From the NCBI RefSeq assembly GCF_012275375.1, contig NZ_JAAZQJ010000018.1, forward strand, positions 1 through 48,492: a stretch of 48,492 nucleotides of DNA. Reading direction: 5' to 3'. This stretch comes from Dyella sp. SG609 (GTDB taxonomy: Bacteria > Pseudomonadota > Gammaproteobacteria > Xanthomonadales > Rhodanobacteraceae). The notes under the pieces are model-generated. The model searched no databases and was not told where the DNA came from. It was given only the letters and a program-made list of their open reading frames with translations. How positions within the stretch are numbered: position 1 is the first letter of the stretch; every line of letters starts with the position of its first letter. Positions 1 through 48,492 of the stretch are shown piece by piece. The position numbers and the translations under genes were made by a program.

Positions 1-15
1 CCATGGACATCTGGG

Positions 16-30
16 AGGCCTTGCGCCAAT
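16..30. repeat. 15-bp direct repeat, copy 1
   Basis: The sequence CCTTGCGCCAATGAT occurs here and again at 302-316, where it encodes the last residues of the 66-residue ORF on the minus strand. Here the minus-strand frame reads HHWRK, against DHWRK in that ORF. This suggests a second related reading frame running off the left edge, or a remnant. The evidence is one short match only. Confidence 0.35.
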
Positions 31-298
31 GATGTTCGAGGCGGCTAACTCAAAATCCAGTAGCTAACCGTCTACGAAAGCGGGGGCGTACCAGGCAGTG
101 AACTTATCCCAATCGATGAACATCACCCCTACTCCAACGAAAAATATCAAGCCGCTATGGCACACCCAAATGAAATACGCATTGAAAGAATGAAGTAATT
201 CAGTACAAAAGACGTTACGACTAGACGGGTGATTGCGATCGAAGAGATCGAAAAGAAAACCAGATCTAATAAGCGGCACCCAAATTGGTGCCGTGTAG

Positions 299-499
299 TC
301 AGACCTTGCGCCAATGATCGGGATTGTGCTTATCGGACAGATGGCGTACCCGTGCGACGTGCAAGGCATCGCTCGGATGCGTTCGCTGCGCCCAAGCAAT
401 GGCATCTGCCTGAGTGGCTGCCGTGTGCAACGGAGTATTCAAATGGGCTGGTTCGACCGTGAAGCGCCCATCATGCTCATTGATGAAAAGACTGCTCAT
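299..499 (-). CDS. Small uncharacterised protein, 66 aa
   Basis: I do not recognise the family. The product is soluble-looking and polar, has no signal peptide or membrane segment, and ends in DHWRKV. The ATG at 499 is preceded by GAGGT eight bases upstream on the minus strand, a reasonable ribosome binding site, and this is the main support for the gene. It lies in an AT-richer stretch than the rest of the window. The end of the gene shares a 15-bp repeat with positions 16-30. Reading frames on the other strand here have no comparable start signal. It could be a small conserved protein of the lineage or an accessory gene; the function is unknown. Confidence 0.5.
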   Translation of the reverse strand: MSSLFINEHDGRFTVEPAHLNTPLHTAATQADAIAWAQRTHPSDALHVARVRHLSDKHNPDHWRKV

Positions 500-1006
500 A
501 TGGTTTTACCTCATCCATGCAAAGGCCCATTGGGCCGGAAAACCTGAACAATGGAATTAACTAAAGAGCTCAATTCGGAATCATCCGAATCAAAGCTTGG
601 GCTGAGCTTTAATAGCGACTGCAGCCAACCGTCCTGATGTCTCCATCAAGGTGTCGGCACAAGCGAGTTGATTTCCCCTTTCCACGCTCCAGCCCCATGT
701 TGCGTGTTTCAGCCCTACCTGGCCGTGTCCCTTAGATCACCGCACCCGAAGCTCATCTGAGACCTGCGTCACATAGTCAACCATTGATGAGCGTGAAGGA
801 ATTGTGATTTCTCTTCCGGCCGAGCCTGGAACGCAAAAGGCCTGTTTACAGGCAACAGCTTATGGCTCTGATATCCCGCCTTGCCTTGCCAACACCAAGA
901 AAGCCCGGCAGATGCGATCGCCGGACTTCCTTGACTGCGCTCTGTTCGTTATCGCGACTCTGCCTGCCACCATGCGGGGCGCAACTCAGGACAAGTCACT
1001 ACCTCG
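500..1006. other. Gene-poor stretch, no convincing gene
   Basis: About 500 bases with no coding region I can support. A plus-strand frame starting with GTG at 804 has a fair Shine-Dalgarno sequence (GAAGGA) but runs antisense into the better-supported gene at 1007-1312 and has atypical composition. A 37-codon minus-strand frame at 860-973 lies just downstream of that gene and lacks a ribosome binding site. A short palindrome, GGCCTGTTTACAGGC, lies at 839-853. The upstream part should contain the promoter of the gene ending at 299. Confidence 0.5.
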
Positions 1007-1312
1007 CTACGACTCGACCACCACGCTCTCCGTATCCCCTCGCACCTGCTCCCACTGCATCCTCAAATGCCCCTGCGCCGCACAACTCGTCCCCATCTCG
1101 ATAAACGCGGCAATGCCCGCCAGCATGATCGGCAAGTGACGCCCCTTCATACCCCCACGCTCATCCACCAACTCAGCCACCAAATGAATCGCACTATGCG
1201 CGTACTGCAACCACTCGGTCGCATCGTTCAACAACGCGTCCGGCCCCGCGTCAGGGTCGGAGTAATAGTTGGCATGACGGCTCACCCACGCTTCGCCAAA
1301 AACATCATTCAT
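1007..1312 (-). CDS. Small uncharacterised helical protein, 101 aa
   Basis: The product is a predicted alpha-helical, soluble protein without a signal peptide. The start at 1312 is chosen because AAGGAG lies six bases upstream on the minus strand; an upstream in-frame ATG at 1333 has no such site. The central part (residues ~30-85) contains two amphipathic helices (AIHLVAELVDERGG, then PIMLAGIAAFIEMG). This resembles the general layout of the small DUF3077/DUF6124-type proteins that are abundant in pseudomonads, but I cannot confirm membership from sequence reading alone. It stands alone in the gene-poor left end, with short non-coding or remnant sequence on both sides. Confidence 0.65.
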   Translation of the reverse strand: MNDVFGEAWVSRHANYYSDPDAGPDALLNDATEWLQYAHSAIHLVAELVDERGGMKGRHLPIMLAGIAAFIEMGTSCAAQGHLRMQWEQVRGDTESVVVES

Positions 1313-1552
1313 AAGCAACTCCTTGCTACACACCGCATCCCCGCCCTTTAAAACGGCACGCCGCCAACCAGCACAGCGTGCCGCCGACCTTACGGACTCG
1401 AGGATTTACCGACAGCCCAATATCTGGACCGCCGGGCGGCTTGATTGAGGAAGTGATTTGCGGCTTCAGCAGCTTTCGCCGTTGCGCAGGGCAACGCGCC
1501 GGGTTACACGGCTAGGACTTATTACCTGCGAAAACTCTTAGACCGCGGCTCT

Positions 1553-1654
1553 TCAACCCTGTCCGCGATGTCGCCGGACAGCCCGAATGTTCGGTGGGTA
1601 TGCCGCTCGGGGGATCGGCGAGCGCGCGAGTGACGTATGATCTGGCACAGCCAT
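1553..1654 (-). CDS. Possible 33-aa small ORF or gene remnant
   Basis: A minus-strand frame of 33 codons begins with ATG at 1654 and has AAGGAG six bases upstream. That spacing and sequence (AAGGAGTT) are nearly identical to those of the gene starting at 1312. The peptide is Arg/Pro-rich with no recognisable domain. It may be a real small protein, or the 5' remnant of a former paralogue of the gene at 1007-1312 that kept its translation signal but lost its body. Confidence is low because the only evidence is the start signal. Confidence 0.25.
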   Translation of the reverse strand: MAVPDHTSLARSPIPRAAYPPNIRAVRRHRGQG

Positions 1655-1685
1655 GATCAACTCCTTAGACAGTTGGTGATGGTCA

Positions 1686-1719
1686 GCGGGTCGTAGGAGC
1701 GCCAACTCCTGCGGCCCGC
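1686..1719. repeat. REP-like imperfect hairpin
   Basis: Arms of 14 bases (1686-1699 and 1706-1719) pair at 12 of 14 positions around a six-base loop. The GTAGGAG core resembles the GTAGGAGCG class of repetitive extragenic palindromes of pseudomonads and xanthomonads. I see no second copy in this window. Confidence 0.45.
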
Positions 1720-2090
1720 GCTTTCACGACATCGCTGCCATGGCTGCCCGCGACGCGCTTCTGAAATCACTCCGCGGGCAACGCCATCGACACTATCAAA
1801 TCGATTTTTAGTTGTCTGTAGGCGCAAGCCTGTATTGCGTATCCAATAAATACGATAAGGATCAATCTGTCAGATTGCTCCGTCTCACTGATCGCTTCGC
1901 ATGCATCAAACCGGCCACGCACGGCCTCTCCGCGATCAGCAAAAACCAGCAGCGCATGTCAGCGATCCCCTACGTCGCACGCACGACCCTTGCATAACAC
2001 CACTGACGGATGCCGCCCCGCATCCGCCAGGCGCACAGTAGCCGCCGCTCCGCCCTCGCGGAGCCACTACCGATGAATCTGGAGAACGTC

Positions 2091-2366
2091 ATGTCCAACA
2101 AACGCGCTGCCGAGTTCCGGCTCGAACACACCAATGGCCAGCAGGTGCTCAAGCTGTACCTGCCGAAGGGCGCCTCGTTTGCCGAAGCGTCCAAGTACGA
2201 AAAGCTGCGCCAGGAAATCATCCGCGGCCTGACCGGGTGCCCGGCCTGCACCTCGGGTGTGCCGTTCCACATCTCGGACGACCCGGTGATCCTGGTCGCG
2301 TCCGAAGCCGCTCACGTCGTCGAACGCGCCAACGCGCAGATCGGCGCGCGGACCGCAGCTGCCTGA
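2091..2366 (+). CDS. Small Cys-containing protein, putative MNIO substrate/precursor
   Basis: The product is a 91-aa soluble protein with no signal peptide. The start at 2091 is chosen because GGAG lies six bases upstream; an in-frame ATG at 2072 would add six residues. Residues 8-47 look like a folded or helical leader region. Residues 49-56 carry the only two cysteines, in GCPACTSG (C50 and C53), followed by a short tail ending in Ala repeats. The gene is 18 bp upstream of a DUF692/MNIO enzyme gene and on the same strand. MNIO enzymes are known to modify cysteines or backbone of small precursor proteins encoded next to them, so this is inferred to be the substrate. Bufferin precursors carry signal peptides and this one does not. 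Alternatively, the CxxC pair could simply bind metal. Confidence 0.7.
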   Translation: MSNKRAAEFRLEHTNGQQVLKLYLPKGASFAEASKYEKLRQEIIRGLTGCPACTSGVPFHISDDPVILVASEAAHVVERANAQIGARTAAA

Positions 2367-2384
2367 TCTGTCGGTTACCGCCAC

Positions 2385-3314
2385 ATGTTCAAGCGTCACT
2401 CGATCGGCGTCGGGGTGTTGTTCAACCCGTCTCTCGCGCATTTCGTCGAGCACTGCTCCGACGCCGTCGATTTCTATTCGGTCATTCCCGAGCGCTTCTG
2501 GAACGACCACGGCCGCGGCGCCAGCCAGCGCTTCGTGCCGCTGCCCAACGAGATCGATCTGCTCGATCGCATCGCGGCGAAAAAAACCGTGGTGGCGCAC
2601 GGCGTCGGGCTGTCCATCGCCAGCGCGTCGTTGTTCGATCTGGACTACGTCCACCAGCTCAAGGACTGGCAAGCGCGCTACGGTTTCGCCTGGATCAGCG
2701 AGCATCTCGCCGCTGTGCGCATCGCGCAGGCGGCGGGCAGCGATCACCATGCGGGTCTCGCCCTGCCCTTGCCGTGGGACGAGGAATTGCTCGACCTGCT
2801 CTGCACGCGCATCCAGCAGGCGCAGGATGTGCTTGGACAGCCCATGCTGTTCGAGAACGGCGTGGAATACACGCCCGTGCCGTTTTCGGAAATGAGCGAG
2901 CCGGCCTTCCTCAATGCACTGGTCGCGCGCACCGGCTGCGGCGTGCTGCTGGACCTGCACAATCTGCATGTGAACGCGAAGAACCTGGGCCGCTCGCCCG
3001 TCGACTTTATCGACGCGCTGAATCTGGACGCGGTGCAGGAGATCCATATCGCCGGCGGCTCGACCATGCACGGCATCTACCTGGACTCGCACTCGGGGCC
3101 ATGCCCGCCGGAAGTATTCGAGCTGCTGGCCCTGGTGGCGCCGCGTTGCCCCCGTCTGCGCGGCGTGACGTTCGAATTCCTCGAATCGTATTTCCCCCTG
3201 ATGGGCGACCACGGCGTACTCGCGCAGATCGCGCTTGCGCGCCAGGCGCTGCACCCCTCCGCGAGCAACCTGCCATGTCCCTTGCCGAGTTCCAGCGCGC
3301 GCTTGGCGATCTGA
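2385..3314 (+). CDS. DUF692 / MNIO-family multinuclear non-heme iron enzyme
   Basis: This is a 309-aa TIM-barrel-type protein of the DUF692 family (MbnB, TglH and BufB1 relatives), slightly longer than the usual 270-290 because of a C-terminal tail. The expected metal-site motifs are all visible: H72 in AHGVGLS, E106/H107 in SEHLA, E157 in FENGVEY, D190/N193/H195 in LDLHNLH, E219/H221 in EIHIAGG, D234/H236 in DSHSG and E264 in FEF. Such enzymes use two or three irons and O2 to rearrange or heterocyclise residues in a partner peptide. The gene sits between a small Cys protein and a DUF2063-like partner. Its last 40 bp overlap the next gene, which suggests translational coupling. The specific chemistry cannot be told from sequence. 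Confidence 0.9.
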   Translation: MFKRHSIGVGVLFNPSLAHFVEHCSDAVDFYSVIPERFWNDHGRGASQRFVPLPNEIDLLDRIAAKKTVVAHGVGLSIASASLFDLDYVHQLKDWQARYGFAWISEHLAAVRIAQAAGSDHHAGLALPLPWDEELLDLLCTRIQQAQDVLGQPMLFENGVEYTPVPFSEMSEPAFLNALVARTGCGVLLDLHNLHVNAKNLGRSPVDFIDALNLDAVQEIHIAGGSTMHGIYLDSHSGPCPPEVFELLALVAPRCPRLRGVTFEFLESYFPLMGDHGVLAQIALARQALHPSASNLPCPLPSSSARLAI

Positions 3315-3895
3315 TCGCCTCGCCGCTGCACAGCGCCGAGGTCGCCGCACAACCGCAGCGGGCGTTGCACGACTATGCCTTGACGCAGCGCGAACGGCGG
3401 CGCCTGTGGGTAATGGCCCGCAACTCCGGCATGCGCATGAACTGCACGCTCTATCGCATCAATCGCATCATCCCCATCCATTCCGTCTTGCCGCGCACCT
3501 GCCGCCGCTTGGGCGAGATTCTTGGCGGCGTGCTCGACGCCTATTTCGCCGACGAGCCGGAAAGCACCCTGCAATACCTGCTCGAAGCCCATCGCTTCGC
3601 GCACTGGCTGCTCGCCCATCCGCCAGCGATTCATTGGCCGGTGGATGCCTTGCGCGACCTGCTCACCTTCGAACTGGCCTGCCATCACGTGATGAGCGCG
3701 CCGCGCCAGCCGCCCGAACAGAGCGAGGACGATCCGCGCCTGTGCCTGGTCACGCTCCACCACGACATCGGCAGCCTGCTCGGCGACCAGGCATCCGCAC
3801 CCACGCCGCTGCCCGATCCCGTGACGCTGCTGCTGGATGCGCGCGGGGATACGCTCAGCGTGATGCCGGTGGATGCAGCGCTCGCGTCTCAGTAG
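3275..3895 (+). CDS. DUF2063-like MNIO partner protein
   Basis: This 206-aa soluble protein is encoded by a start codon inside the end of the MNIO gene (40-bp overlap). Its pattern resembles the DUF2063 (HvfC/BufB2-type) partner proteins: an N-terminal helix MSLAEFQRAL, then a conserved-looking helical block (residues ~55-140) with LYRINRII, SVLPRTCRRLG and LRDLLTFELA. Known partners (MbnC, TglI, BufB2) bind the precursor leader and present it to the enzyme. The same role is inferred here from position and pattern, not from a clear-cut motif. The C-terminal ~60 residues are variable-looking and beta-rich. Confidence 0.7.
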   Translation: MSLAEFQRALGDLIASPLHSAEVAAQPQRALHDYALTQRERRRLWVMARNSGMRMNCTLYRINRIIPIHSVLPRTCRRLGEILGGVLDAYFADEPESTLQYLLEAHRFAHWLLAHPPAIHWPVDALRDLLTFELACHHVMSAPRQPPEQSEDDPRLCLVTLHHDIGSLLGDQASAPTPLPDPVTLLLDARGDTLSVMPVDAALASQ

Positions 3896-3939
3896 GATCG
3901 CCATGGGCGAGCCCAAACCGGCTTGCAGCGAGACAAGCC

Positions 3940-4698
3940 ATGCACCCTTCTGCCGCCACGGCCCACGCCAGAATCTCGCGCTACAGCTCCACCCCGATGG
4001 CTGTCCATAGCCACGCCACACCCAGCCTCACGCTGGTGTTGAACGGCCGCTACGAGGAAACCATCCGCGGCCGCTCCGCCTGGCACGGCGCAGGAGCGCT
4101 GCTGTTCTATCCGCCGGGCGAACCGCATGCGCAGCTGTTCGCTCCGGGCGGCGCGGTGAAGCTCAGCCTTGCGCCCGCGGCAGCCATGCTGGAATACCTG
4201 ACGGAGCGCCTGCCGCTGGCCGAAGCGCCCGTCGCCACCGCGCCGGAACTGGTACGCCTGGGCCAGCGCATGGCACAGGAGCTTCGCCTCGCCGACGCGC
4301 ATTCGCCAGCCGCACTGGAAGGCCTCTCCTGGGAACTCGTCGCCCTGTTCGGCCGCCACGCCGGGCACCGCAGCACGCAGGACACCGCCAGCGTCACCAG
4401 GGCGCGCGAATGCATCGCCGCCCATCTGGATCAGCCGCTGTCCATCGCGCGCCTGGCTGCGCTCTGCGGCATCCACCCCGCACGCCTGGCCCGCGCCTTT
4501 CGCCGCGAGCTAGGCCTGGGGCCGGGCGAGTACCAGCGCAAGCTGCGGCTGGAGCAGGCGCTGCGCCTGGTCAGCGAGACGGAGGCGCCGCTCGGCGAGG
4601 TGGCGCTGGCCTGCGGCTTCTGCGACCAGTCGCATCTGTCCCGGGCGTTCAAGGCGGCCTATGGCTGCGCGCCGACCGCGTTGCGGCGCTGTTCGTAG
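3940..4698 (+). CDS. AraC-family transcriptional regulator
   Basis: This 252-aa protein has an N-terminal cupin-like sensor region (residues ~10-80, with PPGEPHAQLF typical of the AraC_binding fold). The C-terminal ~100 residues carry the double helix-turn-helix: LSIARLAALCGIHPARLARAFRR-type first HTH and VALACGFCDQSHLSRAFK second HTH. It starts 44 bp after the MNIO partner gene on the same strand, so it may control or be co-transcribed with that cassette; this is inference from proximity. The ATG at 3940 gives a full-length protein, and an ATG at 3903 is out of frame. The ligand is unknown. Confidence 0.88.
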   Translation: MHPSAATAHARISRYSSTPMAVHSHATPSLTLVLNGRYEETIRGRSAWHGAGALLFYPPGEPHAQLFAPGGAVKLSLAPAAAMLEYLTERLPLAEAPVATAPELVRLGQRMAQELRLADAHSPAALEGLSWELVALFGRHAGHRSTQDTASVTRARECIAAHLDQPLSIARLAALCGIHPARLARAFRRELGLGPGEYQRKLRLEQALRLVSETEAPLGEVALACGFCDQSHLSRAFKAAYGCAPTALRRCS

Positions 4699-4773
4699 CA
4701 TCCCAATCGTCACGGCGATCCAAGACGGCGGCGGCGCCCGCGGCCTAAGCTCCGCGGCGGAACCGGATGCAGG

Positions 4774-6246
4774 ATGGCAACGATGATCCCCTTACTGAGC
4801 GCAGCCTTGACGGCCACCGCCCTGGCGAGCGCGCCCGCGCCTTACGACGCCCACGCGTGGCGCGCGGACTTCGCGCAGCTGAAGACGGCGCTGCAGGCGC
4901 GCTACGTCAACCTGGCCTGGATGGGATCGTACGAGAGCGGCATCGACGTACCCGCCCTCACTCACCGCGCCGAACTCGCCCTCGACGCCGCCCATAGCGA
5001 CGCCGAGGCGCGCGATGTCTTGCGCACCTTCGTCGCGGGCTTCCACGACGGCCATCTCTCCGAGCTGGCCACCCAGCTGGCGGCGCAAGGCGATGCGCCG
5101 GAACCTGAGAAAGCGACGCTGGATCCCGCCGATCCGGCCTCCGGCTGCGCGGCCATGGGCTACGCCTCGACCGCCAGCGTCGCCTTCAGCCAGCCATTCG
5201 AAAGCCTGCCCGGTGTGCATCTGCTGGGCGATGGGCAGAGCAGCGTGTTGCGCATCGGCATGGCCGACGTCGACGGCCGGCGCATCGGCCTGGTGCGCCT
5301 GCAGGTGTTCCGAGCGCGCGGCTTCCCGCAGGCCTGTCTGCGCGCATGGGCGCAGGCGCGCCAGGCGGCGACGCCGATCACCCGCGCCGCCATCGGCGAA
5401 GCGGCGCGCTACCTATGGCTGAAGGAACTGGCCGAGCAACTGAAAGCGCTGCGCAGCGCGGGCGCGCAAGCGGTGATCGTCGACGTCGGCAACAACGGCG
5501 GCGGCGACGACAGCGGCGACTGGATTCCGCGGCTGTTCGGCACGCGGCCGGTCGCTTCGTCGCGCCTGCTGGTGGTGGATGCGCCCGAGGGCATGGCTTA
5601 TCTCGACGAAGAGATCGACGGACTGACCGAGGCGCTGGCAGCCAAGCCCGGCGGCAAGGCCAAGGCGGATCTGGAAAAAGCGCTGGCCGCGTTCAAGGCG
5701 CGCAAGGCCAGCCTCGGCGCGGCGCCGTGCGATCTCTCCTGGGTGTGGCAGGAGCGCCGTGCATGGCGCGACGTCGCCTGCCGCCGCGTCATCGACGCGG
5801 GTTATGCCGACGGCCCGCTGCCCGGCCTTCCCGCGCATGCCTATGGCGACGAGACCACCGAGCAGGCCTTGGCGTGGTCGACCATCGTGCAGGACCTCTA
5901 TGGCGCGTGGCCCGGCCCCGCTTATGTGCTCACCGACGGCAAGACCTTTTCCTCGGCCGAAATGTTCGCGGCCACGATGAAGGACAACGGCGCGGCGAAA
6001 ACCATCGGCGTGCGTACCGGCGGCGATGGCTGCGGTTTTATGGGCGACGTTCCGCCCTTGGTGCTTGCGCATTCGCGCCTGCGCTTCCGCGTGCCGAACT
6101 GCATGCGATTGCGCGCGGATGGCACGGACGAAGTTGCGGGCATCGCACCGGATCTGCCCATCGCCCCCACCGAAGGCGAAAGCGACCGCGCCCGTGCGGC
6201 GCGCCTGCTGCGGACGGTGGCGGCGGAACTGGAGCCGGGCCACTAG
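4774..6246 (+). CDS. Exported S41-family (tail-specific protease-like) peptidase
   Basis: This 490-aa protein has a probable signal peptide (residues 1-~20, ending in ALASAPA). An N-terminal helical domain is followed by the S41 core: a VIVDVGNNGGGD segment (about residues 234-245) and a TFSSAEMFA segment, where Ser393 is the likely nucleophile by alignment with the SAxE motif. This is followed by GVRTGGDGCGF. S41 enzymes cleave unfolded or tail-tagged proteins in the periplasm; the substrate here is unknown. No PDZ domain is obvious, unlike CtpA/Tsp. ATG at 4774 is nearly abutted by AGG; an ATG at 4783 has better spacing and may be the true start. A putative M61-like protease gene follows after 39 bp, suggesting an operon. 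Confidence 0.85.
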   Translation: MATMIPLLSAALTATALASAPAPYDAHAWRADFAQLKTALQARYVNLAWMGSYESGIDVPALTHRAELALDAAHSDAEARDVLRTFVAGFHDGHLSELATQLAAQGDAPEPEKATLDPADPASGCAAMGYASTASVAFSQPFESLPGVHLLGDGQSSVLRIGMADVDGRRIGLVRLQVFRARGFPQACLRAWAQARQAATPITRAAIGEAARYLWLKELAEQLKALRSAGAQAVIVDVGNNGGGDDSGDWIPRLFGTRPVASSRLLVVDAPEGMAYLDEEIDGLTEALAAKPGGKAKADLEKALAAFKARKASLGAAPCDLSWVWQERRAWRDVACRRVIDAGYADGPLPGLPAHAYGDETTEQALAWSTIVQDLYGAWPGPAYVLTDGKTFSSAEMFAATMKDNGAAKTIGVRTGGDGCGFMGDVPPLVLAHSRLRFRVPNCMRLRADGTDEVAGIAPDLPIAPTEGESDRARAARLLRTVAAELEPGH

Positions 6247-6285
6247 CAGGCTGTAGCCTTCGGTTTTCCCCAAGGCAGTACCGGC

Positions 6286-8010
6286 ATGCGCTCCGTTCAA
6301 AACGTCCCGTTGTTTTACCCCGTGGTTTTCCTGGGCCTGGCGGCGTCTTCGATCGCCAGCTCGTTCGCCGCAACGCCTGCCGAGAAGCCGGCCGCGTCGC
6401 TCGACCTCACGCTGTCCACCACGCAGGCCAGCGGCGGCAGCGCCGACGGGATCGCCGTCAGCTATGCCTACACGCCGGCAACGCCGGCCGCCGCGCCGGT
6501 GACGCTGCAACTGGACACGCTGGAACCCGGGCTAGAACGCAGCACGGACCAGGTCGCGGACCTTGTCCTTAGCGACGATCGCGGCGCGCTCCCCATCGGC
6601 CCCGCGCTTGTGCGCAAGGACGGGCCGCGGAGCCTCCAGACCTGGACGACGACGCGCGCCGCGACGGGCGTGGTGCACGTGTCCTACCGCATGCACGTCG
6701 CCCCCAGCCGGCCGAAGAAGCGCGGCCCGCAGGTCGATCTGCAGGCGGCGGGCGGCGGCATTTCCGGCGGCTACGTCGGCGTGCTGGCCTTGCCCGATAT
6801 CGGCGAGGCCAGTTTCAAGACCCGGGTGCACTGGAAGCTCGCGCCGGGCGCCATGGGCGTGAGCTCGTACGGCGAAGGCGATTACGCGGGCAGCTTCACC
6901 GCCGACAAGCTACTGGGCACGCTGTTCCTGGCGGGGCCGGTCAAGACCTTCCGGCCGCGGGGCCAGGCCAAGGATGCGGGGCTGGAAATCTACGGCCTGG
7001 GCGTGACGCAGGAGCAGGTGCAGGCGGCGGGCGGTTGGGCTGCCAAGGCTTACGCCGCGGAACTCAAGGGGTTCAAGCTCGAAGGCAACCGCGCGTATCG
7101 CTACATGATCCGTTCCTTCGACGGCGTGGCGAACCCCAGCGGCCGCGCCGCCGAGCATTCCTTCATGCTCTACGTGCCGCCGGGCCAGAGCCCCGACACC
7201 ACGGAGCTGCACTACACGGTGGCGCACGAAATGGTGCACAGCCTCGCGCGCAATCTGGCGAAAGAAGACATCGAAGGCGACTGGTACACCGAAGGCCTGG
7301 CCAATTACATCGCGCTGACCGTGCCCGATGCGGCGGGACTGTACACGCCGGCCGAATATCTTGAGCTGGTCAGCGGCCAGAGCGCCGGCTATTACACCAA
7401 CGCGAAACGCTCGCTGCCCAATAGCGCGCTTCCCGCCGTCGTGTGGTCGGGCCGCAACGCGTGGATGCTTCCGTACAACCGCGGCACCCTGTATCTGGCC
7501 GACCTGGATGCCAAGCTCAAGGCGCACGGTGCCGGCATCAGCGTGCTCGATCTGGCCAACGAGATGAGTGCGCGGATGAATGCCGGCGCGCCGGAAGACC
7601 ACAGCACCTGGCTGGCGGTGCTTTCCAAGCGGGTTGGCTCCTGGGCGGTGCAGGACTGGAACGACATGATGGACGGCAAGCTTATCGTGCCGGCGGCTGG
7701 CGCTTTCGGGCCGTGCATGCATGCTACGAAGGAAGACGTGCGTATTTTCGATCTCGGCTTTGCGTCGCCGGTGCGGCTGACGGCGGGGGCGAGTATCGGT
7801 GGGTTGGTCAAAGGATCGCCGGCGGAACGTGCGGGGCTGCGCGATGGCGACGTGCTGGAGGCCAGCGTCGACATCAATCCCATGGCGGAAAGCCTCGATA
7901 AACCTGTGGTGCTGAAGGTCACTCGTGGGGGTAAGGCGGAGACGATCAGCTTTGATCCGCGCGGTGGTTCGCAGCCGGGGGTGAGGTGGAGTTCGTCGTG
8001 TGTGCGGTGA
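6286..8010 (+). CDS. Exported M61-like zinc metallopeptidase with C-terminal PDZ
   Basis: This 574-aa protein has a signal peptide (residues 1-~29, ending SSFAA). After a beta-rich N-terminal domain comes a gluzincin zinc site: HEMVH at 314-318 and, 18 residues later, E336 in WYTEGLANY, the spacing expected for the M1/M61 clan. Residues ~500-560 (IGGLVKGSPAERAGLRDGD) form a PDZ-like domain, as in M61 glycyl aminopeptidases. It probably trims peptides in the periplasm. It directly follows the S41-like gene and is probably co-transcribed with it. GC content and codon use drift a little in the last 250 bp, but the frame is intact. Confidence 0.85.
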   Translation: MRSVQNVPLFYPVVFLGLAASSIASSFAATPAEKPAASLDLTLSTTQASGGSADGIAVSYAYTPATPAAAPVTLQLDTLEPGLERSTDQVADLVLSDDRGALPIGPALVRKDGPRSLQTWTTTRAATGVVHVSYRMHVAPSRPKKRGPQVDLQAAGGGISGGYVGVLALPDIGEASFKTRVHWKLAPGAMGVSSYGEGDYAGSFTADKLLGTLFLAGPVKTFRPRGQAKDAGLEIYGLGVTQEQVQAAGGWAAKAYAAELKGFKLEGNRAYRYMIRSFDGVANPSGRAAEHSFMLYVPPGQSPDTTELHYTVAHEMVHSLARNLAKEDIEGDWYTEGLANYIALTVPDAAGLYTPAEYLELVSGQSAGYYTNAKRSLPNSALPAVVWSGRNAWMLPYNRGTLYLADLDAKLKAHGAGISVLDLANEMSARMNAGAPEDHSTWLAVLSKRVGSWAVQDWNDMMDGKLIVPAAGAFGPCMHATKEDVRIFDLGFASPVRLTAGASIGGLVKGSPAERAGLRDGDVLEASVDINPMAESLDKPVVLKVTRGGKAETISFDPRGGSQPGVRWSSSCVR

Positions 8011-8466
8011 GGGCTTGGGATTTGCGGTGTTGAGCGGGTGCTTGGTGCGCTCGAAGAAGACGCGCCGGTGATGTGAATAGCGGCATCCCATGCTCGTCAT
8101 TCCGGCGTAGGCCGGAATCCAGTAACGATAACGTTCGATTGTCGCGAGGACATTCAAAAGCGACATCTTGGAGCGACACGCTCCACACAGCGCCCCGCTA
8201 CTGGATTCCGGCCTGCGCCGGAATGACGGTGTCGTGGCGCTCATGCATCACTGACGCATTCAGCCGCTTCAATCGCCGAAAGCCACAAGCGCCAAGCCTT
8301 CGCCAAGGTAACGGGATCGCAACATCAAGTTCCGGCGAGTATCGCATCATGGCAGCACGCCCCTTCGCCACTGCCCCAATCGCCGTGACGCTAAGATGCT
8401 GACTGCATAGCCAGGCCGTCCCGACTGCGCCCATCGCCCATCACTCTCCGAAGGACCGGACCGATC
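8011..8466. other. Intergenic region carrying an inverted repeat pair
   Basis: About 450 bases between the M61-like gene and the membrane-protein gene hold the family C repeat pair (8095-8124 and 8199-8228). Plus-strand and minus-strand frames running through it are products of the repeat and have no start signals. The last 60 bases should carry the promoter of the gene at 8467; GAAGGACCGGACCGATC lies just before its ATG and supplies a ribosome binding site. Confidence 0.55.
8095..8228. repeat. Repeat family C: paired inverted ATTCCGG repeats
   Basis: Two 30-bp elements, 8095-8124 and 8199-8228, are inverted copies of each other with one mismatch. Each contains its own hairpin, ATTCCGGC against GCCGGAAT. 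Together they could fold into a long stem with a 74-bp loop. This TCATTCCGG...CCGGAAT type of element is widespread in proteobacterial intergenic regions. There is no transposase and no flanking duplication that I can see, so this is best read as a non-autonomous palindromic repeat. Confidence 0.75.
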
Positions 8467-9141
8467 ATGACCGCACTCTCAGCGATCCTTTATTTCCTCA
8501 CCCAGCATCCGTTCCTGGCCTGGCCCGTGCTCATATTCATCGGCGTGGTGCTGTCCCGGTGGCTGGCCAAGCGGACGGGCAAGGATCGCTGGTATGGGCT
8601 GATCCTGGCGTTCTTCATCTATGGCGTGATGAATCTCTTTGTCGCGCATATCTTCAATGCGCTGTTCCTGCAGGCGTTCGGCGTCGAAGGAACGGCGATC
8701 ATCACCCATGCCGAGGAAACCAACTCCACCCTCAACGACCAGAACATCTGGGAGTTCGACGGCGTGCTGAAAACGGCGGACGGCCAGGACGTGGTGGTGA
8801 AGTTCGACACCATGTCCGCCAGCATCTATCCCATTACCAACGCCATCATGATCCCGCCGCAGGGCGAGATGTTCGTGGTGAGGTATATCCCGGGGTTTCC
8901 GCGCAACTTTGTCGTCATGCGCGAGCAGTCGAGCTATGGAAAAAGATATCAGCTCGCCGAAGATCGCGGGCCCGTCGAAAAGGCCGCCGCGCAATTTGCC
9001 GTGAGCCCTGGGAACAAGGCGTTTATCGCCGAATATCGCAGCGCCCTGGCCGCCTTCATCGACAAGCATCGCCACGACGCGGACCCTGGCCTGATCATGG
9101 AATATCAGGCGAGGCTCGATGCACTGCCGCACGCGGATTAG
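8467..9141 (+). CDS. Uncharacterised membrane protein, 224 aa
   Basis: Two hydrophobic segments are visible at the N-terminus (residues ~5-30 and ~42-72), followed by a soluble beta-rich domain (residues ~75-155) and a helical tail. The start ATG has GAAGGA about 12 bases upstream. The topology suggests an inner-membrane anchor with a periplasmic or cytoplasmic domain; the family was not recognised. It converges with the M48 peptidase gene, leaving only 10 bp between the two stop codons. No functional link to neighbours is evident. Confidence 0.8.
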   Translation: MTALSAILYFLTQHPFLAWPVLIFIGVVLSRWLAKRTGKDRWYGLILAFFIYGVMNLFVAHIFNALFLQAFGVEGTAIITHAEETNSTLNDQNIWEFDGVLKTADGQDVVVKFDTMSASIYPITNAIMIPPQGEMFVVRYIPGFPRNFVVMREQSSYGKRYQLAEDRGPVEKAAAQFAVSPGNKAFIAEYRSALAAFIDKHRHDADPGLIMEYQARLDALPHAD

Positions 9142-9151
9142 CAGCGGTCTC

Positions 9152-11002
9152 TCAGGTCGATGCCGCCACCAGGGCGATCCGGCTGGCCGGGTTGCAATAA
9201 TCGCCCGGCGCATCGCGGGGGCCGAGCATTCTGACTTCCAGCGGCAGATGCAGCCGCGGCACCAGCTTCAGCAGCAATCGTTCGCAGGCGGAGCGCTGCC
9301 TGTCCTTTTCGCCGGTGAGCGCACCCACGGCGCGCAGCAGCGGCGCATCGAAAGCCTGCACGAACAATATCCACGGGGTTTGCTCGTCGTTGTCCGCCGA
9401 CGCCTGGCGGCATAGCCACAGCGCGCGGGCATGGACGAACACCGGCGCCAGCTGCCGGCACAGCAGGCCGATTTCGGCGGCATCCAGGCCGTGCGGCTGC
9501 GGGGCGTCCGATGGGCCGACATCCGCGTCCTGCCATAAGGCGTCGGCCGCGATGCGTTCCTGTTCCGCACGAGCATGGTCGCCGGCACGCAGATGGAGCT
9601 CGGAAAGCCGGCGATGCACCTGATGACGCGAACGCCACGGACCCTCGGCTATCGACGTCCATAGCGCGATCGCCCCAACAAGATCGCCCCGCTCCGCCAG
9701 CCGATCGCCCTGCATCGCCAGCAGGCGCGGATGCTCGGGATCGATCTCCCATCCGCGGCGCAGGAAATCGTCCTGGAGGGATGGGTCTTCCTCGAACTCG
9801 CGGGCGAGCGAGGCCAGGCGGCACCAGTCGGAGGCGTCAAACACTTGGCTTTGCTCGCGCTGAAGCAGATCGCGATAGAACGCGGCCTTTTCGAGATGGC
9901 GCGCCGTCGCCGCCGTCCAATCGGACTGCGCGTTCGGTTGCCAACGGTGATCCAGCCACTCGGCTATCCCGGCCGCCGCATCGCCAAGCCATGCTTCCGC
10001 AGCCGAGCGGTCCGGATGGCGCCAAGGCAATGCCGGCAAGTCGCGCAAGGGATCCACACCCGTGGCGGCAACGCGTTCGGCAAACGCCGGATGCGTATCG
10101 TCCGGCGACGTCTTGTGGCAGAGCAGTTCGTGCACCCATACCATCGCTTCGGCGCTATCGCGCGGCCGGGCATCTGCATCACCCGACAGAAGGCGTTCGA
10201 ACGGCCGCACCGCCTCGATATCGTCTTGCCCGGCCCGACCGAAGAGCTCCGGCCAGAACCTGCCGTCCAAGGCCTGCTCGCGCAACGCCAAGGCGACCTC
10301 GGCTTCGCACGCCGTACGCGAACCACAGACCGCCACCGCAAGCGCATCCGCCACCTGTTCGCAGCGCCGCGAAAACGCCAGCGTCTCGCGCAGCATCCGC
10401 GGCACATACCACGCCAGGAACAGCCGCAGCGGCGCGGTCACCAGCCGGTGATTGCGCTCATGCAGGCTTTCCAGCGCCTGCCAGCGCAACCGCGCCCGAT
10501 ACACCCAGCGCGCCAGCCGCCCATGGCTGCGCGAGATATGCGCGTACTCATGGACCAGGACCGCCGCGCACTGCGCGGGCGACAACAGCGCCAGCAAAGG
10601 CAGACCGACGATCAGCACATGCCTGGAGCGGCCGGTCTGGTAGATCGCGGCATTCAAGCGCCCGTCGATATAGACCTCGTCGAACGCCGGCGCATCGCAC
10701 GCAGCCTGCAGCCGTTTCAGCTCGGCGAATAACGCTGGCGCTTCGCCTTCGGAAAGCAGAACACCCTGTGCGGCCGGCGCCGGCAAGGCAACCGCGCAAG
10801 CCCGCAACACCGCCACGCCATAAACCACCCACGACAGCACCGGCAGCGCGAGCAGCAGCAACATCAGCGGCGAATGGACGACATGCGCCAGCCACCACGG
10901 CGAAAGCACCAGCGCGCCGCCCGCCGCGAACAGCAGCAGGTCGCCCAGCAGCAGCCAGCTGCACGCCCGCCATCGCCCGTCGCGCCGCGGTATCCGATCC
11001 AT
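9152..11002 (-). CDS. Membrane-anchored M48-family zinc peptidase with helical C-terminal region
   Basis: This 616-aa protein has two transmembrane segments at residues ~14-40 and ~45-72. The zinc motif HEYAH is at 151-155, with E215 in CEQVADALAV as the probable third ligand (the ExxxD pattern of M48 enzymes). The region beyond residue ~350 is TPR-like, with repeats such as LLAMQGDRLAERGDLVGAIALW. The start at 11002 has AAGGAG six bases upstream; longer in-frame versions have none. M48 enzymes (HtpX, BepA/LoiP types) act in membrane or envelope protein quality control. The gene lies 17 bp downstream of a Sel1/TPR-like gene, clearly in one operon with it. Confidence 0.85.
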   Translation of the reverse strand: MDRIPRRDGRWRACSWLLLGDLLLFAAGGALVLSPWWLAHVVHSPLMLLLLALPVLSWVVYGVAVLRACAVALPAPAAQGVLLSEGEAPALFAELKRLQAACDAPAFDEVYIDGRLNAAIYQTGRSRHVLIVGLPLLALLSPAQCAAVLVHEYAHISRSHGRLARWVYRARLRWQALESLHERNHRLVTAPLRLFLAWYVPRMLRETLAFSRRCEQVADALAVAVCGSRTACEAEVALALREQALDGRFWPELFGRAGQDDIEAVRPFERLLSGDADARPRDSAEAMVWVHELLCHKTSPDDTHPAFAERVAATGVDPLRDLPALPWRHPDRSAAEAWLGDAAAGIAEWLDHRWQPNAQSDWTAATARHLEKAAFYRDLLQREQSQVFDASDWCRLASLAREFEEDPSLQDDFLRRGWEIDPEHPRLLAMQGDRLAERGDLVGAIALWTSIAEGPWRSRHQVHRRLSELHLRAGDHARAEQERIAADALWQDADVGPSDAPQPHGLDAAEIGLLCRQLAPVFVHARALWLCRQASADNDEQTPWILFVQAFDAPLLRAVGALTGEKDRQRSACERLLLKLVPRLHLPLEVRMLGPRDAPGDYCNPASRIALVAAST

Positions 11003-11019
11003 GGTCCGCTCCTTGAGGC

Positions 11020-13062
11020 TTAGCGCGGCGGCAAGTGCTCGGCCGAGGGCTTGGCGCCGAAGAACGCACGCAGCGCCCTGCCCGCCATCTGCCAGCCGCT
11101 GTCGCCGTAGACCTGCGATTCCAGCCATTCGAGGCTGGAGTGCTCCGGATGCAGTTCCTTGAAACGGTCGAACCATTGCATGGCGATGTATTCGCTGCGG
11201 GGCACGCCGTCGCCGTACTTATAGGCCAGCACGATCTCGCCGTAGGCCTCGCCGGCAATAAGGTCGTCGTAGTCCTCGTCCGCGATGACCGCTTTCATAT
11301 CGGCCACGGCCTGCTGTTTTTCCTGCTCCGTGCCGAAGCGCCGCAGCAGGCTGGTGCGGCGGATCAAGGCCATGGCCAGGCCCTGCTCCAGCGCCTGCTG
11401 ATAAAGCCCGCGCACCCGCTCGAAATTCGCGCGCTGGCTCAGGTCCATGCCGTCCATTTTCTCGAGCCGATAGGCCTGGTTGTACAGCGCGGTGGAAATG
11501 CCTTCTTCCGCCGCGCGCTCCAGCCAATGCAGCGACTGGGCCTCGTCGACATGATGCGGCTCGGTATCCGGCAGCCAGCCGCGGCGTACGTCGTACATGA
11601 AGGCGCTGGCCTCGTACACGCGGCGCTCCGCCAGCTCGCTGGCGAGATAGACCGATGCCTCGTGGCGGTCGCCGTCCCACAGCATGCGGCAGACGGCCAG
11701 CGGGGTGAAGGAACTGGGCTGCTGGATCGGCGCGAGTGCGGCCGTGCGTTCGATCAGCGAGGCCGCCAGCGCATGATCCGGCGCGATATCCCACAGGCCG
11801 AAACGATAGGCGACGGCAGCAATCGACAGCATGGTCGGCTCGTCGAACCAGCGCACGGCGCGTTCCAGCACCTGCTTGAATGCGCCATCCTGGTCGGCGA
11901 AGCCGAACATCAGCATCAGGCGCGCGTAATCGCGGAAGGTTCCTTCCGCATCCGTATACACATAAGGAGCGTGGCAATACCGCAGGGAGGCGACATGCCG
12001 CTGCAGCGCCTTCTCGCGGTCGCCCAGCGAATAGGTGGTGAAGTTGGCGAGGCTGCCCATCGCGATAAAGCGCACGTAATCCGGCATCTGGCCGGCCAGC
12101 CAGCGCTCCATCGCCTTTTCGTGAGCGGCGATGGCCCGGGTGTTGCCCTGCTCGGGAAATTCGCTCAGCGCGTCGTTGACGCCCGGCCACCGCACCACGC
12201 TGAGCTGCGCCTCCGTCAAGGACGCACACAGCGGCCCCTTGGCGAATTTCTCCACTTCGCCGGGCTCGCCGCCCCAGCGCGGGGTGAGGTAATTGGCGTA
12301 GCTGGCCAGCAAGCCGGGCCATGCGGGCTTGACCTGCGCGGCAAAACGAAGCCAGTAATCCGCGGGCCGTGCCGCTTCGCCCGCAACGCGGGCCGGCAAG
12401 CCGGCGGGCAAGCTCGCGGGGAAATGCTCCGGCGGCACGATGGCGTAGTGCTTGAGCAAGGCCAGCGCGGCGTCGTAGAGCTGCGGGCCTATGTCCTCGC
12501 GGCTGGGCGGCGCTTCCGGTGTTTCGCCGCGGAACAGCGCATCCACGAATGCCGGTTCGTCGAAGTGCCGCGACATTTCCATCAGGTCTTTAGCGGCAAT
12601 AGCCGGCCGTGCGGAAAGCGCGATGGCTTCGAGCAGATATTCGGCGGCACGCGCACAGGCCATGGCCGCGGCGAGCCACTGCGCCTGGCTGACCTGGGAC
12701 GCCCACGCGGCGGTGCGAATATCCCCGGCGCGGCCGTAGTAATAACGGCCCAGCACCAGCCGTGCGTGATACGACTTGGGAAACGCGGCATTCCATGCCT
12801 GCAGGCATTCGACGCGCACGTCCGCGGGCACGGTGGCGAAATCGAACAGGGCCGGTGCGCGCACCAGATATTCGTACGCCACCGCGGCTTCGTCGGGCGC
12901 CTGCCACCATTCGTGTTCCAGCGCGCCGAGTATCTCCTCGACTTCTTCGAAGCGCCGTTCGAGCATGGCCAGGCGCAGTGCGTGCTGTTGGCGAAGCAGA
13001 TTCCATTCGGGGCCGTCGAGGGAAAGCGGCGAGGTCGGCAGACGCGGTGCGGCAGGGCTCAT
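11020..13062 (-). CDS. Large DUF4034-like / Sel1-TPR-like protein, 680 aa
   Basis: A 680-aa soluble protein without a signal peptide. The N-terminal ~300 residues contain FPKSYHARLVLGRYYYGRAG and a series of long helices that resemble DUF4034-type proteins. Residues ~470-640 contain Sel1-like repeat motifs (LERAAEEGISTALYNQAYRL, YQQALEQGLAMALI). The ATG at 13062 is chosen over an upstream frame because the extension (32 residues) has no start signal and reads into non-coding composition. Sel1/TPR repeats usually mediate protein contacts, so together with the co-transcribed M48 peptidase this could be an adaptor; that is inference. DUF4034 membership is a pattern-based guess. Confidence 0.75.
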   Translation of the reverse strand: MSPAAPRLPTSPLSLDGPEWNLLRQQHALRLAMLERRFEEVEEILGALEHEWWQAPDEAAVAYEYLVRAPALFDFATVPADVRVECLQAWNAAFPKSYHARLVLGRYYYGRAGDIRTAAWASQVSQAQWLAAAMACARAAEYLLEAIALSARPAIAAKDLMEMSRHFDEPAFVDALFRGETPEAPPSREDIGPQLYDAALALLKHYAIVPPEHFPASLPAGLPARVAGEAARPADYWLRFAAQVKPAWPGLLASYANYLTPRWGGEPGEVEKFAKGPLCASLTEAQLSVVRWPGVNDALSEFPEQGNTRAIAAHEKAMERWLAGQMPDYVRFIAMGSLANFTTYSLGDREKALQRHVASLRYCHAPYVYTDAEGTFRDYARLMLMFGFADQDGAFKQVLERAVRWFDEPTMLSIAAVAYRFGLWDIAPDHALAASLIERTAALAPIQQPSSFTPLAVCRMLWDGDRHEASVYLASELAERRVYEASAFMYDVRRGWLPDTEPHHVDEAQSLHWLERAAEEGISTALYNQAYRLEKMDGMDLSQRANFERVRGLYQQALEQGLAMALIRRTSLLRRFGTEQEKQQAVADMKAVIADEDYDDLIAGEAYGEIVLAYKYGDGVPRSEYIAMQWFDRFKELHPEHSSLEWLESQVYGDSGWQMAGRALRAFFGAKPSAEHLPPR

Positions 13063-13221
13063 GGCATATCCAGTTGATGGAGGGCGATCGGATCCGTGAT
13101 CGAATCGAGCCGGGCCATGATACGGGGATCGCAAGAAGATTCGAGGCTTTTCAGCCACGCCGCTTCACCGCTCTGCGGAAAGCCTGCGAAACGCTGACCG
13201 TCCCGATGCCGGCGCAGCCGG

Positions 13222-13551
13222 CTACTGCCCCGCTGGCGTAACGAAGGACAGCAGGCCAAGCCCGATGCATAGCAGGCTGAGCAACTTCGCCGCGAACGAC
13301 ATGCGCACGCCGCTGCGCAAGCGGTCCCGGTAGATCTCCGGCAAGGTCTTGGTCAACGCACCCTGCCCCCGGTTCAACATCCGCGCACCGAGGGCGCCGA
13401 TCAGGCAGGCCAGCGTCAACAGATTCCTGTGCCAGGACGGCGTGCCCCATTCGGCCGTCAGCAGGCATGCGGCAATGCCCAGCATCGCCAATGAAAATAC
13501 CCATCGGCTGCGCGTGTCGGTCAGCCCAAGCCATTGAGCGATGCTTTCCAT
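13222..13551 (-). CDS. Small inner-membrane protein, 109 aa
   Basis: Three hydrophobic segments (residues ~17-34, ~42-58 and ~86-104) are separated by short charged loops. No domain was recognised. The start codon is 12 bp after the stop codon of the upstream SDR gene on the minus strand, so the two are probably co-transcribed. The gap to the next minus-strand gene (at 13062) is 159 bp and may hold a separate promoter for it. Confidence 0.72.
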   Translation of the reverse strand: MESIAQWLGLTDTRSRWVFSLAMLGIAACLLTAEWGTPSWHRNLLTLACLIGALGARMLNRGQGALTKTLPEIYRDRLRSGVRMSFAAKLLSLLCIGLGLLSFVTPAGQ

Positions 13552-13563
13552 GATGCGCCAGCC

Positions 13564-14349
13564 TCAGATCGCGCCGGTCTTGCCGCCATCCATCGGGATG
13601 ACCGCGCCGGTGACGTAGCTGGCCAGCGGCGATGCGAGGAACAACGCCACGTTCGCGATCTCCTCCGGCTCGGCGATGCGGCCCAGCGGAATCTCCTCCA
13701 CCTGTGCGGCGAGCAGTTCGTCCTTCGACTTGCCGGTCGCGCGCGACGACGCTTCCAAGCCTTCCTGCACGCGTCCCGTGCGCGTCATGCCGGGGTTGAT
13801 CACATTCACCCGCACGCCCTTGCCCGCATACGCCGTCGCATACCCCACCGAGGCCAGCATCAAGGCCGCATTCGCCGCGCCGCCGCCGATATGCACGGGA
13901 TTGGCCTGCCGCCCGCCCTGCCCGACCACGTTCACGATCGCCCCGCGCCCGCGCGCCGCCATCCGGCGGATCACCGGATCGATAGCATGCATATAGGTGA
14001 AGTATTTCGCCTGCATCGAGGCATGCAGGGCCTGGGCGTCCAGCTCCGCGGGCGGCGTGCGCCTGGCGGCGCCGGCGCAGTTGACCAGGACGTCGATCGG
14101 GCCGTGGTCGTCCTCGATGCGCTCCATCACCACCTGGGCGGCCACGCTGTCGGCGAGGTCGGCCGGTTCCACGTGCAGCGCCAGGCCCTGTTCCTGCAGC
14201 TGCCGGCGCGCGGCCTGCAGATGCTCCACCGAGCGCGAAATGCCCACCACCGTGGCCCCTTCGCGCAGAAAGGCGGCGGCACAGGCCAGCCCGATGCCCT
14301 TGCTTGCGCCCGTAATGACGACGACGCGCCCGGTAAGGCCCAGATCCAT
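13564..14349 (-). CDS. Short-chain dehydrogenase/reductase with degenerate catalytic site
   Basis: This 261-aa Rossmann-fold protein has the cofactor motif TGASKGIG (13-20), NCAGA (90-94) and the typical NPG after strand 6, so the SDR family is secure. The catalytic residues are not canonical: where NxSS is expected the sequence is NVVG (140-143), and where YxxxK is expected there is GGGAAN (155-160). It may therefore bind NAD(P) without acting as an ordinary oxidoreductase, or use another residue. The start at 14349 has AGGAG seven bases upstream; the longer frame to 14556 is rejected. It heads a minus-strand pair with the small membrane protein. Confidence 0.85.
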   Translation of the reverse strand: MDLGLTGRVVVITGASKGIGLACAAAFLREGATVVGISRSVEHLQAARRQLQEQGLALHVEPADLADSVAAQVVMERIEDDHGPIDVLVNCAGAARRTPPAELDAQALHASMQAKYFTYMHAIDPVIRRMAARGRGAIVNVVGQGGRQANPVHIGGGAANAALMLASVGYATAYAGKGVRVNVINPGMTRTGRVQEGLEASSRATGKSKDELLAAQVEEIPLGRIAEPEEIANVALFLASPLASYVTGAVIPMDGGKTGAI

Positions 14350-14586
14350 GCGCAAACTCCTGTGCTGGTGTCCGCTCATTGAAGCAGATGGCGCCGCCTG
14401 CGCCTTGTGACGGGCCTGATGTCTGTCATGTGCGATGGCTGATGGCCGCCGCTGCCGCCGGCTAAACCCCGGCGAGACCATAGGCATCGAAGGCAGGACC
14501 GCCCGCGGCGCGCACTCCGCGGCGGTCCAGCCAGCCCGGCCCGCCTTATAGGCCATCAGTCATGTTGCGATTTCAGCGATCGCCTA

Positions 14587-14614
14587 TTGACGGGTTCAAA
14601 TGTGGTGTTATAGT
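14587..14614 (+). promoter_or_regulatory. Sigma-70-type promoter of the GntR-ABC operon
   Basis: TTGACG (14587-14592) and TATAGT (14609-14614) are separated by 16 bp, a near-consensus sigma-70 promoter. It lies 43 bp upstream of the first gene, which has a good ribosome binding site (AAAGGAG). The -10 box lies inside the palindromic operator. Confidence 0.7.
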
Positions 14615-14627
14615 TCACTACAACACC
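14604..14627. promoter_or_regulatory. Palindromic operator, probably for the YtrA-type GntR regulator
   Basis: A 24-bp imperfect palindrome: GGTGTTATAGTT is mirrored by CACTACAACACC, with inner halves TGTT(A/G)TAGT and ACTA(C/T)AACA. It overlaps the -10 box, so binding would block transcription. YtrA-subfamily GntR repressors are known to bind palindromes of the GT-TA type in their own operon promoters. That the GntR protein encoded at 14991 binds here is inference from position and shape. Confidence 0.65.
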
Positions 14628-14657
14628 GGTCCACGAGGTCACTAAAGGAGACCTGCC

Positions 14658-14987
14658 ATGAAAGCGCCGAACCTGCTCGCCCTGACCGCCGCCGTCCTGC
14701 TGACCACCGCCGGCCTGGCCGCCGTGAACAACAACGTCAAGGTCCTGCCCGTCACCGAAATCAACGGGGTCAAGGTCATCAACCTGGCTCCGGTCGAAGT
14801 CCGCCCCACCGCCGAAGACATGCGCGCCGCCGCCCTGCTGGCCGACGCCGGCCTGGCCACCGCGACGGCCACCGTGGCGCCGGTCGCGGCCCATGCCGCC
14901 GAAAGCGGCGTCGCCCTGCTCGGGGCCCAGCTGGCCATGCCCTACTATTCGTTTGGCACCACGTTCGGCCGCATCACGAAGGATTAA
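14658..14987 (+). CDS. Small exported protein heading the GntR-ABC operon
   Basis: This 109-aa protein has a clear signal peptide (KAPNLLALTAAVLLTTAGLAA, cleavage about residue 22). The mature part is Ala/Val-rich with a segment VTEINGVKVINLAPVEVRP and a C-terminal YYSFGTTFGRI. It has AAAGGAG eight bases upstream of the ATG. It lies three bp before the regulator gene, so the five genes to 17178 form one unit. No family was recognised. A periplasmic role in what the ABC system transports or senses is likely but not shown. Confidence 0.75.
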   Translation: MKAPNLLALTAAVLLTTAGLAAVNNNVKVLPVTEINGVKVINLAPVEVRPTAEDMRAAALLADAGLATATATVAPVAAHAAESGVALLGAQLAMPYYSFGTTFGRITKD

Positions 14988-14990
14988 TCC

Positions 14991-15356
14991 ATGACCATCA
15001 CCTGGAACGACAGCGTCCCGATCTACCGCCAGCTGCGCGAACGCGTCGTGGCGATGATCCTGGACGGCGCCTTGAACGAGGGCGACCCGCTGCCGTCAGT
15101 GCGCCAGGTGGCCGCGGATTTTCAGATCAATCCGCTTACGGTCTCCAAGGCGTACCAGGAACTGGTCGACGATCAACTAGTGGAAAAAAGGAGGGGACTG
15201 GGAATGTTCGTGATCGATGGAGCCCGCGAGGCACTGCTTAAGTCCGAGCGCGAGCGGTTCCTGCGCGAAGAATGGCCCGCGCTGTTCGAACGCCTGCAGC
15301 GGCTGGGGCTGGATCTCAAGACCCTGATGACCGCGGCGGAGGCCAAGCAGTCATGA
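14991..15356 (+). CDS. YtrA-subfamily GntR transcriptional regulator
   Basis: This 121-aa protein has an N-terminal winged helix (residues ~8-75) with the conserved GntR pattern YRQLRERVVAMILDGAL, LPSVRQVAADFQINPLTVSKAYQEL and a wing ending in RRGLGMFV. It then has only a short helical tail (~45 residues), as in the YtrA subfamily, which pairs with ABC transporters. Its stop codon overlaps the start of the ATPase gene (ATGA at 15353). It is the probable repressor acting at the palindrome at 14604-14627. Confidence 0.9.
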   Translation: MTITWNDSVPIYRQLRERVVAMILDGALNEGDPLPSVRQVAADFQINPLTVSKAYQELVDDQLVEKRRGLGMFVIDGAREALLKSERERFLREEWPALFERLQRLGLDLKTLMTAAEAKQS

Positions 15357-16210
15357 ACGCCATCGTCTCCGCCAGCGGACTGCGCAAGCGCTACAAGAAC
15401 ACCACCGCCCTGGACGGCGTGGACTTCCGCATCGAGTCCGGCCGCATCGTCGGCCTGATCGGCCCCAACGGCGCCGGCAAGACCACCGCGCTGAAGGCCA
15501 TCCTCGGGCTGACCGATTTCGAAGGGAAGCTGGACGTGCTCGGCTTCGACCCGCGCACCCAGCGCGACCGCCTGATGGAACAGGTGTGCTTCATCGCCGA
15601 CGTGGCGGTGCTGCCGCGCTGGATCCGGGTGAGCGAGGCGGTGGATTTCGTCGCCAACGTGCACCCGCGCTTCGACCGCGCCAAGTGCGAAGCCTTCCTG
15701 GCGCGCACCAAGCTCACCCCGAATCAGCGCGTCAAGCAGATGTCCAAGGGCATGATCGTGCAGTTGCACCTGGCCCTGGTGATGGCGATCGACGCCCGCC
15801 TGCTGGTGCTGGACGAACCCACCCTGGGCCTGGACATCCTCTACCGCAAGCAGTTCTACCAGAGCCTGCTGGAGGATTACTTCGACGAGAACAAGACGAT
15901 CATCGTCACCACCCACCAGGTGGAAGAGATCGAGCACATCCTCACCGACCTGATGTTCATCCGCGACGGCAAGATCGTGCTCGATGCCGACATGGATTCG
16001 GTCGGCGAGCGCTTCGCCGAAGTGATGGTCGGCGCGGACAAAGCCGACGCCGCCCGCCGCATGAAGCCGCTGGACGAGCGCCAGGTGTTCGGCAAGAGCA
16101 TCTTCCTGTTCGACGGCGCGGACCGCGCCACGCTGGAAGCCATGGGCGAGGTACGCCGCCCGTCGGTCAGCGACCTGTTCGTCGCCACGATGAAAGGGAC
16201 CTACGCATGA
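15353..16210 (+). CDS. ABC transporter ATP-binding protein (YtrB-like)
   Basis: This 285-aa ATPase has Walker A GPNGAGKTT (37-45), Walker B LLVLDEPT (150-157) and an H-loop His (H188 in VTTHQVEEIE). The signature segment reads MSKGM (130-134) rather than LSGGQ, a known degenerate form among such exporters but worth noting. The start ATG overlaps the GntR stop (ATGA), which gives translational coupling; longer frames are not coding. It forms an exporter with the permease encoded immediately after. The substrate is unknown. Confidence 0.9.
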   Translation: MNAIVSASGLRKRYKNTTALDGVDFRIESGRIVGLIGPNGAGKTTALKAILGLTDFEGKLDVLGFDPRTQRDRLMEQVCFIADVAVLPRWIRVSEAVDFVANVHPRFDRAKCEAFLARTKLTPNQRVKQMSKGMIVQLHLALVMAIDARLLVLDEPTLGLDILYRKQFYQSLLEDYFDENKTIIVTTHQVEEIEHILTDLMFIRDGKIVLDADMDSVGERFAEVMVGADKADAARRMKPLDERQVFGKSIFLFDGADRATLEAMGEVRRPSVSDLFVATMKGTYA

Positions 16211-17178
16211 AAACCTTCTACTGGCAGGTGAAGCGCGAATTCTGGGAGAACCGCGGCGGCTTCCTGTGGGCCCCGATCGTGACGGGCGTGGTCTTCCTGG
16301 TGCTCAACGTGATGGCCATCGTCGCCGCCGAGGTGATGAGCGCCCGCCACGGCATCCAGATCGGCGGCAACAACTTCCGCGAGCTGATCGAGAAGGCCAG
16401 CGACGGCGACCTGGCCCAGGTGGGCGCGGCGCTGGACATGACCATGCTGTCCTCGATGGGGCTGATCACCATCGTGCTGGGCTTCGTGGTGTTCTTCTAC
16501 TGCCTGGGTTCGCTGTACGACGACCGCCGCGACCGCAGCGTGCTGTTCTGGAAGTCGCTGCCGCTGTCCAACACCGGCACCGTGCTGTCGAAAGTGGCCA
16601 GCGCCGTGGTGCTCGCACCGGCCATCGCAGTCGTGGTCGGCATCGCGGTCGGGCTGTTGCAGCTGGTGATCTTCTCGCTGGTGCTGTCCTTCCACGGCAT
16701 CAACATGTGGGAGCTGCTGACCCTGGCCCACCCGCTGCGCGCCGTCGCCTCGCTGCTCAGCTCCATCCCGGTGTATGCCCTGTGGGCGGCTCCCGCGGTG
16801 GGCTGGCTGATGCTCTGCTCGGCCTGGGCACGCAGCAAGCCCTTCCTGTGGGCGGTGGCCGCGCCGGTGGTGGCCGGCCTGATGGTGACCTGGTTCGGCA
16901 TCATGGGCGTGTTCAACGAGACGGCCGTGTGGTTCTGGTCCAACATCGTGGCCCGCTCGCTGCTCAGCGTGTTCCCGGGTTCCCACTTCGCCCTGGATCG
17001 GCACTCCTTCCGCAGCATGTCCGGGGACCTGGGCGACGCCCACAACCCGCTGGCCCTGCTGTCGCCGGCGCAGACCTACGCCGTGCTGGGCTCGCCCAAC
17101 CTGTGGATCGGTGTCGCGGCTGCGGTCGCCATGATCGCCGCGGCCATCTGGTTCCGCCGGGTCCGCGACGACAGCTGA
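16207..17178 (+). CDS. ABC transporter permease
   Basis: This 323-aa protein begins MKTFYWQVKREFWENRGGF, the usual cytoplasmic N-terminus of ABC-2 type permeases. It contains about six transmembrane segments (residues ~23-45, ~83-105, ~132-168, ~183-205, ~217-240 and ~296-316). The start overlaps the ATPase stop (ATGA at 16207). With the upstream ATPase it forms a two-component exporter regulated by a GntR-type protein. A gap of about 80 bp separates it from the lipoprotein gene that follows. Confidence 0.88.
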   Translation: MKTFYWQVKREFWENRGGFLWAPIVTGVVFLVLNVMAIVAAEVMSARHGIQIGGNNFRELIEKASDGDLAQVGAALDMTMLSSMGLITIVLGFVVFFYCLGSLYDDRRDRSVLFWKSLPLSNTGTVLSKVASAVVLAPAIAVVVGIAVGLLQLVIFSLVLSFHGINMWELLTLAHPLRAVASLLSSIPVYALWAAPAVGWLMLCSAWARSKPFLWAVAAPVVAGLMVTWFGIMGVFNETAVWFWSNIVARSLLSVFPGSHFALDRHSFRSMSGDLGDAHNPLALLSPAQTYAVLGSPNLWIGVAAAVAMIAAAIWFRRVRDDS

Positions 17179-17259
17179 CCCAAGCTCCGCGGCGGCGGCG
17201 CCCAAGCCGCCGCCGCTCTCTTCCGCGCCATTCCATCCAGCTTCGACAGGAGTCACGCC

Positions 17260-17940
17260 ATGAAGTACCGCTCGATCACCGCCGGCCTGCTCGCCGCCTC
17301 GCTCAGCCTCTCGCTGGCGGCCTGCGGCCAGGACGACCAGGCCGACACCGGCGCGTCCAAGGGCGTGGCCGACGCGGCGAAGGAAGTGCAGCAGGCCACC
17401 TCGCCCTCGTTCATTGCCGCGCAGGTGCAGAAAGGCATCGACCAGGCCAAGCGCGAGCTGGCCACCAAGGACATCAACGTCAGCAGCGTGCATGTCGGCA
17501 AGGACAACGACCGCCACCACGACGACACCAGCGGCCTGCCCCGCGCGGTAATCACCCCGCAGGGCGACTTCGTCATCGCCGGCAAGACGGTGACCACCAC
17601 GCCCGAGCAGCACACCCTGGTGGCCGATTACCGCCAGCACATCATCAGCATCGCCGAAGCCGGCATGGATATCGGCGCCAGCGGCGCGAGCCTGGGCACC
17701 AGCGCGGCCAAGGAAGCGATCTTCGGCGCGCTCACCGGCAAGAGCGACAAGGAAATCGAGGACCGCATCAAGCCGCAGACCGAACAGATCAAGGCCGCCG
17801 CGGCCAAGCTGTGCCTGCGCATGCCCGACCTGCTCGCCTCGCAGCAGAAGCTGGCCGCGGCGCTGCCGGAGTTTCGGCCGTACGCCACGATGACGCAGAA
17901 GGATGTGGAGGATTGCGGGAAGGACGACGACAAGAATTGA
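17260..17940 (+). CDS. YggN-like (DUF2884-type) lipoprotein
   Basis: This 226-aa protein has a signal peptide with lipobox LAAC, Cys22 being the lipidation site. The mature domain contains two short paired-looking segments, DFVIAGKTVTTTPEQHTLVADYRQ and a C-terminal Cys pair (CLRM and DCGK). It is similar in layout to YggN/DUF2884 family proteins. The C-terminal ~60 residues resemble the lipoprotein at 19400-19945, indicating duplication. It follows the ABC genes in the same direction and may be part of the same envelope-stress type of unit. Confidence 0.75.
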   Translation: MKYRSITAGLLAASLSLSLAACGQDDQADTGASKGVADAAKEVQQATSPSFIAAQVQKGIDQAKRELATKDINVSSVHVGKDNDRHHDDTSGLPRAVITPQGDFVIAGKTVTTTPEQHTLVADYRQHIISIAEAGMDIGASGASLGTSAAKEAIFGALTGKSDKEIEDRIKPQTEQIKAAAAKLCLRMPDLLASQQKLAAALPEFRPYATMTQKDVEDCGKDDDKN

Positions 17941-17951
17941 GCGAGGTGAAG

Positions 17952-18088
17952 CCCCTCTCCCCGTTTACCAATTTGTGCACGGGGAGAGGGGTTGGGGTGA
18001 GGGTTCGGGCGGAGCGCAAGAATGATGTTCACCACTCCGCCCGAACCCTCATCCGGCTGCCGCCACCTTCTCCCGGAGGGAGAAGGGT
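17952..18088. repeat. Repeat family B, copy 1
   Basis: A composite palindrome: an outer hairpin CTCTCCCC...GGGGAGAG at the left, a central inverted pair of GGGTTCGGGCGGAG type, and TTCTCCCGGAGGGAGAAGG at the right. Similar elements occur at 24143-24303 and 44392-44511. It lies in the 183-bp gap between the lipoprotein and the hydrolase and has no coding content. Confidence 0.7.
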
Positions 18089-18123
18089 TCGCTCTTGGGA
18101 ACTGAGTCAATAAGGGGGATTGC

Positions 18124-19368
18124 ATGGATCGGTCAAGGAAGTCGTCGTTTGCTTCGGCGCTGCTGGCCGCCTGCCTGCTCGCCACTACCGCCCACGCCGA
18201 CCCCACCCCCCTCCGTGGCCCCGCCCTCGACCAGGAAGTCGCCCGCCTCATGCAGGCCGCCCACGTGCCGGGCCTGGCGCTGGCGGTGATCGAGAACGGC
18301 AAGGTGGTGCATCTGAAGGCCTACGGCCAGCGCGACCTCGAACGGCAGCTGCCGCTCACCGTCGACACCGTGATGTACGCCGCCTCCATCACCAAGGCCG
18401 CGTTTACCTACGCCACGCTGAGCCTGGTCGACCAGGGCAAGCTCGATCTGGACACGCCGATCGACAAGCTGCTGCCCAAGCCCCTGCCCGACTATGACAA
18501 ATACGCGGATCTGGCCGACGATCCGCGCTGGCGCAAGATCACCCCGCGCATGCTGCTCACCCATCGCGCCGGCTTTCCCAACTTCCGCAACTTCCCGCCG
18601 GGCGCCACCAGCTACGACCCGAACGGCAAGCTCAAGATCTACGCCGAACCCGGCAGCCGCTATGCCTACTCCGGCGAGGGCATCAACCTGATGCAGTTCG
18701 TGCTGGAACACGGCCAGGACGTCGACGTCGCCACGCTGATGCAGAAGCAATTGTTCGACCGTTTCGGCATGCGCCATACCTCCATGACCTGGCGCGCCGA
18801 CTTCGCCGGCAACCTCGCCATCGGCTACGACGAGAACGGCAAGCCGCTGGGCCACAGGCAGCGCGGCAGCGTGCGCGCCGCCGGTTCCATGGACACCACC
18901 CCGCGCGACTATGCCCAGCTGCTGGCCGGCATGGTGCGCGCCGACGGCCTGGGTGCGAAGGCGCGCGCCGAGTGGCTGAAGCCGGTGCAGCGCATCCGGT
19001 CCATCACCCAGTTCCCCACGCTGGACACCGCCACCACGCACGACAACGACGGCATCCGCCTGTCCACCGCGCTGGGTGTCACCGTGTACCAGTCGCCGCG
19101 CGGCACCGCCTGGTTCAAGACCGGCCACGACGACGGCACCAACAACCTTGCCTTCTGCCTGCAAAACGCGCGCGACTGCGTGCTGATCATGAGCAACAGC
19201 TCGAATGCCGAAGGCCTGTATCTGTATCTGCTCGATGCCGCGCTGGGCCCCACCTGCTATCCGTGGTTCTGGGAAAGCGACGTGCCCTACGACCATCCGC
19301 AATGGCGCACGCCCGAGGCGCGCACGCAGCCGCATCCGCCGTGCGCGCCGGTAGGCCGGGCGTCCTGA
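18124..19368 (+). CDS. Exported serine beta-lactamase-like hydrolase (class C/S12 fold)
   Basis: This 414-aa protein has a signal peptide (residues 1-~25, ending AHADP). The serine-hydrolase motifs are present: SITK (88-91, Ser88 nucleophile and Lys91), YSG (182-184) in place of YxN, and KTGHDDG (332-338) as the KTG box. It is thus a penicillin-binding-protein/beta-lactamase family serine hydrolase, possibly an esterase or D-Ala peptidase acting in the periplasm. True beta-lactamase activity cannot be predicted. It sits between two paralogous lipoprotein genes. Confidence 0.85.
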   Translation: MDRSRKSSFASALLAACLLATTAHADPTPLRGPALDQEVARLMQAAHVPGLALAVIENGKVVHLKAYGQRDLERQLPLTVDTVMYAASITKAAFTYATLSLVDQGKLDLDTPIDKLLPKPLPDYDKYADLADDPRWRKITPRMLLTHRAGFPNFRNFPPGATSYDPNGKLKIYAEPGSRYAYSGEGINLMQFVLEHGQDVDVATLMQKQLFDRFGMRHTSMTWRADFAGNLAIGYDENGKPLGHRQRGSVRAAGSMDTTPRDYAQLLAGMVRADGLGAKARAEWLKPVQRIRSITQFPTLDTATTHDNDGIRLSTALGVTVYQSPRGTAWFKTGHDDGTNNLAFCLQNARDCVLIMSNSSNAEGLYLYLLDAALGPTCYPWFWESDVPYDHPQWRTPEARTQPHPPCAPVGRAS

Positions 19369-19399
19369 ACACCCTCACTCAAGGAGCCAGGAAATCCAC

Positions 19400-19945
19400 A
19401 TGCTCAAGCGTCAACTGATCCCCGTGTTCGCCCTGTGCGTCCTCGCCGCCGGCTGCGAAAGCGGCAGCTATACCTCGACCGACCATGGCCGCATCACCCA
19501 GCGCCATGGCCTGATCCTGCTCAACGCGCAGGGGGCGCCGGAAGCCACCATCGACCAGGCCGGCGCGCTGAGCATCGACGGCAAGGACATCGGCATCGAC
19601 GACCGCCAGCGCGAGCTGCTGCGCCGCTATTACATCAGCGCCACGGCCATCCGCCAGCACGGCATCGAGACAGGCAAGGCCGGCGCCGCCATGGCCGGCG
19701 AAGCGCTCAAGGGCGTGGCCGAATCCGTCGCCGGCGACAAGGACAGCGTGGACAAGCGCGTGGAAGCGCAGACGCAGAAGATCACCGCCCAGGTGATGAA
19801 GATCTGCGACGACCTGGCGGACATCAAGGTCGCCCAGGACCAGCTGGCCACCAGCCTGCCGGCGTTCAAGCCGTATACGGGGATCGTGGACGAGAAGTCC
19901 GTGACCGATTGCAGGAATGACGAAAAAACCGAGCGCAAGGACTGA
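19400..19945 (+). CDS. YggN-like lipoprotein paralogue
   Basis: This 181-aa protein has a signal peptide with lipobox LAAGC (Cys19). The C-terminal part (TAQVMKICDDLADIKVAQDQLATSLPAFKPY...) matches the corresponding segment of the lipoprotein at 17260 in pattern, including the FxPY and final Cys region. It starts 31 bp after the beta-lactamase-like gene. The two are likely products of a duplication that now flank the hydrolase; a role in envelope homeostasis is inference. Confidence 0.75.
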   Translation: MLKRQLIPVFALCVLAAGCESGSYTSTDHGRITQRHGLILLNAQGAPEATIDQAGALSIDGKDIGIDDRQRELLRRYYISATAIRQHGIETGKAGAAMAGEALKGVAESVAGDKDSVDKRVEAQTQKITAQVMKICDDLADIKVAQDQLATSLPAFKPYTGIVDEKSVTDCRNDEKTERKD

Positions 19946-19961
19946 CACCCCACCGCCACGA

Positions 19962-20055
19962 CGTAGGTTGGGGTGAGCCAAAGGCGAACCCCAACATCGC
20001 CACGTTCGAACGTATCGAGATGTTGGGGTTCGCCTTTGGCTCACCCCAACCTACG
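19962..20055. repeat. Repeat family A, copy 1, perfect 37-bp inverted arms
   Basis: The arms 19962-19998 and 20019-20055 are perfectly complementary around a 20-bp loop. They begin CGTAGGTTGGGGTGAGCC. The element lies between convergent lipoprotein and fumC genes and could act as a bidirectional terminator. Further copies: 28097-28190, 34342-34429 and a half copy at 46618-46651. Confidence 0.9.
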
Positions 20056-20077
20056 CCGCAGGTAGTTGCCGCGGCGC

Positions 20078-21475
<1,398 letters not shown>

Positions 21476-21501
21476 GCCTGGTTTCCTTCACGCTGGAGTG
21501 A

Positions 21502-22977
<1,476 letters not shown>

Positions 22978-23002
22978 GCGCGTTCGTTTTCCGCATGAAG
23001 AA

Positions 23003-23030
23003 AAGGGGCGCGTGATCCGCGCCCCTTTTT
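23003..23030. terminator. Rho-independent terminator after purB
   Basis: GGGGCGCG pairs with CGCGCCCC around the loop TGATC and is followed by TTTTT on the plus strand, with A-rich sequence before it. It sits between convergent purB and the GST gene and so may serve both. Confidence 0.85.
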
Positions 23031-23037
23031 CATGGCC

Positions 23038-23652
23038 TCAGGCCGCTTTCTTCAGGCCTTCGGCTTCCAGCGCCGTCTGCACCGCGGGGCGCTCCGCCAC
23101 GCGCTTCTGGAAATCCAGCAGCGCCGGGAATTCCGACAGGTCCAGCGCCACGTGCTTCGCCCAGTTGGTGACCGTGAACAGGTAGGCATCCGCCACGGTG
23201 AAGCGGTCGCCCACCAGCCACGGGTGCTGGGCCAGGCGCTCTTCCAGCAGGCGGTAGCGCTTGCGCAGGTATTCCTTGCGCTCCTCGCGCACCACGTCCG
23301 GCGTTTCCGGCTTGAACAGCGGCGAGTAGGTCTTGTGCAGCTCGGAGTTGATGTAGCCGAGCATTTCCTGCAGGCGGTAGCGCGCGGTGGTGCCGTTGGC
23401 CGGGGCCAGGCCGCTTTCCGGCTTGAGGTCCGCCAGGTACTGCACGATGGCCGGGCCTTCGGTCAGCAGCTCGCCGTCGTCCAGCGTCAGCGCCGGCACA
23501 TAGCCCTTGGGGTTGATCAGCCAGTAGTCCTGGTCGCTGGCCGTGCGCTTGGCCTTGGTGTCGACCTTCACCAGCTCGACCGGAATCCCGGCTTCCAGCG
23601 CGACGATATGCGGCGACAGCGAACAGGCACCGGCGGCGTAGTAGAGCTTCAT
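23038..23652 (-). CDS. gstA: Beta-class glutathione S-transferase
   Basis: This 204-aa protein starts MKLYYAAGACSLSPHIVALEAG with Cys10 at the position of the beta-class catalytic cysteine. The thioredoxin-like N-terminal domain carries NPKGYVPALTLDDG and the EGPAIVQYLAD (about 55-75) GSH-binding segment. The C-terminal domain is helical. It conjugates glutathione to electrophiles and may act in detoxification. The start at 23652 has a perfect AAGGAGG seven bases upstream; a longer frame to 23694 is rejected. It is divergent from the HxlR-type regulator at 23782, which may control it. Confidence 0.92.
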   Translation of the reverse strand: MKLYYAAGACSLSPHIVALEAGIPVELVKVDTKAKRTASDQDYWLINPKGYVPALTLDDGELLTEGPAIVQYLADLKPESGLAPANGTTARYRLQEMLGYINSELHKTYSPLFKPETPDVVREERKEYLRKRYRLLEERLAQHPWLVGDRFTVADAYLFTVTNWAKHVALDLSEFPALLDFQKRVAERPAVQTALEAEGLKKAA

Positions 23653-23707
23653 GGCGATCCTCCTTGGATGGAACGGGTAGGGTAAGACGGCCATCGTAGC
23701 CAGCCAT

Positions 23708-23772
23708 GGTTACTGTTGGATACCACCTGGCCGGGGGCAGCCCCTAAAATCCGGTATCTCGCCAGTTACCGG
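23708..23772. promoter_or_regulatory. Two similar inverted repeats in the gst-hxlR gap
   Basis: GGTTAC-N5-GATACC (23708-23724) and GGTATC-N6-GTTACC (23753-23770) have the same half sites in opposite orientation. The second extends to CCGGTA...TACCGG (23751-23772). They lie in the divergent promoter region and are plausible binding sites for the HxlR-type regulator; binding is inference. Confidence 0.45.
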
Positions 23773-23781
23773 TACCGCGCC

Positions 23782-24138
23782 ATGGGCCTGCCCGTCCGCA
23801 AGAACAAAGTGATGCCGCCGCCGGCGTGTCCGCTCAGCGAAGTGCTGGGACTGCTGCGCGGGGCGTGGGCGCCGAATGTGGTGTGGTTGCTGAGCGGGGA
23901 GCCGCGGAGGTTCGGGGAACTGCGGCATGACATGCCGAAGATTTCGGCGCGGGTGTTGAGTGCGCGGTTGCGGGAGCTGGAGTCGCGCGGCCTGGTGATG
24001 CGCACCGTGCTGGAGACGTCGCCACCGTCGGCGGAGTATGCGTTGACGCCGTTGGGCAGGGAGTTGCTGCCGGCGATCGATGCGTTGGCGGATGTGGGGA
24101 AGAAGCTGATTGCCGAATGGGGCGGGCCTCATCGGTAG
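23782..24138 (+). CDS. HxlR-family transcriptional regulator
   Basis: This 118-aa single-domain winged-helix protein shows the HxlR pattern: CPLSEVLGLLRGAWAPNVVWLL, a wing with MPKISARVLSARLRELESRGLV, and a C-terminal dimerisation helix with ALTPLGRELLPAIDAL. The ATG at 23782 gives the usual length; the longer frame to 23716 covers the regulatory region and is rejected. HxlR proteins sense electrophiles or redox signals through a Cys near the N-terminus, and one Cys is present in the PPPACPLSE segment. It is divergent from gstA and likely controls it. Confidence 0.85.
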   Translation: MGLPVRKNKVMPPPACPLSEVLGLLRGAWAPNVVWLLSGEPRRFGELRHDMPKISARVLSARLRELESRGLVMRTVLETSPPSAEYALTPLGRELLPAIDALADVGKKLIAEWGGPHR

Positions 24139-24142
24139 AACT

Positions 24143-24303
24143 CTTCTCCCCTCCGGGGAGAAGATGCCGGCAGGCAGATGAGGGGTCGCTCTAGCCACGG
24201 TCTCTCTACGAAGCGAAGAAAAGCTTTGAAGGCTTTCCCGACCCTCCGCTCACCGCTCCGACCGGCCCCTCACCCCAGCCCTCTCCCCGGAGGGGAGAGG
24301 GGG
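24143..24303. repeat. Repeat family B, copy 2
   Basis: Hairpins CTTCTCCCC...GGGGAGAAG at the left and CTCTCCCCGG...GGGGAGAGG at the right flank a central stretch that includes CCCTCACCCC and GCAGATGAGGGGTC. The layout matches copies at 17952-18088 and 44392-44511. It occupies the space between hxlR and cysK, which converge on it. Confidence 0.7.
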
Positions 24304-24323
24304 TAGGTTGTCGGGGCGTGGAG

Positions 24324-25265
24324 TTATTCGACCTCGTCCGAACCCTCATTGACGCCCTCGAACAGGAACGTCGACAGATACCGCTCGCCCGTATCCGGCA
24401 GCATCGCCAGCAGCACCGAACCTTCCGGCGCATCCTTCGCCACCTGCAGCGCCGCGGCCAGCGTGGCGCCGGAGGAAATGCCCACGAAGATGCCTTCCTG
24501 CTGCGCCAGCGCGCGCGCGGTGTCGCGTGCCACCACGTCGTCCACCGGCAGGATCTGCTGCGCCACCTCGCGGTTGAGCACCTTCGGCACGAAGTCCGGC
24601 GTCCAGCCCTGGATCTTGTGCGGCTGCCATTCCTTGCCGCTCAGCAGCGAGGCGCCGGCCGGTTCACTGGCGATCACCTTCACTTCCGGACGCGCCACCT
24701 TCAGCACCTCGCCCACGCCGGTGAGCGTGCCGCCGGTGCCCCAGCCGGTGACGAAGTAGTCCAGCCGGCGGCCGGCGAAATCGCGCAGGATTTCCGCGGC
24801 CGTGGTGCTGCGGTGATAGGCCGGATTGGCGGGATTCTCGAACTGGCTGGCCAGGAACCAGCCGTGCTTGTCCGCCAGCTCCTTGGCCTTGCGCACCATG
24901 CCGCTGCCGCGCTCGGCGGCGGGGGTCAGCAGCACCTTGCCGCCGTAGGCGCGGATCAGCTTGCGCCGCTCGATCGAGAAAGTCTCGGTCATCACCGCCA
25001 CGAACGGATAGCCGCGCGCCGCGCACACCGCCGCCAGCGCCACGCCGGTATTGCCGGAGGTGGCCTCGATCACCGTCTGCCCGGGCTTGATGGTGCCGCG
25101 CGCCTCGGCGTCCAGGATGATGGCCAGGGCCAGGCGGTCCTTCACCGAACCCGCCGGATTGAACGCTTCCACCTTTACGTAAAGCTCGACGTGCTTCGGC
25201 GCCAGCCGGTGCAGTTTCACGACCGGGGTCTTGCCGATGGTGTCGAGGATGCTGTCGTAGATCAT
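24324..25265 (-). CDS. cysK: Cysteine synthase (O-acetylserine sulfhydrylase)
   Basis: This 313-aa fold-type II PLP enzyme has K42 in PAGSVKDR as the Schiff-base lysine, the TSGNTG loop (68-74) and the GTGGTLTG phosphate-binding loop (about 176-183). It makes L-cysteine from O-acetylserine and sulfide. It lies 75 bp downstream of cysG on the minus strand and is probably co-transcribed with it; the shared upstream region carries the sulfur-linked motifs. It may be CysK or CysM; length and TSGNTG loop favour CysK. Confidence 0.95.
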   Translation of the reverse strand: MIYDSILDTIGKTPVVKLHRLAPKHVELYVKVEAFNPAGSVKDRLALAIILDAEARGTIKPGQTVIEATSGNTGVALAAVCAARGYPFVAVMTETFSIERRKLIRAYGGKVLLTPAAERGSGMVRKAKELADKHGWFLASQFENPANPAYHRSTTAAEILRDFAGRRLDYFVTGWGTGGTLTGVGEVLKVARPEVKVIASEPAGASLLSGKEWQPHKIQGWTPDFVPKVLNREVAQQILPVDDVVARDTARALAQQEGIFVGISSGATLAAALQVAKDAPEGSVLLAMLPDTGERYLSTFLFEGVNEGSDEVE

Positions 25266-25340
25266 GAAAGGCTCCAGGCGAGGATGGAAAGGACGTGGGC
25301 GGGTCGGCGCATAGTGCGCCCTTCGCGGTGAAATTTTGCG

Positions 25341-26795
25341 TCAGGCGCGCCGGGCCAGGGGCGTTTCGGCCACCGACGATGCATCAATTTCGGAACAGTC
25401 GCCGACAGGAGGCGCGCCGAACCAGGCCAGCTCCCGGGCCAGCGCCGCTACCTCGCCCAGGATCAGCAAGGCCGGCGAGCGCACCTCATGCGCTGTCGCC
25501 AGCTGCTGCAACCGGGCCAGCGTGCCGGTGACCACGCGCTGCTTCAGGCGCGAGCCGTTCTCCACCAAGGCGAACGGCGTGCTTGCCGCGCGTCCATGGG
25601 CGAGCAGTTGTTCCTGCACGGTACCGAGTTCGCTGACGCCCATGTACACCGCCAGCGTCTGCCGCTCGCGCGCCAGCGCGGGCCAGTCCAGCGTGTCGTG
25701 GGAACCGCGGCAATGCGCGGTGAGGAAACGCACCGACTGCGCATGCTCGCGATGGGTCAGCGGCACGCCCGCATAGGCGGCGCAGGCCAGCGCGGCGGTG
25801 ATGCCGGGTACCACTTCGTAAGGCACGCCGTGGGCACGCAGATGTTCCAGTTCCTCGCCGCCGCGGCCGAACACGAAGGGATCGCCGCCTTTCAGGCGCA
25901 CCACGCGGCGGCCTTGCTGCGCGTGTTCGAGCAGCAAGGCGTGGATGCGTTCCTGGGTGACGTGGTGGTTGCCGGCTTCCTTGCCCACTTCGATGCGCTC
26001 GGCATCGCGGCGTGCCAAGGCCAGCACTTCGGCGGCGACCAGGCGGTCGTAGAGGATCACGTCCGCTTCCTGCAATGCGCGCAGGCCACGCAGCGTCAGC
26101 AGGCCCGGATCGCCCGGGCCGGCACCGACCAGCACGACGCTGCCGACGCTTTGCGTCACGGCGCCGGCGAGCGCGCGTTCCGCTTCGGCCTCCGCCTGCT
26201 CCGGCTGCGCGCGGCGCAGCAGCTGCAGCACGGGGCCGGCGAACAGCTGCTCGTAGAAGCGGCGGCGCGCGCCGAGATCCGGCAGGCGTGCGCGGATTTT
26301 CCCGCGCAGGCGTGCGGCCAGCTCGGCGAGCGGACCCAGCGCGGGATCCAGCAGGCTTTCCAGCCCTTCGCGCAGCAGCCGCGCCAGCACCGGCGCAGTG
26401 CCGCCGCTGGAAATCGCGATGGTCACCGGATCGCGGTCGATCACCGCGGGCACGTGGAAGCTGCATAGCTCCGCATCGTCCACCACGTTGACGAACAGCC
26501 GGCGCTTTTCCGCCAGCGTGGCGATGCGGCGGTTGAGCAAGGGTTCGCCGGTGGCCGCGATCACCAGCCAGCACCCGTCCAGCCAGGCCTGCTCGAAGCC
26601 GTCCAGGCGCAGCTCGATCCGGCCCGCCGCCGCCCAGGCCTGCAGGTTTTCCGTCGCCGCCAGCGCACCCACGGTCACCGCCGCGCCGGCTTCGAGCAGC
26701 GCCGCCGCCTTGCGTTCGGCCACTGCGCCCCCGCCGACCACCAGCACGCGGCGGCCGGCGAGATCGGCGAACAGCGGGTACAGCTTCATGGGCAT
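25341..26795 (-). CDS. cysG: Siroheme synthase
   Basis: This 484-aa multifunctional protein has an N-terminal precorrin-2 dehydrogenase/ferrochelatase domain (residues ~1-150, NAD motif GGGAVAE at 21-27) and a C-terminal uroporphyrinogen-III methyltransferase domain with [15 protein letters not shown] and [16 protein letters not shown]. It makes siroheme, the prosthetic group of CysI. The ATG at 26795 is followed two residues later by another ATG that may also serve. It is divergent from cysB, so it shares the 310-bp regulatory region. A slight C-terminal extension is present. Confidence 0.95.
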
Positions 26796-27105
26796 CGCAC
26801 CATCGACAAGGGAATAACGACGCTAGGCGGGGCCACGCAGCCGGGCAAATGATTTGTCCTTGGCCGCTCATGCCGCGCGGTTATGTGGCAGCTCCCGTTT
26901 TCGGCATAAGACCCCGCCCGCGCATTGACGCCATCATTAAACGGATGTATAGACGTCTAAATGACGACCGCGCGCCACGCCACCGACGCCCTGCCCTCCG
27001 GCCTCCCGGCCGGCGCCGGTCCGTACCGCCGCGCCATCACGCGATGTACCCCTGCAGCGCCCGCAAGCCAGTCCACCCGACCTGCCCGCTCCAGGATGCC
27101 CTCGC
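26796..27105. other. Divergent cysG-cysB regulatory region
   Basis: This 310-bp region holds no supported gene. The 88-codon frame from 26961 has no ribosome binding site and its composition looks like antisense. It holds the two motifs described at 26898-26961, also found upstream of cysJ. The motifs are nearer to cysG than to cysB (about 145 bp from the cysB start), giving cysB a long leader if the promoter lies there. Confidence 0.6.
26898..26961 (+). promoter_or_regulatory. Sulfur-regulon motifs: TTTTCGGCATAAG and GTATAGACGTCTAAA
   Basis: TTTTCGGCATAAG (26898-26910) and GTATAGACGTCTAAA (26947-26961) are 36 bp apart. The same pair (TTTCCGGCATAAG, GTATAGACGTCCAAA) lies upstream of cysJ at 34269-34281 and 34224-34238, in the same relative order and orientation but 30 bp apart. 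This suggests a shared regulator, CysB being the obvious candidate. AGACGTCT also resembles the met box of MetJ. Confidence 0.6.
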
Positions 27106-28083
27106 ATGACCCTCACGCAACTGCGCTATCTCGTCGCCATCGCCGACGCCGGCCTCAACATCACGCTGGCCGCCGAGCGCGTGCACGCCACCCAGCCCGG
27201 ACTCAGCAAGCTGCTCAAGCAGCTTGAGGACGAACTCGGCTTCCAGCTGTTCCACCGCAAGGGCCGCAGCCTCGATTCGATCACCCACGCCGGCAGCCAC
27301 GTGCTGGAACGCGCGCGCACGATCCTGGCCGAAGCCACCAATATCCGCTCCATCGCCGCCAACCTGCGCAACGAATCGCGCGGCACGCTGCGCGTAGCCA
27401 CCACCCATACCCAGGCGCGCTTCGCCCTGCCCGGCGCGGTGGCCGCGCTCACCCGCCAATACCCGCAGGTCAGCGTGCATCTGCTGCCGTCCACCGATGC
27501 CGACGTGATCGGCCTGCTCGAAGGCGGCCACGTGGACCTGGCCATCGTCAGCAGCTCGGGCGGCGCCCCCTCCGGCAGCGGCATCGCCCTGCCCGCCTAT
27601 CGCTGGAACCGCGTGGCGATGGTGCCGCACCGGCATGCGCTGGCGAGGCTGGAACGGCCGCCGACGCTGGACGAACTGGCGGCGTATCCGCTGGTGAGCT
27701 ACGACTCCTCCTTGAAGCCCGGCTCTTCGCTGGCGCGCGCGTTCCACGCGGCCAACCTGCATCCGCAGATCGCCATGACGGCGAGCGATGCGGACCTGAT
27801 CAAGACCTATGTGCGCGCCGGCGTCGGCATCGGCGTGCTGGCGGAGATGGCGGTGCAGCCGGGCGACCAGGATCTGCGCGCCCTGCCGGCGGACCATCTG
27901 TTCGCGCCGTGCACGACGTGGATCGTGCTGCGGAAGGAAAGCGTGCTGCGGGAGTTCGCGCTGGAATTTATCGGGTTGTTTGCGCCGCAGCTGGAGCGGC
28001 GGGCGGTGAGCCGCGCGCTGGCGAGCGGCGGGGCGACGCATTGGCCGGCGGTGCCGCACTGGCGGGAGCGCGCGGCGGACTGA
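27106..28083 (+). CDS. cysB: LysR-type regulator CysB
   Basis: This 325-aa protein has the LysR winged-helix at residues ~1-60 (LTLAAERVHATQPGLSKLLKQLEDELG-type sequence) and a two-lobed effector domain. Length and the layout SSSGGAP...RHAL...SYDSSLKPGSSLARAF fit the CysB/Cbl group. CysB activates sulfate assimilation genes with N-acetylserine as inducer. It is divergent from cysG and close to cysJIH-sat, its expected targets. The window contains no separate Cbl. The frame is intact and has the expected start. Confidence 0.93.
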   Translation: MTLTQLRYLVAIADAGLNITLAAERVHATQPGLSKLLKQLEDELGFQLFHRKGRSLDSITHAGSHVLERARTILAEATNIRSIAANLRNESRGTLRVATTHTQARFALPGAVAALTRQYPQVSVHLLPSTDADVIGLLEGGHVDLAIVSSSGGAPSGSGIALPAYRWNRVAMVPHRHALARLERPPTLDELAAYPLVSYDSSLKPGSSLARAFHAANLHPQIAMTASDADLIKTYVRAGVGIGVLAEMAVQPGDQDLRALPADHLFAPCTTWIVLRKESVLREFALEFIGLFAPQLERRAVSRALASGGATHWPAVPHWRERAAD

Positions 28084-28096
28084 CCCCGGCGTAGGA

Positions 28097-28190
28097 CGTA
28101 GGTTGGGGTGAGCCGAAGGCGAACCCCAACATCGTCGCACCGATGCGCATCGCAATGTTGGGGTTCGCCTTCGGCTCACCCCAACCTACG
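28097..28190. repeat. Repeat family A, copy 2, perfect 36-bp inverted arms
   Basis: Arms 28097-28132 and 28155-28190 are perfectly complementary, with a 22-bp loop. The element lies between convergent cysB and sat/cysC genes and could terminate both. The arm sequence differs from copy 1 by one base pair inside the arms (GCCGAAGGC against GCCAAAGGC). Confidence 0.9.
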
Positions 28191-28207
28191 CCGTCGTTGC
28201 AGCCGCA

Positions 28208-29965
28208 TCAGGCGGACAACAAGCCCCGATCCCTCAACAACCCCAGGATGTGCCCCGCCAGCACCGCCGGCTCGGCACCGCTTCCATCCACCCGCACCTC
28301 CGGCTGCTCCGGCGCCTCGTACGGGTCGCTGATCCCGGTGAACTGCGCGATCTTCCCCGCGCGCGCCTGCGCATACAGCCCCTTGCGGTCGCGCGCCTCG
28401 CACACTTCCAGCGGCGTCGACACGTGGATCTCGATGAAATCCCCATGCGCCTCGACCAGCCCGCGCGCCTCGGCACGCGTATTCGCATACGGCGCGATCG
28501 GCGCGCATACCGCCACGCCGCCGTGGCGCACGATCTCGCTCGCCACGTAGGCGATGCGCGTGACGTTGGCATCGCGATCCTCGCGCGAGAAGCCCAGGCC
28601 GCGCGACAGATGCTTGCGCACCTCGTCGCCGTCCAGCACGGTCACCGCGCGGCTGGTGTGCTCCAGCAGCTGCGATACCACCGCTTGCGCGATGGTCGAC
28701 TTGCCCGCGCCCGACAGCCCGGTAAAGAACAGCGCGAAGCCGCGCGGCGCCTGCGCCGGATGGCGTTCGCGCAGGATCTTCACCACCTCGGGGAAAGTGA
28801 ACCACGCAGGGATGTCCGTGCCCTCATGCAGATGCCGCCGCAGCTGCGTGCCGGAGATATCGCGCACCTCGTCGTCCGCCGCCACTTCGGTCGCCGGCAC
28901 GTAGGCATCGCGGTTGGCCGCATAGACCATGGCCGGGAACGCCACCACCTGGATGCCGAGTTCGTCCTGGTAGCGCTCCAGCAGATGCTGCGCATCGAAC
29001 GGCCCATAGAACGGCTGGCCGTTCGAATCCTGGCCCGGGCCGGCATGGTCGCGCCCCACGATGAAATGCGTGGCGCCGTAATTCTTGCGGATGATCGCGT
29101 GCCAGATCGCCTCGCGCGGCCCGCCCATGCGCATGGCCAGCGGCAGCAGCGAGAGCTTGGCGCTGTCGGCCGGGTACTGCGGCAACAGGGCGCGGTAGCA
29201 GCGCACGCGGGTGTAGTGGTCGACGTCGCCGGGCTTGGTGCGGCCCACCGAGGGCTGGATCAGCAGCTTGGCGCCCACCTTCTGCGCGGCGCGCAGGGTC
29301 AGCTCGCGGTGCGCGCGGTGCATCGGGTTGCGCGTCTGGAACGCCACCACGCGGCGCCAGCCATTCGCTTCGAACCAGGCGCGCAAGGTGCGCGGGCTGT
29401 CGCGCAGTTCGGTGAAGTCGTAGTGCACCGGCTGCTGGATGCCGCGCAGGCGGCCGCCGAGATACACCGGCTGGGTGCGTTCGAGCAGTTCGGCCACGCC
29501 GGGATGCAAATGATCCTGCGTGCCGAACACCTGCTGCGCTTCGTGCGCGCGGTCCGGGCGATAGATGTCCTGCAGTTCCAGCACGGCCAGCGGCACGCTC
29601 TGCGCATCGCGCAGCACGATCTCCGCTCCGGGCGCGAGCGTGGCGGCAAACGCTTCGCTCACGTCCAGCGTGACCGGGATCGGCCACAGCGTGCCGTCGG
29701 CCAGCCGCAGCTCGTTCACCACGCGCAGATAATCGCGTTCGGTGAGAAAGCCTTCCAGCGGCGAGAAGGCGCCGTTGAGCAGCAGCTCCAGATCGCACAG
29801 CTGCCGCGTGTTGAGGTCCAGTGCCGGCAGCCCCGCGCTGCGCTGTTTCAGCGCCTGCGCCTCGGCATACGGCAGGTAGAGGTCCTTGAGCGTGCCGCCA
29901 TGCGGCGCGATCAAAGGCTCCAGTTCGGTTTCGACGGGAAGTGCAGCGAGTGCGCTCTGGCTCAT
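28208..29965 (-). CDS. Bifunctional ATP sulfurylase / APS kinase
   Basis: This 585-aa protein combines an N-terminal homomeric-type ATP sulfurylase (residues ~1-395; QTRNPMHRAH at 210-219 and GRDHAGPG at 304-311) and a C-terminal APS kinase (~405-585; Walker A GLSGAGKST at 416-424). It converts sulfate plus ATP to APS and then to PAPS. The order ATPS-APSK is that of Aquifex-type enzymes, the reverse of animal PAPS synthase. The start at 29965 is the conserved-looking ATG; the longer frame is rejected. It is the last gene of the cysJ-cysI-cysH operon, 37 bp after cysH. Confidence 0.93.
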   Translation of the reverse strand: MSQSALAALPVETELEPLIAPHGGTLKDLYLPYAEAQALKQRSAGLPALDLNTRQLCDLELLLNGAFSPLEGFLTERDYLRVVNELRLADGTLWPIPVTLDVSEAFAATLAPGAEIVLRDAQSVPLAVLELQDIYRPDRAHEAQQVFGTQDHLHPGVAELLERTQPVYLGGRLRGIQQPVHYDFTELRDSPRTLRAWFEANGWRRVVAFQTRNPMHRAHRELTLRAAQKVGAKLLIQPSVGRTKPGDVDHYTRVRCYRALLPQYPADSAKLSLLPLAMRMGGPREAIWHAIIRKNYGATHFIVGRDHAGPGQDSNGQPFYGPFDAQHLLERYQDELGIQVVAFPAMVYAANRDAYVPATEVAADDEVRDISGTQLRRHLHEGTDIPAWFTFPEVVKILRERHPAQAPRGFALFFTGLSGAGKSTIAQAVVSQLLEHTSRAVTVLDGDEVRKHLSRGLGFSREDRDANVTRIAYVASEIVRHGGVAVCAPIAPYANTRAEARGLVEAHGDFIEIHVSTPLEVCEARDRKGLYAQARAGKIAQFTGISDPYEAPEQPEVRVDGSGAEPAVLAGHILGLLRDRGLLSA

Positions 29966-30002
29966 GATGGCGTTCTTTATCTGGATATCGGGGGCGGAAG
30001 GG

Positions 30003-30725
30003 TCAGGTGAGGTCGTGCAGGCCGCACTCGCGCTTGAGGCCGAAGAAACGCGTCTCTTCGGGGTCCATGCCCGGCTCCCATGGCCGGGTCGTGTGGGTGT
30101 CGCCGATCGACACGTAGCCCTGCTCCCACAGCGGGTGGTAAGGCAGGCCATGGCGCTGCAGGTAGCGGCCGACGTCGCGGTCGCTCCAGTCGGCGATCGG
30201 ATGGAATTTCCAGCGGCCCTGGCTCAGCCGCAGGAAGGGAATGCGTTCGCGGCTGCGCGACTGGCCGCGGCGCAGGCCGGCGAACCAGCTGCCGATGCCC
30301 AGCTCCTCCAGCGCGCGCCGCATCGGTTCCACCTTGCGCAGCTCGTTGTAGCGCCCCAGCCCTTCCACACCCTGCTCCCACAGCCGGCCATGGCGCGATT
30401 CCATCCAGGCGGTGCCCAGCGGAGAGCGGTACACGTGGAGGTTCAGCGCGAGGCGTTCGCGCAGCTCGTCGACGAAGCGGTAGGTCTCGGGAAACAGATA
30501 GCCGGTATCGACCAGGATGATGGGCAAGTCCGGTCGCTGCCGCGTCAGCAGATGCAGCGACACCGCGGCCTGCGCGCCGAAACTGGACGACAGCGCATGC
30601 GCGCCCGGCGCGTGCTCCAGCGCCCAGGCCACGCGGTGTCCGGCATCCAGCGTGCCGAGCCAGTGATCGAGTTCCGCCCATGCATCCACATCCTGCCGCG
30701 CCGCTTCCAGCGTCGCGCCGTTCAT
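30003..30725 (-). CDS. cysH: Phosphoadenosine phosphosulfate (PAPS) reductase
   Basis: This 240-aa enzyme reduces PAPS to sulfite using thioredoxin. It carries the N-type PP-loop-like [12 protein letters not shown], the [12 protein letters not shown] segment and the C-terminal ECGLH with the catalytic Cys234. The CC...CC iron-sulfur cysteines of APS reductases are absent, so this is PAPS-specific, consistent with the APS kinase domain in the same operon. The start codon overlaps the stop of cysI (ATGA at 30722-30725). Confidence 0.95.
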
Positions 30726-32416
30726 GCCCTGACCTCCAACGGGATGCGCCGGTCCGGCGGCGCCGCCAGTACCTGCGCACGAAGCAGGAAATCGCCGAAG
30801 CCCTCGTTCGGTTGACGTTGCTTTTTGTAAAGCCCGAACAGCGGATCGAGCGCGGCGAGGATAGCCGCCTCGTCCACGTTCTCCCGGTAGGCGCGGTTGA
30901 GCCGCTGCCCGCTGAAGTCCGCGCCCAGGCGCAGGTCGTAGCGTCCGGGGCCGCGGCCGACCAGGGCGATCTCGGCCAGGTAAGGACGTGAGCAGCCGTT
31001 CGGGCAGCCGGAGACGCGCAGCACGATCGGCGCATCGGCCAGGCCATGGCCGGCCAGCAGCGCCTCGACCTTGTCCAGCAGTTCCGGCAGATAGCGCTCC
31101 GCCTCGGCCATGGCCAGGCCGCAGGTGGGCAGCGCCACGCAGGACACCGCGTGGCGGCGGATCGGGCTGATGCGCCGGTAATCGTCCAGGCCGTGCGCGG
31201 CGACGATGGCGTCGATGCGCGCGCGCTCGTGCGCCGGCACGTTGGCCACGATCACGTTCTGGTTGCAGGTAAGGCGGAAATCGCCCTGGTGCACGCGCGC
31301 CAGTTCGCGCAGGCCGCTCAGCCAGCGGCGCTCGCCGCGGTCGGCGAGGCGGCCCGATTCGATATGCAGGGTGAGATGCCAGCGGTCGTCGTGGCCTTCG
31401 ATCCAGCCGTAGCGGTCGCCGTTATGGTCGAAACGAAAGGGACGCGCGGGTTCCAGCGCGAAACCGAGGCGGCGTTCCAGCTCGGCCTTGAAAACGTCGA
31501 CGCCGCGATGATCGAGCGTGTACTTCAGCCGCGCATGCTTGCGCTCCACGCGGTTGCCCCAGTCGCGCTGCAGCGCCACCACGGCCTCGGAGGCGGCATA
31601 CAACTGCTCCGGCGTGACGAAGCCGAGCACCGTCGCCAGCCGCGGATAGGTCGATGCATCGCCATGCGTGGCGCCCATGCCGCCGCCCACCGCAAGGTTG
31701 AAACCCTTCAGCTCGCCGTCCTCCGCAATCGCGATCAGGCCGAGGTCCTGCGAGAACACGTCCACGTCGTTCAACGGCGGAATGGCCAGCCCGATCTTGA
31801 ATTTGCGCGGCAGATAGGTGGCGCCGTACAGCGGCTCCACCTCCGGTTCGCCCACCAGCGGCTCGCCGTCCAGCCAGATCTCGTGATACGCACTCGTGCG
31901 CGGCGCCAGATCGTCCGACAGCTTCGCCGCCCACGCATAGGCCGCGCCGTGCGCCTTCGTCTCCACCGGGTTGGCGGTGCTCACCACGTTGCGCACCACG
32001 TCGCCGCAGGCCGCGATGGTGCTGGCCAGGCTGGCGTGGATGGCGGCGATGGTGGGCTTGAGCTTGCGCTTGATGATGCCGTGCCACTGGAAAGTCTGCC
32101 GCGTGGTGATGCGCAGCGTGCCGTTGGCGTGCTCGCGCGCCAGGCGGTCGAATTCCAGCCACTGCGCGGGCGTGACCACGCCGCCCGGCAGGCGCGCGCG
32201 CAGCATGAAGCTGTAGGCCGGCTCCAGTTTCTGGCGGCGGCGTTCCTCGCGCAGGTCGCGGTCGTCCTGCTGGTAACTGCCGTGGAACTTGAGCAGCTTG
32301 CCGTCGTCCTCGCTGATGCCGCCAGTGACGGGATCGGCCAGGCCCGCGGCGATGCCGCCGCGCAGCTGGCGGCTGGCGGCCTTGACGCGTTCGAAATCGG
32401 AAAGTGCTGCGCTCAT
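30722..32416 (-). CDS. cysI: Sulfite reductase hemoprotein (beta) subunit
   Basis: This 564-aa protein contains the siroheme/4Fe-4S cysteines C426, C432, C471 and C475 in [10 protein letters not shown] and [10 protein letters not shown], plus two nitrite/sulfite reductase ferredoxin-like halves. It reduces sulfite to sulfide with electrons from CysJ; siroheme comes from CysG. The start at 32416 lies one base after the cysJ stop. The longer frame is rejected because it reads back through cysJ. Downstream it overlaps cysH by four bases. Confidence 0.96.
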
Positions 32417-32417
32417 A

Positions 32418-34211
32418 TCAATACACGTCGCGCGCGTAGCGCCCTTGCTGCAGGAGGTCGGCCAGCCAGGCGCCGGCGTCTTCGTGGGAGAGGCCGCCGT
32501 GCTCGGCGGCGATGTCGACCAGGGCCGCGTGCACGTCCCTGGCCATCTGCGTGGCGTCGCCGCAGACATACAGATGCGCGCCGCCGCTGAGCCAGGCGTA
32601 CAGCTCCTTGCCGTGTTCGCGCAGGCGGTGCTGCACGTAGACCTTGCCGGCGCCGTCGCGCGAGAAGGCCAGGTCCAGCCGGCGCAGCGCGCCCTGCTTC
32701 AGCGCTTCCTGCCATTCCAGCTGGTAGAGGAAGTCGTCGGCGAAATGGCGGTTGCCGAAGAACAGCCAGTTGCGGCCGCTGGCGCCGGTCTCGTGGCGCT
32801 CCTGCACGAAGCCGCGGAACGGCGCCACGCCGGTGCCGGGGCCGATCATGATCACGTCGCGCGCGCTGTCGGCCGGCAGGCGGAAGCGCTCGTTCGCTTC
32901 GATGAACACCGGCACGCGCGCGTCTTCGCCGCTGGCGGCGAGAAAGGCTGAGGCGGCGCCCCAGTGGCGTTCGCCGAAGGCTTCGTAGTCGACCGTGGAC
33001 ACGGTGAGGTGCACTTCGTCGCCGACCACGGCGGAACTGGAGGCGATCGAATACAGCCGCGGCGTGAGCGGGCGCAGCGCGGCGACCAGCGCGGCGGCTT
33101 CCCACGGGGCCGGATAGCGGCGCAGCAGGTCGATCGGCTGGTGCGTGTCGAGCAGCGCGGTCAGCGCCACCGGATCTTCCAGCGCCCGCGCCAGGCCGGC
33201 ATCGCCGCTGGTCCGGGCATGGGCCAGCGCGAAGCCGCGCGCCAGGCGGGTCAGCTCGCGCTCCTCGGTGAGCCAGCGCAGCAGCGGCAGCGTGCGGCCG
33301 TTGTGGGTCACGTCCGCGTCGCCGTCCAGCTGCAGCAGCGCCAGCCACTGCCGGACCAGCGCCGGCGGATTGCGCGGCCACACGCCCAGCGCATCGCCGG
33401 GCCGGTAGCTGAGGCCGGACCCTTCCAGCGACAGCTCCACATGCAGCACCTCGCGCTCGCTGTCGCGCGACACGATGCGCTGGTTCGCCAGCACGGTGGC
33501 GGCGAACGGGTGGTCGCGGTCGTGCACGGCATGCGTGGGCACCGCCTGCAGCAGCGGCGCGCGCACCGCGGCCGCCGGCGCCTTCAGCAGTTCGCGGGCG
33601 CGCTCCAGCGCGGCGGCGGTCCAGGGCGCGGCCACTTCGTCGAGGTCGACGTCGGCCTCGGCCAGGGGATCCAGCCGCGCGGCGCCGAGTTCCTCCAGCC
33701 GCGCGTCGAGCTGGCGGCCGATCGCGCAGAACTGCGGATAGCTGGAATCGCCCAGGCCCAGCACCGCATAGCGCAGCGCCGGCAGCCGCGGCGCGCGGCG
33801 GCTGGCGATGAAGTCGATCAGGCCGCGCGCATCGTCCGGCGGCTCGCCCTCGCCCTGGGTGCTGATCACCAGGAACAGCTGGCGCTCCTGCGCCAGTTCG
33901 CGCTGCACGTAGGCGTCGGCGCGCACCAGCCGCGCCGGCAGGCCGGCCGCTTCCAGCTTCTTGAGCAGCTGCTCGGCCACGCGCTTGGCATTGCCGGTCT
34001 GGCTGCCGTAGAGCACGGTGACCCGCTCCGTCGCCGCGGCCGCAGCCTGCACCTGCGCCGGCTGCGGCCCGCGCGCCGCCAGCGCCGCGCTGCGTGCGGC
34101 CACCCAGTACAGCTCGTGGGGCGCCAGACCCTCCAGCAGGCGCTGGAGTTGCGCGGCCTTGTCGGCGGCGAGCGGCGAAGCGAGGGATTCCTGCGAAACG
34201 ACGGCGTTCAA
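32418..34211 (-). CDS. cysJ: Sulfite reductase flavoprotein (alpha) subunit
   Basis: This 597-aa protein has a flavodoxin domain ([11 protein letters not shown] at ~65-75), an FAD-binding domain (RLYSIASS) and an NADPH-binding C-terminus ([12 protein letters not shown]). It passes electrons from NADPH through FAD and FMN to CysI. The start codon is TTG at 34211, with AAGGT ten bases upstream. No better ATG exists: the next in-frame ATG is far inside the protein. It is the first gene of the operon cysJ-cysI-cysH-sat/cysC. A TTG start may limit its translation. Confidence 0.95.
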
Positions 34212-34223
34212 GGCTTGACCTTC

Positions 34224-34281
34224 TTTGGACGTCTATACGTCTATTCGTCGAAGGTAGACCTCGGAGTGCTTATGCCGGAAA
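34224..34281 (-). promoter_or_regulatory. Sulfur-regulon motifs upstream of cysJ
   Basis: On the minus strand, TTTCCGGCATAAG (34269-34281) is followed 30 bp later by GTATAGACGTCCAAA (34224-34238). The same pair occurs in the cysG-cysB gap. Here the second motif is extended into a tandem 8-mer, ATAGACGT twice (34230-34245), only 19 bp before the TTG start. Confidence 0.6.
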
Positions 34282-34341
34282 GGATGTATCGACATATGCA
34301 CATGCCGTTTCCATTATTTCCTCGTTAAGCCCGACCACCCA

Positions 34342-34429
34342 CGTAGGTTGGGGTGAGCCGCAGGCGAACCCCAACAATGCGAGGCGCCCCGCCGCGTTGG
34401 GGTTCGCCTGCGGCTCACCCCAACCTACG
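34342..34429. repeat. Repeat family A, copy 3, perfect 34-bp inverted arms
   Basis: Arms 34342-34375 and 34396-34429 are perfectly complementary (loop 20 bp). This copy lies between divergent genes cysJ and roxA, so it cannot be a terminator for either; it may separate their promoters. The roxA start is 31 bp after it. Confidence 0.9.
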
Positions 34430-34460
34430 CCGGCCGCGCCGCGCCCCGTACAATCTCCCG

Positions 34461-35648
34461 ATGACCAAGCCCACCCTCCCCCTCGAAGTCCGCGGCAGCG
34501 CCCGCCAGCCCCTCGGCATGACCCCGGCGCAGTTCCTGCGCGACTACTGGCAGAAGCGCCCCCTGCTGATCCGCAACGCCTTCCCGGACTTCACGCCCCC
34601 GCTGCAGCCGGACGACCTGGCCGGCCTGGCGCTGGAAGAGGAAGCCCTGTCGCGCCTGATCGTCCACGACGAGCGCCGCGACCGCTGGTCGGTCAAGACC
34701 GGCCCGCTCAGCGAGGACGACTTCGCCACGACCCCGCCCGCCAACTGGACCCTGCTGGTGCAGGACGTGGACAAGTGGGACGCCGACGTGGCGGCCTTGC
34801 TGGAGTCGTTCCGCTTCCTGCCGAACTGGCGCGTGGACGACATCATGATTTCCTATGCCGAGCCCGGCGGCGGCGTCGGCGCCCACGTCGACCAGTACGA
34901 CGTGTTCCTGCTGCAGGGCCTGGGCCAGCGGCACTGGGCGATCAGCGACGATCCGCAGGCGTCCACCGAGTTCCGCGACGACGTGGAACTGAAGCAGCTC
35001 AAGCACTTCGAGCCCACCCACGAATGGCTGCTGGAACCGGGCGACATGCTCTACCTGCCGCCGGGCGTGCCGCACGACGGCGTGGCCTTCGGCGGCCCCT
35101 GCATGACCCTCTCGGTGGGCATGCGCGCGCCCTCGCGCGCGGAACTGGCCAGCGACCTGGCCGACTACCTGGTCGAGCGCCTGCCCGACGAGCAGCGCTA
35201 CCGCGACCCGGACCTGGCCCCGGCCAGACATGCCGGCGAGATCGACCGCGCCGCCCTGGCCCGCGTGCGCGAGGCCCTGCCGTTCGCCGCGCTGGACGAC
35301 GCCACCCTGGTCGACTGGTTCGGCCGCTATATCACCCGCTACCGCGTGGCGCGCGCGCCAGCCGCGCCGGACAAGGCCAGCACCGAGGCCGCCCTGGCCA
35401 AGCTGCTGGGCGACGGCGCGCAGCTGCTGCGCCATCCGTGGTCGCGCATGGCCTGGGCCCGGGTGAAGGGCGGCGCCACCCTGTTCGCCAACGGCCAGGC
35501 CTACCCCGCGCCGGCCGAGCTGGCCGAGCGCCTGTGCGCCGAACGCACGCTGGCGTTCGGCCGCGCGCCGGCCGGCGCCGAGCGGGCGCTGCTGCTGGCG
35601 CTGGTCAATGACGGCCACCTGGTGCCGCGCAAGGCGCGCCGCCGGTGA
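34461..35648 (+). CDS. roxA: Ribosomal protein L16 arginine 3-hydroxylase (RoxA/YcfD type)
   Basis: This 395-aa JmjC-type 2-oxoglutarate/Fe(II) oxygenase carries the iron ligands H142 and D144 (in GAHVDQYD) and H205 (in PGVPHDG). C-terminal helical and winged-helix regions follow, as in the ribosomal oxygenases YcfD and MINA53. It is expected to hydroxylate an arginine of ribosomal protein L16. The start at 34461 follows the repeat; a longer frame reads through the repeat and is rejected. The stop codon is coupled to the next gene (GTGA at 35645). Confidence 0.9.
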   Translation: MTKPTLPLEVRGSARQPLGMTPAQFLRDYWQKRPLLIRNAFPDFTPPLQPDDLAGLALEEEALSRLIVHDERRDRWSVKTGPLSEDDFATTPPANWTLLVQDVDKWDADVAALLESFRFLPNWRVDDIMISYAEPGGGVGAHVDQYDVFLLQGLGQRHWAISDDPQASTEFRDDVELKQLKHFEPTHEWLLEPGDMLYLPPGVPHDGVAFGGPCMTLSVGMRAPSRAELASDLADYLVERLPDEQRYRDPDLAPARHAGEIDRAALARVREALPFAALDDATLVDWFGRYITRYRVARAPAAPDKASTEAALAKLLGDGAQLLRHPWSRMAWARVKGGATLFANGQAYPAPAELAERLCAERTLAFGRAPAGAERALLLALVNDGHLVPRKARRR

Positions 35649-36148
35649 AGCCATCGGATCGCCCCGCCCCGGAAACGCTCGTCGTCGACGGCGGCAAGAC
35701 GCTGGCAGCCATGCGCCTGCAGCTGCTGCGCGGCGCGCGCCGCCGCGTGGCGATCTACCAGCCCGCGCTGCCCACCGACGCTTATAACCATGCCGCCGAG
35801 CTGGACGAGCTGCGCCGCATCGCCACCGCCGGCCGCGGCGCCGAGATCCGCCTGATCCTGCACGACCCCGCCGCGGCCCTGCGCGACAGCCACCGGCTGA
35901 TCGCCCTGGCCCAGCGCCTGCCCAGCACGGTGCTGGTGCGCGAGCCGGTGGAGGAGTCCGACCGCACGTATGGCTCGGCCTACCTGCTCACCGACGCCGG
36001 CGGCTATCTGTTCCTGCCGGAAGCGGCGCGCCCGCGCGGCCGTGGCGCGATGGAAGACCGCGCCAGCCAGGCGCCGCTGCAGCAGCACTTCCAGGAAGCG
36101 TGGGAGCGCGCGGCCCGCGCCACCGCGCTGCAGCCGCTCGATCTCTAG
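35645..36148 (+). CDS. Small uncharacterised protein coupled to roxA
   Basis: This 167-aa soluble protein starts with GTG overlapping the roxA stop codon (GTGA), which implies translational coupling. It is Arg-rich and contains a region (residues ~20-140) with ELDELRRIATAGRGAEIRLIL and a PSTVLVREPVEE strand that resembles a small phospholipase-D-like or DUF7931-type fold in proteins often encoded after roxA-like genes. The assignment is by pattern only. Its tight coupling suggests a link to the ribosomal hydroxylase. Confidence 0.7.
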   Translation: MKPSDRPAPETLVVDGGKTLAAMRLQLLRGARRRVAIYQPALPTDAYNHAAELDELRRIATAGRGAEIRLILHDPAAALRDSHRLIALAQRLPSTVLVREPVEESDRTYGSAYLLTDAGGYLFLPEAARPRGRGAMEDRASQAPLQQHFQEAWERAARATALQPLDL

Positions 36149-36291
36149 CGCCCGGCTGAACGGCAACCCGCTTGCGCCTGCGGGCGGCCGCCGCGCGCGA
36201 AACCGGCGAAAACCCGTGCCTACGACGATGGTCGGTAGCCTCCGGCCTCGAAATAACGCCTTCCGACCCCACCTGGAACCCGTTTCCCGGG

Positions 36292-36321
36292 TTGCCGCTG
36301 TGCAGCAGCCGGGGCCATAAT
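36292..36321 (+). promoter_or_regulatory. Probable sucA promoter
   Basis: TTGCCG (36292-36297) and CATAAT (36316-36321) are separated by 18 bp. Transcription would start near 36328 and give a leader of about 67 nt before the GTG start of sucA. That leader contains the hairpin at 36339-36363. Confidence 0.55.
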
Positions 36322-36338
36322 TAACAGGATTTTTCCCC

Positions 36339-36363
36339 GCCATCCGCCAGGTCGACGGATGGC
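36339..36363 (+). other. Hairpin in the sucA leader
   Basis: GCCATCCG pairs with CGGATGGC around a nine-base loop in the predicted 5' untranslated region. Its role is unknown; there is no T run after it, so it does not look like a terminator. Confidence 0.45.
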
Positions 36364-36394
36364 CTGAGGCCTCCCTTCCCTCACCGGTGGTGAC

Positions 36395-39232
36395 GTGAGC
36401 ACAAATCTGATTCGCGAGTTCTTCGATTCGTCCCAGCTCGCCGGCGGCAACGCCGATTACGTAGAGCAGTTGTATGAGTCCTGGCTGGCCGACCCCGCGT
36501 CGGTCCCCGCCGAATGGAACCAGTATTTCGGGACCTTCAAAGGCCGCGAATCCGGTGACGTTCCGCACTCCGCGGCGATCGCCCGCATCGAAGCCGCGCA
36601 GAAGCAGCGCGCCGTGGGCGTCGCCGCCCCCGTCGACGACGAGCACGCGCGCAAGCAGGCCGCGGTGCTGCGCATCCTTACCGCCTACCGCTCGCGCGGC
36701 CACCTGGCCGCCGACCTCGATCCGCTGGGCCTGGCCGAGAAGCTGCCGGCGCCGGACCTGGGCCTGGCCTTCCACGGCCTGAGCGACGCCGACCTCGACA
36801 CCGAATTCGACTGCGGCAACTTCGCCGGCGGCGGCCAGCGCATGAAGCTGCGCGAGCTGCTGGCGCGCCTGAAGAAGGTGTATGCCGGCACCATCGGCGC
36901 CGAGTTCATGCACATCAGCAACCATGAGCAGCGCAACTGGATCTACACCCGCCTGGAAAAGGCCGGCGGCAGCGCCGGGCTGGACCCGGCCGGCAAGCGG
37001 CGCGTGCTGGCGGGCCTCACCGCCGCCGAGGGCCTGGAGCGCTACCTGCACACCAAGTACGTGGGCCAGAAGCGCTTCTCGCTGGAAGGCGGCGACAGCC
37101 TGATCCCGATGGTGGACGAGGTGGTGCGCACGGCCGGCGACAACGGCATCAAGGAAGTCGTGGTCGGCATGGCCCACCGCGGCCGCCTGAACATGCTGGT
37201 CAATATCCTGGGCAAGCCGCCGAAGACGCTGTTCAACGAGTTCGAAGGCAAGTTCGAGCACCCGGACGACCCGGCCCACTCCGGCGACGTGAAGTACCAC
37301 ATGGGCTTCTCCGCCGACGTCAAGACGCCCAACGGCGGCGTGCACGTGGCGCTGGCGTTCAATCCGTCGCACCTGGAGATCGTCAACCCGGTGGTGGCCG
37401 GCTCGGTGCATTCGCGCCAGATCCGCCGCCGCGACAGCGAGCGCCAGCAGTCCATGGCCGTGCTGATCCACGGCGACGCCGCCCTGGCCGGCCAGGGCGT
37501 GAACATGGAGCTGTTCAACATGTCGCAGGCGCGCGGCTTCCGCATCGGCGGCACGCTGCACATCGTGGTGAACAACCAGGTGGGCTTCACCACCTCCAAT
37601 CCGCAGGACGCGCGCTCCACGCTGTACTGCACCGACCTGGCCAAGATGGTCAACGCGCCGGTGCTGCACGTGAACGGCGACGACCCGGAAGCGGTGATCC
37701 AGGCCACCCGCCTGGTCTACGACTTCCGCAAGCAGTTCCGCAAGGACGTGGTGATCGACCTGGTCTGCTACCGCCGCCACGGCCATAACGAGGCCGACGA
37801 GCCGGCCGCGACCCAGCCGGTGATGTACCAGATCATCCGCGCCCGCCCGACCACGCGCGACCTGTACGCGCAGGCCCTGGTCAAGGAAGGCGTGATCGCC
37901 GACGGCGACGCCCAGAAGATGGTCGACGAGTACCGCTCGCGCCTGGAAGCCGGCGACCCGATGACCGAGCTGACCAGCGCCCTGGTCAAGGACATCGAGG
38001 TGGACTGGAACCAGTTCATCGGCGGCAAGCTGTCCACCCAGGCCGACACCGGCGTGCCGAAGGCAAAGCTGGTCGAGCTGGCCAACAAGATTCTCGAAGT
38101 GCCCTCGGACACCACGCTGCAGTCGCGCGTGGCCAAGATCTACGACGACCGCCGCAAGATGGCCGCGGGCGAGCTGCCGGGCGACTGGGGCTTCGCCGAG
38201 AACCTGGCCTACGCCACCCTGGTGGACCAGAACTACAACCTGCGCCTGGTCGGCCAGGACGTGGGCCGCGGCACGTTCTTCCACCGCCACGCGGTGCTGC
38301 ACGACCAGAAGGACGGCCACACCTATATGCCGCTGGCCACGCTGCGCGACAACGCCAGCGTCGAGGTGATCGACTCGCTGCTCAGCGAAGAGGCGGTGAT
38401 GGCCTTCGAATACGGCCACGCCACCACCGACCCCTACACCCTGCACATCTGGGAAGGCCAGTTCGGCGACTTCGCCAACGGCGCCCAGGTGGTGATCGAC
38501 CAGTTCATCAGTTCCGGCGAGTCGAAGTGGAACCGCCTGTGCGGCCTGGCGCTGTTCCTGCCGCACGGTTACGAAGGCCAGGGTCCGGAGCATTCCTCCG
38601 CGCGCCTGGAGCGCTTCCTGCAGCTGTGCGCGCTGGACAACATGCAGGTCTGCGTGCCGACCACGCCGGCCCAGGCTTTCCACATGATCCGCCGCCAGAT
38701 GGTGCGCCCGACGCGCAAGCCGCTGATCGTGATGACGCCGAAGTCGCTGCTGCGCCACAAGCTGGCGATCTCCAGCCTGGACGAACTGGCCAACGGCGAA
38801 TTCCAACTGGTGATCGGCGAGCACCGCGAGCTGCCGGCCAAGAAGGTCAGGCGCGTGGTGCTGTGCTCGGGCAAGGTCTACTACGACCTGCTGGAAGACG
38901 CCGAGAAGCGGGGCCTCGCCGACGTCGCCATCGTGCGCGTCGAGCAGCTGTATCCGTTCCCGCGTCCGCAGGTCGTGGCCGAACTGGAAAAGTACGCTTC
39001 CGCCAAGGAAGTGATCTGGTGCCAGGAAGAACCCATGAACCAGGGCGCCTGGTTCCAGATCCGCCACCACCTGCAGGCCTGCGTCAACGCCAAGCAGAGC
39101 CTCTCCTACGCCGGCCGCGCCCGCTCGCCGGCGCCGGCTGCCGGCCACCTCAATACCCACGTCGCCGAACAGGCGGCACTCGTCGAGCAGGCGCTGGTCG
39201 CGCCGATCGGCACCGACCACGCTGCGGAGTAA
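36395..39232 (+). CDS. sucA: 2-oxoglutarate dehydrogenase E1 component
   Basis: This 945-aa thiamine-diphosphate enzyme decarboxylates 2-oxoglutarate. Visible family features are the N-terminal FFDSSQLAGGNADYVEQLY (E2-binding), HGDAALAGQGV, the VVNNQVGFTTS segment and the C-terminal EPMNQGAWFQIRHHL. Length (930-945) is typical. The GTG start follows GGTGAC rather than a clear ribosome binding site. It is the first gene of sucA-sucB-lpd; sucB starts six bp after its stop codon. Confidence 0.97.
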   Translation: MSTNLIREFFDSSQLAGGNADYVEQLYESWLADPASVPAEWNQYFGTFKGRESGDVPHSAAIARIEAAQKQRAVGVAAPVDDEHARKQAAVLRILTAYRSRGHLAADLDPLGLAEKLPAPDLGLAFHGLSDADLDTEFDCGNFAGGGQRMKLRELLARLKKVYAGTIGAEFMHISNHEQRNWIYTRLEKAGGSAGLDPAGKRRVLAGLTAAEGLERYLHTKYVGQKRFSLEGGDSLIPMVDEVVRTAGDNGIKEVVVGMAHRGRLNMLVNILGKPPKTLFNEFEGKFEHPDDPAHSGDVKYHMGFSADVKTPNGGVHVALAFNPSHLEIVNPVVAGSVHSRQIRRRDSERQQSMAVLIHGDAALAGQGVNMELFNMSQARGFRIGGTLHIVVNNQVGFTTSNPQDARSTLYCTDLAKMVNAPVLHVNGDDPEAVIQATRLVYDFRKQFRKDVVIDLVCYRRHGHNEADEPAATQPVMYQIIRARPTTRDLYAQALVKEGVIADGDAQKMVDEYRSRLEAGDPMTELTSALVKDIEVDWNQFIGGKLSTQADTGVPKAKLVELANKILEVPSDTTLQSRVAKIYDDRRKMAAGELPGDWGFAENLAYATLVDQNYNLRLVGQDVGRGTFFHRHAVLHDQKDGHTYMPLATLRDNASVEVIDSLLSEEAVMAFEYGHATTDPYTLHIWEGQFGDFANGAQVVIDQFISSGESKWNRLCGLALFLPHGYEGQGPEHSSARLERFLQLCALDNMQVCVPTTPAQAFHMIRRQMVRPTRKPLIVMTPKSLLRHKLAISSLDELANGEFQLVIGEHRELPAKKVRRVVLCSGKVYYDLLEDAEKRGLADVAIVRVEQLYPFPRPQVVAELEKYASAKEVIWCQEEPMNQGAWFQIRHHLQACVNAKQSLSYAGRARSPAPAAGHLNTHVAEQAALVEQALVAPIGTDHAAE

Positions 39233-39238
39233 GACCCG

Positions 39239-40434
<1,196 letters not shown>

Positions 40435-40444
<10 letters not shown>

Positions 40445-40466
40445 TCGCCTTTGCGATCAAAGACCG
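40435..40466 (+). terminator. Perfect 14-bp hairpin across the sucB stop codon
   Basis: CGGTCTTTGATCGC pairs perfectly with GCGATCAAAGACCG around the loop CTTT; the stop codon of sucB lies at 40442-40444. There is no T tract after it, so it is an mRNA-processing or stability element, a partial terminator, or a barrier between sucAB and lpd. Confidence 0.6.
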
Positions 40467-42050
<1,584 letters not shown>

Positions 42051-42117
42051 GGTCAGGACGACCTCATCCCGGACGGCGCGGGCTGCGCGTCGAGCCGGGA
42101 TCCAGGCATCACCGGCG

Positions 42118-42155
42118 CGGCCCGTCCATGGCGACATGGGCGGGCCGTCCGTTTT
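42118..42155. terminator. Hairpin terminator after lpdA
   Basis: CGGCCCGTCCATG pairs with CATGGGCGGGCCG (one wobble) around GCGA, followed by TCCGTTTT. A plausible rho-independent terminator with a modest T tract on the plus strand. Confidence 0.6.
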
Positions 42156-42238
42156 CGGGGACAGCTCCGAAAAGCCGGCTTCCTTCACATCCCCGCGACC
42201 TGCCGTCGCCCCCTAATTCCTTTTCCCCGGAGACCCCC

Positions 42239-42835
42239 ATGCCCCAGCCCACCGCCATCTGCGTCTATTGCGGCTCGAGCCCGGGCGGCTCGCCGGAATA
42301 CACCGAGCAGGCGCGCGCCTTCGGCGCCGAGATGGCGCGGCGCGGCATCGCCCTGGTCTACGGCGGCGGCAAGGTCGGCCTGATGGGCACGGTGGCCGAT
42401 GCGGTACTGGCGGGCGGCGGCAAGGTGATCGGGGTGATCCCGCGCCAGCTGGTGGAGCGCGAAGTGGCGCACGCGGGCCTGAGCGAACTGGAAGTGGTCG
42501 AGACCATGCACCAGCGCAAGACCCGCATGTTCGAGCGCTCCGACGCCTTCGTCGCCCTGCCCGGCGGCTTCGGCACCATGGACGAGATGTTCGAGATGCT
42601 GACCTGGGCGCAGCTGGGCCTGCACAGCTTCCCTTGCGCCTTTCTCGACGTGCGCGGCTACTATCGCCAGCTGCGCGGCATGCTCGACCACATGGTGGAC
42701 GAGCGCTTCGTGCGCGCCGAGCAGCGCGACAGCGTGTGGTTCGGCGACAGCATGGAAAAACTGTTCCACTGGATGGAGCACTACCAGGGCCACTACAGCC
42801 CCAAGTGGATCGACCGCAGCAGCGTCGAAGCCTGA
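42239..42835 (+). CDS. LOG-family nucleoside 5'-monophosphate phosphoribohydrolase
   Basis: This 198-aa Rossmann-like protein carries the LOG family motif PGGFGTMDE (108-116) and the segment YGGGKVGLMG near residues 41-50. LOG proteins release a free base from nucleoside monophosphates, cytokinin-like or AMP/pyrimidine substrates; bacterial ones are often mis-annotated as lysine decarboxylases. The biological role in non-plant-associated bacteria is not clear. It is preceded by GGAG seven bases upstream. The next gene starts 23 bp after its stop. Confidence 0.9.
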   Translation: MPQPTAICVYCGSSPGGSPEYTEQARAFGAEMARRGIALVYGGGKVGLMGTVADAVLAGGGKVIGVIPRQLVEREVAHAGLSELEVVETMHQRKTRMFERSDAFVALPGGFGTMDEMFEMLTWAQLGLHSFPCAFLDVRGYYRQLRGMLDHMVDERFVRAEQRDSVWFGDSMEKLFHWMEHYQGHYSPKWIDRSSVEA

Positions 42836-42858
42836 CCCATCCTTCCGGACGCCACGCC

Positions 42859-43857
42859 ATGAGCGACATCGAGTTCCGCGCCTTCCGTATCCACAACGAC
42901 GGCTCCGGCTATCGCGGCGGCATCGAAACCATGAGCACCGCCGCGCTCAGCGCCGGCCAGGTGCTGGTGAAGACGGCCTGGTCCTCGGTCAACTTCAAGG
43001 ATGCATTGGCCGGCACCGGCAAGGGCAAGATCCTGCGCCAGTACCCGCTCAACGGCGGCATCGATGCGGCCGGCATCGTGGTGGCTTCCACCGACCCCAA
43101 GTTCAAGGAAGGCGATGCGGTGCTGTGCACCGGCAGCGGCCTTTCCGAAGTGCGCGACGGCGGCTACGGCGAATACGCGCGCTTCGACGCGCACTGGACC
43201 ATCCCCCTGCCCGCCGGCCTCAGCTTGCGCGAAAGCATGGTGCTGGGCACCGCCGGCTTCACCGCCGCGCTGGCCCTGCTGCAGATGGAAGACAACCGCC
43301 AGACGCCGGCGCTGGGTCCGATCGCCGTCACCGGCGCCTCCGGCGGCGTGGGCATGCTGGCGATCGACATGTTCAGCCGCGCCGGCTACGACGTGCATGC
43401 GATCAGCGGCAAGGCCGACCATTTCGACTTCCTGCGCAGCCTCGGCGCCAGCGCCTGCATCGATCGCCACGAGCTGGTGTTCAGCGGCAAGCCGATGGAT
43501 TCGGCGCGCTTCGGCGGCGCCCTGGACAACGTCGGCGGCGCCATGCTGGCCGGCCTGCTGCCGCTGGTGGCGCCCTACGGCAACGTGGCGATCTGCGGCA
43601 ATGCGGGCGGCATCGCGTTCGACAGCACGGTGATGCCTTTCATCATCCGCGGCGTCAACCTGCTGGGCGTGGCCTCGGCCGGCACCGCGCGGGACCAGCG
43701 CGAGCGCGTATGGGAAAAGCTGGCGGGCGAGTGGAAACCGCGGCACCTCGACCGGATCGCCACTCGCGAAGTGAGCCTGGATGAGCTGCCGGGCGTTTTC
43801 GAGCGCATGCTGGCAGGCGACTCGTTCGGGCGCACAGTTGTGAGACTTGAAGTGTAA
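42859..43857 (+). CDS. AcuI/YhdH-type MDR quinone oxidoreductase
   Basis: This 332-aa medium-chain dehydrogenase/reductase has the catalytic-domain segment SVNFKDALAGTGKGKILRQYP and the NADPH motif TGASGGVGMLAIDMFSRAGY, typical of the YhdH/AcuI group. AcuI reduces acrylyl-CoA to propionyl-CoA with NADPH, protecting cells against acrylate. No zinc-ligand cysteines are evident, consistent with a zinc-less enzyme. It follows the LOG gene with 23 bp between them. A role in acrylate detoxification is known for the family, not shown here. Confidence 0.88.
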   Translation: MSDIEFRAFRIHNDGSGYRGGIETMSTAALSAGQVLVKTAWSSVNFKDALAGTGKGKILRQYPLNGGIDAAGIVVASTDPKFKEGDAVLCTGSGLSEVRDGGYGEYARFDAHWTIPLPAGLSLRESMVLGTAGFTAALALLQMEDNRQTPALGPIAVTGASGGVGMLAIDMFSRAGYDVHAISGKADHFDFLRSLGASACIDRHELVFSGKPMDSARFGGALDNVGGAMLAGLLPLVAPYGNVAICGNAGGIAFDSTVMPFIIRGVNLLGVASAGTARDQRERVWEKLAGEWKPRHLDRIATREVSLDELPGVFERMLAGDSFGRTVVRLEV

Positions 43858-43875
43858 AGCCCAAGCTGAACCGAC

Positions 43876-43904
43876 TTGGAAGAGCCGCTAGCGCGGCTTA
43901 GAAT
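43876..43904 (+). promoter_or_regulatory. Sigma-70-type promoter of the PilH-like gene
   Basis: TTGGAA (43876-43881) and TAGAAT (43899-43904) are separated by exactly 17 bp. The leader is about 30 nt with AAGGGG before the ATG at 43942. Confidence 0.65.
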
Positions 43905-43941
43905 CCTTCGAAACACGAAACAACAAGGGGACTCCCACCTT

Positions 43942-44307
43942 ATGGCACGTATTCTGATCGTCGACGATTCGCCGTCGCAGTTGCTGGGCATCAAGCGCAT
44001 CGTCGAGAAGCTGGGGCACGAGACCCTGACTGCGGAAGACGGCGCCGCCGGCGTGGAGGTGGCCAAGCGCGAGAAGCCCGACCTCATCCTGATGGACGTG
44101 GTCATGCCCAATCTCAACGGCTTCCAGGCCACGCGCACCATCAGCAAGGATCCGGAAACGCAGCACATCCCGGTGATCCTGGTGACCACCAAGGACCAGG
44201 AAACCGACAAGGTGTGGGGCCTGCGCCAGGGTGCGAAGGCCTATGTGACCAAGCCGATCAAGGAAGAAGAGCTGGTGGAGACGCTGAAGGGTCTGCTGCC
44301 GGCCTGA
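43942..44307 (+). CDS. pilH: CheY-like single-domain response regulator (PilH-like)
   Basis: This 121-aa receiver domain has D8/D9, phospho-acceptor D52, T82/T83 and K104, the complete CheY set. Its sequence, MARILIVDDSPSQLLGIKRI, matches the PilH/PilG-type regulators of twitching motility rather than enterobacterial CheY. The rest of the pil-chp cluster is not in the window, so the assignment is by sequence alone. The upstream promoter and downstream terminator show it is transcribed as a single gene. A different orphan receiver remains possible. Confidence 0.82.
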   Translation: MARILIVDDSPSQLLGIKRIVEKLGHETLTAEDGAAGVEVAKREKPDLILMDVVMPNLNGFQATRTISKDPETQHIPVILVTTKDQETDKVWGLRQGAKAYVTKPIKEEELVETLKGLLPA

Positions 44308-44334
44308 ACTCATCGGGCAAAGCAGTACAGAAAA

Positions 44335-44360
44335 ACGGCGCCCTGGGGCGCCGTTTTTTT
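44335..44360 (+). terminator. Strong rho-independent terminator
   Basis: ACGGCGCC and GGCGCCGT flank the tetraloop CTGG and are followed by a run of seven T. It ends the PilH-like transcript. Confidence 0.92.
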
Positions 44361-44391
44361 ATTGATGATTGCCTCGGTACTTAATCCTGAT

Positions 44392-44511
44392 TCCTTCTCC
44401 CACCGGGAGAAGGTGCCGGCAGGCGGATGAGGGTTCGGCCGGAGCCGTGCGCATCACTCTTGCGCTCCGCCCGTACCCTCACCCCAACCCCTCTCCCGGT
44501 GGGAGAGGGGC
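44392..44511. repeat. Repeat family B, copy 3
   Basis: Outer hairpins CTTCTCCCACCGGGAGAAGG and CTCTCCCGGTGGGAGAGG flank a central inverted pair (GGGTTCGG and GCTCCGCCCG). It resembles 17952-18088 and 24143-24303 and lies between the terminator and cbpA. Confidence 0.75.
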
Positions 44512-44516
44512 TTTAA

Positions 44517-45416
44517 TCAACGCCGCGGATCGAATCCTTCGAACTCATCGCGCAACGCCTCATAGGCTTTTTTCTGCGCCTCCGACTCCGCCGCCGGCGC
44601 ACGGATCGACAGTTCCACCAGCTGGTCGCCCGGATGCGCTCCCGGCAGGCCACGCCCCTTCAGGCGCAGCTTGCGGCCCGACTGCGAGCCGGCGGGGATG
44701 CGCAGGTCCACGGTGCCGGCCAGGGTCGGCACCGGCACGGTGGCGCCCAGGGCGGCTTCCCAGGGGGCGATGGGCAGCACGTGGAGCACGTTGCGGCCGT
44801 CCAGGCGGAAGCGCGCGTCGTCGCGGAACTGCACTTCCAGCAGCAGGTCGCCGCTGGGGCCGCCGCCGCGGCCGGGGTGGCCCTGGCCGGACAGGCGGAT
44901 CACCTGGCCGGGCTGGATGCCGGCGGGGATCTTCACTTCCAGCACGCGCTCGTTGCCGCTGCCGTCGTGCAGGGCCACGCGCGTGCGGCCGCCGTCGAAA
45001 GCGGTCTGCAGCTCGATCTGCACCTGCGCCTGGATGTCGCTGCCGCGGCTGGCGCGGGCCTGGCCGTGCGCGCCGCCGGCCGCGCGGCCGAACAGGCTTT
45101 CGAAGAAGTCGCTGAAATCGCCGCCGCCACCGCCGCCGAAATCGAAGTTCTGGCCCTGGCCCCAGCCCGGCGGCGGACGGAACTGTTCGCCGCCGCGGTA
45201 GCCGCCGGCGCGCAGGTTGTCGTAGGCGCGGCGCTTTTCCGGATCGCGCAGCACTTCGTTGGCCTCGTTGATGGCCTTGAACTTCTCCTCGGCGCCCGCG
45301 TCCTTGTTCTTGTCCGGATGGTATTTGCGGGCGAGCTTGCGATAGGCCGCCTTGATCTCGGCCTCGCTGGCGTCCGCTTTCACGCCCAGGGTGTCGTAAT
45401 AGTCTTTGAATTCCAC
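44517..45416 (-). CDS. cbpA: DnaJ-like co-chaperone CbpA
   Basis: This 299-aa protein has a J domain (residues ~3-70) with the HPD motif in KYHPDKN, a glycine-rich linker ([11 protein letters not shown]) and two C-terminal beta-barrel substrate-binding domains; no zinc-finger is present, so it is the CbpA type rather than DnaJ. It stimulates DnaK ATPase activity. The start is a GTG at 45416 with GGGAG five bases upstream; the first ATG frame extends further but lacks a signal. It lies downstream of hsp20 in the same direction, with a strong hairpin between them. Confidence 0.9.
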
Positions 45417-45458
45417 TGCCACTCCCGCCAATGGCTGCTGCAAGTCCAAACAACGCGG

Positions 45459-45494
45459 ACGGCCCGCCACGGATCATGGTCCGTGGCGGGCCGT
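45459..45494. other. Perfect 15-bp hairpin between hsp20 and cbpA
   Basis: The 15-base arms 45459-45473 and 45480-45494 are perfectly complementary with a six-base loop. On the minus strand the 3' side has only a short T-containing tract, so it is at best a partial terminator that could set the hsp20/cbpA ratio, or an RNA-processing site. Confidence 0.6.
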
Positions 45495-45526
45495 AGCCGC
45501 AACACGCAAGCGTCTGATGTGCGCGC

Positions 45527-45955
45527 TTAGTGCGTGGTTTCGATGGTGATGCGGCGCGGCGCGCTCTCGGCCCGCTTGGGGATCGACACTTCCAGCACGC
45601 CGTGGCGGCCATGCGCGGTGATGCCTTCCGCATCGGCGCTGTCCGGCAGCGCGAAGCGGCGCAGGAAGGCGCCGTGCGCGCGCTCCACGCGGGTGTGGCG
45701 CTCGCCCTCGGCCGGGGCCTCCTGCTTGCGCTCGCCCTTGATGGTGAGCACGCCCTTGTCCATGCTCACTTCGATGCCGGCCGGGTCGATGCCCGGGATG
45801 TCGGCCAGAATCACGAAGCGCTTGTCGTCTTCCTTGATGTCCACGCGCGGCGCCCACTGCGCCTCGCCGGTGTTGGCATTGACGGGCTGCTCCACTTGGA
45901 ACAGATGGTCGCCCAGGCGCTGCCGGGGCCAGGAAAGCGTACGTCCCAGATACAT
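45527..45955 (-). CDS. Small heat-shock protein, Hsp20 family
   Basis: This 142-aa protein has an alpha-crystallin domain (residues ~38-128) with the VDIKEDDKRFVILADIPGID strand region, ERRHG-like loop replaced by RKQEAPAEGERHTRVE and the final GVLEVSIPKR strand. It acts as an ATP-independent holdase for unfolded proteins. A sigma-32-type promoter lies about 50 bp upstream. The cbpA gene follows on the same strand, which fits shared heat induction. The start at 45955 is the only reasonable ATG. Confidence 0.92.
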   Translation of the reverse strand: MYLGRTLSWPRQRLGDHLFQVEQPVNANTGEAQWAPRVDIKEDDKRFVILADIPGIDPAGIEVSMDKGVLTIKGERKQEAPAEGERHTRVERAHGAFLRRFALPDSADAEGITAHGRHGVLEVSIPKRAESAPRRITIETTH

Positions 45956-46002
45956 GGTGAATCCTCGAACAGGTTTGCGGTGCCATCACCGCCTGCCTGG
46001 AT

Positions 46003-46030
46003 AGATAGGTGCACGCCGCGGCGATTCAAG
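46003..46030 (-). promoter_or_regulatory. Sigma-32 (heat-shock) type promoter of hsp20
   Basis: On the minus strand, CTTGAAT (46024-46030) is followed after 14 bp by CCTATCT (46003-46009). These match the RpoH consensus CTTGAAA and CCCATNT with one mismatch each. It lies about 50 bp upstream of the hsp20 start. Confidence 0.75.
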
Positions 46031-46107
46031 ATGACCAGCCAAGACGACAGCCGCGGCCCCGAGGCGCTAGCATCCCCGCGTTTACCCTTTCTGCAGAGTG
46101 CGTTCCC

Positions 46108-46596
46108 ATGACCACGATCCAGCCCGGCCAGGCCCTGCCCGACCTCGAGATCAAAGCCATCGTCGACGGCCAGATCGAAACCCGCCAGACCGCCGCGCTG
46201 TTCGGCCAGCACAAAGTGGTGCTGTTCGCCGTGCCCGGCGCGTTCACGCCGACCTGCTCCAACAAGCATCTGCCCGGCTACGTGCAGCGCTTCGCGCAAT
46301 TCCAGCAGCGCGGCATCGACGTGATCTGCATGGCGGTCAACGATGCCTATGTGATGCAGGCCTGGGCACGCGACCAGAAGGTGCCGCCCGGCATGCTGAT
46401 GCTGGCCGACGGCAATGGCAGTTTCACCCGCGCGCTGGGGCTGGAACTCGACGGCGCTTCGTATGGCATGGGCCTGCGTTCGCGCCGCTTCGCGCTGTAT
46501 GCGGAGAACGGCGTGGTGCGGCAGCTGCAGGTGGAAGCGCCGGGCGAATTTCGCGTGTCCAGTGCCGAAGCGATGCTGGCCGCACTGGACGCTTAG
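46108..46596 (+). CDS. Prx5-type peroxiredoxin
   Basis: This 162-aa peroxiredoxin of the PRX5/AhpE-like class carries the peroxidatic Cys50 in PGAFTPTCS and Cys74 in ICMAV, the latter being a possible resolving Cys. It reduces hydroperoxides, using glutathione or glutaredoxin in related proteins. The start at 46108 is preferred; the longer frame to 46009 overlaps the hsp20 promoter region and is rejected. It is divergent from hsp20. No dedicated OxyR site was recognised. Confidence 0.92.
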   Translation: MTTIQPGQALPDLEIKAIVDGQIETRQTAALFGQHKVVLFAVPGAFTPTCSNKHLPGYVQRFAQFQQRGIDVICMAVNDAYVMQAWARDQKVPPGMLMLADGNGSFTRALGLELDGASYGMGLRSRRFALYAENGVVRQLQVEAPGEFRVSSAEAMLAALDA

Positions 46597-46617
46597 CAAC
46601 CTCTCGGTACCGACCGG

Positions 46618-46651
46618 CGTAGGTTGGGGTGAGCCGCAGGCGAACCCCAAC
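46618..46651. repeat. Repeat family A, half copy
   Basis: A single arm identical to the left arm of copy 3 (34342-34375), but the right arm is missing. It follows the peroxiredoxin gene and precedes an M23-like gene in tandem. The loss of one arm suggests decay or a deletion. Confidence 0.8.
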
Positions 46652-46744
46652 ACCGTGGGGCGCCCGCCATTGGTCATGGTGTGTGGGCACTAGCGCGCCG
46701 CTTCGTGGTCTCCCACATTGGCCGGCATCGCCATCGGGGGACTC

Positions 46745-47950
46745 ATGAAATCCGCTTCGACGTTCGGCCAGCTCCTTCCCTTCGCCATCGCGCTTCTCGG
46801 CATGTCGCTATCCCCCGCCTTCGCGCAGCGCGCCCCCGTCGTGCAGACCTTCGACCTGCGCGTGCCGTGGCAACCTCAGCCGGTCAAGGTCAACGGCCAA
46901 TGGCAGCTGCTGTACGAGCTGCACGTGGACAACTACGCCGCCGACCCGCTGCAGCCGAAGCAACTGCGCGTGCTCGATGCCGACAACGGCCACGTGCTGC
47001 GCGACTACGACGAAACCGCTCTGCGCGCGCTGCTCGGCGGGCCGGGCATGTCCGGCAAGAAAGGCGATGCGACGATCGCGCCGGGCGCGCATGCCGTGGT
47101 GTATCTCAACCTGAGCTTCGACGAAGCGCCGGCGGACCTGCATCTCACCCACGAACTCAGCGCAGCACGCGACGACGGTACGGCGGTGCAGGCGCAAGGC
47201 GGCCAGCTCACGCTGCGGCATGGGCCCGCACCCGTGGTGTTCTCGCCGCCGCTGCGCGGTGGCTACTGGGTCGCCATCTACGACAGCGCCTGGCCGCGCG
47301 GCCATCGCCGCACGCTGTACGCGGTGAACGGCGCGGTGCACGTGCCCGGACGCTTCGCCGTCGACTGGATCAAGGTCGACGCGCAGGGCCGCTACACCCA
47401 GGGCGATCCCACCGACAAGAACCACTGGCTCGGCTACGGCGAAGAAGTGCTGGCTGTAGCGGACGGCAGGATCGCCGCGGCGCTGGACGGCATGCCGGAG
47501 CCGGCCAAAGTCGACCCCGGCAAACCCACCCGAGTGCCGCTGCAGGACGCCACCGGCAACTACGTGAGCCTGGACCTGGGCAGTGGGCACTACGTGTTCT
47601 ACGAGCACCTGAAGACCGGCAGCATCACGGTGAAAGGCGGCCAGGCAGTGCATCGCGGCGACGTGATCGGACGCCTCGGCTACACCGGTGAAACCACCGG
47701 CCCGCATCTGCATATGCATGTCGCCGACGCGAACGTGCCGCTGGATGCGGAGGGCCTGCCTTATGCGTTCGACCAGTTCGGCTGGGTCGGCAGCTATGCC
47801 TCGATCGGCGATTTCGGCGAGCAGAAACACTGGCTGCCGTCGGCCAGCGTCATGGTGCGCCGAGGAGAACTGCCGGCGCCGCTGTCGGTGCTGAGCTTTA
47901 CGCCGCCGTATGTCTTCAAAGCAGTATCCCCGACGACGAAATCGCCTTGA
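46745..47950 (+). CDS. Exported M23-family (LytM-like) metallopeptidase
   Basis: This 401-aa protein has a signal peptide (residues 1-27, SPAFAQ). Its C-terminal region has the M23 layout: VDWIKVD (D207), YEHLK (H288) and GPHLHMHVAD (H321 and H323). The first expected His in HxxxD is Arg203 (RFAVD), so the zinc site is partly degenerate. M23 proteins either cleave peptidoglycan cross-links or act as regulators of amidases when degenerate. The start at 46745 has GGGGG six bases upstream; a longer frame is rejected. The N-terminal domain is a beta-sandwich of unknown function. Confidence 0.82.
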   Translation: MKSASTFGQLLPFAIALLGMSLSPAFAQRAPVVQTFDLRVPWQPQPVKVNGQWQLLYELHVDNYAADPLQPKQLRVLDADNGHVLRDYDETALRALLGGPGMSGKKGDATIAPGAHAVVYLNLSFDEAPADLHLTHELSAARDDGTAVQAQGGQLTLRHGPAPVVFSPPLRGGYWVAIYDSAWPRGHRRTLYAVNGAVHVPGRFAVDWIKVDAQGRYTQGDPTDKNHWLGYGEEVLAVADGRIAAALDGMPEPAKVDPGKPTRVPLQDATGNYVSLDLGSGHYVFYEHLKTGSITVKGGQAVHRGDVIGRLGYTGETTGPHLHMHVADANVPLDAEGLPYAFDQFGWVGSYASIGDFGEQKHWLPSASVMVRRGELPAPLSVLSFTPPYVFKAVSPTTKSP

Positions 47951-47967
47951 TCGGGAAATACCTCAAG

Positions 47968-48014
47968 GAATAGTCCTAGGTGACCGGATACATCTACGGT
48001 CACCTTCACTATTC
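47968..48014. promoter_or_regulatory. 47-bp imperfect palindrome upstream of a small exported protein gene
   Basis: Two nested pairs of arms: outer GAATAGT (47968-47974) with ACTATTC (48008-48014) and inner AGGTGACCG (47978-47986) with CGGTCACCT (47997-48005), around a ten-base loop. It ends 12 bp before the next ATG. It could be a dimeric transcription-factor site or a leader hairpin that hides the ribosome binding site, since none is visible. Confidence 0.55.
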
Positions 48015-48026
48015 GAATGCTTATCC

Positions 48027-48329
48027 ATGGATCTTCGTCACACCGGCCGCACGCGGCCCGCCTTCGGTTTCGCCATCGCCACCCTGCTGCTGTCGCCCGC
48101 TGCCGCGCAAGCCGAGCAAGGGCGGATTCAATTCACCGGAAGATTGGTGGCGCCTGCGGCGCCGTTGAGCGTTGCCGGTGTGCATGTGTTGCCGGATGGG
48201 AACTCGGCTGTCGCGCGCAAGCAGTTGTTGAGTGCTGCGCTGGCCAGCGGCGATACACCGGAGCTGCTGAGGTATTTCACTGGCTATGCCAGGAGTGATG
48301 CGCGGTTGACTATTACCACTTACGAATAA
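48027..48329 (+). CDS. Small exported protein, 100 aa (possible fimbrial-like)
   Basis: This protein has a signal peptide (residues 1-~30, ending SPAAAQAEQ). The mature part begins GRIQFTGRLVAPAAPLSV, which resembles the start of type 1 fimbrial subunits (xITFTGxIV), but the protein is shorter than a pilin (mature ~70 residues) and has no disulfide cysteines. It may be a fimbrial-like fragment or an unrelated small exported protein. There is no ribosome binding site directly upstream. The palindrome at 47968-48014 precedes it. Confidence 0.5.
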   Translation: MDLRHTGRTRPAFGFAIATLLLSPAAAQAEQGRIQFTGRLVAPAAPLSVAGVHVLPDGNSAVARKQLLSAALASGDTPELLRYFTGYARSDARLTITTYE

Positions 48330-48451
48330 GTTTGGCGTGGTGGGTTTGGTGTTGTTCCGGCGTAGGACGGGGTATATCGCCTGGTTTTTGCGGTGTGGCG
48401 ATTTGGCCGCTTATGCAGCGGGCATTTCGGACGCCTGCCGGCGCCCGAGTC

Positions 48452-48492
48452 ACTTTCTCTTTGCTGGCTCAAAGAGAAAGTAACCAAAGAGA
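48452..48492. repeat. Repeat family E, hairpin at the window end
   Basis: ACTTTCTCTTTG (48452-48463) and CAAAGAGAAAGT (48470-48481) are perfectly complementary around CTGGCT; the following TAACCAAAGAGA repeats part of the arm. It continues past the window edge. This type of element is common in xanthomonads and related bacteria. A single copy is visible here. Confidence 0.7.

Follow-up and report, generated by a model that had tools for sequence, protein, structure and literature searches.

The three-gene unit and its small two-Cys protein

A compact three-gene unit, entirely on the + strand, occupies positions 2091-3895 of the window, by which is meant the whole 48,492-nucleotide stretch of Dyella sp. 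SG609 DNA that was analysed. The genes encode a small protein (P0001, 91 aa), an enzyme of the MNIO (DUF692) family (P0002, 309 aa) and a partner protein (P0003, 206 aa). Their features are listed below with the evidence for each.

2081..2086, + strand: Shine-Dalgarno-like GGAGAA before the precursor start (sequence; GGAGA in relatives)
2091..2366, + strand: putative precursor or substrate protein, 91 aa, with two Cys and without a signal-peptide-like stretch (ORF, GCxxCxSG family)
2235..2258, + strand: codons of G49-C50-P-A-C53-T-S-G56 (alignment A3, 12 precursors)
2385..3314, + strand: MNIO (DUF692), 309 aa, of a separate clade, with nine Fe-ligand residues matched (Pfam, alignment, tree)
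3275..3895, + strand: partner, 206 aa, weakly DUF2063-like (PME-type-2-like), kin of the C-terminal domain of fused relatives (profiles)

The P0001 and P0002 ORFs are separated by 18 bp, and the P0003 ORF overlaps that of P0002 by 40 bp. An earlier note on this DNA had described three same-strand genes with the architecture of an MNIO-dependent RiPP cassette. The ORFs lie as it said (2091-2366, 2385-3314 and 3275-3895), and their order is precursor, MNIO and partner. The ATG at 2091 is the probable start of the precursor, backed by the GGAGAA just upstream; GGAGA occurs at the matching place before the precursor start in Dyella marensis, the nearest named relative found (MNIO 94% identical), and in genome G020. 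Ka/Ks against D. marensis was 0.22 for the precursor, 0.11 for the MNIO and 0.22 for the partner, and that of the precursor against G020 was 0.47. Such values fit real genes under purifying selection.

C50 and C53 are the only Cys residues of P0001. They lie in CPAC near the middle of the protein, as the earlier note had observed, within an internal CPACTSG motif (residues 50-56 of 91). P0001 has no match in Pfam or PHROGs, and its best NCBIfam match (E 0.05) was a chance match. A PHROGs search with the precursors returned no more than two weak matches, each with a single member (E 0.03 and 0.09), and comparison of the precursor family with solved structures gave chance matches only. Members of this family are 70-91 aa long, share the motif GCxxCxSG and have no signal-peptide-like stretch. 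Residues G49, C50, C53, S55 and G56 are invariant in alignment A3, whose 12 precursors are 19-90% identical to P0001, and the middle residues between the CxxCxxG-spaced positions vary across the family. The Dyella branch is divergent, with 21-30% identity to other precursors in one comparison. Two or three Cys residues were counted in each of 11 precursors, P0001 having two. Absence of a signal peptide, also proposed in the earlier note, was judged by 15-residue hydropathy alone, the maximum being 0.56 in P0001 and no more than 1.05 in 11 precursors, compared with 2.39 in one bufferin precursor.

The MNIO enzyme and its partner

P0002 matched the Pfam family PF05114 with 192 bits (cut-off 25), which places it in the MNIO family. 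It also matched five NCBIfam models of individual MNIO types but fell under the cut-off of each, scoring 174 of 310 bits for BufB, 130 of 360 for HvfB, 110 of 400 for ApyH, 71 of 600 for ChrH and 30 of 325 for MbnB. All ten enzymes of alignment A4 matched the BufB, HvfB, ApyH and ChrH models and five matched MbnB, with best E-values near those of P0002. With 174 bits for BufB and 71 for ChrH, P0002 is nearer by sequence to the bufferin enzymes than to ChrH.

Nine iron ligands have been given for TglH (PMC10880893). The residues of P0002 mapped to these places are H72, H107, E157, D190, N193, H221, D234, H236 and E264, and all nine are invariant in the ten aligned relatives. The mapping was made for this analysis, the first eight residues through an alignment with TglH and E264, which falls past the end of that alignment, from residue order and motif. 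The earlier note's description of a DUF692/MNIO enzyme with all metal motifs was thus borne out by the Pfam score and by the residues at all nine ligand places. At the places mapped to the Asp pair of MbnB, P0002 has L266 and S268.

Among solved structures the best relatives of the enzyme are 3bww, a protein of unknown function (77.7 bits), and TglH (74.5 bits). LDLHN and AGG motifs are found in the subfamily enzymes and also in TglH. A TglH-like carbon excision, in which the enzyme would remove the Cys beta-carbon, could be imagined from this shared pair of motifs and from the place of TglH as second-best solved relative. However, the Cys of TglA is C-terminal and both Cys of P0001 are internal, and the Asn73 required by TglH (PMC10880893) is replaced at the mapped place by Val or Ile in 10/10 relatives. 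This chemistry is therefore regarded as very improbable.

The same two motifs separate the subfamily from other MNIOs. His in LDxHN together with Gly as the last residue of (A/G)GG was read in all 16 subfamily enzymes. Among 73 other MNIOs, 55 have Asn and His at these places and 12 have Asn and Phe or Tyr; the remaining six were readable at one place only (five with Asn, the second place unread, and one with Gly, the first unread). His and Gly together were seen in none of the 73. In a tree of 21 enzymes, 14 subfamily enzymes stood apart with 100/100 support, divided into Dyella-type, G430-type and fused clades. The 21 include 15 selected as candidate members or as controls but lack one bufferin enzyme from the window's genome, which was not extracted; the root was placed at the midpoint and long branches were flagged by the program.

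Profile searches gave a similarly wide gap. In a class sample of 369 genomes, 222 of them with a match, the subfamily enzyme profile gave 421 bits for the window, 415 for genome G636 and at most 176 for the rest among the matches listed, which were sorted by score. In 121 genomes of the order (104 with a match) it scored 375-421 bits on the window, G304, G081 and G017 and no more than 167 elsewhere. No relative of the enzyme was found in the viral collection. A fused enzyme matched 352 plasmid records, but none among the matches listed covered more than 80% of its length. Judged by sequence, the enzymes paired with GCxxCxSG precursors form an MNIO clade of their own.

Up to E 10, P0003 matched no family of Pfam or NCBIfam, and the DUF2063 (PME-type 1) signature is absent. 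Scored with a profile built from the C-terminal domains of fused enzymes, it reached 17.7 bits, and the partner of G430 reached 80.9. Three DUF2063-type partners reached 12.0, 8.9 and 6.4 bits on this profile, the best of 200 shuffles being 2.7. P0003 thus appears to be kin of the fused domains and a looser relative of DUF2063 partners, although it is not much nearer to the fused domains than those partners are. Of nine partner domains, two gave a weak DUF2063 match (best E 0.0038), one matched HvfC (E 0.012) and none matched the ChrH model. Comparison of the partner family with solved structures gave chance matches only. The earlier note had called the partner DUF2063-like. Of that description the weak profile kinship (17.7 bits) stands and membership in the Pfam or NCBIfam family does not; the term may be kept, weakly, in the 'PME-type 2' sense of PMC12452194.

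With a profile of the nine partner domains, the domain was found in all 15 genomes that have the cassette. Nine of the 15 partners are rows of this profile, and the other six scored 124-184 bits. Eight genomes have the partner fused in frame to the MNIO (G871, G304, G081, G215, G051, G017, G395 and G636), and in seven it lies in another, overlapping or adjoining frame (the window, G003, G020, G430, G870, G873 and G874). Fusion and splitting of enzyme and partner both occur, therefore, within one clade.

Occurrence of the cassette and its surroundings

With P0001 alone as query, three of 99 genomes were matched, its own included, and a profile of three close sequences reached three of 233; a census of this reach would suggest an oddity of Dyella. 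More distant precursor relatives were first recognised by reading the DNA before related MNIOs. The resulting 12-precursor profile found the gene in ten of 398 genomes of the order, in every case just before an MNIO gene. Within one genus it was present in five of seven genomes, of which four had not been found before and all have an MNIO next to it. A ten-member profile matched three of 369 genomes of the class, one of them falsely: the match in G706 (E 8.5e-4) was rejected as a cytochrome-c-like protein without an MNIO. A weak precursor match on a Rhodococcus plasmid (E 0.04) was also rejected, because a CxxCxGG frame but no GCxxCxSG frame was seen there.

In all, the cassette is known in 15 genomes, and the pairing spans at least nine genera (eight in the order census, plus G636). 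Of these genomes, 14 were found by the precursor profile (the ten of 398 and four further), and an MNIO adjoins in all 14; the profile was built from MNIO-adjacent members, so that very distant orphans could escape it. The earlier note had looked to conservation of the small gene and its Cys pair beside MNIO genes elsewhere, which was found in the 15 genomes, and had named as contrary a majority of homologues without MNIO neighbours, which was not seen (14/14 with an MNIO).

The relation also holds when the enzyme is taken as the starting point. Scored with the enzyme profile, 16 distinct MNIO loci reached at least 332 bits and 73 reached at most 174. A GCxxCxSG frame lies just upstream in 15 of the 16 subfamily loci, of which ten are profile rows chosen for having a precursor, so that the pairing is partly a matter of selection; the six outside the profile rows are G017, G870, G871, G873, G874 and G461. 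No such frame was found within 700 bp upstream in any of the other 73 loci (L072 and L083 with shorter upstream DNA), which are those in the loci examined and not a random sample.

The one subfamily enzyme without a precursor, in G461, is a degenerate copy (L114, G461:C34:130000-136000, MNIO at about 1223-2812 on the minus strand). Its N-terminal part is out of frame with the rest, its active-site motifs are altered and no precursor was seen upstream. Here the enzyme seems to have decayed along with the loss of the substrate gene.

The small protein might instead be no substrate of the MNIO at all but a redox, zinc or haem protein of the ordinary CxxC kind, whose gene simply shares a transcript with that of the enzyme. 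CxxC is a common motif, the precursors of G215 and G395 read CxxCH like c-type haem sites, and the one false profile match, in G706, was cytochrome-c-like. In contrast, the precursors read have T, L, C or H directly after CxxC, which is not generally a haem motif, and S and G after CxxC are invariant in 12/12. Attachment of c-type haem occurs outside the cytosol, whereas the precursors have no signal-peptide-like stretch. The pairing, moreover, extends over at least nine genera and tracks one MNIO clade only. An ordinary CxxC protein is thus considered improbable.

No cassette neighbours common to different genera were recognised in the loci read, where most flanking genes were judged by eye and nine were scanned, and no protease or exporter gene common to different genera was found in these loci. 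Nor was a metal transporter or metal regulator adjoining the cassette recognised by eye. The AraC gene at 3940-4698 (Pfam HTH_18), a candidate fourth member, was rejected because neither D. marensis nor G020 showed it after the partner. It belongs to a variable spot, in which window positions 3900-13560 and D. marensis L047 6869-8897 carry different genes before a shared dehydrogenase-like gene (by eye). The window has here the AraC regulator (Pfam) and peptidase-like genes (by eye), and D. marensis a glyoxalase-family gene (Pfam) and a cellulase-like gene (by eye). Mobility was not supported, since the window and D. marensis agree in the side of the cassette on which the dehydrogenase-like gene follows the variable stretch.

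In four genomes of one genus (G430, G870, G873 and G874; loci L040, L102, L103 and L104) a cysteine-dioxygenase-family gene lies just upstream of the split cassette. The call rests on Pfam CDO_I for G873 and on matching sequence, by eye, for the other three. In L040, L103 and L104 it is preceded by an alpha/beta-hydrolase gene, by eye a MetX-like acyltransferase. The cysteine-dioxygenase neighbour is a possible link to cysteine or sulfur metabolism. Other MNIO genes were also noted in cassette-bearing genomes. In G636 (L105, 3350-7414) an MNIO and a DUF2063 partner directly precede a cassette that has a tandem pair of GCxxCxSG precursors and its MNIO and partner fused in one gene. The window's genome has two further MNIO genes, at G000:C1:26380-27159 (L002) and G000:C5:89482-90264 (L001), scoring 364 and 375 bits on PF05114; at the C1 locus a six-Cys precursor with a hydrophobic N-terminus lies before a bufferin-type enzyme.

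Possible chemistry and comparison with known systems

The peptide chemistry catalysed by MNIO enzymes is unusual, and many known substrates undergo export or clipping. The reading favoured here, at a probability of about 0.7, is that the unit is a minimal MNIO modification cassette, in which the MNIO and its partner would oxidise both cysteines of a small protein in the cytosol. The partner would bind P0001 and present C50-P-A-C53-T-S-G to the iron site of the MNIO, which would use O2 to oxidise C50 and C53 together. The product would most likely be the full-length modified small protein, acting in the cytosol. Its retention there is suggested by the absence of a signal-peptide-like stretch and of shared protease or exporter genes in the loci read.

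By analogy, the likeliest chemistry, if only tentatively so, would be a four-electron oxidation like that of ChrH and DybH, giving a Cys-Cys macrocycle with a loss of 4 Da and needing both Cys. Unmethylated members of the ChrH subfamily give -4 Da (PMC10214503, PMC12636315), and DybH tolerated changes at the middle residues of CxxCxxG in reported tests (PMC12636315). A site needing both Cys fits the present family, because both Cys and their spacing are invariant in the 12 aligned precursors. Next in likelihood, and rather doubtful, would be a thiooxazole or an oxazolone/thioamide metal ligand at one or both Cys; thiooxazole is a serious rival because the profile scores place P0002 closer to BufB than to ChrH.

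Such a ligand belongs to a different view of the whole cassette, in which the MNIO would make copper-binding heterocycles from one or both Cys separately, as in bufferins, captophorins and methanobactin, and the product would be a cytosolic copper buffer. BufB gave the best NCBIfam score (174 bits), the G636 cassette stands directly behind another MNIO with a DUF2063 partner, and a bufferin-type MNIO accompanied by a six-Cys precursor is encoded elsewhere in the window's genome. However, the BufB, HvfB and MbnB cut-offs were all missed by far, and an invariant two-Cys spacing is not expected if each Cys is modified alone. FonBC prefers a Cys-Gly dyad, with one Cys-Tyr site turned over (PMC12668002), whereas the Cys residues of P0001 precede Pro and Thr. 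In addition, no metal transporter or regulator was recognised in the flanks of the loci read, most of whose genes were judged by eye and nine scanned for families. A copper buffer is accordingly held to be possible and the less probable reading.

For the favoured oxidation of the Cys pair, a role in metal (copper) or in sulfur/oxidative stress is at most weakly suggested. It is also conceivable, if unlikely, that an uncharacterised MNIO clade installs a new mid-chain two-Cys modification, creating a catalytic, redox or metal centre that would be kept in the cell and not a secreted peptide. The cassette has a scattered distribution among related bacteria, and a clade travelling with a signal-less CxxC protein offers an easily tested two- or three-gene system for cytosolic protein modification. 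Further members can be collected by GCxxCxSG in the small protein together with an enzyme that has His in LDLHN and Gly in AGG, and the fused and split forms may help to reveal the function of the partner.

Among known systems, bufferins and captophorins (BufABC, HvfABC, FonABC) share with the cassette the order precursor-MNIO-partner, the MNIO family and the iron-ligand residues. In contrast to P0001, with two Cys and no signal-peptide-like stretch, bufferins have a Sec signal peptide. Their partner is of the DUF2063 kind (PME-type 1), whereas P0003 has no DUF2063 signature and P0002 misses the BufB cut-off of 310. The cassette enzyme also has His and Gly where 55 of the 73 other MNIOs read Asn and His. 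The earlier note's view that this is not a bufferin system therefore agrees with the missing signal-peptide-like stretch, the missing DUF2063 signature and the BufB score.

TglHI, which forms pearlins (3-thiaGlu), has the LDLHN and AGG motifs and a partner without the DUF2063 Pfam signature, described as PME-type 2 (PMC12452194). It differs in the C-terminal Cys of TglA, against the internal Cys pair of P0001, and in Asn73 of TglH, which is not kept. MbnB differs in profile score (P0002 30 bits, cut-off 325) and in its Asp pair, replaced by L266 and S268 at the mapped places. The core is neither TglA- nor MbnA-like, and here too the earlier note, which had found it unlike 3-thiaGlu and methanobactin precursors, was right.

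A closer parallel to the site itself is CPACGMG, the known MNIO site of ChrA and DybA (PMC10214503, PMC12636315). Substrates of ChrH, DybH and MelH carry CPxCGxG at the C-terminus, whereas CPACTSG of P0001 is internal and SG-ended and shares the CxxCxxG spacing only. These enzymes have an extra C-terminal helical domain, mostly fused and a separate polypeptide in cyanobacteria (PMC10214503, PMC12636315). The two groups are alike, therefore, in combining an MNIO with an extra C-terminal domain, fused or separate, and protein-sized substrates occur in the ChrH group. They differ in that secretion or lipoprotein signals are ascribed to ChrA, DybA and MelA1 (PMC12636315) and P0001 has no signal-peptide-like stretch. 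P0002 also scores only 71 bits against the ChrH cut-off of 600, and none of the nine partner domains of the family matches the ChrH model.

The nearest description is that of adjamnio-7, signal-peptide-less CxxC proteins of the MNIOs of the small SSN cluster #7, whose representative WP_078758616 is from Novilysobacter (Antoine et al. 2025, PMC12452194). The P0001 family likewise has CxxC, a gene beside an MNIO and, by hydropathy, no signal-peptide-like stretch, and Novilysobacter belongs to the Lysobacterales, the same order as Dyella. It is probably adjamnio-7 or its sister, the two being likened by description and not by sequence. GCxxCxSG and MNIO-partner fusion are not described in the accessible text of PMC12452194, and Dyella is absent from its main text. 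A literature search by title and abstract start found no named GCxxCxSG family and no test of adjamnio-7. The 'new class' suggested by the earlier note is thus an overstatement, since adjamnio-7 (PMC12452194) and the CPACGMG site of ChrA and DybA (PMC10214503, PMC12636315) precede it. The cassette is an uncharacterised branch of the known signal-less CxxC/MNIO kind, to which the present analysis adds an association between the motif of the precursor, the signature of the enzyme and the fused or split architecture.
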